A stretch of DNA of 64,000 bases from Stenotrophomonas rhizophila. GTDB taxonomy: Bacteria; Pseudomonadota; Gammaproteobacteria; Xanthomonadales; Xanthomonadaceae. Made by a program: the position numbers and the translations under genes. The notes beneath the pieces are model-generated. The model did no database searches. It saw only the letters and a list, made by a program, of their open reading frames with translations, and had not been told where the DNA came from. How positions within the stretch are numbered: position 1 is the first letter of the stretch; every line of letters starts with the position of its first letter. Where the stretch lies: positions 1,109,605 through 1,173,604 of the forward strand of contig NZ_CP007597.1 of the NCBI RefSeq assembly GCF_000661955.1, in the 5' to 3' direction. Positions 1-64,000 of the stretch are shown in pieces.

Positions 1-144
1 CGGTAGGCCAGGCCGGGCGCTGAGCACGCGCAGGTTGCAACGATTCCGACGCCTGGCCGGCCGCAGCCGTGGACGCCCGGGCGCCGACTCTGGCTACAAT
101 CAAATCATCCCGGTAGCTCCCGGGCGCTGACCAAGTGCCACACA

Positions 145-1035
145 GTGAAGATTCTCCTGACAGGAAGTTCAGGCCGGGTGGGGCGCGCGATCTTCGGCGC
201 GCTGTCCGCACGGCACGAGGTGGTCGGGGTTGACCGCAGCCCCTTCAACACCACCCGGCACGTGGCCGATATCACCGATATGCGCACGCTGCGCACGGCG
301 CTGGTGGGCGTGGATGCCGTGATCCACTGCGCAGCGCTGCACGCCCCGCACGTGGGGCTGATGCCCGACACCGAATTCCATCGCATCAATGTCGAAGGCA
401 CCCGCACCCTGGCGATGCTGGCCCGCGATGCCGGGGTGTCGCGCTTCGTGTTCACCAGCACCACCGCGCTGTACGGCCATGCGATCGTGCCCGGCCGCTG
501 CACGTGGATCGACGAGCGCACCCCGCCGCAACCGCGCACGGTCTACCACCGGTCAAAACTGGCGGCCGAGCACTGGCTGGAGGAGGCCGCCAGCCCCGCG
601 TTCCAGGTGCGGGTGATCCGGATGTCGCGGTGCTTCCCTGAAACCGCCCAGCGCATGCTGCTGTATCGCCTGCACCGTGGCATCGACGTGCGCGATGTGG
701 CCGATGCGCATGCGGCGGCCCTGCGTAACACCGGGCCGATGTTCCAGCGCTATATCGCCAGCGGCGCCACGCCGTTTGGCCCGGAAGACTGCGAACGGCT
801 GGTCAGTGACCCGCGCGCGGTGCTGGCGCGGCGCTGCGCGCAGTGGCTGGCCGAGTACGACCGCCGCGGCTGGGCGCTGCCGGTGATCGACCGCATCCAC
901 GACGCCACTGCGGCCAGCATCGGCCTGGGCTGGCGCAGCCAGCGCGGGCCGGAAGCGGTGCTGGCGCAGTTGGCCGAGCACTCCATCGAAGTGCTGCCGC
1001 ATCCGATGCGCGACGCAGACTGCACGGTGGACTGA
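145..1035 (+). CDS. NAD(P)-dependent epimerase/dehydratase family protein
   Basis: A 296-residue extended short-chain dehydrogenase. The N-terminus carries the Rossmann glycine motif (GSSGRVG, about residues 7-13) followed by an acidic beta-2 end (GVDRS). A YHRSK sequence near residue 134 matches the catalytic YxxxK. The substrate cannot be read from the sequence; relatives act on nucleotide sugars or similar carbonyl compounds. The start is GTG at 145, just ahead of the MKILLTGSSG strand, and no upstream start fits better. A TACAAT hexamer at 95-100 could be its -10 element, but I see no good -35. It converges with the S41 peptidase 10 bp downstream. The family is clear; the specific reaction is not. 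Confidence 0.8.
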   Translation: MKILLTGSSGRVGRAIFGALSARHEVVGVDRSPFNTTRHVADITDMRTLRTALVGVDAVIHCAALHAPHVGLMPDTEFHRINVEGTRTLAMLARDAGVSRFVFTSTTALYGHAIVPGRCTWIDERTPPQPRTVYHRSKLAAEHWLEEAASPAFQVRVIRMSRCFPETAQRMLLYRLHRGIDVRDVADAHAAALRNTGPMFQRYIASGATPFGPEDCERLVSDPRAVLARRCAQWLAEYDRRGWALPVIDRIHDATAASIGLGWRSQRGPEAVLAQLAEHSIEVLPHPMRDADCTVD

Positions 1036-1045
1036 CCGCCGCGGG

Positions 1046-2524
1046 TCAGTGCCGGGCCAGGTCCACGCCCACCGCATCCAGCACCCGCTGCGCGCGGGCG
1101 CGGGCCGATTCATTGGCGCGCATGTCGATGGGCAGGTCCGGCGAAATGCCGGCCACTTCGTCGCTGCCATCGGCGCGCAGGCGCACGCAGTTCGGAATGC
1201 GCATGCGCAGCTGCGCGTGCGGCAAGGTGCGCGGTGGCGGCGGGCTCATGAAGCCGCAGCCATAGCCGCCGGTGGTGCTACCGACCACGCGTGCGATGCT
1301 GTTGTCCTGCAGACGTGCGGCGAACATTTCTGCCGAAGAGGCGGTCTTCGCATCGGTAAGCACATACACCGGCCCCTGCCAGGCGGCCCAGTGCCGGCGC
1401 AGGTCCTGCGCCCAGTCCAGGCGGTGGGCAATCAGGAAATCGGGGATCGCGTCCACTGCCGGGGTGGCAAGGGGACCGCCCGAACTGCCGGCGGCGACCA
1501 GGTGCCGACAGGGCAGCGCCTGCCAGTCGCGCGGCGACTGCCACACCCACGTCATGTCGCAGGGCGACGCCTGCGTGGCGCGCAGGGACGCGGCGAAGCG
1601 GTCGCGCTGCTGGACCAGCAGCGGGCGCGCAGTGGCGTCGGGATGATGGTGGCGCAGGGCATCGTCGATGCGCTCGTACTGCTCCTGCAGGTAGTCGCGG
1701 CCGGCCGCCGACTGGCTGACCCACAGTGGCGCCGACTGCACCGGCGCGCCACTGAACAGGCGCGTGAGCGTGTCGCCGCTGTCGTCGCCGCCCGGGTTGG
1801 TGCCCACATCCACCAGCACCGCATCCACGCCCTGCTGCTGGAAGCGCCGCAGCGTGGCGGCGATCTCGGCCACCCACGCATCATTCAACGTGGCCCGCAT
1901 GTCGTTCACCGCGTCGGCATGCCGCAGTTGACCCCACAGGCGGTGGCACAGGCCGGGGTAACGCAGCGCATCGAATTCGTGCAGGCGCAGCAGACCCAGG
2001 CGGTGGCCATCGGCCAGCGCGATCACGCCGCTGCGCAGCGCCGGGTCAGCCCCACCGGCTGTGGCGTGGTAGCCGGGCAGGGCCTGCAGCGGCACGCTGT
2101 AGTCGTGCCGGCCTTCGTCCAGCACGCCCAGCGCCGCGCAACCGGTGGACGCATCCAGCGTGCGCGGGTCCACCGCGGCAGGGGCGGGTGCGGACGCGCC
2201 GGCTGCCTGCCGATCCAGCAGTTTCAGGTGGCCATCGTGAAACCCGGCCAGAAACGTGCGCAGTGCCTGTTCCGCCTGCGCATCGCTGTCGGCGGTGGCG
2301 ATGGCCTGCTGCGCATCGCGTTCGAGCGCGGGCAGGTCCACGCCGCTCTGCGCGGAGGCCACCCACGCCAGGTGCGCATAGTCGTCCTGCAAGGTCTGCT
2401 TCAGTACCGCCAGATCGCCGCGCCAGGCATCGCGATCAATGCCGGGGGCGGCGTGGCTGGCAAACGCCATCGACAGCGCCATGGCCATCAGCGCCCCTGC
2501 CTTCGGTGTGTGTCCTGCCGACAT
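1046..2524 (-). CDS. S41 family peptidase, exported
   Basis: A 492-residue protein with an N-terminal signal peptide (hydrophobic ALMAMALSMAFASHA, then APG). The C-terminal half has the features of a tail-specific (S41) protease: DVGTNPGGDDSGD resembles the conserved strand-turn, and TDAKTASSAEMFA carries the likely nucleophilic serine. It would act in the periplasm; the substrate is unknown. I chose the ATG at 2524 over a TTG 18 nt upstream because GGGAG lies 7 nt before it. No PDZ domain is obvious, so it resembles the interphotoreceptor retinoid-binding-protein-like members more than CtpA/Prc. It is transcribed alone, tail to tail with the epimerase gene. Confidence 0.8.
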   Translation of the reverse strand: MSAGHTPKAGALMAMALSMAFASHAAPGIDRDAWRGDLAVLKQTLQDDYAHLAWVASAQSGVDLPALERDAQQAIATADSDAQAEQALRTFLAGFHDGHLKLLDRQAAGASAPAPAAVDPRTLDASTGCAALGVLDEGRHDYSVPLQALPGYHATAGGADPALRSGVIALADGHRLGLLRLHEFDALRYPGLCHRLWGQLRHADAVNDMRATLNDAWVAEIAATLRRFQQQGVDAVLVDVGTNPGGDDSGDTLTRLFSGAPVQSAPLWVSQSAAGRDYLQEQYERIDDALRHHHPDATARPLLVQQRDRFAASLRATQASPCDMTWVWQSPRDWQALPCRHLVAAGSSGGPLATPAVDAIPDFLIAHRLDWAQDLRRHWAAWQGPVYVLTDAKTASSAEMFAARLQDNSIARVVGSTTGGYGCGFMSPPPPRTLPHAQLRMRIPNCVRLRADGSDEVAGISPDLPIDMRANESARARAQRVLDAVGVDLARH

Positions 2525-2703
2525 CGCCGTGCTCCCTGCCAAGGCGCTGCCTGCGCCTGCGAACCCCGATCCTAGCCAACCCGGCCCGGTGGCGAAAGCG
2601 CGCAGGGGCGCGGCATAACATTGGCCTCACATTGCCGTTCCACTGCCGGGCGCAGGTTGGAGGCGATGGAAAAGCTGGGGCCGTACTCCAGCGGAGCCGT
2701 GTG

Positions 2704-3180
2704 ATGTCGACGCACACCGTGAGCCGCCAACACTACATCCGCCTGCTCAACCGCATCATCGCGGTGGCGCACGACGGCCACGCCCTGCATGCCCGTGCTG
2801 TGGCCCGGACGCAGGGCGAGGATGCTCCGCTGTGCGCGGTGATGATGCGCATGGCCGGCTCAAGCGCGGCCATCATCGATACGCTTGGCAGGCACGTGCG
2901 TCAGGCCGGCGGGCGCCCCGCACGGCATGGCACCGTGCTCGGTGGCGTGCGCGCAGGCTTCGGCTGGTTGGGGACGGTGCTGGGGGATGCCGGCATCCAG
3001 TACGTCAGCCAGGGGCAGGCGTCACGGGCCCGGCTGATCCGCGTCCTGCAGGCTGCGTTGCACGACCAAACATTGCCGGGTGATGCACGGCAGGTGCTGG
3101 AAGAGATGGAGCGTCATGCGCAGCACGACTGGCAGCAACTGCATGGTCGGCTGAACGGTCTTCGCGCGCGCCAGGTGTAG
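2704..3180 (+). CDS. DUF2383/PA2169-like four-helix-bundle protein
   Basis: A 158-residue, mostly helical protein. Residues about 8-120 alternate amphipathic helices (for example HYIRLLNRIIAVAHDG and SRARLIRVLQAALHD) with the helix order and spacing of the DUF2383 (PA2169) family, which has a ferritin-like four-helix fold and unknown function. The ATG at 2704 begins MSTHTVSRQHY; the open frame extends upstream, but there it overlaps the divergent S41 peptidase gene, so the later start is preferred. The assignment rests on pattern resemblance only, so it is moderate. Confidence 0.6.
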   Translation: MSTHTVSRQHYIRLLNRIIAVAHDGHALHARAVARTQGEDAPLCAVMMRMAGSSAAIIDTLGRHVRQAGGRPARHGTVLGGVRAGFGWLGTVLGDAGIQYVSQGQASRARLIRVLQAALHDQTLPGDARQVLEEMERHAQHDWQQLHGRLNGLRARQV

Positions 3181-3263
3181 CGCTGCTCACCAGAAGGGGC
3201 CGGGAAGCGCCACCGGCAGCATGAGGCTGCGCGCAGCGCGCAGCCCCACTATGTGCGCCGCGG

Positions 3264-3419
3264 TTACTTCTGCTGCGGGTTCTTCGGGGCGTCTTTGTTG
3301 TCCTGTTGCTGCTTCTGCTGCTTGGCCAACGTGTCCTTGCGCTCCTGCTCCTTCTGCTGGTCGGTCTGCGCGGCGGCATTTTTCTGGACGTTGTTTTCGT
3401 TGTTCTGCATGGTGGACAT
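3264..3419 (-). CDS. small hydrophilic K/Q/N-rich protein, 51 aa
   Basis: A 51-codon gene. The product begins MSTMQNNENNVQK and ends APKNPQQK. It is almost entirely Gln, Asn, Lys, Asp, Glu and Ala, with no hydrophobic core, and is predicted to be disordered. GGAG lies 7 nt before the ATG at 3417-3419, a good ribosome-binding site; a second in-frame ATG lies three codons later. A/G-rich codons in this GC-rich genome give a composition unlike chance GC-rich reading frames. I do not recognise a family. Similar small polar proteins are often stress-linked, but nothing here shows that. It stands alone, convergent with the DUF2383-like gene. Confidence 0.65.
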   Translation of the reverse strand: MSTMQNNENNVQKNAAAQTDQQKEQERKDTLAKQQKQQQDNKDAPKNPQQK

Positions 3420-3644
3420 TGCGGTACTCCAGGACGACGTGATGTCGTGCGATCCACACTGGACCGGGTGCTGTTACGCAGCGGTCGCACTCGCATGAGG
3501 GTAGGGTCAGGGTGGCTGTGAGCATTGCCTGGCGTTCATGCGCGGTGTCGCGTTCATGTCCACGATCGATCTGTTTGTGCACACCCAACACGCGGCGGCG
3601 GGCGCACAATAGCGCGTCTTTTGCTGACTGTTGTTGGAGGTGCC

Positions 3645-4313
3645 ATGAACCGATTCGTCCTGCTGGGTGTGGGGGCGCTTGCGCTCGCGGCCTGTTCCAA
3701 ACCGGCCCCGTCCGATACCGCCGCGCCGGCGCAACCGCCCGCCGCCGCTACGCCTGCGCCGACACCAAGCGCGCCGGCCGCCGCGACCGATGCCACGTTA
3801 CAGCCGCCGTCGTTTGATTGCGCCAAGGCGCAGTCCGAGTCGGAGAAACTGGTCTGCGGTGACGCCCGCCTGGCCGCGCTCGACCGTCAGCTGGCCGCGC
3901 TCTACAAGCGCGTGCAGACCAGCCCGGATGAACTGGATATCGCCGCCGAGCAACGGGGCTGGGTCAAAGGCCGTGACGCCTGCTGGCAGGCGGTCGACCG
4001 GCACCGGTGCCTGATCGAGTCCTACCAGACCCGCATCGTTGAACTGAACATCGGCAATGGCGGCGTGCCCGCGCCCACGCCGGTGCACTACCAGTGCGAT
4101 GACGCCAGCAAGCCGGTCAGCGTGGTGTTCTACAACGAACTGGACCCGCAGGCCGCGGTGGTCAGCCTGGGCAAGGACCAGGCCATCGTGTTTCCGGCCC
4201 AGGCCGCAAGCGGCAGCCGCTACACCCGCGAAGGCGTGGAGTTCTGGGAACACCAGGGCGAGGCAACGCTGGACTTCTACGGCACCACGCTGAGCTGCAA
4301 GGCCGGCGGTTGA
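3645..4313 (+). CDS. lipoprotein with LprI-like (DUF1311) and MliC-like domains
   Basis: A 222-residue lipoprotein. The signal peptide ends in a lipobox (LALAAC, Cys at about residue 17) followed by a Pro/Ala linker. Residues about 60-135 match the LprI/DUF1311 pattern: spaced cysteines, CGDARLAALDRQLAALYK, then RDACW and HRCL. Residues about 150-222 match MliC (membrane-bound C-type lysozyme inhibitor): YQCDD, AIVFPAQAASGSRYT, then a Phe/Trp-rich strand and a final SCKAGG. Both domain types are reported as lysozyme inhibitors, so this is probably an outer-membrane-anchored defence against host or competitor lysozyme. The start at 3645 has GGAGG 4 nt upstream and begins the signal peptide; an upstream in-frame extension was rejected. 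Confidence 0.8.
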   Translation: MNRFVLLGVGALALAACSKPAPSDTAAPAQPPAAATPAPTPSAPAAATDATLQPPSFDCAKAQSESEKLVCGDARLAALDRQLAALYKRVQTSPDELDIAAEQRGWVKGRDACWQAVDRHRCLIESYQTRIVELNIGNGGVPAPTPVHYQCDDASKPVSVVFYNELDPQAAVVSLGKDQAIVFPAQAASGSRYTREGVEFWEHQGEATLDFYGTTLSCKAGG

Positions 4314-4323
4314 ACCCGGTGCG

Positions 4324-4989
4324 CTACCGCACCCGGCGGTAGCGCACTTCGTTCTGGCGGTCGCCCACTTCGGTGGTGACAAAGCCGTCCCGGCTCTGGT
4401 TGATGTCGAACACGCTGCTGCCCACGTTGAGCTGGCCGCCGTTGACCCACCCGCTCAGGTTCTGCCCGCGGGCCTGGGCAGACATGCGCCCGTCGCTGTC
4501 GATGCGCATGCGGATGTCGGCGCCGTAGATGGGGTTGTAGCCTTCGAACTCGCCCACCATCCAGCCCGGCACATAGGAGCTGTGGCGCGGCCCCTGGTAG
4601 GAGTCGTCGTCGTAGCGCTCGTCCTGCTTGTTGGCGTTGTGCACCAGCGCGCCAAGGATGGCCGCGCCGATCAGCACACCGGCGGCCACTTTGGCATCGT
4701 GGTTGTCGCCATGGTCGTCGCCGTCGTGCGAACCGCCGTCGTGTACGCGGAAGGTGGCGCGGCACCCGTCATCCACCCACACCTGGCGGCGGTCGTAATC
4801 CCAGCTTCGGCCTTGACGGCACTCGGCCCCGGACAAGGTGCGCTCCAGGCTGACGTAGCCGGCGCGGGGCAGCGTGCACGACTGGTAGCGGTTGTTGCGG
4901 CTTTCGCAGGTCACCACATCATCGGCGCGCGCGTCGGCCATCGACGCGGCAAACAACAGCGGAGCGGTCAGCAACAGGCGGATCTGCAT
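4324..4989 (-). CDS. DUF3011 domain-containing exported protein
   Basis: A 221-residue protein with a signal peptide (MQIRLLLTAPLLFAASMADA). Residues about 24-85 match DUF3011: CESRNNRYQSC, a TLSGAEC turn, GRSWDYDRRQVWVDDGCRA. A His/Asp-rich stretch (HDGGSHDGDDHGDNHDAK) and a glycine-rich hydrophobic segment (VAAGVLIGAAILGALV) follow, then a C-terminal beta-rich region. The function of DUF3011 is unknown; the His/Asp cluster could bind metal, which is inference only. The ATG at 4989 is preferred over one 33 nt upstream because it begins the signal peptide. It converges with the LprI/MliC gene, 10 bp apart. Confidence 0.75.
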   Translation of the reverse strand: MQIRLLLTAPLLFAASMADARADDVVTCESRNNRYQSCTLPRAGYVSLERTLSGAECRQGRSWDYDRRQVWVDDGCRATFRVHDGGSHDGDDHGDNHDAKVAAGVLIGAAILGALVHNANKQDERYDDDSYQGPRHSSYVPGWMVGEFEGYNPIYGADIRMRIDSDGRMSAQARGQNLSGWVNGGQLNVGSSVFDINQSRDGFVTTEVGDRQNEVRYRRVR

Positions 4990-5103
4990 GGTGTCGGTTC
5001 CGGTGGCAGGGAAGCTGTGCACCGCTGGCCCGGGCGGGCGCGACAGCGGGCTGTCGAGCCGGACGATGACAGTTGCCGATGAAAACCGGATGAAGACCGC
5101 CGA

Positions 5104-5505
5104 TCAGGCGGCCTGGCCGACGTCCTGCTGCTGGAAGCAGGCGCGGATGGCGTCCAGCAGTTCGCTCATCGAGTACGGCTTGGGCAGGAAGTGGATGCCC
5201 GGGCGCAGCTGCGGCAGGACGTCGGACGGTTCCAGTCCCGAGGTCACCAGCACCGGCAGGCTGGGCTGGTACTGCTTGATGCGGTGCGCCGCTTCGATGC
5301 CGCTCACCCCGCCCAAGCACACATCGGTGAAGACCAGGTCGAACCGTTCGCCGGCCTGCAGCAGGCCGAGCGCGGCTTCTGCCGAACTGACGGCGGCGAC
5401 ATCACAGGCCTGGCTTTCCAGCACCATGCGGCTGAGTTCGCGGGTTTCTTCGGTGTCTTCGATCAACAGCACGCGCGGTGCAACGTGGCGCTTGGACAGC
5501 AACAT
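5104..5505 (-). CDS. single-domain response regulator (receiver only)
   Basis: A 133-residue CheY-like receiver with no output domain. VLLIEDTEETR gives the acidic pocket, FTDVCLGGVSG the phospho-acceptor Asp at the end of beta-3, VLVTSG the conserved Thr/Ser, and FLPKPYS the conserved Lys. One acidic residue of the usual DD pair is kept as ED. No histidine kinase is adjacent, so its partner is unknown. The ATG at 5505 was chosen because the longer in-frame reading adds residues foreign to the fold. It could act by protein-protein contact or phosphate shuttling. Confidence 0.85.
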   Translation of the reverse strand: MLLSKRHVAPRVLLIEDTEETRELSRMVLESQACDVAAVSSAEAALGLLQAGERFDLVFTDVCLGGVSGIEAAHRIKQYQPSLPVLVTSGLEPSDVLPQLRPGIHFLPKPYSMSELLDAIRACFQQQDVGQAA

Positions 5506-5580
5506 GACGCAATGTTCCCTGGCAGTGGTTCGGAATGGCGCGCAAGTATGCGGCGGCACCGGGTGAGGGGATCGTGCACG

Positions 5581-5748
5581 TCAGGCGCGGCGGCATTCCG
5601 CGCGCTGTCGCCAGCGCCGCAGTGCCAGCAGGACCAGTGCCGCCAGCAGCGCGGCGGACAGCCGCAGGCTGTTGCCCTGCCAGCCGATCGCCGTGGTTTC
5701 GCTGACCTGCATGACGTTCCAGGCCATGTTCAGTGAGTCGTGGGGCAT
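5581..5748 (-). CDS. possible small single-pass membrane protein, 55 aa
   Basis: A 55-codon frame starting at the ATG at 5746-5748 (MPHDSLNMAWNV). The product has a polar N-terminal half, a hydrophobic helix (LSAALLAALVLLAL, about residues 30-44) and an Arg-rich end (RRWRQRAECRRA). That gives a plausible N-out membrane protein by the positive-inside rule. The ribosome-binding site is weak. It lies head to head with the zinc-ribbon gene and 75 bp downstream of the receiver-protein start, on the same strand. I do not recognise a family; chance coding in GC-rich DNA is possible. Confidence 0.45.
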   Translation of the reverse strand: MPHDSLNMAWNVMQVSETTAIGWQGNSLRLSAALLAALVLLALRRWRQRAECRRA

Positions 5749-5837
5749 AGGTCTGGGGGGACCCCGGTCATGCGCACGTTGCGCGGCGCTCAGGCGCGGC
5801 AGGGTAGAGTCGGGGTTTGAACCATGGAGCCGCGACG

Positions 5838-6131
5838 ATGCAATGCCCCGTATGCAAGACCCAGGCGCTGGTGATGTCCGAGCGCCAGGGCATCGAGATC
5901 GACTACTGCCCGCAGTGCCGCGGCGTGTGGCTGGACCGCGGCGAACTGGACAAGATCATCGAGCGCTCGACCGATGCGGCCGCCCCGGTACGGGCCGCCA
6001 CGCCGCCACCGCCGCCGCAGGCCGTGCAGCATCGCGATACCCGCCACCTGGGCCAGCAGCAGTACGGCGACCAGCACGGCTACCGCAAGAAGAAGAAAGA
6101 AGGCTTCCTGTCGGACCTGTTCGATTTCTGA
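5838..6131 (+). CDS. TFIIB-type zinc-ribbon protein
   Basis: A 97-residue protein. CPVCK (residues 3-7) and CPQCRGVWLDRGEL (about residues 24-37) form a four-cysteine zinc ribbon of the zf-TFIIB/YjdC-like type. A Pro-rich linker and a Lys-rich tail (YRKKKKEGFLSDLFDF) follow, ending in a conserved-looking DLFDF. Members are small cytoplasmic proteins of unknown role. The ATG at 5838 sits directly before the first Cys motif, as is usual in the family. It converges with the GNAT gene through a shared hairpin. Confidence 0.85.
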   Translation: MQCPVCKTQALVMSERQGIEIDYCPQCRGVWLDRGELDKIIERSTDAAAPVRAATPPPPPQAVQHRDTRHLGQQQYGDQHGYRKKKKEGFLSDLFDF

Positions 6132-6138
6132 GCCGGGT

Positions 6139-6164
6139 GCCGGCCCTGTCTGATCAGGGCCGGC
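6139..6164. terminator. shared hairpin between convergent genes
   Basis: A 10-bp perfect inverted repeat (GCCGGCCCTG / CAGGGCCGGC) with a 6-nt loop lies just after the zinc-ribbon gene and contains the stop codon of the convergent GNAT gene. No T-run follows on either strand, so termination strength is uncertain. Confidence 0.5.
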
Positions 6165-6666
6165 GCAGGATGAATTCCAGGTCGCGGCTGTCGCCCACCA
6201 CAAAGTAGTAGGTGCCGACCTGGACGCAGCCGTAGCGCGCATAGAAGCGCTGCGCGCCGAAGTTCTCCGACCACACGCCCACCCACAGGGTGCGGCGTGC
6301 CGGGTGATCCAGCCACTGCAGGAACGCCTCCATCAGGCGTGCACCGTGGCCACCGGACTGGTGGCTGGCCAGCACATACAAACGTTTGAGTTCGACGTCA
6401 CCGTCGACGGCATCGGCGTGCGCCAGGGTATTCGCACCGGCGGCCAGGTAGCCCACCGCGCGCCCGTCCTCTTCCAGCAGCCATACCGCACTGCGGGGAT
6501 CCTCCAGTTCGCGCCGCTGCGGTACCGGGCTGTAGTGCTCTTCCAGGAACGCGTGCAGGTCCTGCGGCGGGTAGGAATCGCCGAAGGTTTCGGTGTAGGT
6601 GGCGACGGCGATCGCCGACGCAGCCTGTGCATCGGCCGGGGTGGCGCGACGGATTTGCAGGGACAT
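6154..6666 (-). CDS. GNAT family N-acetyltransferase
   Basis: A 170-residue Gcn5-related acetyltransferase. IRRATPADAQAASAIAV is the first strand-helix. AVWLLEEDGRAVGYLAAG is motif D/A, and KRLYVLASHQSGGHGARLM contains the acetyl-CoA pyrophosphate loop (QSGGHG, the Q/RxxGxG/A signature). WSENFGAQRFYARYGC is motif B. The substrate (amine, peptide or antibiotic) cannot be told. I start it at the ATG at 6666 (MSLQIRRATP); the open frame continues upstream but without family features. Confidence 0.85.
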   Translation of the reverse strand: MSLQIRRATPADAQAASAIAVATYTETFGDSYPPQDLHAFLEEHYSPVPQRRELEDPRSAVWLLEEDGRAVGYLAAGANTLAHADAVDGDVELKRLYVLASHQSGGHGARLMEAFLQWLDHPARRTLWVGVWSENFGAQRFYARYGCVQVGTYYFVVGDSRDLEFILRRP

Positions 6667-6892
6667 GGCAGGGGGTGCACGGAAGGGGGTGGCAGCGTAC
6701 GCCATCCGGGGTGCCCCGGACAAAAACCGGGCGAGGATGGCGGAACCCTGGCCCCGGCGCATCACATCACTATCCGGGAGCGCCGCTGAGCACGGCACCC
6801 GGGTGTCGGGCAGGGCGCGCCGCTGTACGCGCGCGTCCTGTGACGCCCCGTTCGGGCCCGTCGGATCCGGCTTGCACCATCCCTGTTGTGTT
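6667..6892 (+). ncRNA. candidate small RNA ahead of an orphan terminator
   Basis: This 226-bp stretch has no convincing gene on either strand, yet it ends in a strong plus-strand intrinsic terminator (6893-6925), while both flanking genes run on the minus strand. It holds several local stem-loops, for example CCGGGG/CCCCGG at about 6707-6720 and a GTTC-loop hairpin at about 6848-6860. A plus-strand transcript is therefore likely. The 5' end is not resolved, and I see no clear -35/-10 pair. It does not match 6S, tmRNA, RNase P or SRP RNA motifs that I know. Confidence 0.35.
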
Positions 6893-6925
6893 GTCCCGGG
6901 CGCATGCCGCGCCCGGGACTTTTTT
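6893..6925 (+). terminator. intrinsic terminator, no upstream plus-strand gene
   Basis: An 11-bp perfect stem (GTCCCGGGCGC / GCGCCCGGGAC) with a 5-nt loop is followed by six T on the plus strand. On the minus strand the following bases are not T-rich, so it should stop plus-strand transcription only. Confidence 0.75.
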
Positions 6926-6940
6926 ACGCCGGTGCCGGCC

Positions 6941-7942
6941 TCAGAACCAGACGCGCACGCCGGCCACCCAGCGGGTATCACGCGCGCGCTCGCCGACGGC
7001 CTGGTGGTAATCGGCGGTATCGCCGAACAGGCGTTCGTGGCTGATGCCGATGTACGGCGCGAAACGCCGGTTGACCTCGTAGCGCAGGCGCAGCCCGGCT
7101 TCCACTTTGTTCAAGCCGCTGCCGGTGCCATGGCGCGGATCGTCCTTGGCCGCGAGCGTGGCCTCCAGCAACGGCTGCAGGATCAGGCGGTTGGTCAACA
7201 GCAGTTCGTACTCGATCTCGGCGCTGGCCATCACCTGACCCCCTTCGCCCACATAGGCGGTGGCCGAGGTCTCGAACTTGTACGGTGCCAGGCCCTGGAT
7301 GCCCAGCGCCGCCCACGTGCGCGAATCGCCGGGGCCGAGGTCCTGCTTGACGCCCACCAGCACATCCCACCACGGTGACACGCTGCGTCCGTACAGCACT
7401 TCGACATCGGCTGCTTCCGTACGCCCGCCGCTGCGCTCGCCTTCGCTGCGCACCCACACCCGGTGGATGTTGCCGCCGATCCAGCCGCTGGCTTCCCACG
7501 CCTGGCCGTTGCCGTGCTGGCCATCCCACTGCTCCAGGCGGTTGACCAGCAGCATGCTGTGGATCGTCGGCGGGTGTTCCATCGCACCATGTTCGATGGG
7601 CGGGAACGCGGCGAGGCGGTCGGCGGCGGTGACGGCGGGAATCGGCTCCCGCGGTTCGCTTGGCGCGGTCGTCTTGTGCGCGGCGTGGTCCATGCTGCCG
7701 TGGTCCATTTTTGAATGGTCCATCTGGCTGTGGTCCATGCTGCCGTGGTCCATTTTCGAATGGTCCATCTGGCTGTGATCCATGCTGCCGTGGTCGACCG
7801 GCGGATCCACCGGCATTTCCTTGGTGGCCGCGGGTGCAGCGGGGGTGCCGTGCGCATGCGACTGCGCCCAGGCCGGGGTGGTCAGCGCGATCAGCAGCGC
7901 GGCGGTGAGCAGGCGGCGGGTTGGCGTGGGGAAGCGGCTCAT
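6941..7942 (-). CDS. copB: copper resistance protein B (outer-membrane beta-barrel)
   Basis: A 333-residue CopB/PcoB family protein. A signal peptide (LLTAALLIALTTPAWA) is followed by a His/Met/Asp-rich copper-binding region with two full tandem copies of a 15-residue unit containing MDH triads (about residues 50-85). The C-terminal two thirds is the amphipathic beta-barrel, ending in ...VAGVRVWF with the terminal Phe typical of outer-membrane proteins. It is thought to sequester or export copper at the outer membrane with CopA. Its ATG at 7942 overlaps the copA stop by 4 nt (ATGA), so the two are translationally coupled. Confidence 0.93.
   Translation of the reverse strand: MSRFPTPTRRLLTAALLIALTTPAWAQSHAHGTPAAPAATKEMPVDPPVDHGSMDHSQMDHSKMDHGSMDHSQMDHSKMDHGSMDHAAHKTTAPSEPREPIPAVTAADRLAAFPPIEHGAMEHPPTIHSMLLVNRLEQWDGQHGNGQAWEASGWIGGNIHRVWVRSEGERSGGRTEAADVEVLYGRSVSPWWDVLVGVKQDLGPGDSRTWAALGIQGLAPYKFETSATAYVGEGGQVMASAEIEYELLLTNRLILQPLLEATLAAKDDPRHGTGSGLNKVEAGLRLRYEVNRRFAPYIGISHERLFGDTADYHQAVGERARDTRWVAGVRVWF
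7691..7795 (-). repeat. 45-bp tandem repeat inside copB
   Basis: Two full 45-bp units (7691-7735 and 7736-7780, differing at about two bases) plus a partial third unit encode the MDH-rich copper-binding repeats of CopB. The near identity at DNA level suggests recent duplication, with copy number likely to vary between strains. Confidence 0.85.
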
Positions 7943-9738
7943 TCTTCGATCCTCACTTCGCGCATCATGCCCGCTTCCATGTGGTACAGCAGGTGGCAGT
8001 GGTAGGCCCAGCGGCCCAGCGCGTCGGCGCGCACGCGGTAGGTGCGGCGGGTACCCGGGGGCATGTCGATGGTGTGCTTGCGCAGGTGGAACTGGCCATC
8101 GGCATTTTCCAGATCGCTCCATACCCCATGCAGGTGAATCGGGTGCTGCATCATGGTGTCGTTGACCAGCACGATGCGCATGCGCTCGCCGTAGTTCAGG
8201 CGCAGCGGTTCGGCGCTGGCGAACGGGATGCCGTCGAACGACCAGCTGAATTTCTCCATGTGGCCGGTCAGGTGCAGCTCGACCTCGCGGCTGGGTTCGC
8301 GGCCGTCCGGGTCGTCGAACAGGCTGCGCATCGCGCCGTAGGTCAGCACGTTGCGGCCGTTGTCGCGCAGGCCGATGCCCGGGTCATCCAGCTTGGGCTC
8401 GGTGGCCATGCTCTGCATGTCGATCAGCGGGTTGCCTTTCTCGCTGGCCGGGTGGCGCGGGGCCTTGTCGCTGCCGCCGTGTGCGGCATGCCCCATGCTG
8501 GCACCGCAGCCGCCTTCCATGCCCTTCATGTCGTGGCCCATGCCGGCCATGTCATGGCCCATGCTGCCCATGTCGTGGCCCATGTCGCCCATGGTCAACA
8601 GTGGTCGCGGATCGCGGGCGGGAATGGGCGCCTGCAGGCCGTGCCGCACCGCCAGGGTGCCGGCAGCGAAGCCGGTCCGGCCCATGTCCTGGCAGAAAAT
8701 GGTGAACGCGTCCTGGCCGGTGGGCTCCACGATCACGTCGAAGGTTTCAGCCGGCGCGATGCGGAACTCATCAATGCTGACCGGATGGATGTACTGCCCA
8801 TCGGCGGCCACCACGGTCATCTTCAAGCCGGGGATGCGCACGTCGAAGTAGGTCATCGAGCCGCCGTTGATGAAGCGCAGCAGCACCTTCTCCCCGCTGC
8901 GGAACAGCCCGGTCCAGTTGCCGGCGGGCGCGGTGCCGTTGAGCAGGTAGGTGTAGGTGTGCGCGTTGATGTCGGAGATGTCGGTGGGGGTCATCCGCAT
9001 CCGGCCCCACATGCCGCGGTCGGCGGTGGCTGCGCCCCAGCCGTCACGGCGCACGTCGCGCAGGAAATCGGGCAGGGTGCGCTTGTAGTAGTTGTCGAAC
9101 TCGGCCAGCTTTTTCATGCGCCGGAACAGGGCGCCCGGGTCCATGTCGGTCCAGTCCGACAGCATGATCACGTGCTCGCGGTCGAAGCGGTACGGGGCCG
9201 GCTGCAGCGGATCGATGATCAGCGCACCGTACAGGCCGGCCTGCTCCTGGAACATCGAGTGGCTGTGGTACCAGTAGGTGCCGGACTGTTTGAGGGTGAA
9301 GCGGTACTGGTAGGCCTCGCCCGGGGCGATGCCGTTGAAGCTCAGGCCCGGCACGCCGTCCATGTTGGCTGGCAGCAGGATGCCGTGCCAATGGATCGAG
9401 GTGGGGTGGGCCTGCAGGCTGTTGGCCACGCGCACGCTGACGGTGTCGCCTTCGCGCCAGCGCAGGATCGGGGCGGGCAGGCTGCCGTTGACGGTGATCG
9501 CCGGGCGGGTGCGGCCGGTGAAGTTGGCCAGCGATTCGCCGATGCTCAACTGGACGTCGGGTCCGCTGAGCACCTGCGGGGCGGTGGCCACGACCGGGCC
9601 GGCGGCAGCGAAGGCGCGGGCGGGCAGGCCGCTGGCCACCAGGCCGGCGACCACGCCACCGGCGGCAGCGCCCTGCACGAACAGGCGGCGCGACGGCATG
9701 GGCGGTGCGCCCGGGCCGGGGGGAGGGGAAAAGGACAT
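7939..9738 (-). CDS. copA: copper resistance multicopper oxidase CopA
   Basis: A 599-residue periplasmic multicopper oxidase of the CopA/PcoA type. A twin-arginine signal (SRRLFVQGAAAGG) exports the folded enzyme. Copper ligands are visible: SIHWHG and WYHSHS in the N-terminal domain, and HPIHLHG and AYHCHLLYHMEAGM near the C-terminus (type 1/2/3 sites). A Met/His-rich segment (GDMGHDMGSMGHDM, around residue 385) is the usual extra copper-binding region. It probably oxidises Cu(I) and binds copper in the periplasm. GGAG lies 6 nt before the ATG at 9738; a later ATG 39 nt inside would also keep the Tat signal. It follows copL by 104 bp and overlaps copB by 4 nt. Confidence 0.95.
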   Translation of the reverse strand: MSFSPPPGPGAPPMPSRRLFVQGAAAGGVVAGLVASGLPARAFAAAGPVVATAPQVLSGPDVQLSIGESLANFTGRTRPAITVNGSLPAPILRWREGDTVSVRVANSLQAHPTSIHWHGILLPANMDGVPGLSFNGIAPGEAYQYRFTLKQSGTYWYHSHSMFQEQAGLYGALIIDPLQPAPYRFDREHVIMLSDWTDMDPGALFRRMKKLAEFDNYYKRTLPDFLRDVRRDGWGAATADRGMWGRMRMTPTDISDINAHTYTYLLNGTAPAGNWTGLFRSGEKVLLRFINGGSMTYFDVRIPGLKMTVVAADGQYIHPVSIDEFRIAPAETFDVIVEPTGQDAFTIFCQDMGRTGFAAGTLAVRHGLQAPIPARDPRPLLTMGDMGHDMGSMGHDMAGMGHDMKGMEGGCGASMGHAAHGGSDKAPRHPASEKGNPLIDMQSMATEPKLDDPGIGLRDNGRNVLTYGAMRSLFDDPDGREPSREVELHLTGHMEKFSWSFDGIPFASAEPLRLNYGERMRIVLVNDTMMQHPIHLHGVWSDLENADGQFHLRKHTIDMPPGTRRTYRVRADALGRWAYHCHLLYHMEAGMMREVRIEE

Positions 9739-9842
9739 TGCAACTCCGCATCGGATTCGAAAGGCACGCAGGTGCCGTCAAGAGGCGTACGCACGGGGGC
9801 GCACGGCATCGCTTCGCACAGGCGCTCGCAGTGAGCGCAGGC

Positions 9843-10238
9843 TCAGCCGATCGGAGGGCGGGTGATGCGGTCCAGGGGCGGCATCGGCAATGCCGCGCGG
9901 GTGTGGCCCAGGGGCGCCAGCGCGGGCGGCGGCGGGCTGGGCAGCCACGCGACGGACACGGTCAGGCTGGGCTGCTGCGCACAGCTGCGCAGGCAGTCCT
10001 TGATCTTGCAGTGGTCGCCATCGTGCGGCGCCTGCGTGCCGGCGGTGTCGGCAGCGGCGTGGTCGTGATGGGCGGGCATGGCAGGGGCCGGAGCATCGCC
10101 GTGGCAGGGCGCTGCGGGCTCGGCGCTGGTGGCATGCGCCATGGCCAAGGTCATCGGGCCGGCCATGGCGGCGTTCAGCCCGTTGAGCAACAGGCTGAGC
10201 ATCAATACCACGCGCAGGAGCAGGCCACCGGGGGTCAT
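9843..10238 (-). CDS. copL: CopL family metal-binding regulatory protein
   Basis: A 131-residue protein. A hydrophobic signal segment (LLLRVVLMLSLLLNGLNAAMA) is followed by His/Cys-rich stretches (PAHHDHAAADT, HDGDHCKIKDCLRSCAQQ). In Xanthomonas citri and Stenotrophomonas, copL lies directly upstream of copAB and is needed for copper-inducible copAB expression; the order copL-copA-copB is preserved here. The start at 10238 opens the hydrophobic segment; the longer open frame upstream was rejected. A 15-bp perfect palindrome lies 44 bp upstream. Confidence 0.88.
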   Translation of the reverse strand: MTPGGLLLRVVLMLSLLLNGLNAAMAGPMTLAMAHATSAEPAAPCHGDAPAPAMPAHHDHAAADTAGTQAPHDGDHCKIKDCLRSCAQQPSLTVSVAWLPSPPPPALAPLGHTRAALPMPPLDRITRPPIG

Positions 10239-10281
10239 GGGCGCCACCCTAGCGCCAAACCGGGGCGTGCGCACCTGTGGC

Positions 10282-10296
10282 TGAACGCGGCGTTCA
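10282..10296. promoter_or_regulatory. palindrome upstream of copL
   Basis: TGAACGC-G-GCGTTCA is a perfect 7+1+7 palindrome between recQ and copL, 44 bp before the copL start codon. It could be an operator for copper-dependent control of copLAB. No matching copper-regulator consensus is recognised, so the role is inferred from position only. Confidence 0.35.
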
Positions 10297-10332
10297 ACTC
10301 TGGAGGCGTATCCGTGGGGGCGCAGGTGGGCA

Positions 10333-12135
<1,803 letters not shown>

Positions 12136-12218
12136 CGCACTAGTTTACCCCGCCACGCGGGCCGGCCGTGTCCTCCAACAGCGGATCAGTGGGTAGGGGC
12201 TTGCCCTGCGGCCTTCTC

Positions 12219-12258
12219 AAGCCAGAGCCGGAGCCGGAGCCGGAGCCGGAGCCGAAGC
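12219..12258. repeat. GGAGCC hexamer tract
   Basis: About six tandem copies of a hexamer read as GGAGCC (variants AGAGCC, CGAAGCC at the ends) lie just upstream of the first 53-bp-core element. Hexamers keep any reading frame, so apparent open frames through it are not evidence of a gene. Confidence 0.8.
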
Positions 12259-12281
12259 CCATGGTTTTCTTGCTGATGGTT

Positions 12282-12388
12282 GGCGTGGGGTGGGTGGGTT
12301 GGCGGGACACGCCGTAAATCCATCCCTGGAGGCTCGTGGGCGCCATCCATGGCGCCCAACGGTCCCGCCAACCCACCCACCCCACGCC
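12282..12388. repeat. inverted-arm element, copy 1 (53-bp core with 27-bp arms)
   Basis: A perfect 27-bp inverted repeat (12282-12308 and 12362-12388) brackets a 53-bp core (12309-12361). The core contains a smaller perfect hairpin, GGGCGCCAT-CC-ATGGCGCCC. The same core recurs in opposite orientation at 12786-12838 with one substitution, but with quite different arms. As RNA or single-stranded DNA it would form a long hairpin with a branched top. It looks like an interspersed non-coding element of this family of bacteria; its function is unknown. Confidence 0.85.
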
Positions 12389-12426
12389 CCGACAGTTTTC
12401 GGGTGCGCATGGGGGTAGAGCTGAAG

Positions 12427-12640
12427 GCAAAGGCGGAGCCGAGGGCAGAGGCTGAGCCAATGGCAAAGGCAAAGGCAGAGGCAGAGGCAAGGGCAAAAGG
12501 CAGAGGCAAAGGCAAAGGCAGAGACAAAGGCAAAGGCAGAGGCAAGGGCAAAAGGCAGAGGCAAAGGCAAAAGGCAGAGGCAAAGGCAAAGGCAAAGGCA
12601 AAAGGCAGAGGCAAAGGCAAAGGCAGAGCAGAAGCCAGAG
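12427..12640. repeat. degenerate GGCARA low-complexity tract
   Basis: About 210 bp made almost entirely of GGCAAA, GGCAGA, GGCAAG and AAGGCA hexamer variants, purine-rich on the plus strand. It reads as Lys/Ala/Gly/Glu repeats in one frame and Leu/Pro/Phe/Ala repeats on the other strand, which makes long but spurious open frames. It lies between the two inverted-arm elements. Confidence 0.85.
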
Positions 12641-12681
12641 CCGGATTTCTTTCGCCAATCGCTGGAAAAGGGGCCCAAAAC

Positions 12682-12713
12682 GCAGAACAGGCGCCACCGG
12701 GCGCCTGTTCTGC
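12682..12713. repeat. 14-bp perfect stem-loop
   Basis: GCAGAACAGGCGCC and its exact complement enclose the tetraloop ACCG. A pyrimidine-rich stretch follows on the plus strand (ATGCTTCTATCTCTTCCC), but no T-run. It may be a weak terminator for transcripts leaving the repeat tract or another REP-like hairpin. Confidence 0.6.
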
Positions 12714-12758
12714 ATGCTTCTATCTCTTCCCAACCGCCGGATGCACAAATCCATCTGG

Positions 12759-12865
12759 GCGAGGGTTCCAGCCCCTTGCCGGGACCGTTGGGCGCCATGG
12801 ATGGCGCCCACGAGCCTCCAAGGATGGATTTACGGCGTGTCCCGGCAAGGGGGTGGAACCCTCGC
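12759..12865. repeat. inverted-arm element, copy 2 (opposite orientation)
   Basis: Two 27-bp arms (12759-12785 and 12839-12865, one mismatch) bracket the same 53-bp core as copy 1, inverted (12786-12838). Only the innermost arm bases (GGGAC/GTCCC) and a few others agree with copy 1. The arms therefore vary while remaining complementary. The element ends 32 bp before the dps stop codon, on the downstream side of dps. Confidence 0.85.
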
Positions 12866-12896
12866 CGCGCGCAGATAACAGAAGCGCCAGCGAGAC

Positions 12897-13448
12897 TTAC
12901 TGCAGCAACGACCGCAACATCCAGGCGTACTTCTCGTGCGTCTGCAGGCGCTGGGTCATCAGATCTTCGGTGGGTGCGTCGTCGGCGTCGTCGGCCACGT
13001 CCAGCACCTTGCGCGCCGTCCGGCACACCGCCTCGTTGGCGGCCACCAACTGGCGTACCATCTCACGCCAGTCCGCACTGTCGGTCAGGCCCGGTTCCTC
13101 GGCGATCGAGGTCAGGGCCGCGAACTCGCGGTAGGAGCCCGGGGCATTGAAGCCCAATGCGCGGATACGTTCAGCGACGTCGTCCAGGGCTGCCCACTGC
13201 TCGGTGTACTGGGTCTCGAACATGGTGTGCAGCGAGTTGAACATCGACCCGGTGACATTCCAATGGAAGTTGTGCGTCTTCAGGTAGAGCGTGAACGCAT
13301 CGGCCTGGAACGATGCCAGCCCATCGGCAATCTTCTTGCGATCGCCTTCCTTGATCCCGATATCGATATTCGGGGCCGAAGGGGCGGCCGACGCCAGCTT
13401 CTGCTTACCGGTCTGGGTCTTCTTCACCGGTGTCTTGGTCTTCGCCAT
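12897..13448 (-). CDS. dps: Dps family DNA-binding protein from starved cells
   Basis: A 183-residue Dps-like miniferritin. A Lys-rich N-terminal tail (MAKTKTPVKKTQTGKQK) is suited to DNA binding. The ferroxidase region is visible: KTHNFHWNVTG carries the conserved His, and the helix FETQYTEQWAALDDVAERIRA carries the Asp/Glu ligands. It would form a 12-subunit cage that oxidises Fe(II) with peroxide and coats DNA under stress. AGGAGA precedes the ATG. The 88-bp divergent gap to hrpA has an AATAGATCAGACTAA stretch resembling part of an OxyR site, but not a full consensus. Confidence 0.93.
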   Translation of the reverse strand: MAKTKTPVKKTQTGKQKLASAAPSAPNIDIGIKEGDRKKIADGLASFQADAFTLYLKTHNFHWNVTGSMFNSLHTMFETQYTEQWAALDDVAERIRALGFNAPGSYREFAALTSIAEEPGLTDSADWREMVRQLVAANEAVCRTARKVLDVADDADDAPTEDLMTQRLQTHEKYAWMLRSLLQ

Positions 13449-13536
13449 GGGGGGATTCTCCTTGTGGAATGGATGGCCTTCACAATAGATCAGACTAACC
13501 TTTCAGTAGTAATCAAAGTTCTAACCGATTCGATTG

Positions 13537-16500
13537 ATGAGCACTATCGACAAACAATCTGCTTCCCGCCTGCGCCAACAGCGCGCCGCGATCGACGCTG
13601 GCATGAGCCGTGACCGTGGTCGCCTGCTCGGCCTGCTCTCGCGCTGCCAGTCCAAGCCCAACGATGCAGGCGTGGCCGCCGCGTTCGAACAGGCCCTGCA
13701 GACATCGGTGCAGCGGCGCGAAAGCCGCGCCCGGCACCAGCCGTCGATCAGTCTGGACGACAGCCTGCCCATTGCGCGTGAAGCCGAGCGCATCACCGCC
13801 CTGATCCGCGACCACCAGGTCGTGGTGATCGCCGGTGAAACCGGCTCGGGCAAGACCACCCAGCTGCCCAAGCTGTGCCTGGCCGCCGGTCGCGGCGTGG
13901 CCGGCATGATCGGCTGCACCCAGCCGCGACGGATTGCCGCACGTGCGGTGGCCACCCGCGTCGCGCAGGAGCTGAAATCCGAACTGGGCACGGTGGTGGG
14001 CTACCAGGTGCGCTTCACCGATCGCGTCGGCGACGACACCCGCATCAAGTTCATGACCGACGGCATCCTGCTGGCTGAAATCAGCAGCGACCGCTATCTG
14101 TCCCAGTACGACACCCTCATTGTCGACGAGGCGCACGAGCGCAGTCTCAACATCGACTTCCTGCTGGGCTATCTCAAGCAGCTGCTGCACAAGCGCCCCG
14201 ACCTGAAGCTGATCGTCACCTCGGCGACCATCGACACCTCGCGCTTCGCCGAGCATTTCAACGATGCGCCGGTGATCAGCGTCGAAGGCCGTACCTTCCC
14301 GGTGGAGGTGCGCTACCGCCCGCTGGAAGGCGAGGGCGGGGGTGACAAGGAGGGCGGGCGCGATGGCGAGCGCACCGTCAACGAGGCCATCGTGGCCGCG
14401 GTGGACGAGATCACCCGCATTGATCCGCGCGGCGACATCCTGATGTTCTTCCCCGGCGAACGCGAGATCCGCGACGCGCACCAGGCGCTGGAACGGCGCA
14501 AGTACCGCGAAACCGAGGTGCTGCCGCTGTATGCGCGGCTGTCGGTGAAGGACCAGGACGAAGTCTTCAACCCCGGCAGCAAGCGCCGCATCGTGCTGGC
14601 CACCAACGTGGCCGAAACCTCGCTGACGGTGCCGCGTATCCGCTACGTGGTCGATCCCGGCCTGGCCCGGGTCAAGCGCTACAGCCCGCGCCAGAAACTG
14701 GACCGGCTGCATATCGAACCGGTGTCGCAGGCCAGCGCCAACCAGCGCAAGGGCCGTTGCGGGCGCGTGTCCGAAGGCATCTGTTACCGGCTGTACTCGG
14801 AAGCCGATTTCCAGTCGCGCGATGCATTCACCGATCCGGAAATCCGCCGCTCCAGCCTGTCCGGGGTAATCCTGCGGATGCTGCAGCTGGGCCTGGGCCG
14901 GATCGAGGATTTCCCGTTCCTGGAGGCGCCCGATGAGCGCGCCATCGCCGACGGCTGGCAGCAGCTGGGCGAGCTGGGCGCGGTGGACGACCAGCGCCGG
15001 CTGACGCCGGTCGGGCGGCAGATGGCGCGGTTGCCAGTGGACGTCAAGCTGGCGCGGATGCTGGTGGCCGCGCAGGCCCAGGGCTGCCTGCGGCCGATGC
15101 TGGTGATCGCCTCGTTCCTGGGCATCCAGGACCCGCGCGAGCGCCCGCCGGAAGCCCGTGGCGCGGCCGATGCCGCGCACGCGCTGTTCGCCGATGGGCG
15201 GTCGGAATTCGTGGGCGTGCTGCGCCTGTGGGATGGCTACCGGCAGGCCCACGAGGACCTCACCCAGTCCAAGCTGCGGGGCTGGTGCGAGCGGCATTTC
15301 CTGGGCTTCCTGCGCATGCGCGAATGGCGCGAGCTGCATCGCCAGCTGCGCGTGCTGTGCGAGGAACTGGGCTGGACCGAAGAACCGGCCGCCAGTGCGC
15401 TGGACCCGTTGCTGGCCGGTTCGTCGGCGCCGGCCCCGGCGCGCGATGACGAAGCCAAGGCCAAGGTGACGCGCGGCCAGCAGCACCGCGCCGCGCGCCT
15501 GGCCCGCGAGGGCAAGAGCGAGCCGGCCGCCCCGGCGCCAGCCACTGCGCCGGTCGTGGAGGGCCGCGAGGCGCGCAGTGCCTTCAGCGAGAAGGTGCGT
15601 GCCGCGGCCTATCAGACCCTGCACCGTGCGCTGATTGCCGGGCTGCCCACGCAGATCGGCCATCGCAGCGACAAGGGCGATTTCCTTGCGCCGCGCCAGC
15701 GCCGCTTCCTGCCGTTCCCCGGCTCGGTGCTGGCCAAGCGGCCGCCCCCGTGGCTGCTCACCGCGACGCTGCTGGACACGCAGAAGATCTGGGGCCTCAC
15801 CAACGCAGCGATCGAACCGGACTGGGTGATCGCCGAGTTGCCGCACCTGCTGCTGCGCAAACACTTCGACCCGCATTGGTCGCGTGCGCAGGGCCAGGTG
15901 CTGGCGTCGGAGCAGATCAGCCTGTTCGGGCTGGTGCTGGCACCGAAGAAGCCGGTGCACTACGGTCGCATCGCCCCCGGCGAGGCGCACGACATCTTCG
16001 TCCGCCAGGGTTTGGTGACCGGCGAGATCAACACCCGCGCCAGCGTCATCGCCGACAACCTCACCGTGCTCGAACAGGCGCGCGAGGAGGAGGCCAAGCT
16101 GCGCCGCGCCGGTATCGTCGCCGACGAAGCCTGGCAGGCGCGCTGGTACCTGGACCGGGTGCCGTCGGAGATCCACTCGGCCACCGCGCTGGATACCTGG
16201 TGGAAGGGCCTGACCCCGGAGAAACGCCATGGCCTGGCCTGGTCGCTGGCCGACCTGTTGCCCGGCGAAGGCAGCGATGCCGAGCGCTATCCCAAGTACC
16301 TGCCGCTGGGCGACGCACGTCTGGCGCTGCATTACCGCTTCGAGCCAGGCAGCGACGACGATGGCGTCAGCCTGGACGTGCCGCTGCACCTGCTCAACGC
16401 GCTCGATGCCGCGCGCCTGTCGTGGCTGGCCCCGGGCTTCGTCGCCGACAAGGCATCGGCGTTGATCCGCAGCCTGCCCAAGGCAATGCGTCGCAACTAC

Positions 16501-17637
16501 GTGCCGGCGCCGGATTTCGGGCGTGCCTTTGCCGAAGCGTTCCCCGACCCGAGTGCCGACGACATCCGCGGCGAGCTGGCGCGGTTCCTGTCGCGGGCGA
16601 CCGGTGCCCAGGTGGCGGCCACCGATTTCGACCTGGCTGCGCTGGACACCCACCTGCACATGAACCTGCGGTTGTTCGACGCGCAGGGCAAGCTGCTGGC
16701 CAGTGCCCGCGACCTGGATGCACTGCGCGCTCGCTTCGGCGGGCAGGCCGGCGAAGCGTTTGCCGCCCGCGCCGGGCGCGCGCTGGCGGTGGAAGGCCTG
16801 CGCGATTTCCCGGCCACGCCGATCCCGGTGCAGGTGCCCGGCGAAGCCGGCGTCCCCGCTTACCCGGCGCTGGTGGATACCGGCGAGAGTGCGGCGCTGC
16901 GGATCTTCGCCGACCGCAACGAAGCGGCCGAGCAGCACCCACACGGGGTCCGTCGCCTGTTCGACATTGCCCTGGCCGACAAGGCCAAGCAGGCACGCAA
17001 GCAGCTGCCCGTGCCGCCCAAGACCGGGCTGCTGTACGCCGCGATCGAATCACAGGAGCGCCTGCGTGGCGACCTGGTGGATGCCGCCTTGAACGCGGTG
17101 CTGGCCGACGGCCTGGGCGATATCCGCGACCCGGCCGCCTTTGCACAGCGCCGCGATGCGGCCGGCAAGGGGTTGTTCGCCGAGGCGATGGCGCGGCTGA
17201 AGCTGGCCGAGAACATTCTGGCCCACGTGGCCGAGCTCAAGCCGTCGCTGCAGTCCACGCTGATGGGCTGGGCGCGCGGCAACCTGGACGACCTGGAGCA
17301 GCAGCTGGCCGGGTTGGTCCACCCCGGGTTCCTGCGGGATACCCCGGCCGATGCACTGGCCCAGTATCCGCGCTACCTGCGCGCGATGATCCTGCGCAGC
17401 GAACGGGCCAAGCGCGACCCACCGCGTGACCAGGCACGCATGCTGGAACTGCGGCCGTTCATCGACGCATTGGACGAGGCCGAGCGCCGCGGTCTGCGCC
17501 AACGCCCGCAGTGGCAGGCGCTGCGTTGGGACCTGGAGGAACTGCGGGTGTCGTTGTTCGCGCAGGAACTGGGGGCCAAGACCGGCATTTCGGCCAAGAA
17601 GCTGGCGCAGCGGATGGACGCATTGCGCCAGCTCTGA
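13537..17637 (+). CDS. hrpA: ATP-dependent RNA helicase HrpA
   Basis: A 1,366-residue DEAH-box helicase, close to the usual HrpA length of about 1,300. After a helical N-terminus, GETGSGKTTQLPKL is the Walker A, TQPRRIAARAVA motif Ia, VDEAHERSLNIDFLLGYL the DEAH box, SATIDT motif III and NQRKGRCGRVSEG motif VI. The helicase-associated (HA2), OB and large C-terminal DUF3418 regions follow, the last unique to HrpA. It acts on mRNA and ribosome-bound RNA; in E. coli it has been tied to rescue of collided ribosomes. The ATG at 13537 is used; a TTG just before it gives an extra Met-like start and is less likely. Confidence 0.96.
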   Translation: MSTIDKQSASRLRQQRAAIDAGMSRDRGRLLGLLSRCQSKPNDAGVAAAFEQALQTSVQRRESRARHQPSISLDDSLPIAREAERITALIRDHQVVVIAGETGSGKTTQLPKLCLAAGRGVAGMIGCTQPRRIAARAVATRVAQELKSELGTVVGYQVRFTDRVGDDTRIKFMTDGILLAEISSDRYLSQYDTLIVDEAHERSLNIDFLLGYLKQLLHKRPDLKLIVTSATIDTSRFAEHFNDAPVISVEGRTFPVEVRYRPLEGEGGGDKEGGRDGERTVNEAIVAAVDEITRIDPRGDILMFFPGEREIRDAHQALERRKYRETEVLPLYARLSVKDQDEVFNPGSKRRIVLATNVAETSLTVPRIRYVVDPGLARVKRYSPRQKLDRLHIEPVSQASANQRKGRCGRVSEGICYRLYSEADFQSRDAFTDPEIRRSSLSGVILRMLQLGLGRIEDFPFLEAPDERAIADGWQQLGELGAVDDQRRLTPVGRQMARLPVDVKLARMLVAAQAQGCLRPMLVIASFLGIQDPRERPPEARGAADAAHALFADGRSEFVGVLRLWDGYRQAHEDLTQSKLRGWCERHFLGFLRMREWRELHRQLRVLCEELGWTEEPAASALDPLLAGSSAPAPARDDEAKAKVTRGQQHRAARLAREGKSEPAAPAPATAPVVEGREARSAFSEKVRAAAYQTLHRALIAGLPTQIGHRSDKGDFLAPRQRRFLPFPGSVLAKRPPPWLLTATLLDTQKIWGLTNAAIEPDWVIAELPHLLLRKHFDPHWSRAQGQVLASEQISLFGLVLAPKKPVHYGRIAPGEAHDIFVRQGLVTGEINTRASVIADNLTVLEQAREEEAKLRRAGIVADEAWQARWYLDRVPSEIHSATALDTWWKGLTPEKRHGLAWSLADLLPGEGSDAERYPKYLPLGDARLALHYRFEPGSDDDGVSLDVPLHLLNALDAARLSWLAPGFVADKASALIRSLPKAMRRNYVPAPDFGRAFAEAFPDPSADDIRGELARFLSRATGAQVAATDFDLAALDTHLHMNLRLFDAQGKLLASARDLDALRARFGGQAGEAFAARAGRALAVEGLRDFPATPIPVQVPGEAGVPAYPALVDTGESAALRIFADRNEAAEQHPHGVRRLFDIALADKAKQARKQLPVPPKTGLLYAAIESQERLRGDLVDAALNAVLADGLGDIRDPAAFAQRRDAAGKGLFAEAMARLKLAENILAHVAELKPSLQSTLMGWARGNLDDLEQQLAGLVHPGFLRDTPADALAQYPRYLRAMILRSERAKRDPPRDQARMLELRPFIDALDEAERRGLRQRPQWQALRWDLEELRVSLFAQELGAKTGISAKKLAQRMDALRQL

Positions 17638-17667
17638 GAACGCCCCGCGCCCGGGTCGACGCCTCGC

Positions 17668-18204
17668 CTACTTGGTGCGGTGGACCTTGGCGCGGGTGTT
17701 CACACCGTCCACGCGCAGGTACCAGACGCCCATGACGCCGGGGCTGATGGACACCGCCGGATTGGTCTTGCGCACGCCGGAGAGCACGGTGTCGTCTTCC
17801 TGCTCCCATTCCTGGCCATTGGCCAGAACGAACTTGCGCGCCTTGCCAAAGCCGCGGAACTCGCCCTGCAGGGTGCTGGTGATCGGCTCGTTGCTGCCGA
17901 AGTCGAAGAAGCCGCGGTTCTTGACGATGACTTCCTGGCGGCCTTCCTCACGCGCCTGTTCGCGGACCTGCTCACGCACCTGCTCGCGCGTATCGGCGGC
18001 CACCGCCGCCACCTTGCCCTGCAGCCAGCCGTTGAGCGCGGTCAGTTCGGCCGGGCTGAGCTTGTCCAGGCCGGCGGCCTTGAACTCGGCCGGCGACATC
18101 TGCTGCTGCAGGTCACCGTCGACCACGCGCTGGGCAAGCGCCGGGTTGGCCAGGCTCAACAGGACGGCCGCACTGGCCAGCAGGCGAAGACGCGAAAAGC
18201 GCAT
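17668..18204 (-). CDS. exported protein of unknown function
   Basis: A 178-residue protein with a clear signal peptide (LRLLASAAVLLSLANPALA) cleaved before QRVVDGD. A helical middle (LSPAELTALNGWLQGK, then an Arg/Glu-rich coiled segment REQVREQVREQAREEGRQE) leads to a beta-rich C-terminal half (GEFRGFGKARKFVLANGQEWEQ). I do not recognise a family. The coiled segment could mediate self-association. The start at 18204 was chosen because it begins the signal peptide. It converges with hrpA, 30 bp apart, and is divergent from relA. Confidence 0.75.
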   Translation of the reverse strand: MRFSRLRLLASAAVLLSLANPALAQRVVDGDLQQQMSPAEFKAAGLDKLSPAELTALNGWLQGKVAAVAADTREQVREQVREQAREEGRQEVIVKNRGFFDFGSNEPITSTLQGEFRGFGKARKFVLANGQEWEQEDDTVLSGVRKTNPAVSISPGVMGVWYLRVDGVNTRAKVHRTK

Positions 18205-18300
18205 GGCAGATCTCCTTGGGTTTGCCGCAGTGTAGGGCCAGCGGGGTGGTGTTGGCGCGGGCCCGGCATGACGACATGCCGGCCGATGCGGTGGTTTTGA

Positions 18301-18329
18301 TTGTCCGCGACCGGCCTCGGCGCTAGTGT
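18301..18329 (+). promoter_or_regulatory. possible sigma70 promoter of relA
   Basis: TTGTCC (18301-18306) and TAGTGT (18324-18329) are separated by 17 bp, 29 bp before the GTG start of relA. Match to consensus is partial. Confidence 0.35.
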
Positions 18330-18358
18330 AGGGGTCTCTGTCTTGCCTGCACGATGCT

Positions 18359-20512
18359 GTGAACCGCGCTTCTGTCCCCGGCCTGGATGCCTTGTTGAAC
18401 CGACCCTCGGCGGCGTCGCTGCCGCCCGCCCTGCGCGAGGCGCTGCTGCAGCGCTGGCAGCTGCCCGATGCCGACGCGCAGATGCACTCCAGCTGGTCGG
18501 TGCTGGCCGATACGCTGGATGCGCTGGCGCTGCTGTCGGCCGATGAAAGCGCGCTGCTGGCCACGCTGCTGTTCGACCTGCCCGGGTTGCGCGCCGGGCT
18601 GGACACGCTGCCGCTGGGGACGCTGAAGCCGGCGGTGGCTGGCCTGCTGGACGGCCAGGATGCGGCCGACCAGGTCTGGGCGCTGCACGCCGGGCGCGAT
18701 GCCGGGCGCAACAGCGAAGGCCTTCGCCGGCTGCTGTTGTCGATCATCCAGGACCTGCGGGTGGTGCCGATCCTGCTGGCGCGGCAACTGGCGCGCATGC
18801 GCGGCGCCGACCGCCTGCCCGAAGAAGAGCGCCGGGCACTTGCGCAGCTGACCCGTGACATCCATGCCCCGTTGGCCAACCGGTTGGGCATCTGGCAGCT
18901 CAAGTGGGAACTGGAAGACCTGGCCTTCCGCCACCTGGAACCGGACACCTACCGCCGCATCGCGCGCGAAGTGGACGAGACCCGGCTGGCGCGCGAGCGC
19001 TACGTCGAGACGGTCAAGAAGGTGCTGTCGCGCGAACTGCTCGCCCAGGGCATCAACGCGGAGGTCAGTGGCCGCCCGAAGCACATCTACAGCATCTGGC
19101 GGAAGATGCAGAAGAAGAAGCTCGCCTTCGAGCAGCTCTACGACATCCGCGCGGTGCGCGTGATGGTGCAGGACGTGGCCGCCTGCTACGCCGCGCTGGG
19201 CGTGGTGCATTCGCTGTGGGCGCCGGTGCCGAGCGAGTTTGACGATTACATCGCCCGGCCCAAGGCCAATGACTACCGCTCGCTGCATACGGCGGTGATC
19301 GGTCCGGACGGGCGCACCATCGAAGTGCAGATCCGCAGCCACGACATGCATGCCCAGGCCGAACTCGGCGTGGCCGCGCACTGGCGCTACAAGGAAGGCA
19401 GCAAGGGCGCGGAGAAGGCGTTCGACCGCAAGATCACCTGGATGCGGCAGCTGCTGGAACACGCCCAGGACAGCCCCGCCGGTGAACTGGCCGGTGCCCT
19501 GGATGCCGAGCTCACCGAAGACCGGGTGTACGCGCTCAGCCCCAAGGGCGAGGTGATGGATCTGCCGCAGGGCGCCACCCCGCTGGATTTCGCGTACCAC
19601 GTGCACACCATGGTCGGGCACCGTTGCCGCGGGGCCAAGGTCAACGGCCGCATCGTGCCGCTGACCTACCGGCTGCGCAGCGGCGACCGCGTGGAAATCC
19701 TGACCTCCAAGGAAGCCGATCCACGCCGCGACTGGCTGCTGGCGTCCAACGGCTTCCTGGCCAGCAACCGTTCGCGCGAAAAGGTGCGCGGCTGGTTCCA
19801 CAAGCTCGATCGCGCCCGCAATGTGCAGGCCGGTCGCGACCTGCTCGACCGCGAACTGAAGCGGCTTGGCCTGCAACATGCCGACCTCGCCGTGGCGGCG
19901 AAGAAATTCCATGCCGACAGCGTGGACGACCTGTACATCCAGGTGGCGCTGGGCGACACCGGCCCCAACCAGGTCAGCCGTGCGCTGCTGGAAGCCGAGC
20001 GCGCCGCCAGCCAGCCTGCTGCCCCGGCGTTGCCGCGCCCGACCGCGCGCCGCGACAGCCTGGGCAAGTCCAAATTCACGGTGCAGGGCGTGGGCAACCT
20101 GCTGGTGCAGCTGGCGCGCTGCTGCCAGCCGGTGGCCGGCGAACCGATCGTCGGCTACCTCACCCGCACCCGCGGCGTGACCGTGCACCGCACCGACTGC
20201 GCCGCGCTGGCGCGGTTGTCGGCGGCCAGCCCGCAGCGGATCCTGCCGGTGGAGTGGGGCCAGGCCGGCGGTGGCTATGAGGTGGACGTGGTGGTCGACG
20301 CGGTGGACCGCCGCTGGCTGCTCAAGGACATCACCAACCTGATCGCGCAGGAAGATGCCTACGTGCTGGATATCCACAGCGACAACGTGCGCAACAGCGG
20401 GCGCGCGCATCTGCGCCTGCGCCTGAAGGTCAGCGACTACGGCCAGCTCTCCACGCTGCTGGGCAAGCTGGATGCGCTGCCCGGTGTCAGCGATGCCCGG
20501 CGTCTAGGCTGA
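18359..20512 (+). CDS. relA: (p)ppGpp synthetase RelA-type
   Basis: A 717-residue RelA/SpoT homologue that makes the alarmone (p)ppGpp on starved ribosomes. Order: degenerate HD domain, synthetase domain (SGRPKHIYSIWRKMQ; SEFDDYIARPKANDYRSLHTAV), TGS (RVYALSPKGEVMDLP), zinc-finger/helical part (LARCCQPVAGEPIVGYLT) and ACT (VVVDAVDRRWLLKDITNLI). The hydrolase HD signature is gone (LLFDLPG where His-Asp is expected), and the synthetase loop has the acidic EFDD form. Both features mark the monofunctional RelA branch rather than SpoT/Rel. The start is GTG at 18359. A TPR protein gene follows after 29 bp. Confidence 0.93.
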   Translation: MNRASVPGLDALLNRPSAASLPPALREALLQRWQLPDADAQMHSSWSVLADTLDALALLSADESALLATLLFDLPGLRAGLDTLPLGTLKPAVAGLLDGQDAADQVWALHAGRDAGRNSEGLRRLLLSIIQDLRVVPILLARQLARMRGADRLPEEERRALAQLTRDIHAPLANRLGIWQLKWELEDLAFRHLEPDTYRRIAREVDETRLARERYVETVKKVLSRELLAQGINAEVSGRPKHIYSIWRKMQKKKLAFEQLYDIRAVRVMVQDVAACYAALGVVHSLWAPVPSEFDDYIARPKANDYRSLHTAVIGPDGRTIEVQIRSHDMHAQAELGVAAHWRYKEGSKGAEKAFDRKITWMRQLLEHAQDSPAGELAGALDAELTEDRVYALSPKGEVMDLPQGATPLDFAYHVHTMVGHRCRGAKVNGRIVPLTYRLRSGDRVEILTSKEADPRRDWLLASNGFLASNRSREKVRGWFHKLDRARNVQAGRDLLDRELKRLGLQHADLAVAAKKFHADSVDDLYIQVALGDTGPNQVSRALLEAERAASQPAAPALPRPTARRDSLGKSKFTVQGVGNLLVQLARCCQPVAGEPIVGYLTRTRGVTVHRTDCAALARLSAASPQRILPVEWGQAGGGYEVDVVVDAVDRRWLLKDITNLIAQEDAYVLDIHSDNVRNSGRAHLRLRLKVSDYGQLSTLLGKLDALPGVSDARRLG

Positions 20513-20541
20513 CATCACGTGACAGCCGCTAGGCTCAGCGG

Positions 20542-22095
20542 ATGAGCCGTCATTCCGACCGCGAGGACGCCGTCCACCCCGCGCTGCGCCGGGTGCGCCG
20601 CGAAGGACGCTGGTGGTGGCTGCAGGCGCGGCATGCACGCCGCGTGTGGCGCTGGGCGCTGCTGGTGGCCGTGCTGTTGTTCGTGGCACTGGTGCTGCTG
20701 CGGCGGCCCTTGGCCAACTGGTTCTGGAACGAACCCCAGATCGAACAGTTGCTGGACCAGGGCGATCGCGCGCTGGCCGCCGGCCGCCTGAGCGCAGCCG
20801 ACGGCAGCGGCGCGCGGGAGTGGTACCAGGCCGCACTGGCGCTGGACGGGGACCGCAGCCAGGCCCGCGCCGGCCTGGCGCGCACGGCGCAGGCGGCGCT
20901 GCAGCAGGCCCGCGATGCGCTGGACGCGGGCGACCTGGACGCCGCACGGCGTGCGCTGGCGCTGGCGCGCGAACTGCAGGTGCCACAGCGCGATGCCGAT
21001 CAACTGGCACACCAGCTGCAGCAACGCGGCAGTGCCCACGCCGGCATTGCGGTGCTGCTGGGGCGCGCCGAGGCGGCGCTGCAGGCGCAGCGCCTGGATG
21101 ACGGCCCGGACAGTGCGCTGCCGTTGTTCCAGCAGGTGCTGGCGGTGGCACCCAACCAGCTGCGTGCGCTGGAGGGACGCGAAGATGCGTTGTCCGACCT
21201 GCTGCTGCAGGCGCGCAGTGCCTGCAGCAGCGGTGACCTGGCCATGGCCGCGACCCTGCTCGGCAGCGCCCGCCGCTACGACCCCGGGCATGTGGACCTG
21301 CCGCAGACCGAGGCGCAGTTCAATGCGGCGCTGGAACAGGCCCTCGGCCGTGCCGACCGCGATCTGGCACGCGGCCGTGCGGACGCGGCCTGGGCGGGCT
21401 ACCGCGCGGTAGCGGCAGCGGCGCCCGGGCATGCCCGTGCCCAGGCCGGGCTGCGCGAACTGGCCGACCGCCAGGCCCGCCACGCCACGCGCCTGGCGGG
21501 TGATTTCCGCTTTGCGCAGGCCAGCCAGGCCCTGGATAAAGCGATGGCGATCGACCCGCAGGCCCCGTCGCTGGCCGCCGCGCGCACTGCCATCGAGCAG
21601 GCCCGGCATGCCCAGCAGGCGTTGCGCGTTCCGCCGTCGACCCGCACCAAGGGCGAATTGCGCGTGCTGCTGGCGCGTTTCGAACAGGCGCAGGCGCGCG
21701 GCGACTGGCTGCTGCCGCCGGGCCGCAGCGCATTCGATGCCTTGCGCGCCGCGCAGGCGCTGGCGCCGACCGACCCGGCCGTGCTGGCGGCCGCGCATCA
21801 GCTGTTGCCGGTGCTGGTGACGTGTTTTGACGACGAACTGCGGCGCAACCGGGTGCGCGCGGCGGGTGATTGCCTGCAGGCCTGGCAGGCATTGGCCGCA
21901 CGCGACAACGAACTGGGCGAGGCGCGACGGCGGTTGGGGCGGCGCTGGTTGGCCATTGGCAGCGAGCGGCTGGGGGCAGGGGACGCGCGCTACGCCCGCG
22001 AGGCGTTGCAGCAGGCGCAGGCGTTGGGCGTGCCGGCCAGCGAGATCGAACCGCTGCAGGCGCGGCTGCGCGACGCAGCCACGCTGGAACGCTGA
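20542..22095 (+). CDS. membrane-anchored TPR-repeat protein
   Basis: A 517-residue protein with one N-terminal transmembrane helix (WALLVAVLLFVALVLL, about residues 38-53). A long run of Ala/Leu/Arg-rich helical pairs with TPR character follows (for example AAREWYQAALALDGDRSQARAGLAR and FAQASQALDKAMAIDPQAPSLAAA). It would be periplasmic and act as a scaffold; no catalytic motif is seen. The gene follows relA closely and may be co-transcribed with it. A hairpin with a short T-run lies 40 bp after its stop. Confidence 0.75.
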   Translation: MSRHSDREDAVHPALRRVRREGRWWWLQARHARRVWRWALLVAVLLFVALVLLRRPLANWFWNEPQIEQLLDQGDRALAAGRLSAADGSGAREWYQAALALDGDRSQARAGLARTAQAALQQARDALDAGDLDAARRALALARELQVPQRDADQLAHQLQQRGSAHAGIAVLLGRAEAALQAQRLDDGPDSALPLFQQVLAVAPNQLRALEGREDALSDLLLQARSACSSGDLAMAATLLGSARRYDPGHVDLPQTEAQFNAALEQALGRADRDLARGRADAAWAGYRAVAAAAPGHARAQAGLRELADRQARHATRLAGDFRFAQASQALDKAMAIDPQAPSLAAARTAIEQARHAQQALRVPPSTRTKGELRVLLARFEQAQARGDWLLPPGRSAFDALRAAQALAPTDPAVLAAAHQLLPVLVTCFDDELRRNRVRAAGDCLQAWQALAARDNELGEARRRLGRRWLAIGSERLGAGDARYAREALQQAQALGVPASEIEPLQARLRDAATLER

Positions 22096-22134
22096 ACGCA
22101 GCGCACAGCCAGCGCGGAGTGGGTCGGCTATAGT

Positions 22135-22160
22135 GCGGGCGCTGTTTCGCCCGCCTTTTC
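22135..22160 (+). terminator. hairpin with T-run after the TPR gene
   Basis: GCGGGCG and CGCCCGC enclose a 6-nt loop and are followed by CTTTTC. It ends only 8 nt before the glycosyltransferase start codon. It could therefore terminate the relA-TPR transcript or attenuate the downstream gene. Confidence 0.5.
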
Positions 22161-22167
22161 CCCCGGT

Positions 22168-23133
22168 ATGACCCTTCAAGATCCCGCTGCGACACATCAG
22201 AACCACCCGACCCGCGGGCAGGCGGCCATTCCCGCTGCAGACATCTGCGCGGTAATCGTCACCTATGCGCCGGAGCCGGCGCTGCTGGCGCAGGTCGTGG
22301 CCAGCGTGCAGACGCAGGTGGGACATGTGGTGGTATTCGACAACGGCAGCCCCGGCATCGATGTCGCTGCCGCGCTGGCTGGGGTGGAGGCGGTCACCGT
22401 GGTCACCTCGGCATGCAACGTGGGGCTGGCCGCTGCGCTGAACCGCGGCATCGAGCGCGCGCGCGCCCTGGGCGTCGGCCATGTGCTGTTGATGGACCAG
22501 GACAGCGTGCTCCATGCGGGCATGGTGGAGATCCTTGCGCAGGCCCTGGCCGCGCTGTCGGCGCACGCGCCGGTGGCCGCGGTCGGCCCCCAGTTCGTGG
22601 ATGCGCGCAGCGGCAAGTCCGCCCCGTTCGTGCGCATGGGCTTTCCGTTCAACGACAAGGACTACGGCGGTCCCGGGCAGACCGTGTCGTGCGATTTCCT
22701 GATCACGTCCGGCTCGTTGATGCCGCTGGCCGCGCTCGACCGCGTTGGCGGAATGGACGAATCGCTGTTCATCGACAACGTCGACATGGACTGGTGCTTC
22801 CGGGCCAAGGCCGTCGGGATGGAGCTGCATGGCGTGTGCGACGCGCAGATGCGCCACCGTCTGGGTGAGCACCTGCGGGCGTCGCGGTTCAAGCCGCATG
22901 GGGTGGTCGTGCACAAGCCATTCCGGCTGTACTACATCATGCGCAACCGGGTGCGGCTGTACGCCCGCCCCAGTACCCCGCGGGTGTGGGTGGCCCAGGA
23001 CGTGCCGCGGCTGGTGCTCAAGTTCCTCGGCAACAGCCTGTTCATTGCGCCGCGCTGGATTCGCCTGCGGTTCATGTGCCGGGGGCTGTGGGATGCCCTG
23101 CGTGGCCGCGGCGGTCCCATGCCAACGCCATAA
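22168..23133 (+). CDS. glycosyltransferase family 2, rhamnosyltransferase-like
   Basis: A 321-residue GT-A glycosyltransferase. ICAVIVTYAPEPALLAQVVAS is the nucleotide-binding start, VVVFDNGS the second strand, and LLMDQDS supplies the DxD metal site. GMDESLFIDNVDMDWCFRA matches the conserved ED-like acceptor region. The VTYxP...DNGS...MDQDS pattern is typical of dTDP-rhamnosyltransferases (RfbF/WbbL-like) working on O-antigen or other surface glycans; the sugar is inferred. The ribosome-binding site is poor, and a hairpin lies directly upstream. No other glycan genes are nearby, so it is a solitary locus. Confidence 0.82.
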   Translation: MTLQDPAATHQNHPTRGQAAIPAADICAVIVTYAPEPALLAQVVASVQTQVGHVVVFDNGSPGIDVAAALAGVEAVTVVTSACNVGLAAALNRGIERARALGVGHVLLMDQDSVLHAGMVEILAQALAALSAHAPVAAVGPQFVDARSGKSAPFVRMGFPFNDKDYGGPGQTVSCDFLITSGSLMPLAALDRVGGMDESLFIDNVDMDWCFRAKAVGMELHGVCDAQMRHRLGEHLRASRFKPHGVVVHKPFRLYYIMRNRVRLYARPSTPRVWVAQDVPRLVLKFLGNSLFIAPRWIRLRFMCRGLWDALRGRGGPMPTP

Positions 23134-23223
23134 CGCTTGCTGTAGTGCGCCCGAACGGGTGCCGCCGCGATACCGCCGGCGCTGGTGTGCTGCGTTAGAC
23201 TGCGCCGAGCCCACTGCTTCCCG

Positions 23224-25671
23224 ATGCCCGTGCCCCGACGCTACGATACCGACGACACCGACGAGTTCGAAGACGACACCGACAGCCGCGGCCCGCTGTG
23301 GCGGCGTCGGCTGATCACCTGGGGGATGGCCGCAGTCGCGCTGTCCCTGGGCTTCCTGATTCCCTATACGGTCTATCTGAACAAGCAGGTCACCCAACGT
23401 TTCGGTGAGCTGCGCTGGCAGATCCCGACCCGGGTGTATGCCCGCCCCCTGGCCTTGGCGCCGGGCGTGGCGATGGATGCCTCCACGCTCAAGACCGAGC
23501 TGGCCGCCGCGGCCTACCGCGATGACGGCACCGGAAAATCGGCCGCCACCTACCAGCAGGAAGGGGGCCGCTTCGTCATTGCCAGCCGTGGGTACAGCGA
23601 CGTCGATGGCCCGGTGGCGCCGCGCCGCGTCGAGCTGAGCCTGTCCGGCGGGCAGATCGCTTCGCTGCGCGATGCCGACAGCCGCAAGGCACTCAAGGCC
23701 GCGCGTCTGGATCCGGCGCGTATCGCCACCCTGTACGGACAGAAGCAGGAAGAACGCCGGCTGGTGCGGATCGAGGAAACCCCCGAACTGCTGGTCACCG
23801 GCCTGCAGGCGGTGGAAGACAAGGATTTCAACCGCCACCACGGCATCGACCTGAGCGGCATCGCCCGCGCGATCTGGGTGACCGTGCGTTCCGGTGGCCA
23901 GAGCCGCCAGGGCGCGTCCACGCTGACCCAGCAGCTGGCCCGCAGCGGCCTGCTGGGCATCGGCAAGGAACAGACCGTCACCCGCAAGTTCAATGAAGTG
24001 CTGTACGCGCTGATCATGGAAGCGCGCTACGACAAGCGCACCATCTTGGAGGCCTATCTCAACCAGGTGTACCTGGGCCAGCGTGGCAGCCAGGCCATCC
24101 ACGGCATGTCGTCCGGTGCCGAGTTCTGGTTTGGCCGCGACCTGTCCTCGCTCAACACCGAACATGTCGCGTTGCTGATTGGCCTGGTGAAAGGTCCGTC
24201 CTACTACGACCCGCGCCGCAATCCCGAGCGCGCGCTGGACCGCCGCAATTTCGTGCTGGGCAAGCTGCACGAAAGCCAGCTGATCGACGACGCCGAATAC
24301 CAGCGTGCGCTGAAGGCGCCGCTGGGCGTGCCCAAGACCCCGGGCCTGATCGCCGCCAACCGGTTCCCGGCCTACGTGGACCTGGTGCGCCGCCAGCTGG
24401 GCCACGACTACCCCGAATCGGTGCTGCAGGGCGCCGGGCTGAGCGTGATGACCGGCATGGCGCCGTCGGCCCAGGCCTACGCCGAAGGTGCGGTCACCAA
24501 GACGATCAAGTCGCTGGAAAGCAAGAAGCGCCCCGAGCTGCAGGCCGGCATGGTGCTGACCGACGTGCACAACGGCGACGTGCTGGCCGTGGTGGGCAGC
24601 CGCGATTTCGCCGAGCCCGGCTTCAACCGTGCCATCGAGGCGCAGCGCCCGGTTGGCTCGCTGCTCAAGCCGTTCGTGTACCTGCTGGCACTGGCCCAGC
24701 CGGATCGCTATTCGCTGGCCAGCTGGGTGGACGATTCGCCGGTGACGGTGCAGCTGTCGCGTGGCCGCAACTGGTCGCCCGGCAACGCTGACAACCGCAG
24801 CCACGGCACCGTGCGCCTGATCGACGCGCTGGCCCATTCCTACAACCAGGCCACGGTCCGGGTAGGCATGCAGGTCGGCCCGGAGCGCGTGACCCAGCTG
24901 ATCCACGTGCTGGCCGGGATCAAGGCCGACCCCAATCCGGCGGTCATCCTCGGCTCCACCGACCAGAGCCCGTATGCGATGGCCCAGCTGTATCAGTTCC
25001 TCGCCTCCGGCGGTGAGATCCAGCCGCTGCATGCTGTGCGTGGCGTGCTGGACCCGCAGGGCAAGCTGATGAAGCGCTACGACAAGTCGCCCGCACCGGC
25101 CCAGGAAGGTGACTCGATCGCCGCCAACCTGATCAGCATCGGCCTGCAGCAGGTGGTGGCCAGCGGCACCGCGCAACGCTTGAATGCCGACGGCCTGGGC
25201 CGCCTGCAGCCGGCCGGCAAGACCGGCACCACCAACGATGGCCGCGACAGCTGGTATGCCGGCTACACCGGCGACCACCTGGCTGTGATCTGGATGGGTA
25301 ACGACCAGAACGAGCAGGCCGGGCTGTATGGCGCCACCGGTTCGATGCGCGTGTGGTCGAGCATTTTCCAGCGCCTGCCGAGCGCGCCGTTGAAGGTCAG
25401 CAGCAAGGGCCTGGACTGGCAGTACGTGGAAGCCAGCGGCACGTCCAGCACCGATGAGAGTTGCCCGGGCGCCCGGCGCTTCCCGTTCGTGGTGGGCTAC
25501 GCACCGGCGTATGCGCCGTGTGCTCCGCCGCCGGCCGCCCTGCCTGAGGAAGAGGGCGGCGAAGGCAGCACCGAAGGCGGTGGCTGGCGCAGCTGGTTCG
25601 GCATGGGCAAGAAGCCGGAGCCCGCCGCAGAGCCGGCGCCGGCACCTGCCACCACTCCCCCCGCGCGATGA
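23224..25671 (+). CDS. mrcB: penicillin-binding protein 1B (bifunctional)
   Basis: An 815-residue class A PBP. A short acidic cytoplasmic tail and one membrane helix (AAVALSLGFLIPYTVYL) precede a UB2H-like domain. The GT51 glycosyltransferase has EDKDFNRHHGID with the catalytic Glu at residue 198. The transpeptidase has SLLK (nucleophile Ser479), SYN and KTGTT (from Lys666). It polymerises and cross-links peptidoglycan on the periplasmic face. A Pro/Glu/Ala-rich tail of about 50 residues is low complexity. The ATG at 23224 begins the Asp-rich N-terminus. A TPR lipoprotein gene lies 22 bp downstream and might be a functional partner. Confidence 0.95.
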   Translation: MPVPRRYDTDDTDEFEDDTDSRGPLWRRRLITWGMAAVALSLGFLIPYTVYLNKQVTQRFGELRWQIPTRVYARPLALAPGVAMDASTLKTELAAAAYRDDGTGKSAATYQQEGGRFVIASRGYSDVDGPVAPRRVELSLSGGQIASLRDADSRKALKAARLDPARIATLYGQKQEERRLVRIEETPELLVTGLQAVEDKDFNRHHGIDLSGIARAIWVTVRSGGQSRQGASTLTQQLARSGLLGIGKEQTVTRKFNEVLYALIMEARYDKRTILEAYLNQVYLGQRGSQAIHGMSSGAEFWFGRDLSSLNTEHVALLIGLVKGPSYYDPRRNPERALDRRNFVLGKLHESQLIDDAEYQRALKAPLGVPKTPGLIAANRFPAYVDLVRRQLGHDYPESVLQGAGLSVMTGMAPSAQAYAEGAVTKTIKSLESKKRPELQAGMVLTDVHNGDVLAVVGSRDFAEPGFNRAIEAQRPVGSLLKPFVYLLALAQPDRYSLASWVDDSPVTVQLSRGRNWSPGNADNRSHGTVRLIDALAHSYNQATVRVGMQVGPERVTQLIHVLAGIKADPNPAVILGSTDQSPYAMAQLYQFLASGGEIQPLHAVRGVLDPQGKLMKRYDKSPAPAQEGDSIAANLISIGLQQVVASGTAQRLNADGLGRLQPAGKTGTTNDGRDSWYAGYTGDHLAVIWMGNDQNEQAGLYGATGSMRVWSSIFQRLPSAPLKVSSKGLDWQYVEASGTSSTDESCPGARRFPFVVGYAPAYAPCAPPPAALPEEEGGEGSTEGGGWRSWFGMGKKPEPAAEPAPAPATTPPAR

Positions 25672-25693
25672 TTCCGGAGCGAGGCCGGCCCGC

Positions 25694-26224
25694 ATGACTA
25701 CCCGAACCCTGATCCGTTCCGCCTGCCTGCTCAGCCTGGGCCTGGCACTCACCGCGTGCGTCACCCCGGCACCGCCGGTGAAGGCGCCCGTGGACACCAC
25801 CACCCCGGCCCAGCGCATGGCGGCCGTGGAGGCGGTGGCCGTGGGGGCCGATGACAAGGAACTGGCCGTGCAGCCACTGCGCGACGCCGAGATCGAAGAC
25901 CTGCGCATGACCGCGCAGGTGCGCCGCCAGGCCAACGACCTGCCGGCCGCCGCCGAAGCGTTGAACCAGGCGCTGCTGATCTCCGAAGGCGATCCGTCGA
26001 TCCTGCAGGAACGCGCCGAAATCGCCTTGCTGCAGGGCGACTGGCCGCGTGCCGAATCGCTGGCGCGCAAGGCGGTCGACCTGGGCTCGAAGACCGGCCC
26101 GTTGTGCCGTCGTCACTGGGCCACCATCGAACAGTCGCGCCTGGCGCGGGGCCAGAAGGAAAACGCCGCCTCCGCGCACGCCCAGCTGGAAGGCTGCACG
26201 GTGCCGGGCATCAAGCGGTACTGA
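25694..26224 (+). CDS. TPR-containing lipoprotein
   Basis: A 176-residue lipoprotein. The lipobox LTAC (Cys at about residue 22) is followed by VTPAPPVKAPVDTTTP. Residues about 70-130 contain two TPR-like helix pairs (NDLPAAAEALNQALLISEGDPS; GDWPRAESLARKAVDLG). It starts 22 bp after mrcB, an operon-like spacing. Its position recalls LpoB, the lipoprotein activator of PBP1b, but the sequence shows TPR rather than LpoB features, so that role is only a suggestion. GTAG palindromes begin 16 bp after its stop. Confidence 0.8.
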   Translation: MTTRTLIRSACLLSLGLALTACVTPAPPVKAPVDTTTPAQRMAAVEAVAVGADDKELAVQPLRDAEIEDLRMTAQVRRQANDLPAAAEALNQALLISEGDPSILQERAEIALLQGDWPRAESLARKAVDLGSKTGPLCRRHWATIEQSRLARGQKENAASAHAQLEGCTVPGIKRY

Positions 26225-26239
26225 CCGCAGGCAACCCCC

Positions 26240-26344
26240 GTAGAGCGGGGCTCTGCCCCGCTGCGCGCAATGCCATCCCCCCGTAGAGCGGGGCTCTGCC
26301 CCGCTGCCCTGAATCCGGTGCAGCGGGGCAGAGCCCCGCTCTAC
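26240..26344. repeat. three SMAG-like GTAG palindromes
   Basis: Two direct copies (26240-26262 and 26283-26305) and one inverted copy (26322-26344) of a 23-bp unit. Each unit is GTAG followed by a stem AGCGGGGC / GCCCCGCT around a short loop. Direct plus inverted copies form a long compound hairpin after the lipoprotein gene. This matches the SMAG repeat class described in Stenotrophomonas maltophilia (GTAG at one end of a palindrome), which is mobilised by RAYT-type transposases elsewhere in genomes. Confidence 0.85.
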
Positions 26345-26350
26345 GGGGGG

Positions 26351-26476
26351 CGTTCCGCGCGCGCAGTCCATGCGGGGGTTACGTTCCGCGCGCGCAGTCC
26401 ACATGGGGTTTGCGTTCCGCACGCGCGCGCAGTCCATACGGGGTTTACGTTCCGTGCGTGCGCCCGATCCATGGGG
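26351..26476. repeat. four imperfect ~31-bp direct repeats
   Basis: Four head-to-tail units start at 26351, 26382, 26413 and 26448 (periods 31, 31 and 35 bp). Each begins CGTTCCG, continues with a CGCG-rich run, and contains CAGTCCAT (CGATCCAT in the last) before a GGGG(T) run. They fill the space just upstream of the dinG start at 26503. They could simply be a tandem duplication or provide repeated binding sites. Confidence 0.75.
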
Positions 26477-26502
26477 CGGGTGGCAGCCTTTATCATGGGC
26501 GC

Positions 26503-28566
26503 ATGTCACGCCTTGCCCATGCCAGCAGCGAAGCCCTCAGCGAGGGCGGGACGCTTGCCAGCCAGTTGGATGCCTTCGTTGCTCGCCCGGCGCAGCTGCG
26601 CCTGACCGCTGCCATCGCCGAAGCCTTCGACCAGCGCGACGTGCTGCTGGCCGAGGCCGGCACCGGTACCGGCAAGACCTATGCCTACCTGGTGCCGGCG
26701 CTGTTGTCGGGGCTGAAGATCATCATTTCCACCGGCACCCGCGCGCTGCAGGACCAGCTGTACCACCGCGACCTGCCGCGGGTGCGCGCGGCGCTCGGGG
26801 TGGGCCACAGCAGCGCGCTGCTCAAGGGCCGTGCGAACTATCTGTGCCGCTACCGCCTGCAGCAGGCCCGCGGCGAACCCCGCTTCAGTTCGCCTGAGCA
26901 GGTGGCGCAGTTCCAGCGCATCCTGGCCTGGTCCGGGCGCAGCCGCTTCGGCGACATGGCCGAGCTGGAAGCGCTGCCGGAAGACTCGCCGCTGTACCCG
27001 ATGGTCACCTCCACCGTCGACAACTGCCTGGGCAACGAGTGCCCGTTCTGGGACGACTGTTTCGTGGTGCAGGCGCGCCAGCGTGCACAGGCGGCCGACG
27101 TGGTGGTGGTCAACCATCACCTGCTGCTGGCCGACCTGGCGCTCAAGCAGGAGGGCTTCGGCGAGATCCTGCCGGGCGCGCAGGCCTTCGTGATCGACGA
27201 GGCGCACCAGCTGCCGGAACTGGCCGCCAACTTCTTCGGCGAAGGGTTCGGCATGCGGCCGTGGCAGGAACTGGCGCGCGACTGCCTGGCCGAAAGCCGC
27301 AGCGTGGCCGGTGCGCAGGCCGCGCTGCAGGTACCCGCTGCCGCGCTGGAACAGACCCTGCGCGACCTGCGCACCGCCATGGACGGGCTGCCACCGCGCG
27401 GCACCCAATGGCGCGCGCTGGCGGTGCCGCAGGTGCGCGATGGCTTCGATGCGGCGATGTCGGCCCTGGTGTCGCTGCGCGACGCGCTGGTCGGCGTGCG
27501 CGAGGCGTCGCCGGGCCTGGACGCCTGCCACGCGCGGGCGCTGGAAGCGGTGGCGCGGTTGTCGCGCTGGCTCGGCGAAGACGCCCCGATGCTCGATTTC
27601 GACGCCGACCCGGAACTGGCCGCGGCCCCGGCGGACGTGCTGTGGTACGAACTGACCCCGCGCGGCTTCCGCTGCCAGCGCACCCCGATGGACGTGTCCG
27701 GGCCGCTGCGCGAGCATCGGCAGCGCTCGATGGCGGCCTGGGTATTCACCTCGGCCACGCTGACCGTGGACGGTGGGTTTGCGCATATTTCGCAGCGGCT
27801 GGGGCTGGACGATCCGGTCACCCTGCTGCAACCCAGCCCGTTCGACTGGGCAACGCAGGCGCTGTGCTACCTGCCCACCGACCTGCCGGACCCGGCGGCG
27901 CGCGGGTTCGGCACCGCCCTGATCCGGGCACTCACCCCGGTGCTGGAGGCATCGCAGGGCAGGGCGTTCCTGCTGTTTGCCTCGCACCGCGCGCTGCGTG
28001 AAGCGGCCGAAGCGCTGCGTGATGCACCGTGGCCCCTGTTCGTGCAGGGCGAGGCGCCGCGCGCGACCCTGTTGCAGCGTTTCCGCGAATCGGGCAACGG
28101 CGTGCTGCTGGGCTCGGCCAGTTTCCGCGAAGGCGTGGATGTGGTGGGCGATGCGCTGAGCGTGGTGGTGATCGACAAGCTGCCGTTCGCCGCACCGGAT
28201 GATCCGGTGTTCGAGGCGCGGCTGGACGCGATCCGGCGCGACGGCGGCAATCCGTTCCGCGATGAGCAGCTGCCGCAGGCGGTGATCGCACTCAAGCAGG
28301 GCGTCGGGCGGCTGATCCGCAGCGAGACCGACCGCGGCGTGCTGGTGCTGTGCGACCCGCGGCTGCTCAGCCGCAGCTACGGGCGGATCTTCCTGGATTC
28401 GCTGCCACCGTTCCGGCGCACCCGCGCGCTGGACGATGTGCGCGGCTTCTTTGCGCCACAATGGCCGCCTGACGCGCTGCTCGCGCCACCCGCTGCAGCG
28501 GCGGCGCCCGCTGCAGCCCCTGTGTCACCCGCGGCACCCGATGACTTCCCCACTTCCCTGTTCTGA
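26503..28566 (+). CDS. DinG/YoaA family ATP-dependent DNA helicase
   Basis: A 687-residue XPD-like SF2 helicase. AEAGTGTGKTYAYLVPAL is the Walker A, VIDEAHQLPEL the DEAH box, and VGRLIRSETDRG the late motif VI. Four cysteines between motifs I and II (NYLC, DNC, NEC, DDC at about residues 113-185) fit an iron-sulphur cluster. Length and motifs fit YoaA better than the longer DinG, but the two are close. It would unwind 5'-3' DNA or R-loop structures in repair. The ATG at 26503 follows the short direct repeats. tsaB starts 5 bp after its stop, so they are probably co-transcribed. Confidence 0.9.
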   Translation: MSRLAHASSEALSEGGTLASQLDAFVARPAQLRLTAAIAEAFDQRDVLLAEAGTGTGKTYAYLVPALLSGLKIIISTGTRALQDQLYHRDLPRVRAALGVGHSSALLKGRANYLCRYRLQQARGEPRFSSPEQVAQFQRILAWSGRSRFGDMAELEALPEDSPLYPMVTSTVDNCLGNECPFWDDCFVVQARQRAQAADVVVVNHHLLLADLALKQEGFGEILPGAQAFVIDEAHQLPELAANFFGEGFGMRPWQELARDCLAESRSVAGAQAALQVPAAALEQTLRDLRTAMDGLPPRGTQWRALAVPQVRDGFDAAMSALVSLRDALVGVREASPGLDACHARALEAVARLSRWLGEDAPMLDFDADPELAAAPADVLWYELTPRGFRCQRTPMDVSGPLREHRQRSMAAWVFTSATLTVDGGFAHISQRLGLDDPVTLLQPSPFDWATQALCYLPTDLPDPAARGFGTALIRALTPVLEASQGRAFLLFASHRALREAAEALRDAPWPLFVQGEAPRATLLQRFRESGNGVLLGSASFREGVDVVGDALSVVVIDKLPFAAPDDPVFEARLDAIRRDGGNPFRDEQLPQAVIALKQGVGRLIRSETDRGVLVLCDPRLLSRSYGRIFLDSLPPFRRTRALDDVRGFFAPQWPPDALLAPPAAAAAPAAAPVSPAAPDDFPTSLF

Positions 28567-28571
28567 CCGCC

Positions 28572-29279
28572 ATGAAACTGCTCGCCTTTGAAACCGCCAC
28601 CGAAGCCTGTTCCGTCGCCCTGTATGTGGATGGGCAGGTGCGTGAGCGGTTCGAGATCGCCCCGCGCCGCCACGCCGAGCTGAGCCTGCCGTGGGCCGAG
28701 GAACTGCTGGCCGAAGCCGGCATCGCGCGTTCGCAGCTGGATGCCATCGCGCTCGGGCGCGGCCCCGGCGCGTTCACGGGCGTGCGCCTGGCCATTGCCA
28801 TCGCGCAGGGCATCGCCTTGGCGCTGGACCGCCCGCTGCTGCCGGTGTCCACGCTGCAGGTACTGGCGCTGCGTGCGCCGGCCGGCGCCGACCAGGTGCT
28901 CAGCAGCATCGACGCCCGCATGGGCGAGGTGTACGCGGCGCGCCAGGTGCGCGTGGACGGCCAGTGGCAGCTGCAGGGCGAAGAGATCGTGTGTGCGCCC
29001 GAGGCGGTGGTCCTGCCCGAGGGCAGCCGCTGGTTCGGCGTGGGCACCGGCTTCGGCGCTGCCGACGGTCTGCTGGCCACGCGCCTGGCCGATCAGCTCG
29101 ACGGCGTCGATGCGCAGGCGCTGCCGCGTGCATCGGACCTGCTGACGCTGGCAGTGCCGGCGTTCGCGCGCGGCGAAGGCGTGGCCCCGGAACGTGTCGA
29201 ACCGGCCTACCTGCGCAACAACGTGGCGCTGACGCTCGTGGAACAGCAGGCCGCCCGCGCCGCCAAGGCCGCCCGGTAG
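28572..29279 (+). CDS. tsaB: tRNA t6A37 threonylcarbamoyl biosynthesis protein TsaB
   Basis: A 235-residue TsaB (YeaZ). MKLLAFETATEACSVALY is the ASKHA-fold N-terminus, and LDAIALGRGPGAFTGVRLAI the family signature. TsaB scaffolds TsaD and TsaE in making N6-threonylcarbamoyladenosine in tRNAs that read ANN codons; it is itself inactive as an enzyme. It follows the helicase gene by 5 bp. The TAG stop codon is part of the GTAG end of a palindromic repeat. Confidence 0.95.
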   Translation: MKLLAFETATEACSVALYVDGQVRERFEIAPRRHAELSLPWAEELLAEAGIARSQLDAIALGRGPGAFTGVRLAIAIAQGIALALDRPLLPVSTLQVLALRAPAGADQVLSSIDARMGEVYAARQVRVDGQWQLQGEEIVCAPEAVVLPEGSRWFGVGTGFGAADGLLATRLADQLDGVDAQALPRASDLLTLAVPAFARGEGVAPERVEPAYLRNNVALTLVEQQAARAAKAAR

Positions 29280-29298
29280 AGCCGACCGTTGGTCGGCT
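29276..29298 (+). repeat. SMAG-like palindrome overlapping the tsaB stop
   Basis: A 23-bp unit: GTAG followed by AGCCGACC-GTT-GGTCGGCT. The TAG of GTAG is the tsaB stop codon. It lies between convergent tsaB and tonB and may also protect or terminate their mRNAs. Confidence 0.85.
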
Positions 29299-29308
29299 GC
29301 CCCCAACC

Positions 29309-30192
29309 TTACCGATCGTCGCGCAACGTACCGCCGGGCAGGAACGCCCAGGTCCGGGTCACCTGCAGGATCTCCACGCCGTCGTCGGTCTTGGGCAACG
29401 GCGGGAACGGCTGGGCCAGGCGGACCACGCGCAGGGCAGCCTCATCCAGCAACGGGGTGCCGCTGCTGCGCAGGATCCGCGCACTTTCCACGCTGCCGTC
29501 GCGGCGCACGCCGACGGTGATCACCACCTGCCCACCCAGGCGGCGCTGGCGGGCTTCGTCGGGGTAATTGAGGTTGCCCACGCGCTCGGCGCGGTCCACC
29601 CACGCCCGCAGGTAGTTGGCGTAGGCGTATTCCTTGGTGCTGGCCGACACGAACTTGCGGTTCGGGCGCTTGGCGTACTGCGCCGAGCGCAGGTGCACCT
29701 CGGCGGCCAGCCGGGCCATTTCCGCGTCGCGCTGCTCGCGCGCATTCAGCGGGGCCTCCGGCTGCGGGTGCTCGGGCAACGGCTGCGGCTGCGCGCTGGC
29801 CACCTGCTCGGTGCTGTTGCGGCTGGACACCACCCGCGTCTGCGGCGGGGGTGGGTTGGCCGCGTCCTGGCGCTGCTGCGGCACCGGCGACAGCCCGGCC
29901 TGCGGCTGCGGCACGATCCCGGCCTGGTTGTCGCGCGGGCGCTGGGCCTTGTCGTGGTCGCCGCCGCCCTGCTGGTTGGCCTGGGCCAGGAAATCGGCCT
30001 GCTTGGGCGTCAGCGCGGTCTGGGTCTGGCTGAAGATCACCTCCAGGGTGGGCACCAGCGCGGCCTTGTCGGTCACCGCAAAGCCCACCCCCAGGATCAG
30101 CAGCGCATGCACCAGCAGCGACAGCGCCAGGGTCGCGCCCAGGCGCTGCGATTCGCGCGCCTGCAGCGGCGTCAGCGGTGCAACCGTCGCAC

Positions 30193-30196
<4 letters not shown>
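29309..30196 (-). CDS. TonB-family energy transducer
   Basis: A 295-residue TonB-like protein. One N-terminal membrane anchor (LGATLALSLLVHALLILGVGFAV, about residues 19-41) is followed by a Pro/Gln-rich periplasmic spanner. The C-terminal TonB domain contains YPDEARQRRLGGQVVITVGVRRDGS, and a PFPPLP motif follows. It would couple inner-membrane proton-motive force to outer-membrane receptors, but no exbB/exbD genes are here. Its ATG overlaps the gshB stop by 4 nt, so translation is coupled. The same gshB-tonB arrangement occurs in several gammaproteobacteria. Confidence 0.87.
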
Positions 30197-31143
<947 letters not shown>

Positions 31144-31304
31144 GGTCGCAACCTGGCGGGCAGGGCGATGATGGTAGCCGCAACCGGGGCCGGTTGCCTG
31201 CCCGGCGGGGTGCAACGCTGCGTCCGCCCGGCCCCGGGGTTTGCGCAAAACGGGCCGATCCGGCCCGGTCCGACCCGTCTGCGGCTTGGCTGAAGTGGCC
31301 GCGC

Positions 31305-31334
31305 TTGTAGCCTGCGCGGGAAGTGCGATATAGA
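31305..31334 (+). promoter_or_regulatory. possible sigma70 promoter of the Pil-Chp operon
   Basis: TTGTAG (31305-31310) and TATAGA (31329-31334) are 18 bp apart and lie about 57 bp before the pilG start. This is the best -35/-10 pair in the 248-bp divergent gap to gshB. Confidence 0.45.
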
Positions 31335-31391
31335 TACGCTTTCGCAGCGACGCCGGACCAAGCAGAAGCGTCGCGCGCCCGGGGAAAGGTA

Positions 31392-31793
31392 ATGACTGAA
31401 AACATGGCTGCGGGTGGGGAACTCGCAGGGCTTAGGGTCATGGTCATCGATGATTCGAAGACCATTCGCAGGACCGCCGAAACACTGCTCAAGCGCGAAG
31501 GCTGCGAGGTGGTGACCGCGACCGATGGTTTCGAGGCGTTGGCCAAGATCGCCGACCAACAGCCGCAGATCATCTTCGTGGACATCATGATGCCGCGGCT
31601 GGATGGCTATCAGACCTGTGCGCTGATCAAGGGCAACCAGCTGTTCAAGTCGACCCCGGTGATCATGCTGTCCTCCAAGGACGGCCTGTTCGACAAGGCG
31701 CGCGGGCGCATCGTCGGCTCGGAGCAGTACCTGACCAAGCCATTCACGCGTGAAGAACTGCTGGGTGCCATCCGCACATACGTCAACGCCTGA
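31392..31793 (+). CDS. pilG: twitching motility response regulator PilG
   Basis: A 133-residue CheY-like protein. VMVIDDSKTIRRTAETLLK is the acidic pocket, FVDIMMPRLDGYQTC carries the phospho-acceptor Asp, and YLTKPFTREELL the conserved Lys. In Pseudomonas, PilG is phosphorylated by ChpA and promotes pilus extension and cAMP signalling. It is first in the cluster pilG-pilH-pilI-pilJ-chpA-chpB-chpC, 17 bp before pilH. The ATG at 31392 was chosen over an upstream in-frame one because it gives the family length. Confidence 0.93.
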   Translation: MTENMAAGGELAGLRVMVIDDSKTIRRTAETLLKREGCEVVTATDGFEALAKIADQQPQIIFVDIMMPRLDGYQTCALIKGNQLFKSTPVIMLSSKDGLFDKARGRIVGSEQYLTKPFTREELLGAIRTYVNA

Positions 31794-31810
31794 CCAGGGG
31801 GAAAGGCACA

Positions 31811-32173
31811 ATGGCTCGAATCGTTCTGATCGAGGATTCACCGACCGACCGTGCGGTGTTCACGCAGTGGTTGACCAAGGCCGGGCACGAAGTACTGGAA
31901 GCGGACAACGCCGAGGACGGGCTGGTGCTCGTGCGCGAGCATGCGCCGCAGCTGGTGCTGATGGACGTCGTCCTGCCGGGCATGAGTGGCTTCCAGGCCA
32001 CCCGTGCGATGGCGCGTGATGCGGCCATCAAACATATTCCGGTCGTCATCGTCAGCACCAAGGCGATGGAGACCGACAAGGCGTGGGGGCTGCGCCAGGG
32101 GGCGGCCGACTACATCGTCAAGCCGCCGCGCGAGGAGGAACTGATCGCGCGGATCAACCAGTTGGTGGTCTGA
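31811..32173 (+). CDS. pilH: twitching motility response regulator PilH
   Basis: A 120-residue stand-alone receiver. ARIVLIEDSPTDRAVFTQWL, LVLMDVVLPGMSGFQATRA (phospho-acceptor Asp) and YIVKPPREEELI follow the PilH pattern. In the Pseudomonas system PilH works against PilG, favouring retraction or acting as a phosphate sink. Its stop overlaps the pilI start by one base (TGATG), so they are coupled. Confidence 0.93.
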   Translation: MARIVLIEDSPTDRAVFTQWLTKAGHEVLEADNAEDGLVLVREHAPQLVLMDVVLPGMSGFQATRAMARDAAIKHIPVVIVSTKAMETDKAWGLRQGAADYIVKPPREEELIARINQLVV

Positions 32174-32703
32174 TGCGTTCTCCTTTCGACATCCTCGAAG
32201 CCTACGAACGGCGCAGCCTGGCCCATGCCGTGCAGCTGCCCGAACGTCAGTTCGCGCAGGACCTGTGGCGTGGCGTCGGTTACCGCGTGGGCAAGCGCCA
32301 CCTGGTGTCGGATTTCCGCGAAGTGGTTGAAATCGTGCCGATGCCGCCGATCACCCCGGTGCCCGGCGCACAGCCGTGGCTGCTGGGCGTGGGCAACCTG
32401 CGCGGCAACCTGTTCCCGGTGGTGGACCTGAAGTACTTCCTGGAAGGCGAGCGCACCGTGCACCAGGAAGGCCAGCGCGTGTTGATCATGCGCCAGGCCG
32501 GCGGCGACGTCGCGCTCACCATCGATGAACTGTTTGGCCAGCGCAGCTTCGACCAGGGCCAGGACATCGCCATTGGCGATCTCGCCAGCGGCCGCTACGC
32601 CCACTTCATCGACCGTGCCTTCCACGGCGATGGCCACGATTGGGGCGTGTTCTCACTGTCGCTGCTGTCGCGCACTCCCGAATTCAGGCAGGCCGCAGCC
32701 TGA
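32173..32703 (+). CDS. pilI: CheW-like adaptor PilI
   Basis: A 176-residue CheW-domain protein. VSDFREVVEIVPMPPITPVPGAQPWLLGVGNLRGNLFPVVDLK has the CheW core with its conserved NLRG turn (residues about 52-95). It links the receptor PilJ to the kinase ChpA at the cell pole. The ATG overlaps the pilH stop, and pilJ begins 44 bp later. Confidence 0.92.
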   Translation: MRSPFDILEAYERRSLAHAVQLPERQFAQDLWRGVGYRVGKRHLVSDFREVVEIVPMPPITPVPGAQPWLLGVGNLRGNLFPVVDLKYFLEGERTVHQEGQRVLIMRQAGGDVALTIDELFGQRSFDQGQDIAIGDLASGRYAHFIDRAFHGDGHDWGVFSLSLLSRTPEFRQAAA

Positions 32704-32747
32704 TTGCTGCCGCCTGTCTCACCGTATTTGATGATCGAGGTTGAACG

Positions 32748-34784
32748 ATGAGTACTACTTCGGAATCCGCCAAGGCCGGCAAGCTCGGGTCGGTGGGAAC
32801 CAATTTCTGGCTCGGCCTGCTGGCCCTGTCGATGATCGTGTTCGGCGTCAACACCGGCGTCGCCACCTGGCAGGGCAGTCGCCTGGCCGGCGCCAGTACC
32901 GGCGCGGCCGATCTGCAGGTGTTGTCCCAGCAGCTGGCCAACCAGGGCCGTGAAGCGGTCTCGGGCAACGCCCAGGCGTTCACCGCCTTCAAGGACACCA
33001 AGACCCGCATCGAGAGCACGGTGAGCAGCCTGCAGGGCCGCTACGGGTCCGAGGCCAACGTGTCCGGCCCGCTCACCCAGCTCAGCCAGACCTGGGAGCC
33101 GCTCGGCAAGAGCGCCGCCCAGCTGGTGGCCAGTGAGCCGGCGGTGCTGGCCTTGGCCGGCAACGCCAACAACTTCGTCAACGGCGTGCCGGCACTGCAG
33201 GCACAGCTGAACGAAGTGGTGCGCGCGATGTCCGCTGGCGGTGCGCCGGCCTCGCAGGTGTACAACGCGCTGCAGCAGGTGGTGGTGGTGGGCTCGATGG
33301 CCCGCCGGGTCACCGAAATGCGCGCCGGCGGTGCCAATGCCGCCGCGGCGGGCGACGCGCTCGCCCGCGACTCGGTGGTGTTCACCCAGGTGCTGGACGC
33401 CCTGCGCAACGGCAACGAAGAACTGGGCATCACCCCGGTGCGCAATGCCGGCGCGCTGGCTGCGCTGGAGCAGTCCCAGAAGCAGTGGGACACCATGAAG
33501 AAGGACGCCGACGCGATCCTGGCCAGTTCGCGCCAGCTGTTCTCGGCGCAGTCCTCGGCAGCCGCGCTGACCGGTGGTGCCACCCGCATGCTGGACGACA
33601 GCAAGAAGCTGTTTGAAGCCTTCTCCTCGTTCGGTTCGGTGCGCGACACGCGCCTGTTCCCGAACTTCTGGCTGGGTGTGATTTCCGGTGCGCTGTCGCT
33701 GATCGCCATCATCGGCTTCGTCAGCAGCACCGTGCGCAGCCGGTCGCGCGAGCAGGACCTGCGTTACCAGACCCAGGTGGAATTCAACAGCCGCAACCAG
33801 CAGGCCATCATGCGGCTGCTGGACGAAATCAGCTCGCTGGGTGAAGGCGACCTGACGGTGAAGGCCTCGGTGACCGAGGACATGACCGGCGCGATCGCAG
33901 ACGCCATCAACTACGCCGTGGACGAACTGCGCCACCTGGTGACCACCATCAACGACACCTCGGCCAAGGTCGCGCTGTCCACCCAGGAAACCCAGGCCAC
34001 GGCCATGCAGCTGGCCGAAGCGGCCGGCCACCAGGCCAACCAGATCACCTCGGCATCGGACCGCATCGGCGAAATCGCCTCGAGCATCGAACAGGTGTCG
34101 CGCAACTCGGCCGAGTCGGCCGACGTGGCACAGCGCTCGGTGGTGATCGCCGCCGAAGGCGCCGGCGTGGTCCGCGAGACCATCCAGGGCATGGACCAGA
34201 TCCGCGACCAGATCCAGGAAACCTCCAAGCGCATCAAGCGCCTGGGCGAATCGTCGCAGGAAATCGGCTCGATCGTGGAACTGATCAACGACATTTCCGA
34301 GCAGACCAACATCCTGGCGTTGAACGCCGCGGTGCAGGCGGCCTCGGCCGGTGAGGCCGGCCGTGGTTTCGCCGTGGTGGCCGACGAAGTGCAGCGCCTG
34401 GCAGAACGCACCTCCGGTGCGACCCGACGCATTGAAGGCCTGGTCCAGGCCATTCAGGCCGATACCAACGAAGCGGTCAGCTCGATGGAGCAGACCACCG
34501 CCGAAGTGGTGTCCGGTGCGCGCCTGGCCGAAGACGCCGGTACCGCACTGACTGAAATCGAACGCGTGTCCAACGCGCTCAACAACCTCATCAAGAACAT
34601 CTCGATCGCCGCCCAGCAGCAGTCGTCGGCCGCCTCGGACATCACCCGCACCATGGGCGTGATCCGTCAGATTACCGGCCAGACCTCGCAGGGTGCGGGA
34701 CAGACCGCCGAGTCGATCGGTCATTTGGCACAGCTGGCGGCCGACCTGCGCCGCTCGGTTGCCGACTTCAAGCTGCCGGCGTGA
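32748..34784 (+). CDS. pilJ: methyl-accepting chemotaxis protein PilJ
   Basis: A 678-residue receptor. Two membrane helices ([22 protein letters not shown] near residue 25; [23 protein letters not shown] near residue 310) bracket a helical PilJ-type periplasmic domain. A HAMP-like region and a long coiled-coil follow. The signalling tip is [21 protein letters not shown] and then [17 protein letters not shown]. PilJ senses pilus or surface contact and controls ChpA. No receptor methyltransferase gene is in the cluster, so adaptation by methylation may be absent or supplied from elsewhere. Confidence 0.94.
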
Positions 34785-34878
34785 GCCGCGGGCAGGGCGG
34801 AGAGGGAAGGAATCAGCAGATGATGCATCGCGATAAACCACAGCACGACACGCGCGCGCCCCTGCCGGGAGACCTGGC

Positions 34879-37800
34879 ATGAGCACGCTGCGCGATGCCA
34901 TGAGCCACGCCGCCCTGGGCTGGGTCAAGCCGGAACTGGACGAAACCCTGCGCCAGGTGCGCAACGAGGTGGAGTACTACGCCGAAGACCCCTCCGATGC
35001 CGGCCGCATGCGCTTCTGCGCCGGCTACCTGCACCAGGTGCAGGGCACCCTGCGCATGGTGGAGTTGTATGCCCCGGCGATGGTGGCCGAAGAACTGGAG
35101 CAGCTGGCCAACGCCATCGGCGCCGGCGAGGTGCCCGACCGTGACGAAGCCTGCGCCACCCTGATGCGCGGCAGCGTGCTGTTGCCCGACTACCTGGAGC
35201 GCCTGCAGAACGGTCACCGCGACATTCCCATCGTGCTGCTGCCGCTGCTCAACGACATCCGCTCGGCACGCGCCGCGCCGGGTATCAACGAGAGCGTGCT
35301 GTTCGCATTTGCCCCGGACAGCGTGACCGCCACCGAGGCCGAACTCGACCACGCCCGTGGCAGCCTGAGCGGGCGCAACCGCGAGCTGCTCGATACCGTG
35401 GGCAATGCGGTCAAGGAAGAGCTGCTGCGGATCAAGGACGCACTGGACCTGCACCTGCGCACCGGTGGCGATCCGGTACAGCTGCAGACCCAGGTCAACG
35501 AACTGGGTGCGGTTGCCGACACCCTGGGCATGATGGGCCTGGGCGTGGCCCGCGGCGTGGTCGTGCAACAGCGCGATGCGCTGCGCGGCGTGGTACAGGG
35601 CGAACAGCAGATCGACGAAAGCCTGCTGCTGGATATCGCCGGTGCGCTGCTGTACGTGGATGCCTCGCTGGACGACCAGGTCGCCCATCTGGGCGCCGGC
35701 GGCAGTGGCGAGGACGATCCGAGCGCCGTGGAAAACCGGCGCACGGTGGAGGTGCTGGCGCATGAAGCCATCGCCAATTTCGCCGCCGCGCGCGAGCACT
35801 TCGTCGCCTTCATCGAAACCAACTGGAACCACCAGCAGCTGACGGAAGTGCCGCGCCTGCTGGGCGAGGTGTCCGGTGCGTTGCGCATGCTCGACCTGGC
35901 CACGCCGGCCGACTACCTGCAGGGTGTGCGCCAGTACATCACGGTGGAACTGATCGGCCGCCAGCGCGTGCCGAGCGGGCGCCAGCTGGATACGCTGGCC
36001 GATGCCATGGCCAGCCTGGAGTACTACCTCGAAGCCCTGCGCGAACGCCGCCCGGGCCGCGAGGAGATCCTCGATATCACCCGCACCAGCCTGGAAACGC
36101 TGCGTTACTGGCCGTTGCCGGACGTCAATGCCGTCCAGCCGGATACCACCGCAGAGGCCCTGCCGGTGGCCGCCGAGCCGATCGAGTTGACGCAGTGGGA
36201 TGCGCCGTCGGTCGAGCCGATCGCCGTGGCCGTCACCCCGAGCGCACCGCCGCCGGGCAGCGTGCCGCCGTCGTTCCCGGACCTCACCTTCGACCCGCTG
36301 CCTGACACCGCCCTGGCCGCCACCGCGGCAGCAGGTGCGTCGCTGGTGTTCGACGCATCGACCGCGCCCGCGCCGGAGGCCCCGCAGTGGACGCTGTCCG
36401 CCGAGGCCGATGCGGCCGCCGACCACACCGAACCGAGCTTCGCCCGTTTCGACCCGGTGATTGCCGAGGACAACCCCGCGGTGCGCTGGGACGCGCTGCC
36501 GCCGATGCATGTCGCCCTGGATACGCTGGACGCCACCGAGACGGTGTCCGCGCAGGCCGACGCGCACGTGCAGGAAGAGGTGTCCTTCAGCGGTGGGTTC
36601 GACCCCGTTGCCGCCGAGCATGACGCGCTGGAGTTCAGCGACGAGCCGATCGAATTCACCTTCGATGCGCCGCTGCACAATGCCGGCGACGTGCTGTCGC
36701 TGCAGATCGACGATACCGTCGCGCCCGCCGTGGCGCCGGTTGCCGATACCGCGCCCGACCTGGACGTGGCCCAGTTGCCCTCGTTCCTGCAGGCGACCGA
36801 CGCCGATGCCGTTGAGCCCATCGACGCGATCATTGCTGCACCGGTCGAGGCTATCGCGCCGGCCCTGGTCGCAGACGACAGCGCCGTCGCAGACGCATCC
36901 GTCGATGCGACAGCACTGACCGACACCGACGACCACACCCGCCTTGACGACGTTGTTGCGCCGGATCCGACCCCGGTCGTGACCCACAGCAGCACCGGCG
37001 TGCATGCCGCAGTGATCGGCACGATCGAGCTGGACGACGAGTCCGCGCGCTTCCTGGCCGAGCTGGATGCGGCCGCCGCGCAGTTCAGCACCGCGCCTGC
37101 GATCACCCCGGATGCCCTGGCCGCGGTATCGCCGGCCAATGCGGTCAGTGACACCGACAGCATCGAAGCCGGGTTCGAAGACGATGGCGAGAACATCGAC
37201 CAGGACATCCGCGAGGTCTTCATCGAAGAGTTCGACGAGGAACTGGTCAACCTCGGCAACCTGCTGCCGGTCTGGCGCGCCGCGCCGGACAACCTGGACC
37301 GTCTGCGTCCGATCCGCCGCGTTTTCCACACGCTCAAGGGCAGCGGCCGACTCGTCGGCGCGCGTACCCTGGGCGAGTTCAGCTGGAAAATCGAAGGCAT
37401 GCTCAACCGCGTGCTCGACGGTACCCGGCCGGCTACCCCGGCCGTGGTGGCCATGGTCACCCAGGCGTATGACGTGCTGCCGCAGCTCAACGCAGCGCTG
37501 CGCGGCGAAGGCCGCGTGACGGCCGACCTGCAGGCCATGCAGGCCATTGCCGATCGCGTGGCGGCCGGCGAAGAAACCTTCCATGTGCCGCTGCAGCGGG
37601 CCGCGCCCGTCGTGGCCGCGCCGGTGGAGGTGGCGGACGCCACCGAAGCCACCGCCGTCGTCGACGTCGTCGAAGCCGCCGGTACCCCGGCCAACATCGA
37701 CGAAGTGCTGCGCGAGATCCTCGAAGCCGAGGTGGATACCCATCAGGCCACCTTGCAGGCCTGGTTGCGCGAGGCCAGCGTGGCTCCGCAGCCGGTCACC

Positions 37801-40800
37801 GACACCCTGCTGCGCGCGGTGCACACCATGAACGGTGCGTTCGCGATGACCGACGTGCCTGAAATCACCGCCGTCACCGGGGGCGCCGAGAGCTTCATCA
37901 AGCGCTCGCTGGCGGCCGATACCACCCCGGACGCCGATGGCGTGGACGCGCTGTCGGCCACCGCCGAGGCGATCACCGCCACGATGACGGCCCTGCAGGC
38001 CGACGCGCCGCGTATTCCGGTGCAGGCCGCGCTTGCCGCGCGCCTGCAGGCGCTGGCCGATACGCTGCCCGAAGCGCGCTGGCCGGCCCTGGTGGCCGAC
38101 GATGAAGAAGACGACCTGGCCTTCGAGCAGGACGCGCTGGACGGCGATGCCGTCGAGCCGGGCGCTGCCGAGCCGCAGGCCGTGGATCCGGACGCCGTGG
38201 ACGCCGTCGCGTCCCTCGATGCAGCCGCTCCGCGGACCGGCGACGACGTCGCCGCGAACGACGACGACGCCCTGGCCACGCTGCCCCAGGCAGACGCGCA
38301 GGGCGGTTACGCGGGCCTGGACGACAGCGCCGATGCCGACCTGCAGCTGGCCGAGATCGATGCCGACGCCCTGACCGTGGTCGAGCCGATCGCGGTTGAG
38401 ACCGCTGCGGTTGAGACGGAAACCGGTGACACGCTGGACGCCGATGCGCTGGTGGTGGACGAACTGACCGGCAGCGATGACCTGTCGGCGTACTTCGATG
38501 CCGATCTTCCGGTGAATGCCGCGCCCACCGCGGGCAACGAGATCATGCTGGACGACGCACAGCCTGACGCAGGCCGTGCAGACGTAGGCGTTGCCGAAGC
38601 CGCAGCCGCAGCGTTCGATGCGGTACCGCACGATGCCGCAGCGGACGGGCAGGGCGCGCACGACGGTCTGGAGGCGGTCGAACTGACCGGCGCCGACGAC
38701 CTGTCGCGCTTCCTCGACGCCGATGTGACGCCGCCGGTGGCCGAGGCGAGCGGCGACGTTGCCGCCGCTACGGACGCCGCCGCAGACGACACCTCGATCG
38801 AAGACGTGGTCCTCGATGACGCGCCGGTAGTTGCTGGCGCTGAGACGCCGGACCCTGTGGCCGAAGTCGAAGTCGAAGTCGAAGCCGAAGCGACCGTAGA
38901 CGCAGACGCCAACACCTCGTTGGACGCGCCGCTCGACGCAACCGACGACGCGGCACCCGCCGCACCGGAACAGGCGCTGGATGCAGACGATCAGGACACG
39001 CGCGACGCACTGGACGAGGCCCTGCCGCCGACGCCGGCGTTCGGCGAACTGGTCGACGAACAGCAGGCACTGGACGACGGGCTGACCGTGATCGACGCGC
39101 CGCAGGCCGACGACGCGGCCGACAGCGTGCTGGGCCTGGATGCCGTCCACGACGCGCAGGCACAGCGCGACGAGGCCGACGCCTTCGCCGAGGATGTGAC
39201 CGACACCGACACCGACACCACCACGCCGACGCCGTTCTTCGAACTGGAAGATGCGCCCGTGGCCGCCGCCGGCGCATCGGTTGCCGCCCTGGCCGCGCTG
39301 TCCACGCACGAGGACCCGGCCAGCCCGGCCGAGGCAACCGTTGCCACCGACACCGTGCTCGATACCGACGCCGATGACGCCGACGATGAAGACAGCGCCG
39401 ACGCGCTGGACTTCAGCGTGCTCGACCAGGAGCTGGTCGACATCTTCGTGGAAGAAGGCAAGGACCTGCTCGACCATTGCGATGGCCTGATCAGCGAACT
39501 GCGCGCCGCGCCCAACGACCGCGATGTCATTGCCGGCCTGCAGCGTGACCTGCACACCCTCAAGGGTGGCGCACGCATGGCCGGGATCAACCCGATCGGC
39601 GACCTGGGCCATGGCATCGAATCGCTGCTGGAAGCCGTTGCGGCCAACCGCACCGACATCGACCGCAGCGACGTGCACCTGCTTGAACGCGGCTTCGATC
39701 GCCTGCACCAGCTGCTGACCCGGACCGGGCAGCACCGCAGCGTGTCGATGCCCGACGACCTGATCCATGCCTTCGAACAGCGCACGCTGGGCCGGGTGGA
39801 CGTGGCCGTGGATACCCGTGCCGACACCGTGCAGGACAGCGCACCGGTCGAGGTCGATACGGCCGTCGCCGCGGCGCCGCTCTCGGCACCGGTGCCGCTG
39901 GAAACCAGCAGCGACGACGATGCCCTGGCCCGTCCGCAGCAGGAACAGGTGCGCGTGCGTGCCGACCTGCTCGACCGCCTGGTCAACCACGCCGGTGAAG
40001 TGGCGATCTACCGCTCGCGCCTGGAACAGCAGCTCGGTGCCTTCCGCGGCGCCATGGGCGAACTGGACCGCACCAACGCGCGTCTGCGCGACCAGCTGCG
40101 CCGCCTGGACCTGGAAACCGAAGCGCAGATCGTTGCCCGCTACCAGCGCGAACAGGACCAGGCCGACCACAAGTTCGATCCGCTCGAACTGGACCGCTTC
40201 TCCACGCTGCAGCAGCTCAGCCGCGCGCTGAACGAGTCCGCCGCCGACTTGGGCGGCCTGCAGGGCGTGCTGGACGACCTGTCGCGCCAGTACGACGTGC
40301 TGCTGCAACAGCAGTCGCGGGTCAGCTCGGAACTGCAGGACGGCCTGATGCGTGCGCGCATGGTGCCGTTCGACGGCCTGGTGCCGCGCCTGCGTCGCGT
40401 GGTCCGCCAGGCCGGCCAGGACACCGGCAAGCAGGTTCACGTGATCCTGGAAGGCACCCACGGCGAACTGGACCGCAACGTCCTGGATCGCATGGTCGCG
40501 CCGCTGGAACACATGCTGCGCAACTCGGTTGCCCATGGGTTGGAGACGCCGGAACAGCGCCGCGCTGCCGGCAAGCCGGAAGAGGGCGAGATCGCCATCC
40601 GTCTGCGCCGCGAAGGCTCGGAAATCGTGCTGGAAGTGGCCGACGACGGCGCCGGGCTGGACCGCGAGGCGATCCGTCGCCGCGCCGAACAGCGTGGCCT
40701 GGTGCAGGCCGATGCCGTGCTCGGCGAGGCCGAACTGGACGCGATGATCTTCTCGCCCGGGTTCAGCACCGCCGACCAGGTCAGCCAGCTGGCCGGCCGT

Positions 40801-41748
40801 GGCGTGGGCATGGACGTGGTGCACAACGAAGTGCGGCAGCTGGGCGGCTCGGTGGACATCCACTCCGTGCGCGGCCAGGGCGTCACCTTCACCCTGCGCC
40901 TGCCGCAGACGCTGGCAGTCACCCAGGCGGTGTTCGTGCAGATCGGCGAGACCACCTACGCAGTGCCGGTGGCCTCGGTCAGCGGTATCGGCCGGATCTC
41001 GCGCGAGCGCTTCGAAACCATCGACGGCGACTACCACTACGGTGGCGAAGCCTTCGCCCTGCACGACCTGGGTACGCTGGTGGGCCAAGGCCCGGCGCGT
41101 GCCGAGGGCCAGGCGCAGGTGCCGCTGCTGCTGGTGCGTGCCGGTGAACTGCGCGCGGCCGTGGCGATCGACCAGGTGCTGGGCAACCGCGAAATCGTGG
41201 TCAAGCCGGTGGGCCTGCAGATCGCGTCGGTGCCGGGTATCTACGGCGCCACCATCACCGGCGATGGCCGCGTGGTGGTCATCCTCGACGTCGCACCGCT
41301 GGTCCGCCGCTTCCAGGCCAACCCGCACAAGCCGATCGCCGTGACCAGCCAGGTCAGCGACCGCCAGGCACCGCTGGTGATGGTGGTCGACGATTCGCTG
41401 ACCATGCGCAAGGTCACCGGCCGCATCCTGGAGCGCCACAACTTCGAAGTGGCGGTGGCCCGCGATGGTGTGGAAGCACTGGAGCGTCTGGAGGAGCGGG
41501 TCCCCGACCTGATGCTGCTGGATATCGAAATGCCGCGCATGGATGGCTATGAACTGGCCACGGCGATGCGCGCCGATCCGCGCTACAAGGATGTGCCGAT
41601 CGTGATGATCACCTCGCGCAGTGGCGACAAGCACCGTCAGCGCGCCTTCGAAATCGGCGTCCAGCGTTACCTGGGCAAGCCTTACCAGGAACTGGATCTG
41701 ATGCGAAACGTGTACGACCTGCTGGGGATCGCCCGTGTCCGCGAATGA
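34879..41748 (+). CDS. chpA: hybrid chemosensory histidine kinase ChpA (PilL)
   Basis: A 2,289-residue CheA-type kinase for twitching motility. Histidine-phosphotransfer sites: clear HTLKG motifs at His817 and His1559, a degenerate one at His982 (HTMNG) and a weaker one at His52 (HQVQG). Acidic Ala/Asp-rich linkers occupy about residues 415-770 and 1075-1510. The P3/ATPase part (LEHMLRNSVAHGLE, then GVGMDVV) is followed by a CheW-like domain and a C-terminal receiver (MVVDDSLTMRK; phospho-acceptor Asp2215; GKPYQ). It should phosphorylate PilG and PilH. It overlaps the next gene by 14 nt. The Pseudomonas ChpA is of similar size. Confidence 0.94.
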   Translation: MSTLRDAMSHAALGWVKPELDETLRQVRNEVEYYAEDPSDAGRMRFCAGYLHQVQGTLRMVELYAPAMVAEELEQLANAIGAGEVPDRDEACATLMRGSVLLPDYLERLQNGHRDIPIVLLPLLNDIRSARAAPGINESVLFAFAPDSVTATEAELDHARGSLSGRNRELLDTVGNAVKEELLRIKDALDLHLRTGGDPVQLQTQVNELGAVADTLGMMGLGVARGVVVQQRDALRGVVQGEQQIDESLLLDIAGALLYVDASLDDQVAHLGAGGSGEDDPSAVENRRTVEVLAHEAIANFAAAREHFVAFIETNWNHQQLTEVPRLLGEVSGALRMLDLATPADYLQGVRQYITVELIGRQRVPSGRQLDTLADAMASLEYYLEALRERRPGREEILDITRTSLETLRYWPLPDVNAVQPDTTAEALPVAAEPIELTQWDAPSVEPIAVAVTPSAPPPGSVPPSFPDLTFDPLPDTALAATAAAGASLVFDASTAPAPEAPQWTLSAEADAAADHTEPSFARFDPVIAEDNPAVRWDALPPMHVALDTLDATETVSAQADAHVQEEVSFSGGFDPVAAEHDALEFSDEPIEFTFDAPLHNAGDVLSLQIDDTVAPAVAPVADTAPDLDVAQLPSFLQATDADAVEPIDAIIAAPVEAIAPALVADDSAVADASVDATALTDTDDHTRLDDVVAPDPTPVVTHSSTGVHAAVIGTIELDDESARFLAELDAAAAQFSTAPAITPDALAAVSPANAVSDTDSIEAGFEDDGENIDQDIREVFIEEFDEELVNLGNLLPVWRAAPDNLDRLRPIRRVFHTLKGSGRLVGARTLGEFSWKIEGMLNRVLDGTRPATPAVVAMVTQAYDVLPQLNAALRGEGRVTADLQAMQAIADRVAAGEETFHVPLQRAAPVVAAPVEVADATEATAVVDVVEAAGTPANIDEVLREILEAEVDTHQATLQAWLREASVAPQPVTDTLLRAVHTMNGAFAMTDVPEITAVTGGAESFIKRSLAADTTPDADGVDALSATAEAITATMTALQADAPRIPVQAALAARLQALADTLPEARWPALVADDEEDDLAFEQDALDGDAVEPGAAEPQAVDPDAVDAVASLDAAAPRTGDDVAANDDDALATLPQADAQGGYAGLDDSADADLQLAEIDADALTVVEPIAVETAAVETETGDTLDADALVVDELTGSDDLSAYFDADLPVNAAPTAGNEIMLDDAQPDAGRADVGVAEAAAAAFDAVPHDAAADGQGAHDGLEAVELTGADDLSRFLDADVTPPVAEASGDVAAATDAAADDTSIEDVVLDDAPVVAGAETPDPVAEVEVEVEAEATVDADANTSLDAPLDATDDAAPAAPEQALDADDQDTRDALDEALPPTPAFGELVDEQQALDDGLTVIDAPQADDAADSVLGLDAVHDAQAQRDEADAFAEDVTDTDTDTTTPTPFFELEDAPVAAAGASVAALAALSTHEDPASPAEATVATDTVLDTDADDADDEDSADALDFSVLDQELVDIFVEEGKDLLDHCDGLISELRAAPNDRDVIAGLQRDLHTLKGGARMAGINPIGDLGHGIESLLEAVAANRTDIDRSDVHLLERGFDRLHQLLTRTGQHRSVSMPDDLIHAFEQRTLGRVDVAVDTRADTVQDSAPVEVDTAVAAAPLSAPVPLETSSDDDALARPQQEQVRVRADLLDRLVNHAGEVAIYRSRLEQQLGAFRGAMGELDRTNARLRDQLRRLDLETEAQIVARYQREQDQADHKFDPLELDRFSTLQQLSRALNESAADLGGLQGVLDDLSRQYDVLLQQQSRVSSELQDGLMRARMVPFDGLVPRLRRVVRQAGQDTGKQVHVILEGTHGELDRNVLDRMVAPLEHMLRNSVAHGLETPEQRRAAGKPEEGEIAIRLRREGSEIVLEVADDGAGLDREAIRRRAEQRGLVQADAVLGEAELDAMIFSPGFSTADQVSQLAGRGVGMDVVHNEVRQLGGSVDIHSVRGQGVTFTLRLPQTLAVTQAVFVQIGETTYAVPVASVSGIGRISRERFETIDGDYHYGGEAFALHDLGTLVGQGPARAEGQAQVPLLLVRAGELRAAVAIDQVLGNREIVVKPVGLQIASVPGIYGATITGDGRVVVILDVAPLVRRFQANPHKPIAVTSQVSDRQAPLVMVVDDSLTMRKVTGRILERHNFEVAVARDGVEALERLEERVPDLMLLDIEMPRMDGYELATAMRADPRYKDVPIVMITSRSGDKHRQRAFEIGVQRYLGKPYQELDLMRNVYDLLGIARVRE

Positions 41749-43072
41749 CCTGCCTTTGCTGTTGTCGGTAGCGTTGCTGGCGCGTCCGGGGCAGGCCCGC
41801 GAGCGCCTGCGCGACGCGTTGGCCCAGGCCGGCGCCACCCTGGTGCTGGAAGAGGATCCCAACACGCTGGACGTGCAGGTGCTGCGCGATGCGGCGCCGG
41901 GCGCGGTGCTGATCGCGCTGGAACCGGCGATCGAAGACGCGTTGGAGCGCCTGGACCCGGTGCTCGGTTCGCCGTCGCTGACCCTGATCTTCGACGAAGC
42001 CGAACTGGCCGCCCGCCGTGAAGGCTGGGAAGCGCAGCGCTGGGCACGGCACCTGGTGGCCAAGCTGCACGGCCACCACGACGTCTTGCCGCCGGGTTCG
42101 GAACAGGACAGCCTGCTCCAGCCCGAGCCCGGCATGCCCACCACGCCGGCCGAACTGCATGCCGATGCCCCGCTGGACTTCCACGTCCGCGAGGCCTTCG
42201 ACGCCGCCGCGGACGTTCCGGCCGATGGCCTGTACCAGGCCCCGGATGCGTTGAGCGAACCGATGTCGCTGGAAGAAGCGCTGGCCGCCCTGCAGCCGCC
42301 TTCGCCGGCCGCTGCACCATCCGTGCCGCCGCCGGTGCCACCGTCGGCGCCGCCGGCCGTTGCCCGCGTGCCGCTGGGCGACCACAGCAGCTGGTCGCTG
42401 GTGGATGACAGTGCCGACAGCGCCGCTGCCGCGCCTGCAAGCGCGTCGGCCGGCACCGACGCGGCACCGCCGCCGCTGTCTGCGTTCGATATCGAACGGC
42501 TGTCGCTGGTCGAACTGGAGGCCGAGCGCCCCAACGACGGCGCCGCCGCAGGTGCCGTGCTGGTGCTGGCCGGTATCGGCGGCCCGGACGCGCTGCGCCG
42601 CCTGCTGGCCACGTTGCCGGCGGGGCTGGCCACGCCGGTGCTGGTGCACATGCGCCTGGATGGCGGCCGCTACGGCAACCTGGTCAAGCAGATGGCGCGC
42701 GTGTCCGCGTTGCCGGTGCTGCTGGCCGAAGCCGACCAGCCGGTCCAGGCCGGCAACGCCTACATCCTGCCTGACGACATCGGCCTGGCCGAACGCCAGC
42801 GCGGCCTGTATTTCCACGGTGATGCACAGGGCGTCCAGGTGGCCACGCTGCCGCCGGCGCACAGCGCCGTGGTGCTGCTCAGTGGCGCCGACACGGCCCA
42901 GGTCGACGACGTGCTGGCCCTGGCCGCCGCCGGCGCCTGGGTGGGCGCACAGGTCGGCGAAGGCTGCTACGACCCGGCCGCGGCAAACGCCGCGGTGGCC
43001 GCCGGGATGGACGCGGGCGAGCCGCCGCAGTTGGCCCAGAGCATCGTCGAACGTTGGGGTGTGAGCGAGTAA
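41735..43072 (+). CDS. CheB-like protein of the Pil-Chp cluster, catalytic residues lost
   Basis: A 445-residue protein at the position of chpB. The N-terminal ~110 residues resemble a receiver fold, but no DD pocket or phospho-acceptor Asp is evident. A Pro/Ala-rich linker leads to a C-terminal CheB-methylesterase-like fold (about residues 270-435). In active CheB the core reads GxSTGGP; here it is AGIGGP (residues 279-284), with Gly280 where the nucleophile Ser should be. His305 (PVLVHM) aligns with the active-site His, but the GMGxDG Asp loop reads LSGADTAQ. It is therefore probably a pseudo-esterase with a binding or scaffold role. The GTG start at 41735 overlaps chpA by 14 nt. Confidence 0.75.
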   Translation: MSANDLPLLLSVALLARPGQARERLRDALAQAGATLVLEEDPNTLDVQVLRDAAPGAVLIALEPAIEDALERLDPVLGSPSLTLIFDEAELAARREGWEAQRWARHLVAKLHGHHDVLPPGSEQDSLLQPEPGMPTTPAELHADAPLDFHVREAFDAAADVPADGLYQAPDALSEPMSLEEALAALQPPSPAAAPSVPPPVPPSAPPAVARVPLGDHSSWSLVDDSADSAAAAPASASAGTDAAPPPLSAFDIERLSLVELEAERPNDGAAAGAVLVLAGIGGPDALRRLLATLPAGLATPVLVHMRLDGGRYGNLVKQMARVSALPVLLAEADQPVQAGNAYILPDDIGLAERQRGLYFHGDAQGVQVATLPPAHSAVVLLSGADTAQVDDVLALAAAGAWVGAQVGEGCYDPAAANAAVAAGMDAGEPPQLAQSIVERWGVSE

Positions 43073-43105
43073 TCGCCGCGCCGTACCCTTTTCAGGAATC
43101 ACGCC

Positions 43106-43579
43106 ATGAGTTACGCCAGCAACGACGAAATCCGCGGGGTATTGATCCAGGCCGGGCACGAACGCGTGCTGCTGCCCAATGCCACCGTGGCCGAGATGAT
43201 GTCCAAGGTGGCCGTGCAGGGCGTGCCGGATGCGCCGGCCTGGCTGGTCGGCCAGATTGCCTGGCACGGTTGGGACGTGCCGCTGCTGTCGTTCGCGCGG
43301 CTGTCCGGGCTGGGCGACGAACTGGTCACCAGCAACAACAAGGTGGTGGTGCTCAAGGCGCTGGGCGGCAACGCGAAGCGCCCGTACTTCGCGCTGCTTA
43401 CCCAGACCTTCCCGCAGCTGATCTCGGTGCCGCGTGACGGCCTGCTCGCCGACGCCTCCGAGGAAACCCTGCCGCAGGGCGTGCACATGCGCGTGCTGCT
43501 GGGCGAACAGAGCGCGCTGCTGCCCGACCTGGACGCGCTGGAAGCCGCGCTGGACGAGGCCTACCCCGTCGCGGGGTAG
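43106..43579 (+). CDS. chpC: CheW-like protein ChpC
   Basis: A 157-residue CheW-domain protein. VLLPNATVAEMMSK, WLVGQIAWHGWDVPLLSFARL (the NxRG turn is replaced by AWHG, as in ChpC) and the C-terminal DLDALEAALDE fit ChpC, the last member of the Pil-Chp cluster. It probably couples extra receptors to ChpA. The stop TAG lies within a small hairpin (43561-43579, CTACCCCG-TCG-CGGGGTAG). Confidence 0.85.
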   Translation: MSYASNDEIRGVLIQAGHERVLLPNATVAEMMSKVAVQGVPDAPAWLVGQIAWHGWDVPLLSFARLSGLGDELVTSNNKVVVLKALGGNAKRPYFALLTQTFPQLISVPRDGLLADASEETLPQGVHMRVLLGEQSALLPDLDALEAALDEAYPVAG

Positions 43580-43760
43580 GTTCGCATTCGCGAAACCTCC
43601 CACGATCTGCGGCGCAGATCGCGGGCCCCCCGCAAACAATTCTCCAGATCCCCGCGCCTGGCGGCGCGCCCCCTTGACTCAAGGGGGCTGTTCCACCCGC
43701 TGGCTCGGCGTGCGCTGGCACATCACGCATCGGCCATTTGTGCACCGACCAACGGTCGGC
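43561..43760. repeat. run of hairpins after chpC
   Basis: Four inverted repeats lie between convergent chpC and rsmE. They are CTACCCCG/CGGGGTAG (43561-43579, includes the chpC stop), CGATCTGC/GCAGATCG (43603-43621), GCCCCCTTG/CAAGGGGGC (43668-43688), and a divergent member of the palindrome family with CCGACC/GGTCGG (about 43740-43760). Together they should block or end transcription from both sides; none has a long T-run. Confidence 0.6.
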
Positions 43761-43780
43761 ACCCACCGCAATGTGATCGG

Positions 43781-44515
43781 TCAGCCCAGGTCGCCCAGCC
43801 GTGCCTGTACCGCCGCGATGGCGGCCAGCCCGGCCGTTTCGGTGCGCAGGATGCGCGGACCCAGCTGCAGCCCCTGGAAGCCCGCCTCGGCCAACGCCTG
43901 CCGATCCCGTGGCGACCAGCCGCCCTCCGGACCGATGGCGATCACCACGCCACCTGGTGCCGGCTGCAGGGTCGACAGGCGATGCTCGCCCAGCGGATCC
44001 AGGGTGAGTTTGAGCGCCTCGGCCGGCACCTGCCGTGCGGCGTCCAGCAGCGCCTGCGGCGCCGCTACGCTGGGCACCCGCGCACGCCCGGACTGGCCAC
44101 AGGCCGATACCACCACGCTGTTCCAGTGCGCCAGCCGCTTTTCCGCGCGCGCCGCATCCAGTTTCACTTCGGTACGTTCGGCGTTGACCGGCACGATCGC
44201 GTTGACCCCCAGTTCGGTGGCCTTCTGCAGGATCAGGTCCATCTTCTCGCCGCGGGCGATGCCCTGCAGCAGGGTGATGTGCAGCGGCGATTCGTTGGCC
44301 ACCGCCAGCGCGGCGTCGATGCGCACCTGGGCATCGCGCTTGCCCACCACCACCAGGGTGGCGCTGTAATCGTGGCCGTCGCCGTTGAACAGCACGCAGC
44401 CGTCGCCCTCGCGCAGGCGCATCACCCGGACCAGGTGATTGGCCGCTTCCTCGGGCAGCGACAGGGTCTGGCCCACCGCCAGCGGATTCTCGACATGGCA
44501 CCGGGTCACGCGCAT
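43781..44515 (-). CDS. rsmE: 16S rRNA m3U1498 methyltransferase RsmE
   Basis: A 244-residue SPOUT methyltransferase that methylates U1498 of 16S rRNA. The N-terminal PUA-like part (ANHLVRVMRLREGDG) is followed by LLQGIARGEKMDLILQKATELGV. The knotted SAM site reads AIGPEGGWSPRDR and LGPRILRTETA, both diagnostic. The start overlaps the 3' end of bioA by 10 nt, so it is co-transcribed with bioA. Confidence 0.96.
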   Translation of the reverse strand: MRVTRCHVENPLAVGQTLSLPEEAANHLVRVMRLREGDGCVLFNGDGHDYSATLVVVGKRDAQVRIDAALAVANESPLHITLLQGIARGEKMDLILQKATELGVNAIVPVNAERTEVKLDAARAEKRLAHWNSVVVSACGQSGRARVPSVAAPQALLDAARQVPAEALKLTLDPLGEHRLSTLQPAPGGVVIAIGPEGGWSPRDRQALAEAGFQGLQLGPRILRTETAGLAAIAAVQARLGDLG

Positions 44516-45897
44516 GCAACAGCCTCCTCGATCGCGGCCAGGGTGGTCTGGGCCAACAGGTCCAGGTGGTCGTCGTCCACGCAGTACGGCGGCATCCAGT
44601 ACAGCACGTTGCCTAGCGGGCGCAGCACCACGCCGCGCTTGAGCGCGGCGGTGTAGGCATGCAGGCCCACCCGTGCCCCGGCGGGGAACGGGGTGCGCTT
44701 GTCGCCGTTGCGGGTCAGTTCGAAGGCCACCACCATCCCGGCCTGGCGTACGTCGGCCACGTGCGGGTGGTCGGTGAACGGGGCGGCCAGCGTGCGCATC
44801 ACCTCGGCGGTGCTGCGGTTGCGTGCGATCACGTCCTCGCCGGCGAAGATGTCCAGCGTGGCCAGCGCCGCGGCGCAGGCCAGCGGATTGCCGGTGTAAC
44901 TGTGCGAGTGCAGGAACGCGCGCTCGCGCGAATCGTCCAGGAACGCGTCATACAACGCCTGGGTGGCCAGCACCGCCGACAGCGGCAGGAAGCCGCCGGT
45001 CAGGCCCTTGGACAGGCACAGCAGGTCGGGCATCACCCCGGCCTGTTCGCAGGCGAACATCGTGCCGGTGCGCCCGAAGCCGGTGGCGATCTCGTCGGCG
45101 ATCAGGAACGCGCCGTTGGCGTCGCACAGTTCGCGCGCACGCTGCAGGTACACCGGGTCGTGCATGCGCATGCCGCCGGCGCACTGCAGGCGCGGCTCCA
45201 GGATCACCGCGCAGATCTCGCCGGGGTGCTGGTCGAACAGGGTGGCCAGCGCATCGGCCGCCTGGTGCGCGCGCTGCGCGGCGGTCTGCCCGTCCTCGGC
45301 CAGGTAGGCGTCCGGCGAGGGGGCAAACAGCGCCTCGGTCAGCAGCGGCGCATACACTCGCCGGTACAGCGGGATGTCGCCCACCGACAGCGCGCCCAGG
45401 GTTTCGCCGTGGTAGCCGTTCTCCAGCGCCACGAAGCGGGTGCGGTGGTGCTCGCCCCGGTTGCGGAAGTAGTGGAAGGCCATCTTCAAGGCTACCTCGA
45501 CCCCGGCCGAGCCGTTGTCGGCGTAGAACACCTTGGCCAGCGGGTCGCGCCCGGCCTGGCGCGGGGCAATCGCCAGCAGGCGCTCGGCCAGCGCCACCGC
45601 CGGCTCATGGCTGAAGCCGGCCAGCATCACCTGTTCCAGCTGGGTGGCCTGCTGGGCGATGGCCGCACCGATCCGCGGGTGCGCATGGCCGAACAGATTG
45701 GTCCACCAGCTGCTGACCGCGTCCAGGTAGCGTTTGCCGTCGTGATCGATCAGCCACGGGCCTTCGCCCCGCGCGATCGGCACCAGCGGCAGGGTGTCGG
45801 GGTGCTCGCGCATCTGCGTGCACGGATGCCACAGCACGGCCAGGTCGCGTTGCCGCCACCGATCGGCCAGCGTTAAGGGGGCTGGGTCTGCTAGCAT
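44506..45897 (-). CDS. bioA: adenosylmethionine-8-amino-7-oxononanoate aminotransferase
   Basis: A 463-residue class III PLP aminotransferase that makes 7,8-diaminopelargonate in biotin synthesis, using SAM as amino donor. VLWHPCTQMREHP and SWWTNLFGHAHPRI are BioA signatures. FLIADEIATGFGRTGTMFA holds the PLP Asp, and LCLSKGLTGGFLPLSAV the Schiff-base Lys. Other bio genes are not in the window. It overlaps rsmE by 10 nt and is divergent from nudE with a 50-bp gap. Confidence 0.96.
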   Translation of the reverse strand: MLADPAPLTLADRWRQRDLAVLWHPCTQMREHPDTLPLVPIARGEGPWLIDHDGKRYLDAVSSWWTNLFGHAHPRIGAAIAQQATQLEQVMLAGFSHEPAVALAERLLAIAPRQAGRDPLAKVFYADNGSAGVEVALKMAFHYFRNRGEHHRTRFVALENGYHGETLGALSVGDIPLYRRVYAPLLTEALFAPSPDAYLAEDGQTAAQRAHQAADALATLFDQHPGEICAVILEPRLQCAGGMRMHDPVYLQRARELCDANGAFLIADEIATGFGRTGTMFACEQAGVMPDLLCLSKGLTGGFLPLSAVLATQALYDAFLDDSRERAFLHSHSYTGNPLACAAALATLDIFAGEDVIARNRSTAEVMRTLAAPFTDHPHVADVRQAGMVVAFELTRNGDKRTPFPAGARVGLHAYTAALKRGVVLRPLGNVLYWMPPYCVDDDHLDLLAQTTLAAIEEAVACA

Positions 45898-45947
45898 TTC
45901 AGGCTCATGAAGACGTTTTCACCAGCTCCCATTCTAGAGATGCTCGC

Positions 45948-46496
45948 ATGAGCCGTCGCCTGCCCATCATCCACAAGATCACGGACGAGCAGAGCGGGCC
46001 GTTCCAGCGGCAGCACCTTGACCTGGAATTCTCCAATGGCGAGCGCCGCCGCTTCGAGCGGCTGGTCAGCCATGGCCACGGCGCGGTGGTGGTGGTGCCG
46101 ATGCTGGACGACGAGACGGTGCTGCTGGTACGTGAATACGCCGCCGGCATGCACCGCTACGAGCTTGGCCTGGTCAAGGGCCGCATCGATGCCGGCGAAA
46201 GCCCCGAACAGGCCGCCGACCGTGAATTGAAGGAAGAGGCCGGTTACGGCGCCCGGCGCCTGGACGTGCTGCGCGCGATGACCCTGGCCCCCACCTACAT
46301 GAGCCACCAGTCGTGGCTGGTGGTGGCACGCGACCTGTATCCCGAGCGCCTGGTCGGCGACGAGCCCGAGGAACTGGAAGTGGTGCCCTGGAAGCTGGCC
46401 GAGCTGGACCAGCTGATGCTGCGTGAGGATTTTTCCGAGGGCCGATCACTGGCGGCGTTGTTCATCGCCCGGCAGTGGCTGGAACGCGGGGAATGA
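45948..46496 (+). CDS. nudE: ADP compounds hydrolase NudE
   Basis: A 182-residue Nudix hydrolase. The Nudix box is GRIDAGESPEQAADRELKEE (about residues 79-98), giving the metal-binding REXXEE core as RELKEEAGY. NudE cleaves ADP-ribose, NADH and Ap-n-A type compounds. Its stop overlaps the cysQ start (ATGA), and nudE-cysQ pairing is common in gammaproteobacteria, which supports the call. Confidence 0.9.
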   Translation: MSRRLPIIHKITDEQSGPFQRQHLDLEFSNGERRRFERLVSHGHGAVVVVPMLDDETVLLVREYAAGMHRYELGLVKGRIDAGESPEQAADRELKEEAGYGARRLDVLRAMTLAPTYMSHQSWLVVARDLYPERLVGDEPEELEVVPWKLAELDQLMLREDFSEGRSLAALFIARQWLERGE

Positions 46497-47296
46497 TCAA
46501 GCTCACCACCGATCTGCGCGAAACCGTCATCGCCATCGCCCAGGACGCCGCCGCCGCCATCATGGCGGTGTATGCCACGCCGTTCGATGTGACGATCAAA
46601 TCCGACCACAGCCCGGTCACCGCCGCCGACCTGGCCGCCAACGCGGTGATCGAACGCGGTCTGCAGCAGCTCACCCCGGACCTGCCGATCCTGTCCGAAG
46701 AGTCGGCCCAGGTGCCGTGGGAGGTGCGCCAGCACTGGGGCGCCTACTGGCTGGTGGACCCGCTGGATGGCACCCGCGAGTTCGTCAAGCGCAACGACGA
46801 ATTCAGCGTCAACATCGCCCTGATCTACCAGGGCGCGCCGGCCTTCGGCGTGGTGCTGGCCCCGGTCAGCGGCATTGCCTGGCACGCCATGCGCGGGGAG
46901 CTGGCCTACCGCCGCCTGGGCATGCACGACACCGTGCTGCGCGCACGCGCACCGGCCACGCCGCCGCTGAAAGTAGCGGCCAGCCGCTCGCACCGCAGCG
47001 CGCAGACCGAGGCCCTGCTGGCGCGCATGGGGGAGATCGAGGTGGTCGCGCAGGGCTCTTCGCTCAAATTCTGCCGGATCGCCGAAGGCACGCTGGACGT
47101 GTACCCGCGGCTGGGCCCCACCTCCGAATGGGACACCGCCGCCGGCCAGTGCGTGCTGCACGCCGCCGGGGGCGCGGTGCTGTCGGCGGCCACCGGTAAA
47201 CCGTTCCGCTACAACCGCCGCGAAAGCCTGTTGAACGGCGATTTCATCGCCCTCGGCGACACCCGCCTGCCGTGGCGCGCGTGGCTGCCGGCCTGA
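46493..47296 (+). CDS. cysQ: 3'(2'),5'-bisphosphate nucleotidase CysQ
   Basis: A 267-residue enzyme of the inositol-monophosphatase fold. SDHSPVTAADLAAN and LSEESA supply metal ligands, and WLVDPLDGTREFVKRNDEF is the signature DPxDGTxxF. It removes the 3'-phosphate of pAp made in sulphate assimilation. The ATG at 46493 overlaps the nudE stop by 4 nt; an in-frame ATG 18 nt earlier lies inside nudE and is less likely. Confidence 0.93.
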   Translation: MIKLTTDLRETVIAIAQDAAAAIMAVYATPFDVTIKSDHSPVTAADLAANAVIERGLQQLTPDLPILSEESAQVPWEVRQHWGAYWLVDPLDGTREFVKRNDEFSVNIALIYQGAPAFGVVLAPVSGIAWHAMRGELAYRRLGMHDTVLRARAPATPPLKVAASRSHRSAQTEALLARMGEIEVVAQGSSLKFCRIAEGTLDVYPRLGPTSEWDTAAGQCVLHAAGGAVLSAATGKPFRYNRRESLLNGDFIALGDTRLPWRAWLPA

Positions 47297-47318
47297 CCCG
47301 CTGCCGAAGGAGCACTGC

Positions 47319-48131
47319 ATGACCGCCACCGCTGAACTGGACCGCCTGCTGGGCATCATGGCGCGGCTGCGCGACCCGCAGGGCGGCTGCCCCTGGGACC
47401 TGCAGCAGGATTTTTCCAGCATCGCGCCGTACACCATCGAGGAAGCCTACGAAGTAGCCGACGCGATCGACCGCGGTGATCTGGTCGACCTGCAGGACGA
47501 GCTGGGCGATCTGCTGCTGCAGGTTGTGTTCCATGCGCAGATGGCCAGTGAGCAGGGTGCGTTCGGCTTTGCCGACGTGGCCCGTTCGATCAGCGACAAG
47601 ATGCAGCGCCGCCACCCGCACGTGTTCGCGCAGGTGCAGGTCGACGGCGCCGACGACGTGAACGCGAACTGGGAAGCGATCAAGCGTGCCGAGCGTGCCG
47701 CCAAGGGCCATGCCGACACCTCCGCACTGGCCGGCATTTCGCGCGGCCTGCCGGAGTGGCAGCGGGCGATGAAGCTGCAGGCGCGCGCGGCGCGGGTCGG
47801 GTTCGACTGGCCCGGCCCGGCACCGGTGATCGACAAGGTGCGCGAGGAACTGGACGAGGTGGCCGCCGAGTTCGCGCATGGCGCGGTGGAGGACAACCAC
47901 GCCCGCCTGCAGGAAGAACTGGGCGACCTGCTGTTCGTCTGCGCCAACCTGGCCCGCCACGCCAAGGTGGACGTGGGCGCGGCGCTGCGCCAGGCCAACC
48001 ACAAGTTCGAACGCCGCTTCCGGGCGATGGAAGCGCAGGCCGCGGCCGCCGGCCAGTCGATGGCTGCGCTGGACCTGGACGCGCAGGAACAGCTGTGGCA
48101 GCAGGCCAAGGCCGACGAAGCCACCCCGTGA
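47319..48131 (+). CDS. mazG: nucleoside triphosphate pyrophosphohydrolase MazG
   Basis: A 270-residue MazG with two MazG domains. [25 protein letters not shown] and [17 protein letters not shown] form the first metal site (EExxE...ExxD), and [19 protein letters not shown] the second. It hydrolyses NTPs to NMP and pyrophosphate and limits mutagenic or alarmone-related nucleotides. It lies 22 bp after cysQ and shares GTGA with ynfA, so the run nudE-cysQ-mazG-ynfA is one operon. Confidence 0.95.
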
Positions 48132-48451
48132 AAACGCTGCTGCTGTTCATCCTCACCGCCGTGGCTGAAATCGTCGGCTGCTACCTGCCGTGGCTGTGGC
48201 TGCGCAAGGACGGCAGCGCCTGGCTGCTGCTGCCGGCGGCGGCCAGCCTGGCCCTGTTCGCGTGGCTGTTGACCCTGCATCCGGCGGCCAGCGGGCGGGT
48301 CTATGCGGCCTACGGCGGGGTCTACATCGGCACCGCGTTGATGTGGCTGTGGCTGGTGGACGGTATCCGTCCCAGCCGCTGGGACCTGCTCGGGGTCGGG
48401 CTGTGCCTGGCCGGCATGATGGTCATCATGTTCGCCCCGCGCACCGCGTAA
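48128..48451 (+). CDS. YnfA family inner-membrane protein
   Basis: A 107-residue membrane protein with four hydrophobic helices. [18 protein letters not shown] and [21 protein letters not shown] are signatures of the YnfA/UPF0060 family, small relatives of SMR drug transporters. The substrate is not known with certainty. The GTG start overlaps the mazG stop by 4 nt. Confidence 0.92.
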
Positions 48452-48482
48452 ACCGGTGCCACCGATCGCCGGCGGTCACCAC

Positions 48483-48752
48483 GGAAACATCCACGCACGC
48501 GGTAGTGCCGGCCGCTGGCCGGCTCCCCGGAAACCACCCAGGCACGCGGTAGCGCCGGCCGCTGGCCGGCTCCACGGAAACCACCCACGCACGCGGTAGT
48601 GCCGGCCGCTGGCCGGCTCCCCGGAAACCACCCACGCACGCGGTAGTGCCGGCCGCTGGCCGGCTCCACGGAAACCACCCACGCACGCGGCAGCACCGGC
48701 CGCTGGCCGGCTCCTCGACGTCTGTGCAGAGCCGGCCAGCGGCCGGCACTGC
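48483..48752. repeat. tandem array of GTAG palindrome units
   Basis: Five head-to-tail units of 46-47 bp (48483-48528, 48529-48575, 48576-48622, 48623-48669, 48670-48716). Each reads GGAAAC..., then CGCGGTAGTGCC and the palindrome GCCGGCCGCTGGCCGGC. A sixth palindrome in opposite orientation follows (about 48728-48752). Units differ at a few bases (T/C in GTAGTG/GTAGCG, last unit GCAGCA). The GTAG end marks them as SMAG-type repeats. There are no unique spacers, so this is not a CRISPR. The array fills most of the 348-bp gap between ynfA and the Mpo1-like gene. Confidence 0.88.
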
Positions 48753-48799
48753 CCGGGTAACGCGCTATGCTGCGGTCATCCGGTCCTGCAGGGCGTGCC

Positions 48800-49102
48800 A
48801 TGTCCCGCTTCGCCAGCTTCCGTGCCTTTTATCCGTTCTATCTGGACGAACACCGCCATCCGGTGTCGCGCCGGCTGCATTTCATCGGCAGCTGCGGCGT
48901 GCTGCTGCTGGTGGCCGTTGCGATCGTGCGCGGCCACCCCGGCTGGCTGCTGGCCGCGCTTGGCTGTGGCTATGGATTCGCCTGGGTCGGCCATTTTTTC
49001 TTCGAGAAGAACCGGCCCGCCACCTTCCAGCATCCGTTTTATTCCTTCGCCGGCGACTGGGTGATGTTCTGGGACATCCTCCGTGGCCGGATCCGGCTGT
49101 AG
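48800..49102 (+). CDS. Mpo1-like / DUF962 membrane protein
   Basis: A 100-residue protein. FRAFYPFYLDEHRHPVSRRLHFIG, GYGFAWVGHFFFEKNRPATF and HPFYSFAGDW hold the conserved His and Pro positions of DUF962 (Mpo1-like) proteins. Two hydrophobic helices separate these motifs. The yeast homologue is a Fe(II) dioxygenase of 2-hydroxy fatty acids; the bacterial role is not established. The ATG at 48800 opens the family motif. Confidence 0.85.
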   Translation: MSRFASFRAFYPFYLDEHRHPVSRRLHFIGSCGVLLLVAVAIVRGHPGWLLAALGCGYGFAWVGHFFFEKNRPATFQHPFYSFAGDWVMFWDILRGRIRL

Positions 49103-49151
49103 CGTCAGCGTCGCCATGCCCGGGCCACGCCCGGGGTAAAGGAGTACTTCG

Positions 49152-50114
49152 ATGTTTCCAACCGTACTGTTTTCGCTGGTCCTGGCTTTCGTGGCCGTGG
49201 TCATCCTGTTCAAGGCGGTGCGGATGGTGCCGCAGGGGTATGAATGGACGGTGGAGCGCTTCGGGCGCTACACCCACACCATGTCGCCCGGCCTGCACTT
49301 CCTGATCCCCATCGTGTACGGGGTAGGGCGCAAGGTGAACATGATGGAGCAGGTGCTGGACGTCCCCGGCCAGGAGGTGATCACCAAGGACAACGCGGCG
49401 GTGCGCGTGGACGGCGTGGTGTTCTTCCAGGTGCTGGACGCCTCCAAGGCGGCCTATGAGGTGTCGGTGCTGGAGGTGGCGATGATCGCGCTGGTGCAGA
49501 CCAACATCCGCACCGTGATCGGCTCGATGGACCTGGATGAATCGCTCAGCCAGCGCGAGGTGATCAACGCCAAGCTGCTGAACGTGGTCGATCACGCGAC
49601 CAACCCGTGGGGAGTGAAGGTCAACCGGATCGAGATCCGCGACATCCAGCCGCCGCGCGACCTGCTCGACGCCATGGCGCGGCAGATGAAGGCCGAGCGC
49701 GAGAAGCGTGCGCAGATCCTGGAGGCCGAAGGGTCGCGGCAGTCGGAGATCCTGCGCGCCGAAGGCGAGAAGCAGGCCGCCGTGCTGGAGGCTGAAGGAC
49801 GCAAGGAGGCCGCGTTCCGCGATGCCGAAGCACGCGAGCGGTCGGCCGAAGCCGAGGCCAACGCGACCCGGATGGTGTCCGAAGCCATCGCCCAGGGCGA
49901 TGTGCAGGCGATCAATTACTTCATCGCGCAGAAGTATGTGGAAGCGTTCAAGGAGCTGGCCACCTCGCCCAACCAGAAGCTGGTGCTGATGCCGATGGAG
50001 GCCAGCGGGGTCATCGGCTCGATCGCCGGCGTTGCCGAACTGGCGCGCGAGGCCTTTGCCAAACAGGAAGACAAGCGAACCCCGCGCGCCGTTCCGCCGC
50101 GGGCAGGAGGCTGA
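49152..50114 (+). CDS. SPFH/stomatin-type membrane protein (QmcA-like)
   Basis: A 320-residue SPFH protein. An N-terminal membrane helix ([22 protein letters not shown]) is followed by the band-7 domain: [28 protein letters not shown] is the family start and DQxVxTKDNAxVxVDG-like [16 protein letters not shown] the core. A long Ala/Glu-rich coiled-coil (residues about 190-250) follows. Such proteins form ring-like scaffolds and protect membrane proteins or steer proteases. The NfeD gene starts 1 bp after its stop, a classical pairing. Confidence 0.92.
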
Positions 50115-50115
50115 G

Positions 50116-50547
50116 ATGCGCTGGGAAGTTGTCGGGTGGGGCGCGCTGGCGCTGGTGTTGTTCGCCGCCGAGGCGCTGGCGCCGGGTGCCTTCATGCTGT
50201 GGATCGGCATCGGTGCGGCGGCGGTCTTCGTGCTGGTGGCAGTGTTCAGCGACATTCCCCTGCTGTGGCAGGTGGTGGCCTTCGTGCTGCTGTCGGTGGT
50301 GTCCATCCAGTGCTACCGGCACTGGGGACGGGGCCGCGACCGGCAGAGCGACACGCCGCTGTTGAACCGCCGCGCGGAGCAGCTGGTGGGGCGGGTGGTG
50401 GTGATCGACCAGGACATCGTGGCGGGCAAGGGCCGGGCCAAGATCGACGACGCGTTCTGGGTGGTGGCCGGGCCGGATCTGCCGGCGGGCACCCGCGTGC
50501 GGGTGGTGGCGGTGGAGGGCATGACACTGCAGGTGCAGCCGGTCTGA
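50116..50547 (+). CDS. NfeD family protein (SPFH partner)
   Basis: A 143-residue NfeD of the short type. Three membrane helices (ALALVLFAAEALAPGAFMLWIGIGAAAVFVLVAVF and WQVVAFVLLSVVSIQCY) precede an OB-fold domain (LVGRVVVIDQDIVAGKGRAKIDD). NfeD proteins pair with SPFH proteins and anchor them. It lies 1 bp after the SPFH gene. A small hairpin (CAACGCC/GGCGTTG, 50550-50566) follows the stop. Confidence 0.88.
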   Translation: MRWEVVGWGALALVLFAAEALAPGAFMLWIGIGAAAVFVLVAVFSDIPLLWQVVAFVLLSVVSIQCYRHWGRGRDRQSDTPLLNRRAEQLVGRVVVIDQDIVAGKGRAKIDDAFWVVAGPDLPAGTRVRVVAVEGMTLQVQPV

Positions 50548-50622
50548 CGCAACGCCGCAGGCGTTGTGAAGACGGTTCTGGGATAATGCCGGTCTTGCCT
50601 TCATTCCCCCGGAAAAATGGTC

Positions 50623-51735
50623 ATGACCCAGAAGACGCTTCTCAACGACACCCACCGCGCACTCGGCGCAAAGATGGTCGATTTCGGTGGCTGGGACATG
50701 CCCATCCATTACGGCTCGCAGCTGGATGAGCACCACCTGGTGCGCGCCGATGCCGGCATGTTCGACGTCAGCCACATGACCGTGGTCGACCTGCGCGGTG
50801 ACCAGGTCAAGCCGTTCCTGCGCACGCTGCTGGCCAATTCGGTGGACAAGCTGAAGGCCACCGGCAAGGCGCTGTATTCGTGCATGCTCAACCCGCGCGG
50901 CGGGGTCATCGACGACCTGATCGTGTACTACCTGGCCGACGACTTCTTCCGCATGGTGGTCAACGCCTCCACCCGCGAAAAGGACCTGGCCTGGATCCGC
51001 GAGCAGGCTGCCGCGTTCAACGTGGACGTCACCGAGCGCGACGACCTGGCGATCATCGCCGTGCAGGGCCCGACCGCGCGTGAGCGGGTGATCGGCCTGG
51101 CCGCCGACGGCGACCGTGCCGCGCTGGAGAAGCTGGGCCGCTTCGCCGCGCTGGAGGCTACCGCTGCCAGTGGCACGCCGCTGTTCGTGGCGCGTACCGG
51201 CTACACCGGTGAAGACGGTTTCGAGATCCTGCTGCCGCAGGCCGACGTGGTGGCGTTCTGGAATGCGCTGGCCGCCGCAGGCGTGCGTCCGGCCGGGCTG
51301 GGCGCGCGCGACACGCTGCGCCTGGAAGCCGGCATGAACCTGTACGGCCAGGACATGGACGAAGACATCACCCCGTACGAAGCCGCGCTGGCCTGGACCG
51401 TGGCGCTGGACGAGGGCCGCCCGTTCATCGGCCGTGACGTGCTGGAAGCGCAGAAGGCGGCGGGCGACGCGCGCCAGCTGATCGGCCTGGTGATGGACGA
51501 GAAGGGCGTGTTGCGCCACGGCCAGCCGGTGCTCACCGCCAGCGGCCAGGGCGAGATCCTGTCCGGCACGTTCTCCCCGACGCTGGGCAAGGGCATCGCG
51601 TTCGCGCGGGTGCCGGCTGGCGAACTGGGCCAGGTGCACGTGGACATCCGCGGCAAGCAGGTGCCGGTGCGCGTGGTGAAGTTCCCGTTCGTGCGCGAAG
51701 GCCAGGCCCAGCCGGGCGTGCTCGCCGACGCCTGA
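50623..51735 (+). CDS. gcvT: glycine cleavage system aminomethyltransferase GcvT
   Basis: A 370-residue T-protein that transfers the methylene group of glycine to tetrahydrofolate. [20 protein letters not shown] is the N-terminal signature, [13 protein letters not shown] holds the folate-side residues, and [13 protein letters not shown] and [22 protein letters not shown] are diagnostic. gcvH follows at 88 bp. An ATG 6 nt upstream also exists; the one at 50623 has better spacing to GGAA. No glycine riboswitch is visible upstream. Confidence 0.96.
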
Positions 51736-51823
51736 TTTTTCCCGGCGCCGACCTGTCAGTGGTCGGCGCCGGTGGTTACACTACCCCCGTTTCTTGACCC
51801 CTGAAATTCCTCGGAGCAGTCCC

Positions 51824-52219
51824 ATGAGCGAGATCCCCGGCGACCTCAAATTCCTCAAGTCCCATGAGTGGGCACGTGTCGAAGGCAATGGCCGCGTCAC
51901 CGTCGGTATTTCCGACCACGCCCAGGGCCTGCTTGGCGACCTGGTGTACGTCGAACTGCCGGCGGTGGGCGACGAAGTGAAGGCGGGCCAGCAGGCCGCC
52001 GTGGTCGAGTCGGTGAAGGCCGCCTCGGACGTGTACAGCCCGGTCACCGGCACCGTTGTCGAAGTCAACGAAGCGCTGTCGGACAAGCCGGAAACCATCA
52101 ACGAAGATGCCTACGGCGAAGGCTGGATCTACGTGGTCGAGTTCTCGGCCAACGACGAGTTGAACGATCTGCTGGGCCCGGACGAGTATGCCGAGCTGCT
52201 GGAAGACGACGAGCACTGA
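51824..52219 (+). CDS. gcvH: glycine cleavage system H protein
   Basis: A 131-residue lipoyl carrier. [24 protein letters not shown] is the family start, and [17 protein letters not shown] carries the lipoylated Lys. It shuttles the aminomethyl group between GcvP, GcvT and GcvL; gcvP is not in this window. GGAG lies 8 nt before the ATG at 51824. A strong terminator follows 20 bp after the stop. Confidence 0.97.
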
Positions 52220-52239
52220 TCGTCGCCTGATCGCGAAGA

Positions 52240-52268
52240 ACGGCCGCCTGGTGCGGCCGTTTTTTTTT
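52240..52268 (+). terminator. intrinsic terminator after gcvH
   Basis: ACGGCCGC and GCGGCCGT form an 8-bp stem with a CTGGT loop, followed by eight T. Confidence 0.93.
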
Positions 52269-52571
52269 GCCTGCGCGGTGGCCGTCGGCGTCATCGTTAT
52301 CCGTGTGTGACGAAAACCCCGGCGATGTGGTCGTCCATCGCGACGCCGTCGCCGGCTTATGCGCATCGGTGGGGTACGCATCGGTGTCCGGTCATGAGCA
52401 CGCGTCGGGGTGTCGGCGTGTGCGCCGGGTGTCCTCGCCGAGCGCGTGCGCGGTGCACATCCGGGTCGCGCGCGGCGGTCGCGGCACGTCGAACCGGTGC
52501 GATCGGGGTGGCAGCGACCGCCTGAAAGTTTGCGCATTTGCGTAAATCCGGTGGCAAAAAGCGATCGAAGA

Positions 52572-52588
52572 TGTGAAAAGTTTTCGCC
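52572..52588. promoter_or_regulatory. palindromic site 1 (TGTGAAAANTTTTCGCC)
   Basis: Contains the perfect 11-bp palindrome GAAAAGTTTTC inside a 17-bp word that is repeated with one change at 52819-52835. The repeated flanks (TGT and GCC) suggest a shared protein-binding site. Confidence 0.5.
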
Positions 52589-52818
52589 TCCGTTTGGGTG
52601 CGGTGTGGGTAGCGTCCGGGGCGCCACCGGGTGCGCGTGCACGGTTGCCCGGATACACGCGGTGCGTGCGCACCGAAAATACGAAAGTGCTTCTTTTAAG
52701 CGGTTTTCTTTTCGCGTAGTGCGTGTGTTGCGTGTCCGGTCGCTGCGCGCGCGGCAGCATTGCACGCCGCTGGCGGTGTTCGGCGAGGGTGCCGGCAACC
52801 GGTTGCGGGGGCGTTCGG

Positions 52819-52835
52819 TGTGAAAATTTTTCGCC
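52819..52835. promoter_or_regulatory. palindromic site 2, just upstream of a promoter
   Basis: Contains GAAAATTTTTC in the same 17-bp context as site 1 (16 of 17 identical). It ends 7 bp before a consensus TTGACA -35 element, the position of a classical activator or repressor site. Confidence 0.5.
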
Positions 52836-52842
52836 GGGGTTG

Positions 52843-52871
52843 TTGACAGTGAAAAAAAGCGTGATTAGGTT
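52843..52871 (+). promoter_or_regulatory. likely sigma70 promoter of the histone-like gene
   Basis: TTGACA (52843-52848) matches the -35 consensus. The -10 region GATTAGGTT follows: TAGGTT with 17-bp spacing, or TTAGGT with 16. Transcription would start near 52878 and leave a leader of roughly 280 nt. Confidence 0.6.
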
Positions 52872-53156
52872 TCGCCACAGCAGACCTTGCTGCGAACAGA
52901 GTGAGCAGAATCGACATCCAGTCGCGAAGCACAACCTGGACATCCACCTCGCGTCAGAAGACGGTGGAGATGGCTTCGCTTCCCTCAGCGAACCGCAAGG
53001 CCCCTTCCCATTCGATACCCGCCCGGCCACCTGCGGTGGGTATCCCCGTATCCGTCACGACGCGCTTGACGCGACGGCGGTCCCCGCGATGTCGCACTGC
53101 GGGTTTGCTTTACCTGGGCGTTTCCACTCCATAGATCACTGACGAGGAGCCATCCC

Positions 53157-53720
53157 ATGGCAACCAAGAAAGCTGCGAAGAAAAAGCCGGCCGCCAAAAA
53201 GGCCGTCAAGAAGGTAGCCAAGAAAGCCGCCGCCAAGAAGGCCGTGAAGAAGGTAGCCAAGAAGGCGGCTGCCAAGAAGACGGTGAAGAAGGCAGCGAAG
53301 AAGGCGACCGCCCGCAAGGCAGTGAAGAAGACGGCAAAGAAGGCAGTCCGCAAGGTTGCCAAGAAGGCCGCCGCCAAGAAGACCGCGAAAAAGGCAGTGA
53401 AGAAGACGGCGAAGAAGGCAGTCCGCAAGGTCGCCAAGAAGGCCGCCGCCAAGAAGACCGCCAAGAAAGCCGTTCGCAAGGTAGCCAAGAAGGCCACGGC
53501 CAAGAAGGCGACCAAGAAGGCTGCAAAGAAAACCGCAAAGAAGGCCGTACGCAAGGTAGCCAAGAAGGCCACCGCGAAGAAGGCGACCGCGCGCAAGGCT
53601 CCGGCCAAGAAGGCGTCCGCCAAGAAAGCGGTGAAGAAGGTTGCAAAGCGCAAGCCGGCCGTTCGCAAGAAGAAGGCCGCTCCGGTCGCCCTGCCGGCAA
53701 CCCCGGCACCGCTGATCTAA
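53157..53720 (+). CDS. histone H1-like Lys/Ala-rich DNA-binding protein
   Basis: A 187-residue protein made almost entirely of AKKA/VKKVAKKA-type repeats (for example KKAVRKVAKKAAAKK three times), like the C-terminal tail of eukaryotic histone H1 and bacterial AlgP/HctB-like proteins. It should bind DNA non-specifically and compact the nucleoid or tune transcription. Lys codons are mostly AAG. The tail ends PVALPATPAPLI. GAGGAG precedes the ATG at 53157. Repeat number probably varies between strains because the DNA is internally repetitive. A long leader and two palindromic sites lie upstream. Confidence 0.88.
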   Translation: MATKKAAKKKPAAKKAVKKVAKKAAAKKAVKKVAKKAAAKKTVKKAAKKATARKAVKKTAKKAVRKVAKKAAAKKTAKKAVKKTAKKAVRKVAKKAAAKKTAKKAVRKVAKKATAKKATKKAAKKTAKKAVRKVAKKATAKKATARKAPAKKASAKKAVKKVAKRKPAVRKKKAAPVALPATPAPLI

Positions 53721-53743
53721 CGCAGTTCCCGATGCCGTAACTG

Positions 53744-53784
53744 AAACCCCTTCCCTGGCAGCCCAGCGGGGAGGGGGTTTTTTT
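53744..53784 (+). terminator. intrinsic terminator after the histone-like gene
   Basis: AAACCCC pairs with GGGGTTT, extended by TCCC/GGGGA, around a central CTGGCAGCCCAG. Seven T follow. Confidence 0.85.
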
Positions 53785-53823
53785 ATGGGCATTCGGTATG
53801 CGGATCACAGCGCGCGGTGTCCG

Positions 53824-53980
53824 GTAGAGCCGACCGTTGGTCGGCTGGCTTTGCGGCGATTGCAAGGCAGCCGACCAACGGTCGGCTCTACCGCATCTGG
53901 ACGCATCCCCGATTTCCGTCGGCCGCGCCGTTGGTCGGTACGGCCCCCATCCCGGTAGGTACCGACCGTTGGTCGGTACG
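53824..53980. repeat. cluster of SMAG-like palindromes
   Basis: A direct unit begins with GTAG at about 53824 (stem AGCCGACC/GGTCGGCT) and an inverted unit ends near 53892, together forming a large hairpin. A further unit at 53955-53979 reads GTAG then GTACCGACC-GTT-GGTCGGTAC, with a partial copy at about 53927-53939. They fill the 330-bp gap between the histone-like gene and the serine hydrolase. Confidence 0.82.
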
Positions 53981-54001
53981 CTCCCCACCGCACCCCAAGC
54001 C

Positions 54002-54031
54002 AAAAAAAAGGCGGCCAACCGGCCGCCTTTT
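54002..54031 (-). terminator. intrinsic terminator after the serine hydrolase
   Basis: On the minus strand AAGGCGGCC and GGCCGCCTT form a 9-bp stem around GGTT, followed by T8. It lies 21 bp after the serine hydrolase stop. A shorter T-run on the plus side could make it bidirectional. Confidence 0.88.
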
Positions 54032-54051
54032 CGATCCATCCCGCGCCGCGA

Positions 54052-55440
54052 TCAGCGTGGCGACGCCACCGCGCGGTTGGACGACACGCCCTTGCGCTTG
54101 GTCGCCGGGGCGCCGTCTTCCACCATCAGGTTGTCGCTGCCGAAGTCGGTGTCCACATCCAGCCAGCGTTGGGTGGGCAGGCCCATGGCCTGGTCCAGCA
54201 CGGTCGGCAGCAGGCCGCTGGGCAGGCTGCTTTCGCCGTTCCACATGATGGCGATGCCCAGGTCGCGTTCGGGCACCAGCGCGACCAGGCCGCGATAGCC
54301 CTGCACGGCACCGGCGTGGAAAATCACCTCATGCCCGGCGTAGTCGAAGTTGCGCCAGCCCAGTGCATACCCGGCCGAGTGCAGGCGCTCGCGGCGCCAG
54401 CCCGAGCGCATCTCGCCGGGGGTGTTGATCAGGGTCGAGTGCAGCGTGGCCAGCAGCGGCGCAGGCAGCACGTCGGGACGGTGGCCGGTGTGGGCCAGCA
54501 GCCACTGCGCCATATCGCTGGCGCTGGCGTTGACGCCGGCTGCAGGCGCCAGACGGTAGTAGGTGGGCTTGGGGTTCAGCGACACCCAGCCGTTGCGGCT
54601 GCGCACGTGCGGGCGCGCCCAGCGCGAACTGGCCTGGATGCCGGCCAGGCCCAGGCTGGCGTCGTCCATGCCCAGCGGCTTGAACAGGCGGCGTTCCACC
54701 GACTGCTCGTAGAAGCTGCCGGAGGCGGCGTAGACCACGTCGCCGATCAGGCTGAAGGCCACGTTCTGGTAGGCATAGCAGTCACCCGGCAGGCACTTGA
54801 GCGAGGTCGAAGCCAGTTTGTGGGTGAGCGTGTAGTACTCGGCGTTGGCTTCCACGTCGCGGTCGTACGCGTTGTACGGCAGGCCCACGCGGTGGCTGAG
54901 CAGGTCGGCCACGGTCAGGCGTTCGGTGGCCTCCGGCGAGCTCAGCTGGAAGCCGGGCACGTAGTCGGTGACCTTGCTGTCCCAGCGCAGCGTGCCGTCG
55001 TTGACCAGCAGGCCGGCCATGGTGCCGGCGAAGGCCTTGGACAGCGATGCCAGGCGGAACACGGTGTGCGCATCGACCATCTGCGGGTTGTTGACGTCGG
55101 TGACGCCGTAGCCGCGCGCGCTGAGCACGCGGCCGCCCTGGACGATGGCCACGGCCATGCCGGGCACGCGCTCGCCGTAGGTCAGCTGCTGGGCCATGGC
55201 TTCGATCGCGGCCACGTTGAAGCCCTGTGCCGGCGGCAGCACCTGCACATTCGCGGACGTGGTGCGATAGGCGGCCGGCTGGGTGTGCGCGATCGTCGCG
55301 GTGTTTTCGATGTTGACCGGGAAGGCGCCCGGCGCAGCACTGGGCGTCTGTGCAGTAGACGACATGGCGATGGGCATCAACATGCCCAGCAACCCGGTGG
55401 CCGCCGAACGGATCGGGCGACGCCTGCTGTTCTGATTCAT
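54052..55440 (-). CDS. beta-lactamase-fold serine hydrolase (class C-like)
   Basis: A 462-residue exported protein. After a signal-like N-terminus (SAATGLLGMLMPIAMSSTAQ) the beta-lactamase/transpeptidase-like domain has FRLASLSKAFAG (SxxK nucleophile), CYAYQNVAF (YxN) and VIFHAGAVQG (HxG instead of KTG). This set is typical of esterase/peptidase members (EstB, LACTB or D-aminopeptidase type), not of true AmpC, where KTG is expected. Resistance to beta-lactams is therefore not implied. The start at 55440 begins MNQNSRRRP; a longer frame upstream lacks signal features. Confidence 0.87.
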   Translation of the reverse strand: MNQNSRRRPIRSAATGLLGMLMPIAMSSTAQTPSAAPGAFPVNIENTATIAHTQPAAYRTTSANVQVLPPAQGFNVAAIEAMAQQLTYGERVPGMAVAIVQGGRVLSARGYGVTDVNNPQMVDAHTVFRLASLSKAFAGTMAGLLVNDGTLRWDSKVTDYVPGFQLSSPEATERLTVADLLSHRVGLPYNAYDRDVEANAEYYTLTHKLASTSLKCLPGDCYAYQNVAFSLIGDVVYAASGSFYEQSVERRLFKPLGMDDASLGLAGIQASSRWARPHVRSRNGWVSLNPKPTYYRLAPAAGVNASASDMAQWLLAHTGHRPDVLPAPLLATLHSTLINTPGEMRSGWRRERLHSAGYALGWRNFDYAGHEVIFHAGAVQGYRGLVALVPERDLGIAIMWNGESSLPSGLLPTVLDQAMGLPTQRWLDVDTDFGSDNLMVEDGAPATKRKGVSSNRAVASPR

Positions 55441-55593
55441 CGTTCTGGACCCGTGCGCAACTGCTGTGCGTGATTCTAGCGCTGCTTTTCCTGATTGCAC
55501 AAACCAAGCGAAGATGAATGCGTATCTGGTTGAAAAGGCGCGGTTTTTGCATCCGTTGCGTGCGCCCTGCCAGCGCCGGCGGCGCAGCCCTGT

Positions 55594-57198
55594 TCAGCTT
55601 GCCCCGGACGCCTTGATGATCCACTGCGCGGCGCGTTCGGCCAGCATGATGGTGGGTGCGTTGGTATTGCCGCTGACCAGGCGGGGCATCACCGACGCGT
55701 CCACCACGCGAAGACCGCGCACGCCGCGCACGCGCAGTTGCGGGTCGACCACGGCGTCGGCATGGGTGCCCATCGCGCAGGTGCCCACCGGGTGGTAGAT
55801 GGTCTCGGCCTTGGCGCGGATGAAGGCCTCCAGCGCCGCCTCGTCCAGGTCCTGGCGCGGCGGGAAGATCGGCGCCCCGCGCCAGCGGTCGAACGCCGGC
55901 TGGCGCAGGATCTCGGCCGACATCCGCACGCATGCCTTCATCATCGCCAGATCCGCCCCCTCGGCGTCACTGAGGTAGTTGGCCTGGATCCGCGGCGGCG
56001 AGGCGGGGTTGGCATCGCGCAGACTGATCCGGCCCCGGCTGCGCGGGTGCAGGGCACACGCATGCAGCGTGTAGCCGTCGCCCGCCAGGCGGTGGCGGCC
56101 GTGGTTGTCCAGCATCGCCGGCACGAAGTGGAACTGCACGTCGGCGCGTGCATCGCCGGCCAGCGGTGAGCGGGCGAAGCCACCGGCTTCGGCGATGTTG
56201 CTGGTGCCGGCGCCGCGGCGGCCACGCAGGAAGTAGTCGAAGGCGATCCGCGCCTGGTTGCTGCGGTCGTAGCTCACGCCCGGATGGGTATGCACCAGCG
56301 TGCAGATGTCCAGGTGGTCCTGCAGGTTCGCACCCACGCCCGGCAGGTCGGCACGCACGTCGATGCCCTGCGCGCGCAGCGGGGCGGCCGCGCCGATGCC
56401 CGACAGCATCAGCAGCTGCGGCGAGTGCACCGCACCGGCGCTGAGGATCACCTCGGCGCTGGCCGCGGCATGCCGATGCCGGCGACCGTGGCGGAAATAC
56501 ACCCCCGTGGCGGTGTCGCCATCGAAGCCCAGCGCGGTGGCATGCGCGCCGGTGAGCACGGTGAGGTTGCGCCGGGCACGGGCCGGGTGCAGGTAGGCGG
56601 TCGCGCTGGAGCACCGCGCGCCATCGCGCTGGGTGACCTGGTACAGGCCCACCCCGAGCTGCCCGGCGCCGTTGAAGTCGTCGTTGCGCGCATGCCCGGC
56701 CTGCACGCCAGCGTCGAGGAACGCGTCGGAGAGCGGGTTGTGGTGGCGCAGGTCGGCGACCGACAACGGGCCGGCGTCGCCGTGCAGGGTGCTGCCGCCG
56801 CGGCTGTTGGCTTCGCTGTACAGGAACCACGGCAGCACCTGCGCCCACCCCCAGCCCTCGGCGCCGTCGGCGGCCCAGCCGTCGTAGTCGGCGGGTACGC
56901 CGCGCACATAGCACATCGCGTTGATCGCACTGGAACCGCCCAGCACCTTGCCACGCGGCCACCACAGCCGGCGGCCTGCCAGGGCCGGCTCAGCGTCGGT
57001 GTCCAGGTTCCAGTTGATGCGGCGGTTGTTGACCAGCCGCGCCAATCCGGCCGGCATGTGGATGAACGGGTTGCGGTCGCGCGGACCGGCTTCCAGCAGC
57101 AGCACGCGGCAACGCGGGTCGGCGCTGAGCCGGTTGGCCAGCACGCAGCCGGCCGACCCTGCGCCGACGATGATGTAGTCGTACGTGTCCGTCCCCAC
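55594..57198 (-). CDS. GMC family FAD-dependent oxidoreductase
   Basis: A 534-residue glucose-methanol-choline oxidoreductase. DYIIVGAGSAGCVLANRLS is the FAD-binding Rossmann motif, and RGKVLGGSSAINAM is PROSITE GMC signature 1. GAVHSPQLLMLSGIG is signature 2, and YHPVGTCAMG carries the catalytic His near the C-terminus, with a second catalytic residue in SGNTNAPTIMLAERAA. It resembles choline/alcohol dehydrogenases (BetA, AlkJ), but the substrate is open; no betB or betI gene is next to it. The start is GTG at 57198. Confidence 0.9.
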   Translation of the reverse strand: MGTDTYDYIIVGAGSAGCVLANRLSADPRCRVLLLEAGPRDRNPFIHMPAGLARLVNNRRINWNLDTDAEPALAGRRLWWPRGKVLGGSSAINAMCYVRGVPADYDGWAADGAEGWGWAQVLPWFLYSEANSRGGSTLHGDAGPLSVADLRHHNPLSDAFLDAGVQAGHARNDDFNGAGQLGVGLYQVTQRDGARCSSATAYLHPARARRNLTVLTGAHATALGFDGDTATGVYFRHGRRHRHAAASAEVILSAGAVHSPQLLMLSGIGAAAPLRAQGIDVRADLPGVGANLQDHLDICTLVHTHPGVSYDRSNQARIAFDYFLRGRRGAGTSNIAEAGGFARSPLAGDARADVQFHFVPAMLDNHGRHRLAGDGYTLHACALHPRSRGRISLRDANPASPPRIQANYLSDAEGADLAMMKACVRMSAEILRQPAFDRWRGAPIFPPRQDLDEAALEAFIRAKAETIYHPVGTCAMGTHADAVVDPQLRVRGVRGLRVVDASVMPRLVSGNTNAPTIMLAERAAQWIIKASGAS

Positions 57199-57404
57199 GG
57201 CTGGCGGCCCCTTCGATAGGTAGCCCCGAGCATAGGGCAGCGCGGCCCGTGGCGGGGCAACGCGACCATGGCTACGCAGCGTTGCGCGGATGAGGGGCGC
57301 TGCTACTGGCGATGTTGCGGTGCATCGTTTACCTTGCGCGCTTTCCTGCCCGGAGTTTCCACGATGCCGCCGTTGTCACGCCGCCCGAACCGGGAGTGGG
57401 TGCG

Positions 57405-58739
57405 ATGAGTGCTGCAGCAACGGCCCCGGTGCGGCCGGGGCTGCGCGGGGCGCTGCGGCAGTCGCCGCCGCTGATCTGGGCGTGCGTGTACTTCTTCTGC
57501 CTGCTCAGCGGCTACTACGTGCTGCGCCCGGTGCGTGAGGCGATGGCCGCCTCGGCCGACGCGCAGGCGGTGTTCCCGCCCGTGCTGATCGACTGGTTCA
57601 GCGCACACGGCATCGCGATGCAGGACTTCGTGCTGCAGTTCCTGTTCACCGGTGTGTTCCTGATCATGCTGGTGCTGCAGCCGCTGTATGGCGCGGTGGT
57701 CAGCCGCTACGCGCGGCGGGTGTTCCTGCCGGCGGTGTATGGCTTCTTCATCGTCTGCCTGCTGGGCTTCTACCTGATGTTCGACAGCGGCGTGCCGGGG
57801 CGCGGCATGGCGTTCTTCTTCTGGGCCGCGGTGTTCAACCTGTTTGCGGTGGCGGTGTTCTGGAGCTTCATGGCCGACGTGTTCTCCAACGCCCAGGCGC
57901 GCGCGGTGTACGGCTACATCGGGGCGGCCGGCACCCTCGGCGCGTTCCTGGGGCCGATCATCACCGCGGCGCTGGTGCAGCGGGTCGGGATCGCCAATCT
58001 GATGCTGGTCTCGGCCGGCTTCCTGAGCGCCTGCCTGGTGTGCATCTGGCGGCTGCGGTTGTGGGCGGTGGCGCGCGAGCAGGAGCAGCAGCTGGCCTCC
58101 GGTGAAACGCCGATGGGCGGCAGCGTGCTCGATGGCCTGAAGCTGATCGCGCGTGAGCCGCTGCTGCGCTGGCTGGCGGTGCTGGTGCTGTTCGGGGTGG
58201 GGGTGGGCACGCTGCTGTACAACGAGCAGGCCGCGATCGCCCGCCAGTTCTATCCGGACGAGGCGGCGCGGACCGCGTTCTATTCGCAGATCGACCTGGC
58301 CGTGAACGCGCTGACCCTGGTACTGCAGCTGGGCCTGACCCGGTGGCTGCTGTCGCGCCACGGCATCGCGCCGGCCCTGCTGATTCCCGGCGTGGCGATC
58401 ATCTTCGGCTTCCTGCTGCTGGCCGCCTGGCCGTTGGCGCTGATGGTGGCGATCGTGCAGGTGATGACCCGCGCCAGCGAGTTCTCGCTGGCCAAGCCCG
58501 CGCGCGAAACGATCTACACCCGGGTGGACCGCCAGTGGCGCTACAAGGCCGGCGCGGCGATCGACACGGTGGTCTACCGCGGGGCCGACCTGACCTTCGC
58601 CTGGGTGCACAAGGGGCTGTCGCTGTTCGGGTCGCACGCGGTGTTCGCCGGGGGCGTGGTGGTTGCTGGCTGCATGACGGCCGCGGCCATCGGCCTGCTG
58701 CACGAAGAAAAGAAGCTGCCGGGCGAGCGCCCGGAGTAA
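57405..58739 (+). CDS. NTP/NDP-exchange-transporter-like membrane protein
   Basis: A 444-residue membrane protein with about 11-12 hydrophobic helices. The N-terminal LIWACVYFFCLLSGYYVLRPVREAMAAS, with a charged RPVRE after helix 1, and the later VFNLFAVAVFWSFMADVFSNAQARAVYGYIGAAGTLGAFLGP resemble the ATP/ADP translocase-like family (COG3202) found in many free-living bacteria as well as in obligate intracellular ones. An ordinary MFS permease is the alternative. The substrate is unknown. The ATG at 57405 gives a normal short N-terminus. The next gene follows at 29 bp. Confidence 0.7.
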   Translation: MSAAATAPVRPGLRGALRQSPPLIWACVYFFCLLSGYYVLRPVREAMAASADAQAVFPPVLIDWFSAHGIAMQDFVLQFLFTGVFLIMLVLQPLYGAVVSRYARRVFLPAVYGFFIVCLLGFYLMFDSGVPGRGMAFFFWAAVFNLFAVAVFWSFMADVFSNAQARAVYGYIGAAGTLGAFLGPIITAALVQRVGIANLMLVSAGFLSACLVCIWRLRLWAVAREQEQQLASGETPMGGSVLDGLKLIAREPLLRWLAVLVLFGVGVGTLLYNEQAAIARQFYPDEAARTAFYSQIDLAVNALTLVLQLGLTRWLLSRHGIAPALLIPGVAIIFGFLLLAAWPLALMVAIVQVMTRASEFSLAKPARETIYTRVDRQWRYKAGAAIDTVVYRGADLTFAWVHKGLSLFGSHAVFAGGVVVAGCMTAAAIGLLHEEKKLPGERPE

Positions 58740-58768
58740 GCTTCATCGACCCTCTTCAAGGCCTGCCC

Positions 58769-59125
58769 ATGTACTGGACCGCACTGACCCTGACCCTGCT
58801 GGTCGCCCTGCTGCACGTGTATTTCCTCGTGCTGGAAATGTTCCTGTGGACCAAGCCGTTGGGGTTGAAGACCTTCCGCAACACGCCGGAAAAGGCCGAA
58901 ACCACCCGCGTGCTGGCCGCCAACCAGGGGCTCTACAACGGCTTCCTCGCCGCCGGGCTGTTCTGGGGGCTGTTCGACCACCTGCCGATGCTGGTCAACT
59001 TCATGCTGGGCTGCGTGATCGTGGCCGGCTGCTACGGCGCCTACAGCGTCAACAAGCGCATCTTCTTCATCCAGGCCGTGCCGGCGATCCTGGCCGTGGC
59101 CGCGTGGTGGATGGTCCCCGCCTGA
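58769..59125 (+). CDS. DUF1304 membrane protein
   Basis: A 118-residue protein with four hydrophobic helices. LLHVYFLVLEMFLWTKP, LAANQGLYNGFLAAGLFWG and IFFIQAVPAILAVAAWW match the DUF1304 pattern (a conserved membrane ExxxW and NQGLYNGFLA). Function is unknown. It lies 29 bp after the transporter gene and is probably co-transcribed with it. A GTAG palindrome begins 8 bp after the stop. Confidence 0.9.
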   Translation: MYWTALTLTLLVALLHVYFLVLEMFLWTKPLGLKTFRNTPEKAETTRVLAANQGLYNGFLAAGLFWGLFDHLPMLVNFMLGCVIVAGCYGAYSVNKRIFFIQAVPAILAVAAWWMVPA

Positions 59126-59133
59126 CCCCTGCG

Positions 59134-59156
59134 GTAGAGCCACCCCATGGGTGGCT
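59134..59156. repeat. SMAG-like palindrome
   Basis: GTAG followed by AGCCACCC-CAT-GGGTGGCT, a single unit between convergent genes. Confidence 0.8.
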
Positions 59157-59168
59157 GCGCGGCACCAA

Positions 59169-59639
59169 TCAGCGCTTGACCGGTGACACCCACATGGCGA
59201 TCCGCGCCTGGAACACGGCCGTGCCGGCGTCGTCACACACCTGCACATTCACTGGCAGCGCATAGCCGGCCTCGGCGGCCACGATCGGCTGCTCCGGCGT
59301 GGCCACGGCATGCTGTGTGCCCGTTGCCTTGGCCAGGTACTGCACCTCCATGCCCTTGGGGATCCAGCGCATGCCCTTGGGCAGCGAGGCAGCGACCATC
59401 AGCCCCGCGGTGAGCTCGGCCAGATTGCACAGCGCGATCGCGTGCACGGTGCCGATATGGTTGGTGACCTTGCGCCGGTGCGCGATGCGCCCTTCGCAAC
59501 GGCCGGGCTCGAGCAGGGTGATGCGCGGGGCGATGCTGGCGAAGTAGGGCGCCTTGAAACACACCGCGCGGGAAAACAGCCAGCTGCCGGCAGGCCAGCG
59601 CTGCATGCGGCGATACAGATTCAACAGGGGAACGGACAT
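59169..59639 (-). CDS. hotdog-fold thioesterase-like protein (DUF4442 type)
   Basis: A 156-residue hotdog protein. NHIGTVHAIALCNLAELTAGLMV is the helix-and-loop typical of PaaI/DUF4442 proteins, with His and Glu where thioesterases place catalytic residues. MRWIPKGMEVQYLAKATGT is the next strand. It may hydrolyse acyl-CoA, which fits the neighbouring acyl-CoA dehydrogenase, but the substrate is inferred. It is separated from fadE by a terminator, so it is a distinct transcript. Confidence 0.8.
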   Translation of the reverse strand: MSVPLLNLYRRMQRWPAGSWLFSRAVCFKAPYFASIAPRITLLEPGRCEGRIAHRRKVTNHIGTVHAIALCNLAELTAGLMVAASLPKGMRWIPKGMEVQYLAKATGTQHAVATPEQPIVAAEAGYALPVNVQVCDDAGTAVFQARIAMWVSPVKR

Positions 59640-59650
59640 GGACGCCTCTC

Positions 59651-59679
59651 AAAAAAACGGCGGACCGAAGTCCGCCGTT
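59651..59679 (-). terminator. intrinsic terminator of the hydrolase-fadE operon
   Basis: On the minus strand ACGGCGGAC-TTCG-GTCCGCCGT forms a 9-bp stem with a stable TTCG loop, followed by a T-run. Confidence 0.93.
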
Positions 59680-59701
59680 GTGGGTTACGTTGCTGCGTCG
59701 A

Positions 59702-62182
59702 TCACGCCGCTTCCTGCGACTGTGCGTCCTTGCGCTCGCGGTCGTAGTAACCGGCCGAGCGCAGTTCGTGCGGATCGAAATCGTCCACGGTGATGGTTTC
59801 CAGGGTGAGCGCGCGCAGCTCTTCGAGCAGGGTGCGTTCGTCCTGGGTAATCACGCCTTCGGCAACCGCTTCATCCAGCTGGGTGGTGAAGTCCAGGGCT
59901 TCGATGCCCTTGGTCTTGACCGCCTTGATGAACTTGCGCTCGACCGGCTCGGCCATGATCGCCTTGGACAGGTAGCTGTTGATGCGGCCGCCCGGGTTGT
60001 TCTCGCACGGGGTCAGGAACACGCCACTGGCCAGACGGTCGCGGGCTTCGTTGGGTGCCATCAGCAGCGCGGCCACGCGGTGGCCCAGGCGGTCGCCCGG
60101 GGCCTCGGCACGGCGGCCGAACGGGAAGATCAGCAGCCACATCAGCCAGCCGATCGGACGGATCGGGAAGTTGCGCAACGCCGCCGACAGCGACGTTTCG
60201 ATCGTGTGCACGCTGTCATGGAAGGCCCAGGCCAGCAGCGGCTGGTCGGCCACCGGCGCGCCTTCGTCGTGGTAGCGCTTGAGCATGGCGCTGGTCATGT
60301 AGATGTGGCTCAGCACATCGCCCAGGCGGCCGGACAGCGATTCCTTGAACTTCAGCTTGCCGCCGAGGGTCATCATCGAGATGTCGGCCATCAGCGCCAG
60401 GTTCGCCGAGTAACGGTCCAGCTTGCGGAAATAGCGGCGGGTGTAGGCATCGCCCGGGGCGGCACCGAAGCGCGCGCCGGTCAGGCCGAACCAGAACGAA
60501 CGCACGGCGTTGGAGATGCCGAAGCGGATGTGGCCGAACAGGCTGCGGTCGAACTCCTGCAGGCCGGCACGGGTGTCCGGATCCTGCGCGGCCTTCATTT
60601 CCTTCAGCACCCACGGGTGGCAGAGGATCGCACCCTGGCCGAAGATCAGCAGGCTGCGGGTCATGATGTTGGCACCTTCCACCGTGATGGCGATCGGCGC
60701 GGCCTGCCAGCTGCGGCCGGCGAAGTTGCGCGGCCCCAGGATGATGCCCTTGCCGCCGATCACATCCATCATGTCCGAGATCACTTCACGGCTCATGGTG
60801 GTGCAGTGGTACTTGGCAATCGCCGACGGCACCGACGGCACGTCGCCGCGGTCCACCGCAGCAGCCGTGGCCTGGCACAGCGCGCTGATCGCATAGGCCT
60901 TGCCGCCGATGCGCGCCAGTGCTTCTTCCACGCCCTCGAAGCGGCCGACCGACAGGCCGAACTGCTTGCGGATGCGCGCGTAGGCACCGGTCACCACCGC
61001 GCCGGCCTTGGCACCGCCACTGGCGGTGGACGGCAGGGTGATCGAGCGGCCCACGGCCAGGCACTCGTTGAGCATGTTCCAGCCCTTGCCGGCCTTCTCG
61101 GCGCCGCCGATCAGCTGGGTCAGCGGGATGAAGACATCCTTGCCGCGGATCGGGCCGTTCTGGAAGGTCGAGTTGAGCGGGAAGTGGCGGCGGCCGATTT
61201 CCACGCCGGCGGTGTCACGCGGCAGCAGCGCCAGGGTGATGCCGATGTCGCGGGTGGTGCCGATCAGGCCGTCCGGATCGTACATGCGGAAGGCCAGGCC
61301 GATCAGCGTGGCCACCGGAGCCAGGGTGATGTAGCGCTTGTCGAAGGTGAGCTTGACGCCGAGCACCTGCTCGCCGTTCCACTCGCCCTTGCAGACGATG
61401 CCGTAATCGGGAATCGAGGTGGCGTCCGAGCCGGCGAACGGGCCGGTCAGGCCGAAGCAGGGCACTTCGCGGCCATCGGCCAGGCGCGGCAGGTACTGGT
61501 CCTTTTGCGCCTGGGTGCCGTAATGGTTGAGCAGTTCGCCCGGGCCGAGCGAGTTGGGCACGCCGACGGTGGAGCTGACCACGCTCGACACCGAGGCCAG
61601 CTTCTGGATCACCTTGTGGTGAGCCAGCGCGCTGAAGCCCAGACCGCCGTATTCCTTCGGAATGATCATGCCGAAGAACTTGTTCTTCTTGATGAAGCTC
61701 CACAGTTCCGGCGGCAGGTCGGCGTAGACGTGGGTGATTTCCCAGTCGTTGACCATTTTGCACAGCTCTTCGACCGGGCCATCCAGGAAGGCCTGTTCCT
61801 CGGCGGTGAGCTGCGGCTTGGGATAGTTCAGCAGGATGTTCCAGTCCGGGTCGCCGGTGAACAGCTCGCCTTCAAAGCCGACCGAGCCGGTTTCCAGCGC
61901 GATGCGCTCGGTCTGCGACAGCGGCGGCAGCACCTTGCGGAACACCTTCATCATCGGCGCGGTCAGCAGCGGCTTGCGGATGAAGGGCAGCAGCAGCGGC
62001 ACGGCGATGACCGCCACGATGGCCGCAGCAACGATGGTGGCGGTCTGGTTGATGTACGGGATGAACCAGCAGGCGGCCAGCAGCACCAGGCTGACGATCG
62101 TCCAGGTGATCAGCCGCATCCGGTGGTAGGCGACGATGGCGCCCGCCAGCAGGATGGCCAGGAAGGGAACGACAATGCTCAT
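59702..62182 (-). CDS. fadE: acyl-CoA dehydrogenase FadE
   Basis: An 826-residue FadE-type acyl-CoA dehydrogenase that starts beta-oxidation of fatty acids. Two N-terminal membrane helices (VVPFLAILLAGAIVAYH and VSLVLLAACWFIPYI) are followed by the dehydrogenase domain: GLTGPFAGSDATSIPDYG is the FAD/substrate strand, and SAGG-region equivalents lie further on. The long C-terminal extension (about residues 560-826) is typical of FadE as against short-chain enzymes. The start overlaps the upstream hydrolase stop by 4 nt, so the two are coupled and share the TetR-flanked promoter. Confidence 0.93.
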   Translation of the reverse strand: MSIVVPFLAILLAGAIVAYHRMRLITWTIVSLVLLAACWFIPYINQTATIVAAAIVAVIAVPLLLPFIRKPLLTAPMMKVFRKVLPPLSQTERIALETGSVGFEGELFTGDPDWNILLNYPKPQLTAEEQAFLDGPVEELCKMVNDWEITHVYADLPPELWSFIKKNKFFGMIIPKEYGGLGFSALAHHKVIQKLASVSSVVSSTVGVPNSLGPGELLNHYGTQAQKDQYLPRLADGREVPCFGLTGPFAGSDATSIPDYGIVCKGEWNGEQVLGVKLTFDKRYITLAPVATLIGLAFRMYDPDGLIGTTRDIGITLALLPRDTAGVEIGRRHFPLNSTFQNGPIRGKDVFIPLTQLIGGAEKAGKGWNMLNECLAVGRSITLPSTASGGAKAGAVVTGAYARIRKQFGLSVGRFEGVEEALARIGGKAYAISALCQATAAAVDRGDVPSVPSAIAKYHCTTMSREVISDMMDVIGGKGIILGPRNFAGRSWQAAPIAITVEGANIMTRSLLIFGQGAILCHPWVLKEMKAAQDPDTRAGLQEFDRSLFGHIRFGISNAVRSFWFGLTGARFGAAPGDAYTRRYFRKLDRYSANLALMADISMMTLGGKLKFKESLSGRLGDVLSHIYMTSAMLKRYHDEGAPVADQPLLAWAFHDSVHTIETSLSAALRNFPIRPIGWLMWLLIFPFGRRAEAPGDRLGHRVAALLMAPNEARDRLASGVFLTPCENNPGGRINSYLSKAIMAEPVERKFIKAVKTKGIEALDFTTQLDEAVAEGVITQDERTLLEELRALTLETITVDDFDPHELRSAGYYDRERKDAQSQEAA

Positions 62183-63099
62183 GAGCGTGCTCCGGTGACG
62201 TGCTCGGTAGTGGCGGACTGTGCAACGGCGGAGGCCGAGGGCAACACGTCCAGATAGTCCAACACAGTAGCGGTAAAGGCGTTGTTGTCATCACCGGCGA
62301 CCATATGGGTGGCCTCCGGCAACTGCACATGGCGCGCATGCGGCACCAACGCGAGGAATTCGGCCACCGTCTGCGGGGTGACCAGCGTGCTGCGCCCGCC
62401 GCTGACCAGCAGCAACGGGCATTTGACCTGGCGCGCCGCCTCGGCAAGCGCGTCCTGGTGCTGTTCGCTGTCGCGCGCCAGTTCGGCCACCAGGCGCGGG
62501 TCCCAATGCCAGCGCCAGCGGCCATGACCATCCTCGCGCAGCAGGGCGCGCAGCGAATCGTCGGACTTGCGCGGCCGATGCGGCATGTAGGCCGAGATCA
62601 CATCGGCGGCCTGCGCCAGCGAGGCGAAGCCGTCCGGATGGGCGGTCATGAACATCAGGATGCGTTCCACCCCGGCGGTGTCCCAGCGCGGGGTGATGTC
62701 CACCAGCACCATGGCCGAGAACAGGCCCGGCCAGCGCGATTCGGCGAGCAGCCCGAACAGCCCGCCCATCGAGGCGGCAACCAGGATCGGCGGCTGCGGC
62801 TGTTCGCCGGCCAGCACGATCAGGTCATCGGCGAACTGTTCGCCGTGGTAGGGCAGGTCGGCCGGGTTCCAGTCCGAGTCGCCATGGCCGCGCGCATCGT
62901 AGGCCAGGGTCTGGTAACCGGCGGCGGCGAGGGATTGTGCGGTGGACGTCCAGGCATGCCGGGTCTGGCCGAAGCCATGGGCGAACAGCACGGTGCCGCG
63001 GCGCCCGGGCGAGGTGCGGGTGGCGGCCAGCACGGCATCGTGCGCGCCGGTCAGTCGCTCATCGTCAACGCGGGGCAGGGTAGAAGAAGGAATGACCAT
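62179..63099 (-). CDS. alpha/beta-fold hydrolase
   Basis: A 306-residue alpha/beta hydrolase. TVLFAHGFGQTRHAW is the oxyanion loop and AYDARGHGDSDW the next strand. VAASMGGLFGLL places the nucleophile Ser in an ASMGG elbow, and a C-terminal THMVAGD carries the likely catalytic His. It could be a lipase, esterase or thioesterase feeding fatty acids or acyl-CoA to FadE. The ATG at 63099 has no clear ribosome-binding site and lies right at the predicted transcription start, so a leaderless mRNA is likely. A further in-frame upstream start exists but would lie beyond the -10. Confidence 0.86.
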   Translation of the reverse strand: MVIPSSTLPRVDDERLTGAHDAVLAATRTSPGRRGTVLFAHGFGQTRHAWTSTAQSLAAAGYQTLAYDARGHGDSDWNPADLPYHGEQFADDLIVLAGEQPQPPILVAASMGGLFGLLAESRWPGLFSAMVLVDITPRWDTAGVERILMFMTAHPDGFASLAQAADVISAYMPHRPRKSDDSLRALLREDGHGRWRWHWDPRLVAELARDSEQHQDALAEAARQVKCPLLLVSGGRSTLVTPQTVAEFLALVPHARHVQLPEATHMVAGDDNNAFTATVLDYLDVLPSASAVAQSATTEHVTGARS

Positions 63100-63113
63100 A
63101 CTCGCTAGTATGG
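63096..63113. promoter_or_regulatory. operator 1 over -10 and start codon
   Basis: CCATACT-CGCT-AGTATGG on the plus strand, a perfect 7+4+7 palindrome. It covers the likely -10 element and the ATG of the hydrolase gene. A TetR-type repressor is encoded divergently 153 bp away. Confidence 0.7.
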
Positions 63114-63134
63114 ACCTGCCCGTGGGCATGTCAA
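63107..63134 (-). promoter_or_regulatory. promoter of the hydrolase-fadE operon
   Basis: On the minus strand TTGACA (63134-63129) and CATACT (63112-63107) are separated by 16 bp. The start codon of the hydrolase gene begins 8 nt after the -10, so the mRNA would begin at or within a base of its ATG. Confidence 0.65.
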
Positions 63135-63149
63135 TACTTTGGGGTATGG
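63132..63149. promoter_or_regulatory. operator 2 over the -35 edge
   Basis: CAATACT-TTGG-GGTATGG, an imperfect copy of operator 1 with the same 7+4+7 geometry, centred 36 bp from it. It overlaps the -35 element. Confidence 0.6.
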
Positions 63150-63265
63150 AGGCCTGCCGCGGACCGCCGGAAGGGCGCCAAGTGCGCCACGGTGCGGGCG
63201 TTGGCGCGGGTCACGGCGTGCCATTTTGGCGGACACGGACCCCGGCGTATGGTTAAATCAACGCC

Positions 63266-63868
63266 ATGAATGAACCTGAAGCTTCCGCCGGCGAGCCACG
63301 TGCCGGCCGCAACAGCCGCCTGAGCGCGGAAGACTGGGCCCAGGCTGCCCTGGACCTGATTGCAGAACAAGGTGTCGGTGCCGTGGCGGTGGAGCCGCTG
63401 GCGCGTCGCTTGGGGGTCACCAAAGGCAGCTTCTACTGGCACTTCCCGTCGCGTGATGCGCTGCTGCAGGCCGCGCTGGAACGCTGGGAACTGTTCGAGC
63501 AGGAGCAGGTGTTCGGCAGCCTGGAAGACGTGCCGGACCCGCGTGCGCGCCTGCGCCAGCTGTTCCAGGTGGTGGCCCATGAAGTGCAGCCGCACATCAT
63601 CTACAGCGAGCTGCTCAAGGCGTTGGACCACCCGATGGTGCGCCCGGTCATCGACCGCGTCTCGCACCGCCGGCTGGAGTACCTGGTGGCCTCGTTCCGC
63701 CAGGCCGGGCTGAGCCGTACCGATGCGCAGCACCGCGCGCGCCTGGCGTATGCGGCGTACGTGGGCTTCCTGCAGCTGTCGCTGCAGCTGCAGCAGCCCA
63801 AGCAGGCTCGCGAGGATTTCGAGGCCTACGTGGAGCATGTGATCGAGACGTTGATCCCGCTCGGCTGA
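63266..63868 (+). CDS. TetR/AcrR family transcriptional regulator
   Basis: A 200-residue TetR-type repressor. The N-terminal helix-turn-helix (about residues 18-60) reads LDLIAEQGVGAVAVEPLARRLGVTKGSFYWHFPSRDALL, the canonical signature. The helical C-terminal part carries the ligand pocket. It is divergent from the hydrolase-fadE operon and very probably controls it through the paired palindromes at 63096 and 63132; an acyl-CoA or fatty acid is a natural ligand. A possible promoter of its own is TTGGCG (63226-63231) with TATGGT at 16-bp spacing. A terminator follows 25 bp after the stop. Confidence 0.93.
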   Translation: MNEPEASAGEPRAGRNSRLSAEDWAQAALDLIAEQGVGAVAVEPLARRLGVTKGSFYWHFPSRDALLQAALERWELFEQEQVFGSLEDVPDPRARLRQLFQVVAHEVQPHIIYSELLKALDHPMVRPVIDRVSHRRLEYLVASFRQAGLSRTDAQHRARLAYAAYVGFLQLSLQLQQPKQAREDFEAYVEHVIETLIPLG

Positions 63869-63893
63869 CGCAGGTGCCTGCGTTGCGACGAAG

Positions 63894-63920
63894 AAAAGGC
63901 CGCGGAAACGCGGCCTTTTT
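63894..63920 (+). terminator. intrinsic terminator after the tetR gene
   Basis: GGCCGCG-GAAA-CGCGGCC, a 7-bp stem with a stable GAAA loop, extended by A/T pairs and followed by five T. Confidence 0.93.
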
Positions 63921-63960
63921 CGTGGGCGCGCATCAAGAGTGCCGATGCTGCGCAAAAGAC

Positions 63961-63982
63961 AACGGCCCCTTTCGGGGCCGTT
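63961..63982 (-). terminator. terminator-like hairpin at the window edge
   Basis: AACGGCCCC-TTTC-GGGGCCGTT, a 9-bp perfect stem. On the minus strand it is followed by GTCTTTTG. It probably ends a minus-strand gene lying beyond position 64000; the gene itself is not in the window. Confidence 0.6.
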
Positions 63983-64000
63983 GGTTTACACCGTCAGATC

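Follow-up and report, generated by a model that had tools for sequence, protein, structure and literature searches.

Why should two long palindromes lie in opposite orientation between recQ and a ferritin-like gene of Stenotrophomonas rhizophila, with arms that pair almost perfectly while their sequences vary from copy to copy? The locus (12282..12865) is part of a 64,000-nucleotide stretch of contig NZ_CP007597.1 that is referred to as a whole as the window. An earlier note on this DNA had described two inverted copies with paired arms and a single substitution in the core, and the coordinates (12282-12388 and 12758-12866) bear this out. The arms of copy 1 (12282-12308/12362-12388) are 27 nt long and 100% complementary, those of copy 2 (12758-12785/12839-12866) are 28 nt long and 96% complementary, 53 bp separate the arms in each, and the cores differ only at the free N of a loop ANGGAU. 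The window contains two matches to the core pattern, where 0.00 are expected. On balance, the copies are probably structured RNAs of the TwoAYGGAY kind that would be transcribed, bound at their two loops by CsrA/RsmA, and employed as scattered ligands of this regulator. The argument for this reading, and for the explanations that compete with it, is drawn from comparison of sequences.

The two copies, their surroundings and the family in the genome

The anatomy of the two copies and of their neighbourhood is collected in Table 1. Scores are those of a covariance model (R1) built on the strand carrying the GGA loops, with copy 1 among its members.

Table 1. Features of the recQ-dps intergenic region and its neighbours (window coordinates).
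Feature	Position	Strand	Basis or remark
Copy 1, GGA-loop strand	12282..12388	-	R1 128.4 bits vs 48.2 on opposite strand
Copy 1 external helix, 5' arm	12362..12388	-	Arm pairing and R1
Copy 1 external helix, 3' arm	12282..12308	-	Arm pairing and R1
Copy 1 hairpin 1, loop CAUGGAUG, GGA 12346-12348	12338..12357	-	Alignment, fold, R1
Copy 1 hairpin 2, loop CAGGGAUG, GGA 12323-12325, 5-nt bulge UUUAC	12311..12333	-	Alignment, fold, R1
Flank GACAGT.., common to most own copies, spacer side of pair	12391..12411	+	Read by eye
Spacer, copy 1 to copy 2, outward-facing pair	12389..12758	.	Locus comparison
Copy 2, GGA-loop strand	12759..12865	+	R1 117.5 bits vs 36.9 on opposite strand
Copy 2 external helix, 5' arm, 1 mismatch to 3' arm	12759..12785	+	Arm pairing and R1
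Copy 2 external helix, 3' arm	12839..12865	+	Arm pairing and R1
Copy 2 hairpin 1, loop CAUGGAUG, GGA 12799-12801	12790..12809	+	Alignment, loop count, R1
Copy 2 hairpin 2, loop CAAGGAUG, GGA 12822-12824	12814..12836	+	Alignment, loop count, R1
Ferritin-like gene	12897..13448	-	Pfam Ferritin PF00210; copy 2 lies 31 bp past its stop codon
RecQ helicase gene	10333..12135	-	Pfam RQC, HRDC, RecQ_Zn_bind

The ferritin-like gene is read here as Dps-type, and the recQ-dps intergenic region differs in both length and content among species. Copy 1 lies 146 bp upstream of the recQ start with its GGA strand codirectional with recQ, and its predicted fold has -91.9 kcal/mol (z -10.3). Between 12100 and 13000 neither a sigma-70-like promoter nor an intrinsic terminator (GC hairpin plus T run) was found, which counts against a transcribed RNA. 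Hexamer-type tandem repeats of AGCCGG and AAGGCA (about 33 copies) flank copy 1 on both sides (12220-12259 and 12424-12625), and by eye similar runs precede several other copies of the family. A perfect 14-bp hairpin (GCAGAACAGGCGCC/GGCGCCTGTTCTGC, 12682-12713) sits between copies 1 and 2.

The 4.65-Mb genome holds 47 matches to the core pattern (24 forward, 23 reverse), against none for a reversed-pattern control, and 56 matches to R1. Forty-three distinct copies from this genome (own copies) were printed, 34 of them with a closed stem; the other nine comprise seven with an enlarged hairpin 1, one with masked bases, and one with a shifted anchor. The degenerate copy L033 was dropped from the 34, leaving 33 for alignment. 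In the enlarged form about 83 bp are added, by eye as further hairpins with loops such as AGGA, and a loop count placed GGA in the core-nearest loop in six of the seven, the seventh lacking it. An insertion sequence interrupting the core of these seven copies was considered and dropped, because the added sequence can be read as a larger hairpin 1 bearing more loops, and because a congener has a plain hairpin 1 at two orthologous loci where the own one is enlarged (L322 (minus)/L019 and L319 (minus)/L004). At L322/L019 the 3' arm is identical despite the differing form of hairpin 1; hairpin 1 forms can be exchanged. One further own copy, L027, has masked bases (a run of N) within hairpin 1 and after them a second piece of the core, which may be a local duplication.

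Compensatory change, the folded strand and the loops

The 33 aligned own copies share a consensus with a 28-pair external helix, 98.4% of whose cells are paired, a hairpin 1 with loop CAUGGAUG, and a hairpin 2 with loop CANGGAYG and bulge UUYAC; RNAalifold returns essentially the same structure with 42 pairs. Compensatory change on both sides is seen in 32 of 41 pairs, and the covariation score (33 of the 43 own copies) is 0.650, compared with 0.152 ± 0.011 for shuffles and no more than 0.107 for a slid control. At arm positions 6-27 of 34 own copies, 92% are Watson-Crick paired, as against 52% after random reassignment of the 3' arms between copies (1000 shuffles, none above 62%), and at positions 28-40 pairing is 24%. 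Among named genomes, 86/116 copies have at least 17 Watson-Crick pairs in 24 arm positions, the maximum for swapped arms being 15. Within the own genome 37/43 copies stand at 21-24 pairs of 24, and swapped arms reach up to 21, a control that is less clean because own arms share letters. The alignments show that the predicted helices are kept by compensatory change, so that the earlier proposal of changes preserving pairing, made from two copies, is strongly supported. Two patterns named at the time as telling against it, cores mostly without complementary flanks and arms that are fixed duplicates, did not appear, as the count for named copies and the variation of arm sequences among copies make plain. 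The reading as a structured RNA is likewise strongly supported by the covariation together with a strand bias in the mismatches.

That bias rests on a simple logic: an intermediate that is G.U on one strand is A.C on the opposite strand. Arms were anchored ungapped by Watson-Crick pairs alone, with copies below 15/24 excluded, so that the method prefers neither strand. Counted on the GGA-loop strand, G.U to A.C stands at 23:1 for the own genome (37/43 copies used), 66:16 for named genomes (102/116 used), and 14:1 for the recQ-dps set (27/27 used); the mismatch cells are not independent events, which makes p values computed from them too small, but the direction agrees in all three sets. For G.A to T.C the named set gives 47:5 and the own set 2:1; the ratio of 3:14 in the 27 recQ-dps copies, which share ancestry, counts against the bias. 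G.U still exceeds A.C for copies with both neighbours antisense to the GGA strand (2:0 own, 13:3 named), and own copies are balanced in chromosomal orientation (24/23). Split by gene direction, the named set (loci below 66% GC) has the excess in each of its four classes and the own set in three of four, the fourth (four copies) being 1:1. The excess of G.U over A.C shows that it is specifically the GGA-strand fold that is maintained, whether in RNA or in single-stranded DNA.

Hairpin 1 formed no part of the search pattern, yet its predicted loop contains GGA in 106/116 named copies and in 35/36 own copies examined; the predicted loops without GGA (10/116 and 1/36) count against the reading. 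The two GGA are spaced 22-24 nt in 102/106 named copies, and the hairpin-1 stem has 35 distinct 5-nt starts in the named set. In the 33 aligned own copies, CATGGATG is invariant and the loop of hairpin 2 reads CANGGAYG. Across 23 ortholog pairs with a congener, the hairpin-2 loop N differs in 12, the adjacent A, G, G, A in none, and two other Y positions five times each. These comparisons show GGA being kept in the loops while stems and the letter N change. Against the 12/23 differences at N, the outer flanks diverge by about 2-12%, which points to a hot spot or to ectopic conversion among copies.

CsrA can bridge two sites about 10-60 nt apart, and the RsmE form of its motif is CANGGANG. Own copies present at least two ANGGA hairpin-loop sites at bridging distance. 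The CsrA/RsmA site is given as ANGGA (PMC9788540), and since an A, a free letter and GGA in a loop match this motif, we infer that own copies are transcribed from the GGA strand and bound by CsrA/RsmA. The gene csrA is present in 22/22 genomes tried, a finding that is necessary and uninformative. For RsmU of Xanthomonas, which binds RsmA in its authors' assays, replacing four GGA motifs is reported to have abolished neither binding nor effect (PMC7694677), and this result calls for caution in predicting CsrA binding from GGA.

In the mechanism proposed, the long external helix would close a three-way junction presenting two hairpins, whose loop ANGGA sites would lie about 23 nt apart. An RNA transcribed from the GGA strand would take one CsrA/RsmA dimer on its two loops, and dozens of copies would titrate CsrA/RsmA, act on the transcripts containing them, or both. 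The long helix would protect or define the RNA, and template switching between arms probably helps restore pairing; the arm sequences could vary freely, pairing being all that counts. A further version, conceivable though doubtful, is distributed titration, in which many small scattered transcripts, not one or two sRNA genes, would set the level of free regulator. Each element would offer two or more GGA-loop sites, the enlarged ones additional loops, and the helices would vary freely in sequence under selection for the fold, aided by copying from arm to arm.

Distribution, orthologues and competing explanations

R1 matches 32/61 relatives (E 0.001) and 26/184 genomes of the class in 25/164 genera (E 0.00001; own genome included), with at least 20 matches in 6/26 of these class genomes; an exact pattern was too strict for class-wide use (2/274). 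The core pattern is present in at least 119 stretches of named genomes and in one viral contig, and the core is found also in Yersinia, Xanthomonas, Rheinheimera and Methylomicrobium. The 80 listed matches naming a taxon below phylum are, as we take it, all gamma-proteobacterial, and two further listed matches name only Proteobacteria or Pseudomonadota; the best R1 score among the 80 named loci, 125.3 bits, belongs to S. rhizophila L121. A Saccharophagus MAG carries four tandem copies about 180 nt apart in AT-rich DNA (L101, 3105-3752; 33-41% GC). Within the genus (36 genomes including the own), nine genomes lack the element, two carry a single copy, one carries 15, and the remaining 24 carry at least 33, with no more than 62 scored. 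Of the nine element-free congeners, the seven tested all have csrA, which counts against the CsrA reading.

Copy number that is nearly all-or-none among congeners is what a non-autonomous mobile DNA might produce, its single-stranded hairpin being the target of an HUH-type or other recombinase as in REP-RAYT systems. Though unlikely, this explanation has several facts on its side beyond the strand polarity, which fits single-stranded DNA too. At least one element is present in 20/30 recQ-dps loci fetched (of 41 genomes, own included) and two in 14. In two-element loci the GGA strands point outward in 14/14, these loci being related by descent and not independent, and the own pairs within 1 kb are outward-facing and inverted in 6/6; the inner flank is shared. 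Eighteen near-identical copies fetched from genome G067 (L271-L288) ride inside a unit with terminal inverted repeats. The Y1/RAYT domain PF01797 was found in 13/13 element-bearing genomes tried, yet also in 7/9 element-free genomes, which makes the association with RAYT weak. Orthology points the other way: of 27 elements in 20 regions fetched from the congener G299 (out of its 56 matches), 23 could be matched to an own counterpart through the outer flank and one through the inner flank only, three having none, and these flanks show most examined copies to occupy the same loci across two species. Moreover, no clean pre-insertion (empty) site was found among the parsed, forward-oriented recQ-dps loci, and a free N beside a fixed A and GGA, like GGA in the loops of enlarged hairpins, is unexpected of such a DNA hairpin. 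The mobile element envisaged by the earlier note is thus a weak account of the present copies, most of which share their place with a congener, but in G067 the element is indeed the passenger of an amplified unit. That unit has terminal inverted repeats GAGGCCAGCAGCCTGTCGGACTT, and the element is embedded in it in either orientation.

The relation of the copies to genes bears on a different role, that of a 3'-end or processing hairpin whose helix would stabilise mRNA ends, block exonucleases, or provide an RNase III site in the manner of ERIC, REP or NEMIS-like elements, its loops being incidental. Genes are indeed close to the copies (a median distance of 128 bp on the outer side), 31 of the 36 named copies that face a gene end downstream on the GGA strand are no more than 83 nt from it, divergent intergenic regions are rarest (3/40 own, 9/55 named), and the fold is very stable. 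Such a role is improbable all the same: either strand would serve it, yet one strand is favoured in 4/4 named and 3/4 own classes, and loop letters are among the most conserved. Relative to the GGA strand, genes around own copies run in the same direction in 17 cases, opposite in 11, convergent in 9 and divergent in 3, by an approximate gene caller; around named copies the figures are 10, 18, 18 and 9, with 42/97 places overlapping an ORF by a crude length rule excluded. No strict mRNA sense orientation was found in either set, and gene direction gives no support to a simple cis-acting mRNA element; that the neighbouring genes do not follow the GGA strand also counts against the CsrA reading.

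In 22 of the 23 ortholog pairs (one mis-anchored pair was dropped), 17 paired columns have changed on both sides and are still Watson-Crick, and one-sided changes gave G.U 12 times, A.C four times and other mismatches 11 times, with three further mixed columns. Among the 18 near-identical G067 copies, six have changed arms, and four of these six already carry the matching change on the opposite arm, in one case a 1-bp deletion shared by the two arms. This is fast for independent mutation plus selection and suggests hairpin-templated copying from arm to arm, a process that the earlier note had raised, but that does not explain the G.U bias. Mutational upkeep of the palindrome by template switching or gene conversion without selection, with cores homogenised by ectopic conversion, would account for these mirrored and two-sided changes and for a loop N that outpaces the outer flanks, as allele exchange between copies predicts, but it is very improbable as the whole explanation, since it predicts G.U equal to A.C, which the observed bias contradicts, and leaves the same core in Yersinia, Xanthomonas, Rheinheimera and Methylomicrobium unexplained. 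Selection and arm copying are compatible; the G.U bias has no explanation among these other than selection acting on one strand.

The large number of copies in one genus supplies strand-resolved evolutionary evidence (G.U against A.C; a free N beside a fixed A and GGA), and the CsrA idea is directly testable. Near-identical copies are natural material with which to measure how palindromic arms remain complementary. If the reading as CsrA/RsmA-binding RNAs is true, the copies would form a dispersed class of ligands of this regulator in many gamma-proteobacteria.

Relation to known RNA families and repeats

The earlier note, which knew of no named family of this kind, was wrong on that point: TwoAYGGAY RNA (Rfam RF01731; Weinberg et al. 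2010, PMC2864571) has the same anatomy, and the Yersinia copy is entered in Rfam as Ysr224 (RF02770). The family connects these two Rfam entries, the latter being modelled on the opposite strand. As in TwoAYGGAY, own copies have two AYGGAY-type loops on one strand, both present, and a poorly conserved external stem around both hairpins, here of 28 pairs. In contrast to TwoAYGGAY, they are dispersed in tens of copies through one genome, often as inverted pairs, and possess a conserved bulge UUYAC, a closing ACGGCGU, and an enlarged form of hairpin 1. RF01731 has three sub-threshold matches in the own genome (best 31.4 bits against a cut-off of 43), the best being one of the family's copies on the predicted strand; at this loose cut-off 1/14 control genomes also matched. 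Of 12 other element-bearing genomes, eight have matches and two have them above the cut-off, as against 0/14 controls, and R1 matches both of the loci concerned on the same strand as RF01731, with 58.7 and 56.7 bits. The gathering score of 43 bits was reached by none of 17 named loci. Own copies are not filed as RF01731 members because they fall short of that cut-off; RF01731 and own copies can be read as one structural family that Rfam's threshold has narrowed.

Judged by its match, Ysr224 is this element as it occurs in Yersinia, but Rfam models the other strand, which counts against the CsrA reading. With 126.5 bits, the Yersinia similis locus alone among the 17 named loci passes the cut-off of 70; copy 1 reaches 32.2 bits on the + strand. 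The Rfam model differs in representing the strand opposite the GGA loops and only part of the helix, and its strand or ends may be wrong. At L141 (7863-7994) the model lies on the strand without the GGA loops and stops short within the helix. Ysr224 is listed among the 20 most prevalent bacterial sRNAs in a survey (PMC9029176), and in Y. ruckeri several copies are described as transcribed, with differing expression (PMC12112432). For TwoAYGGAY, a CsrA link has been proposed from motif matches (PMC4333381), and the RNA has been called still relatively unexplored (PMC11661157). Among the titles and opening lines of abstracts that were listed, there is no account of this dispersed family in Stenotrophomonas or Xanthomonas.

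MicroRNA and other Rfam matches were sub-threshold and due to the long hairpin. The CsrA-sequestering sRNAs of the CsrB/RsmZ type and RsmU of Xanthomonas likewise carry GGA motifs in hairpin loops, but are encoded by single or few genes, as against dozens of copies here. RsmU had no Rfam homologue (PMC7694677), and CsrR1/CsrR2 of Alcanivorax are presented as other RNAs (PMC9788540). With REP/BIME, SMAG of S. maltophilia (PMC2613905) and ERIC (PMC2267715), the element shares the character of dispersed intergenic palindromes that are often paired. It is several times longer than SMAG, and its arm sequences are not conserved; by eye, the own alignment has no GTAG-type REP tag at the arm ends of the 107-bp element. 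Nor are there terminal inverted repeats conserved between copies, as in a MITE, the arms being complementary without conservation of their sequence. Set against these systems, the element is a dispersed variant of a known, unexplained RNA family.
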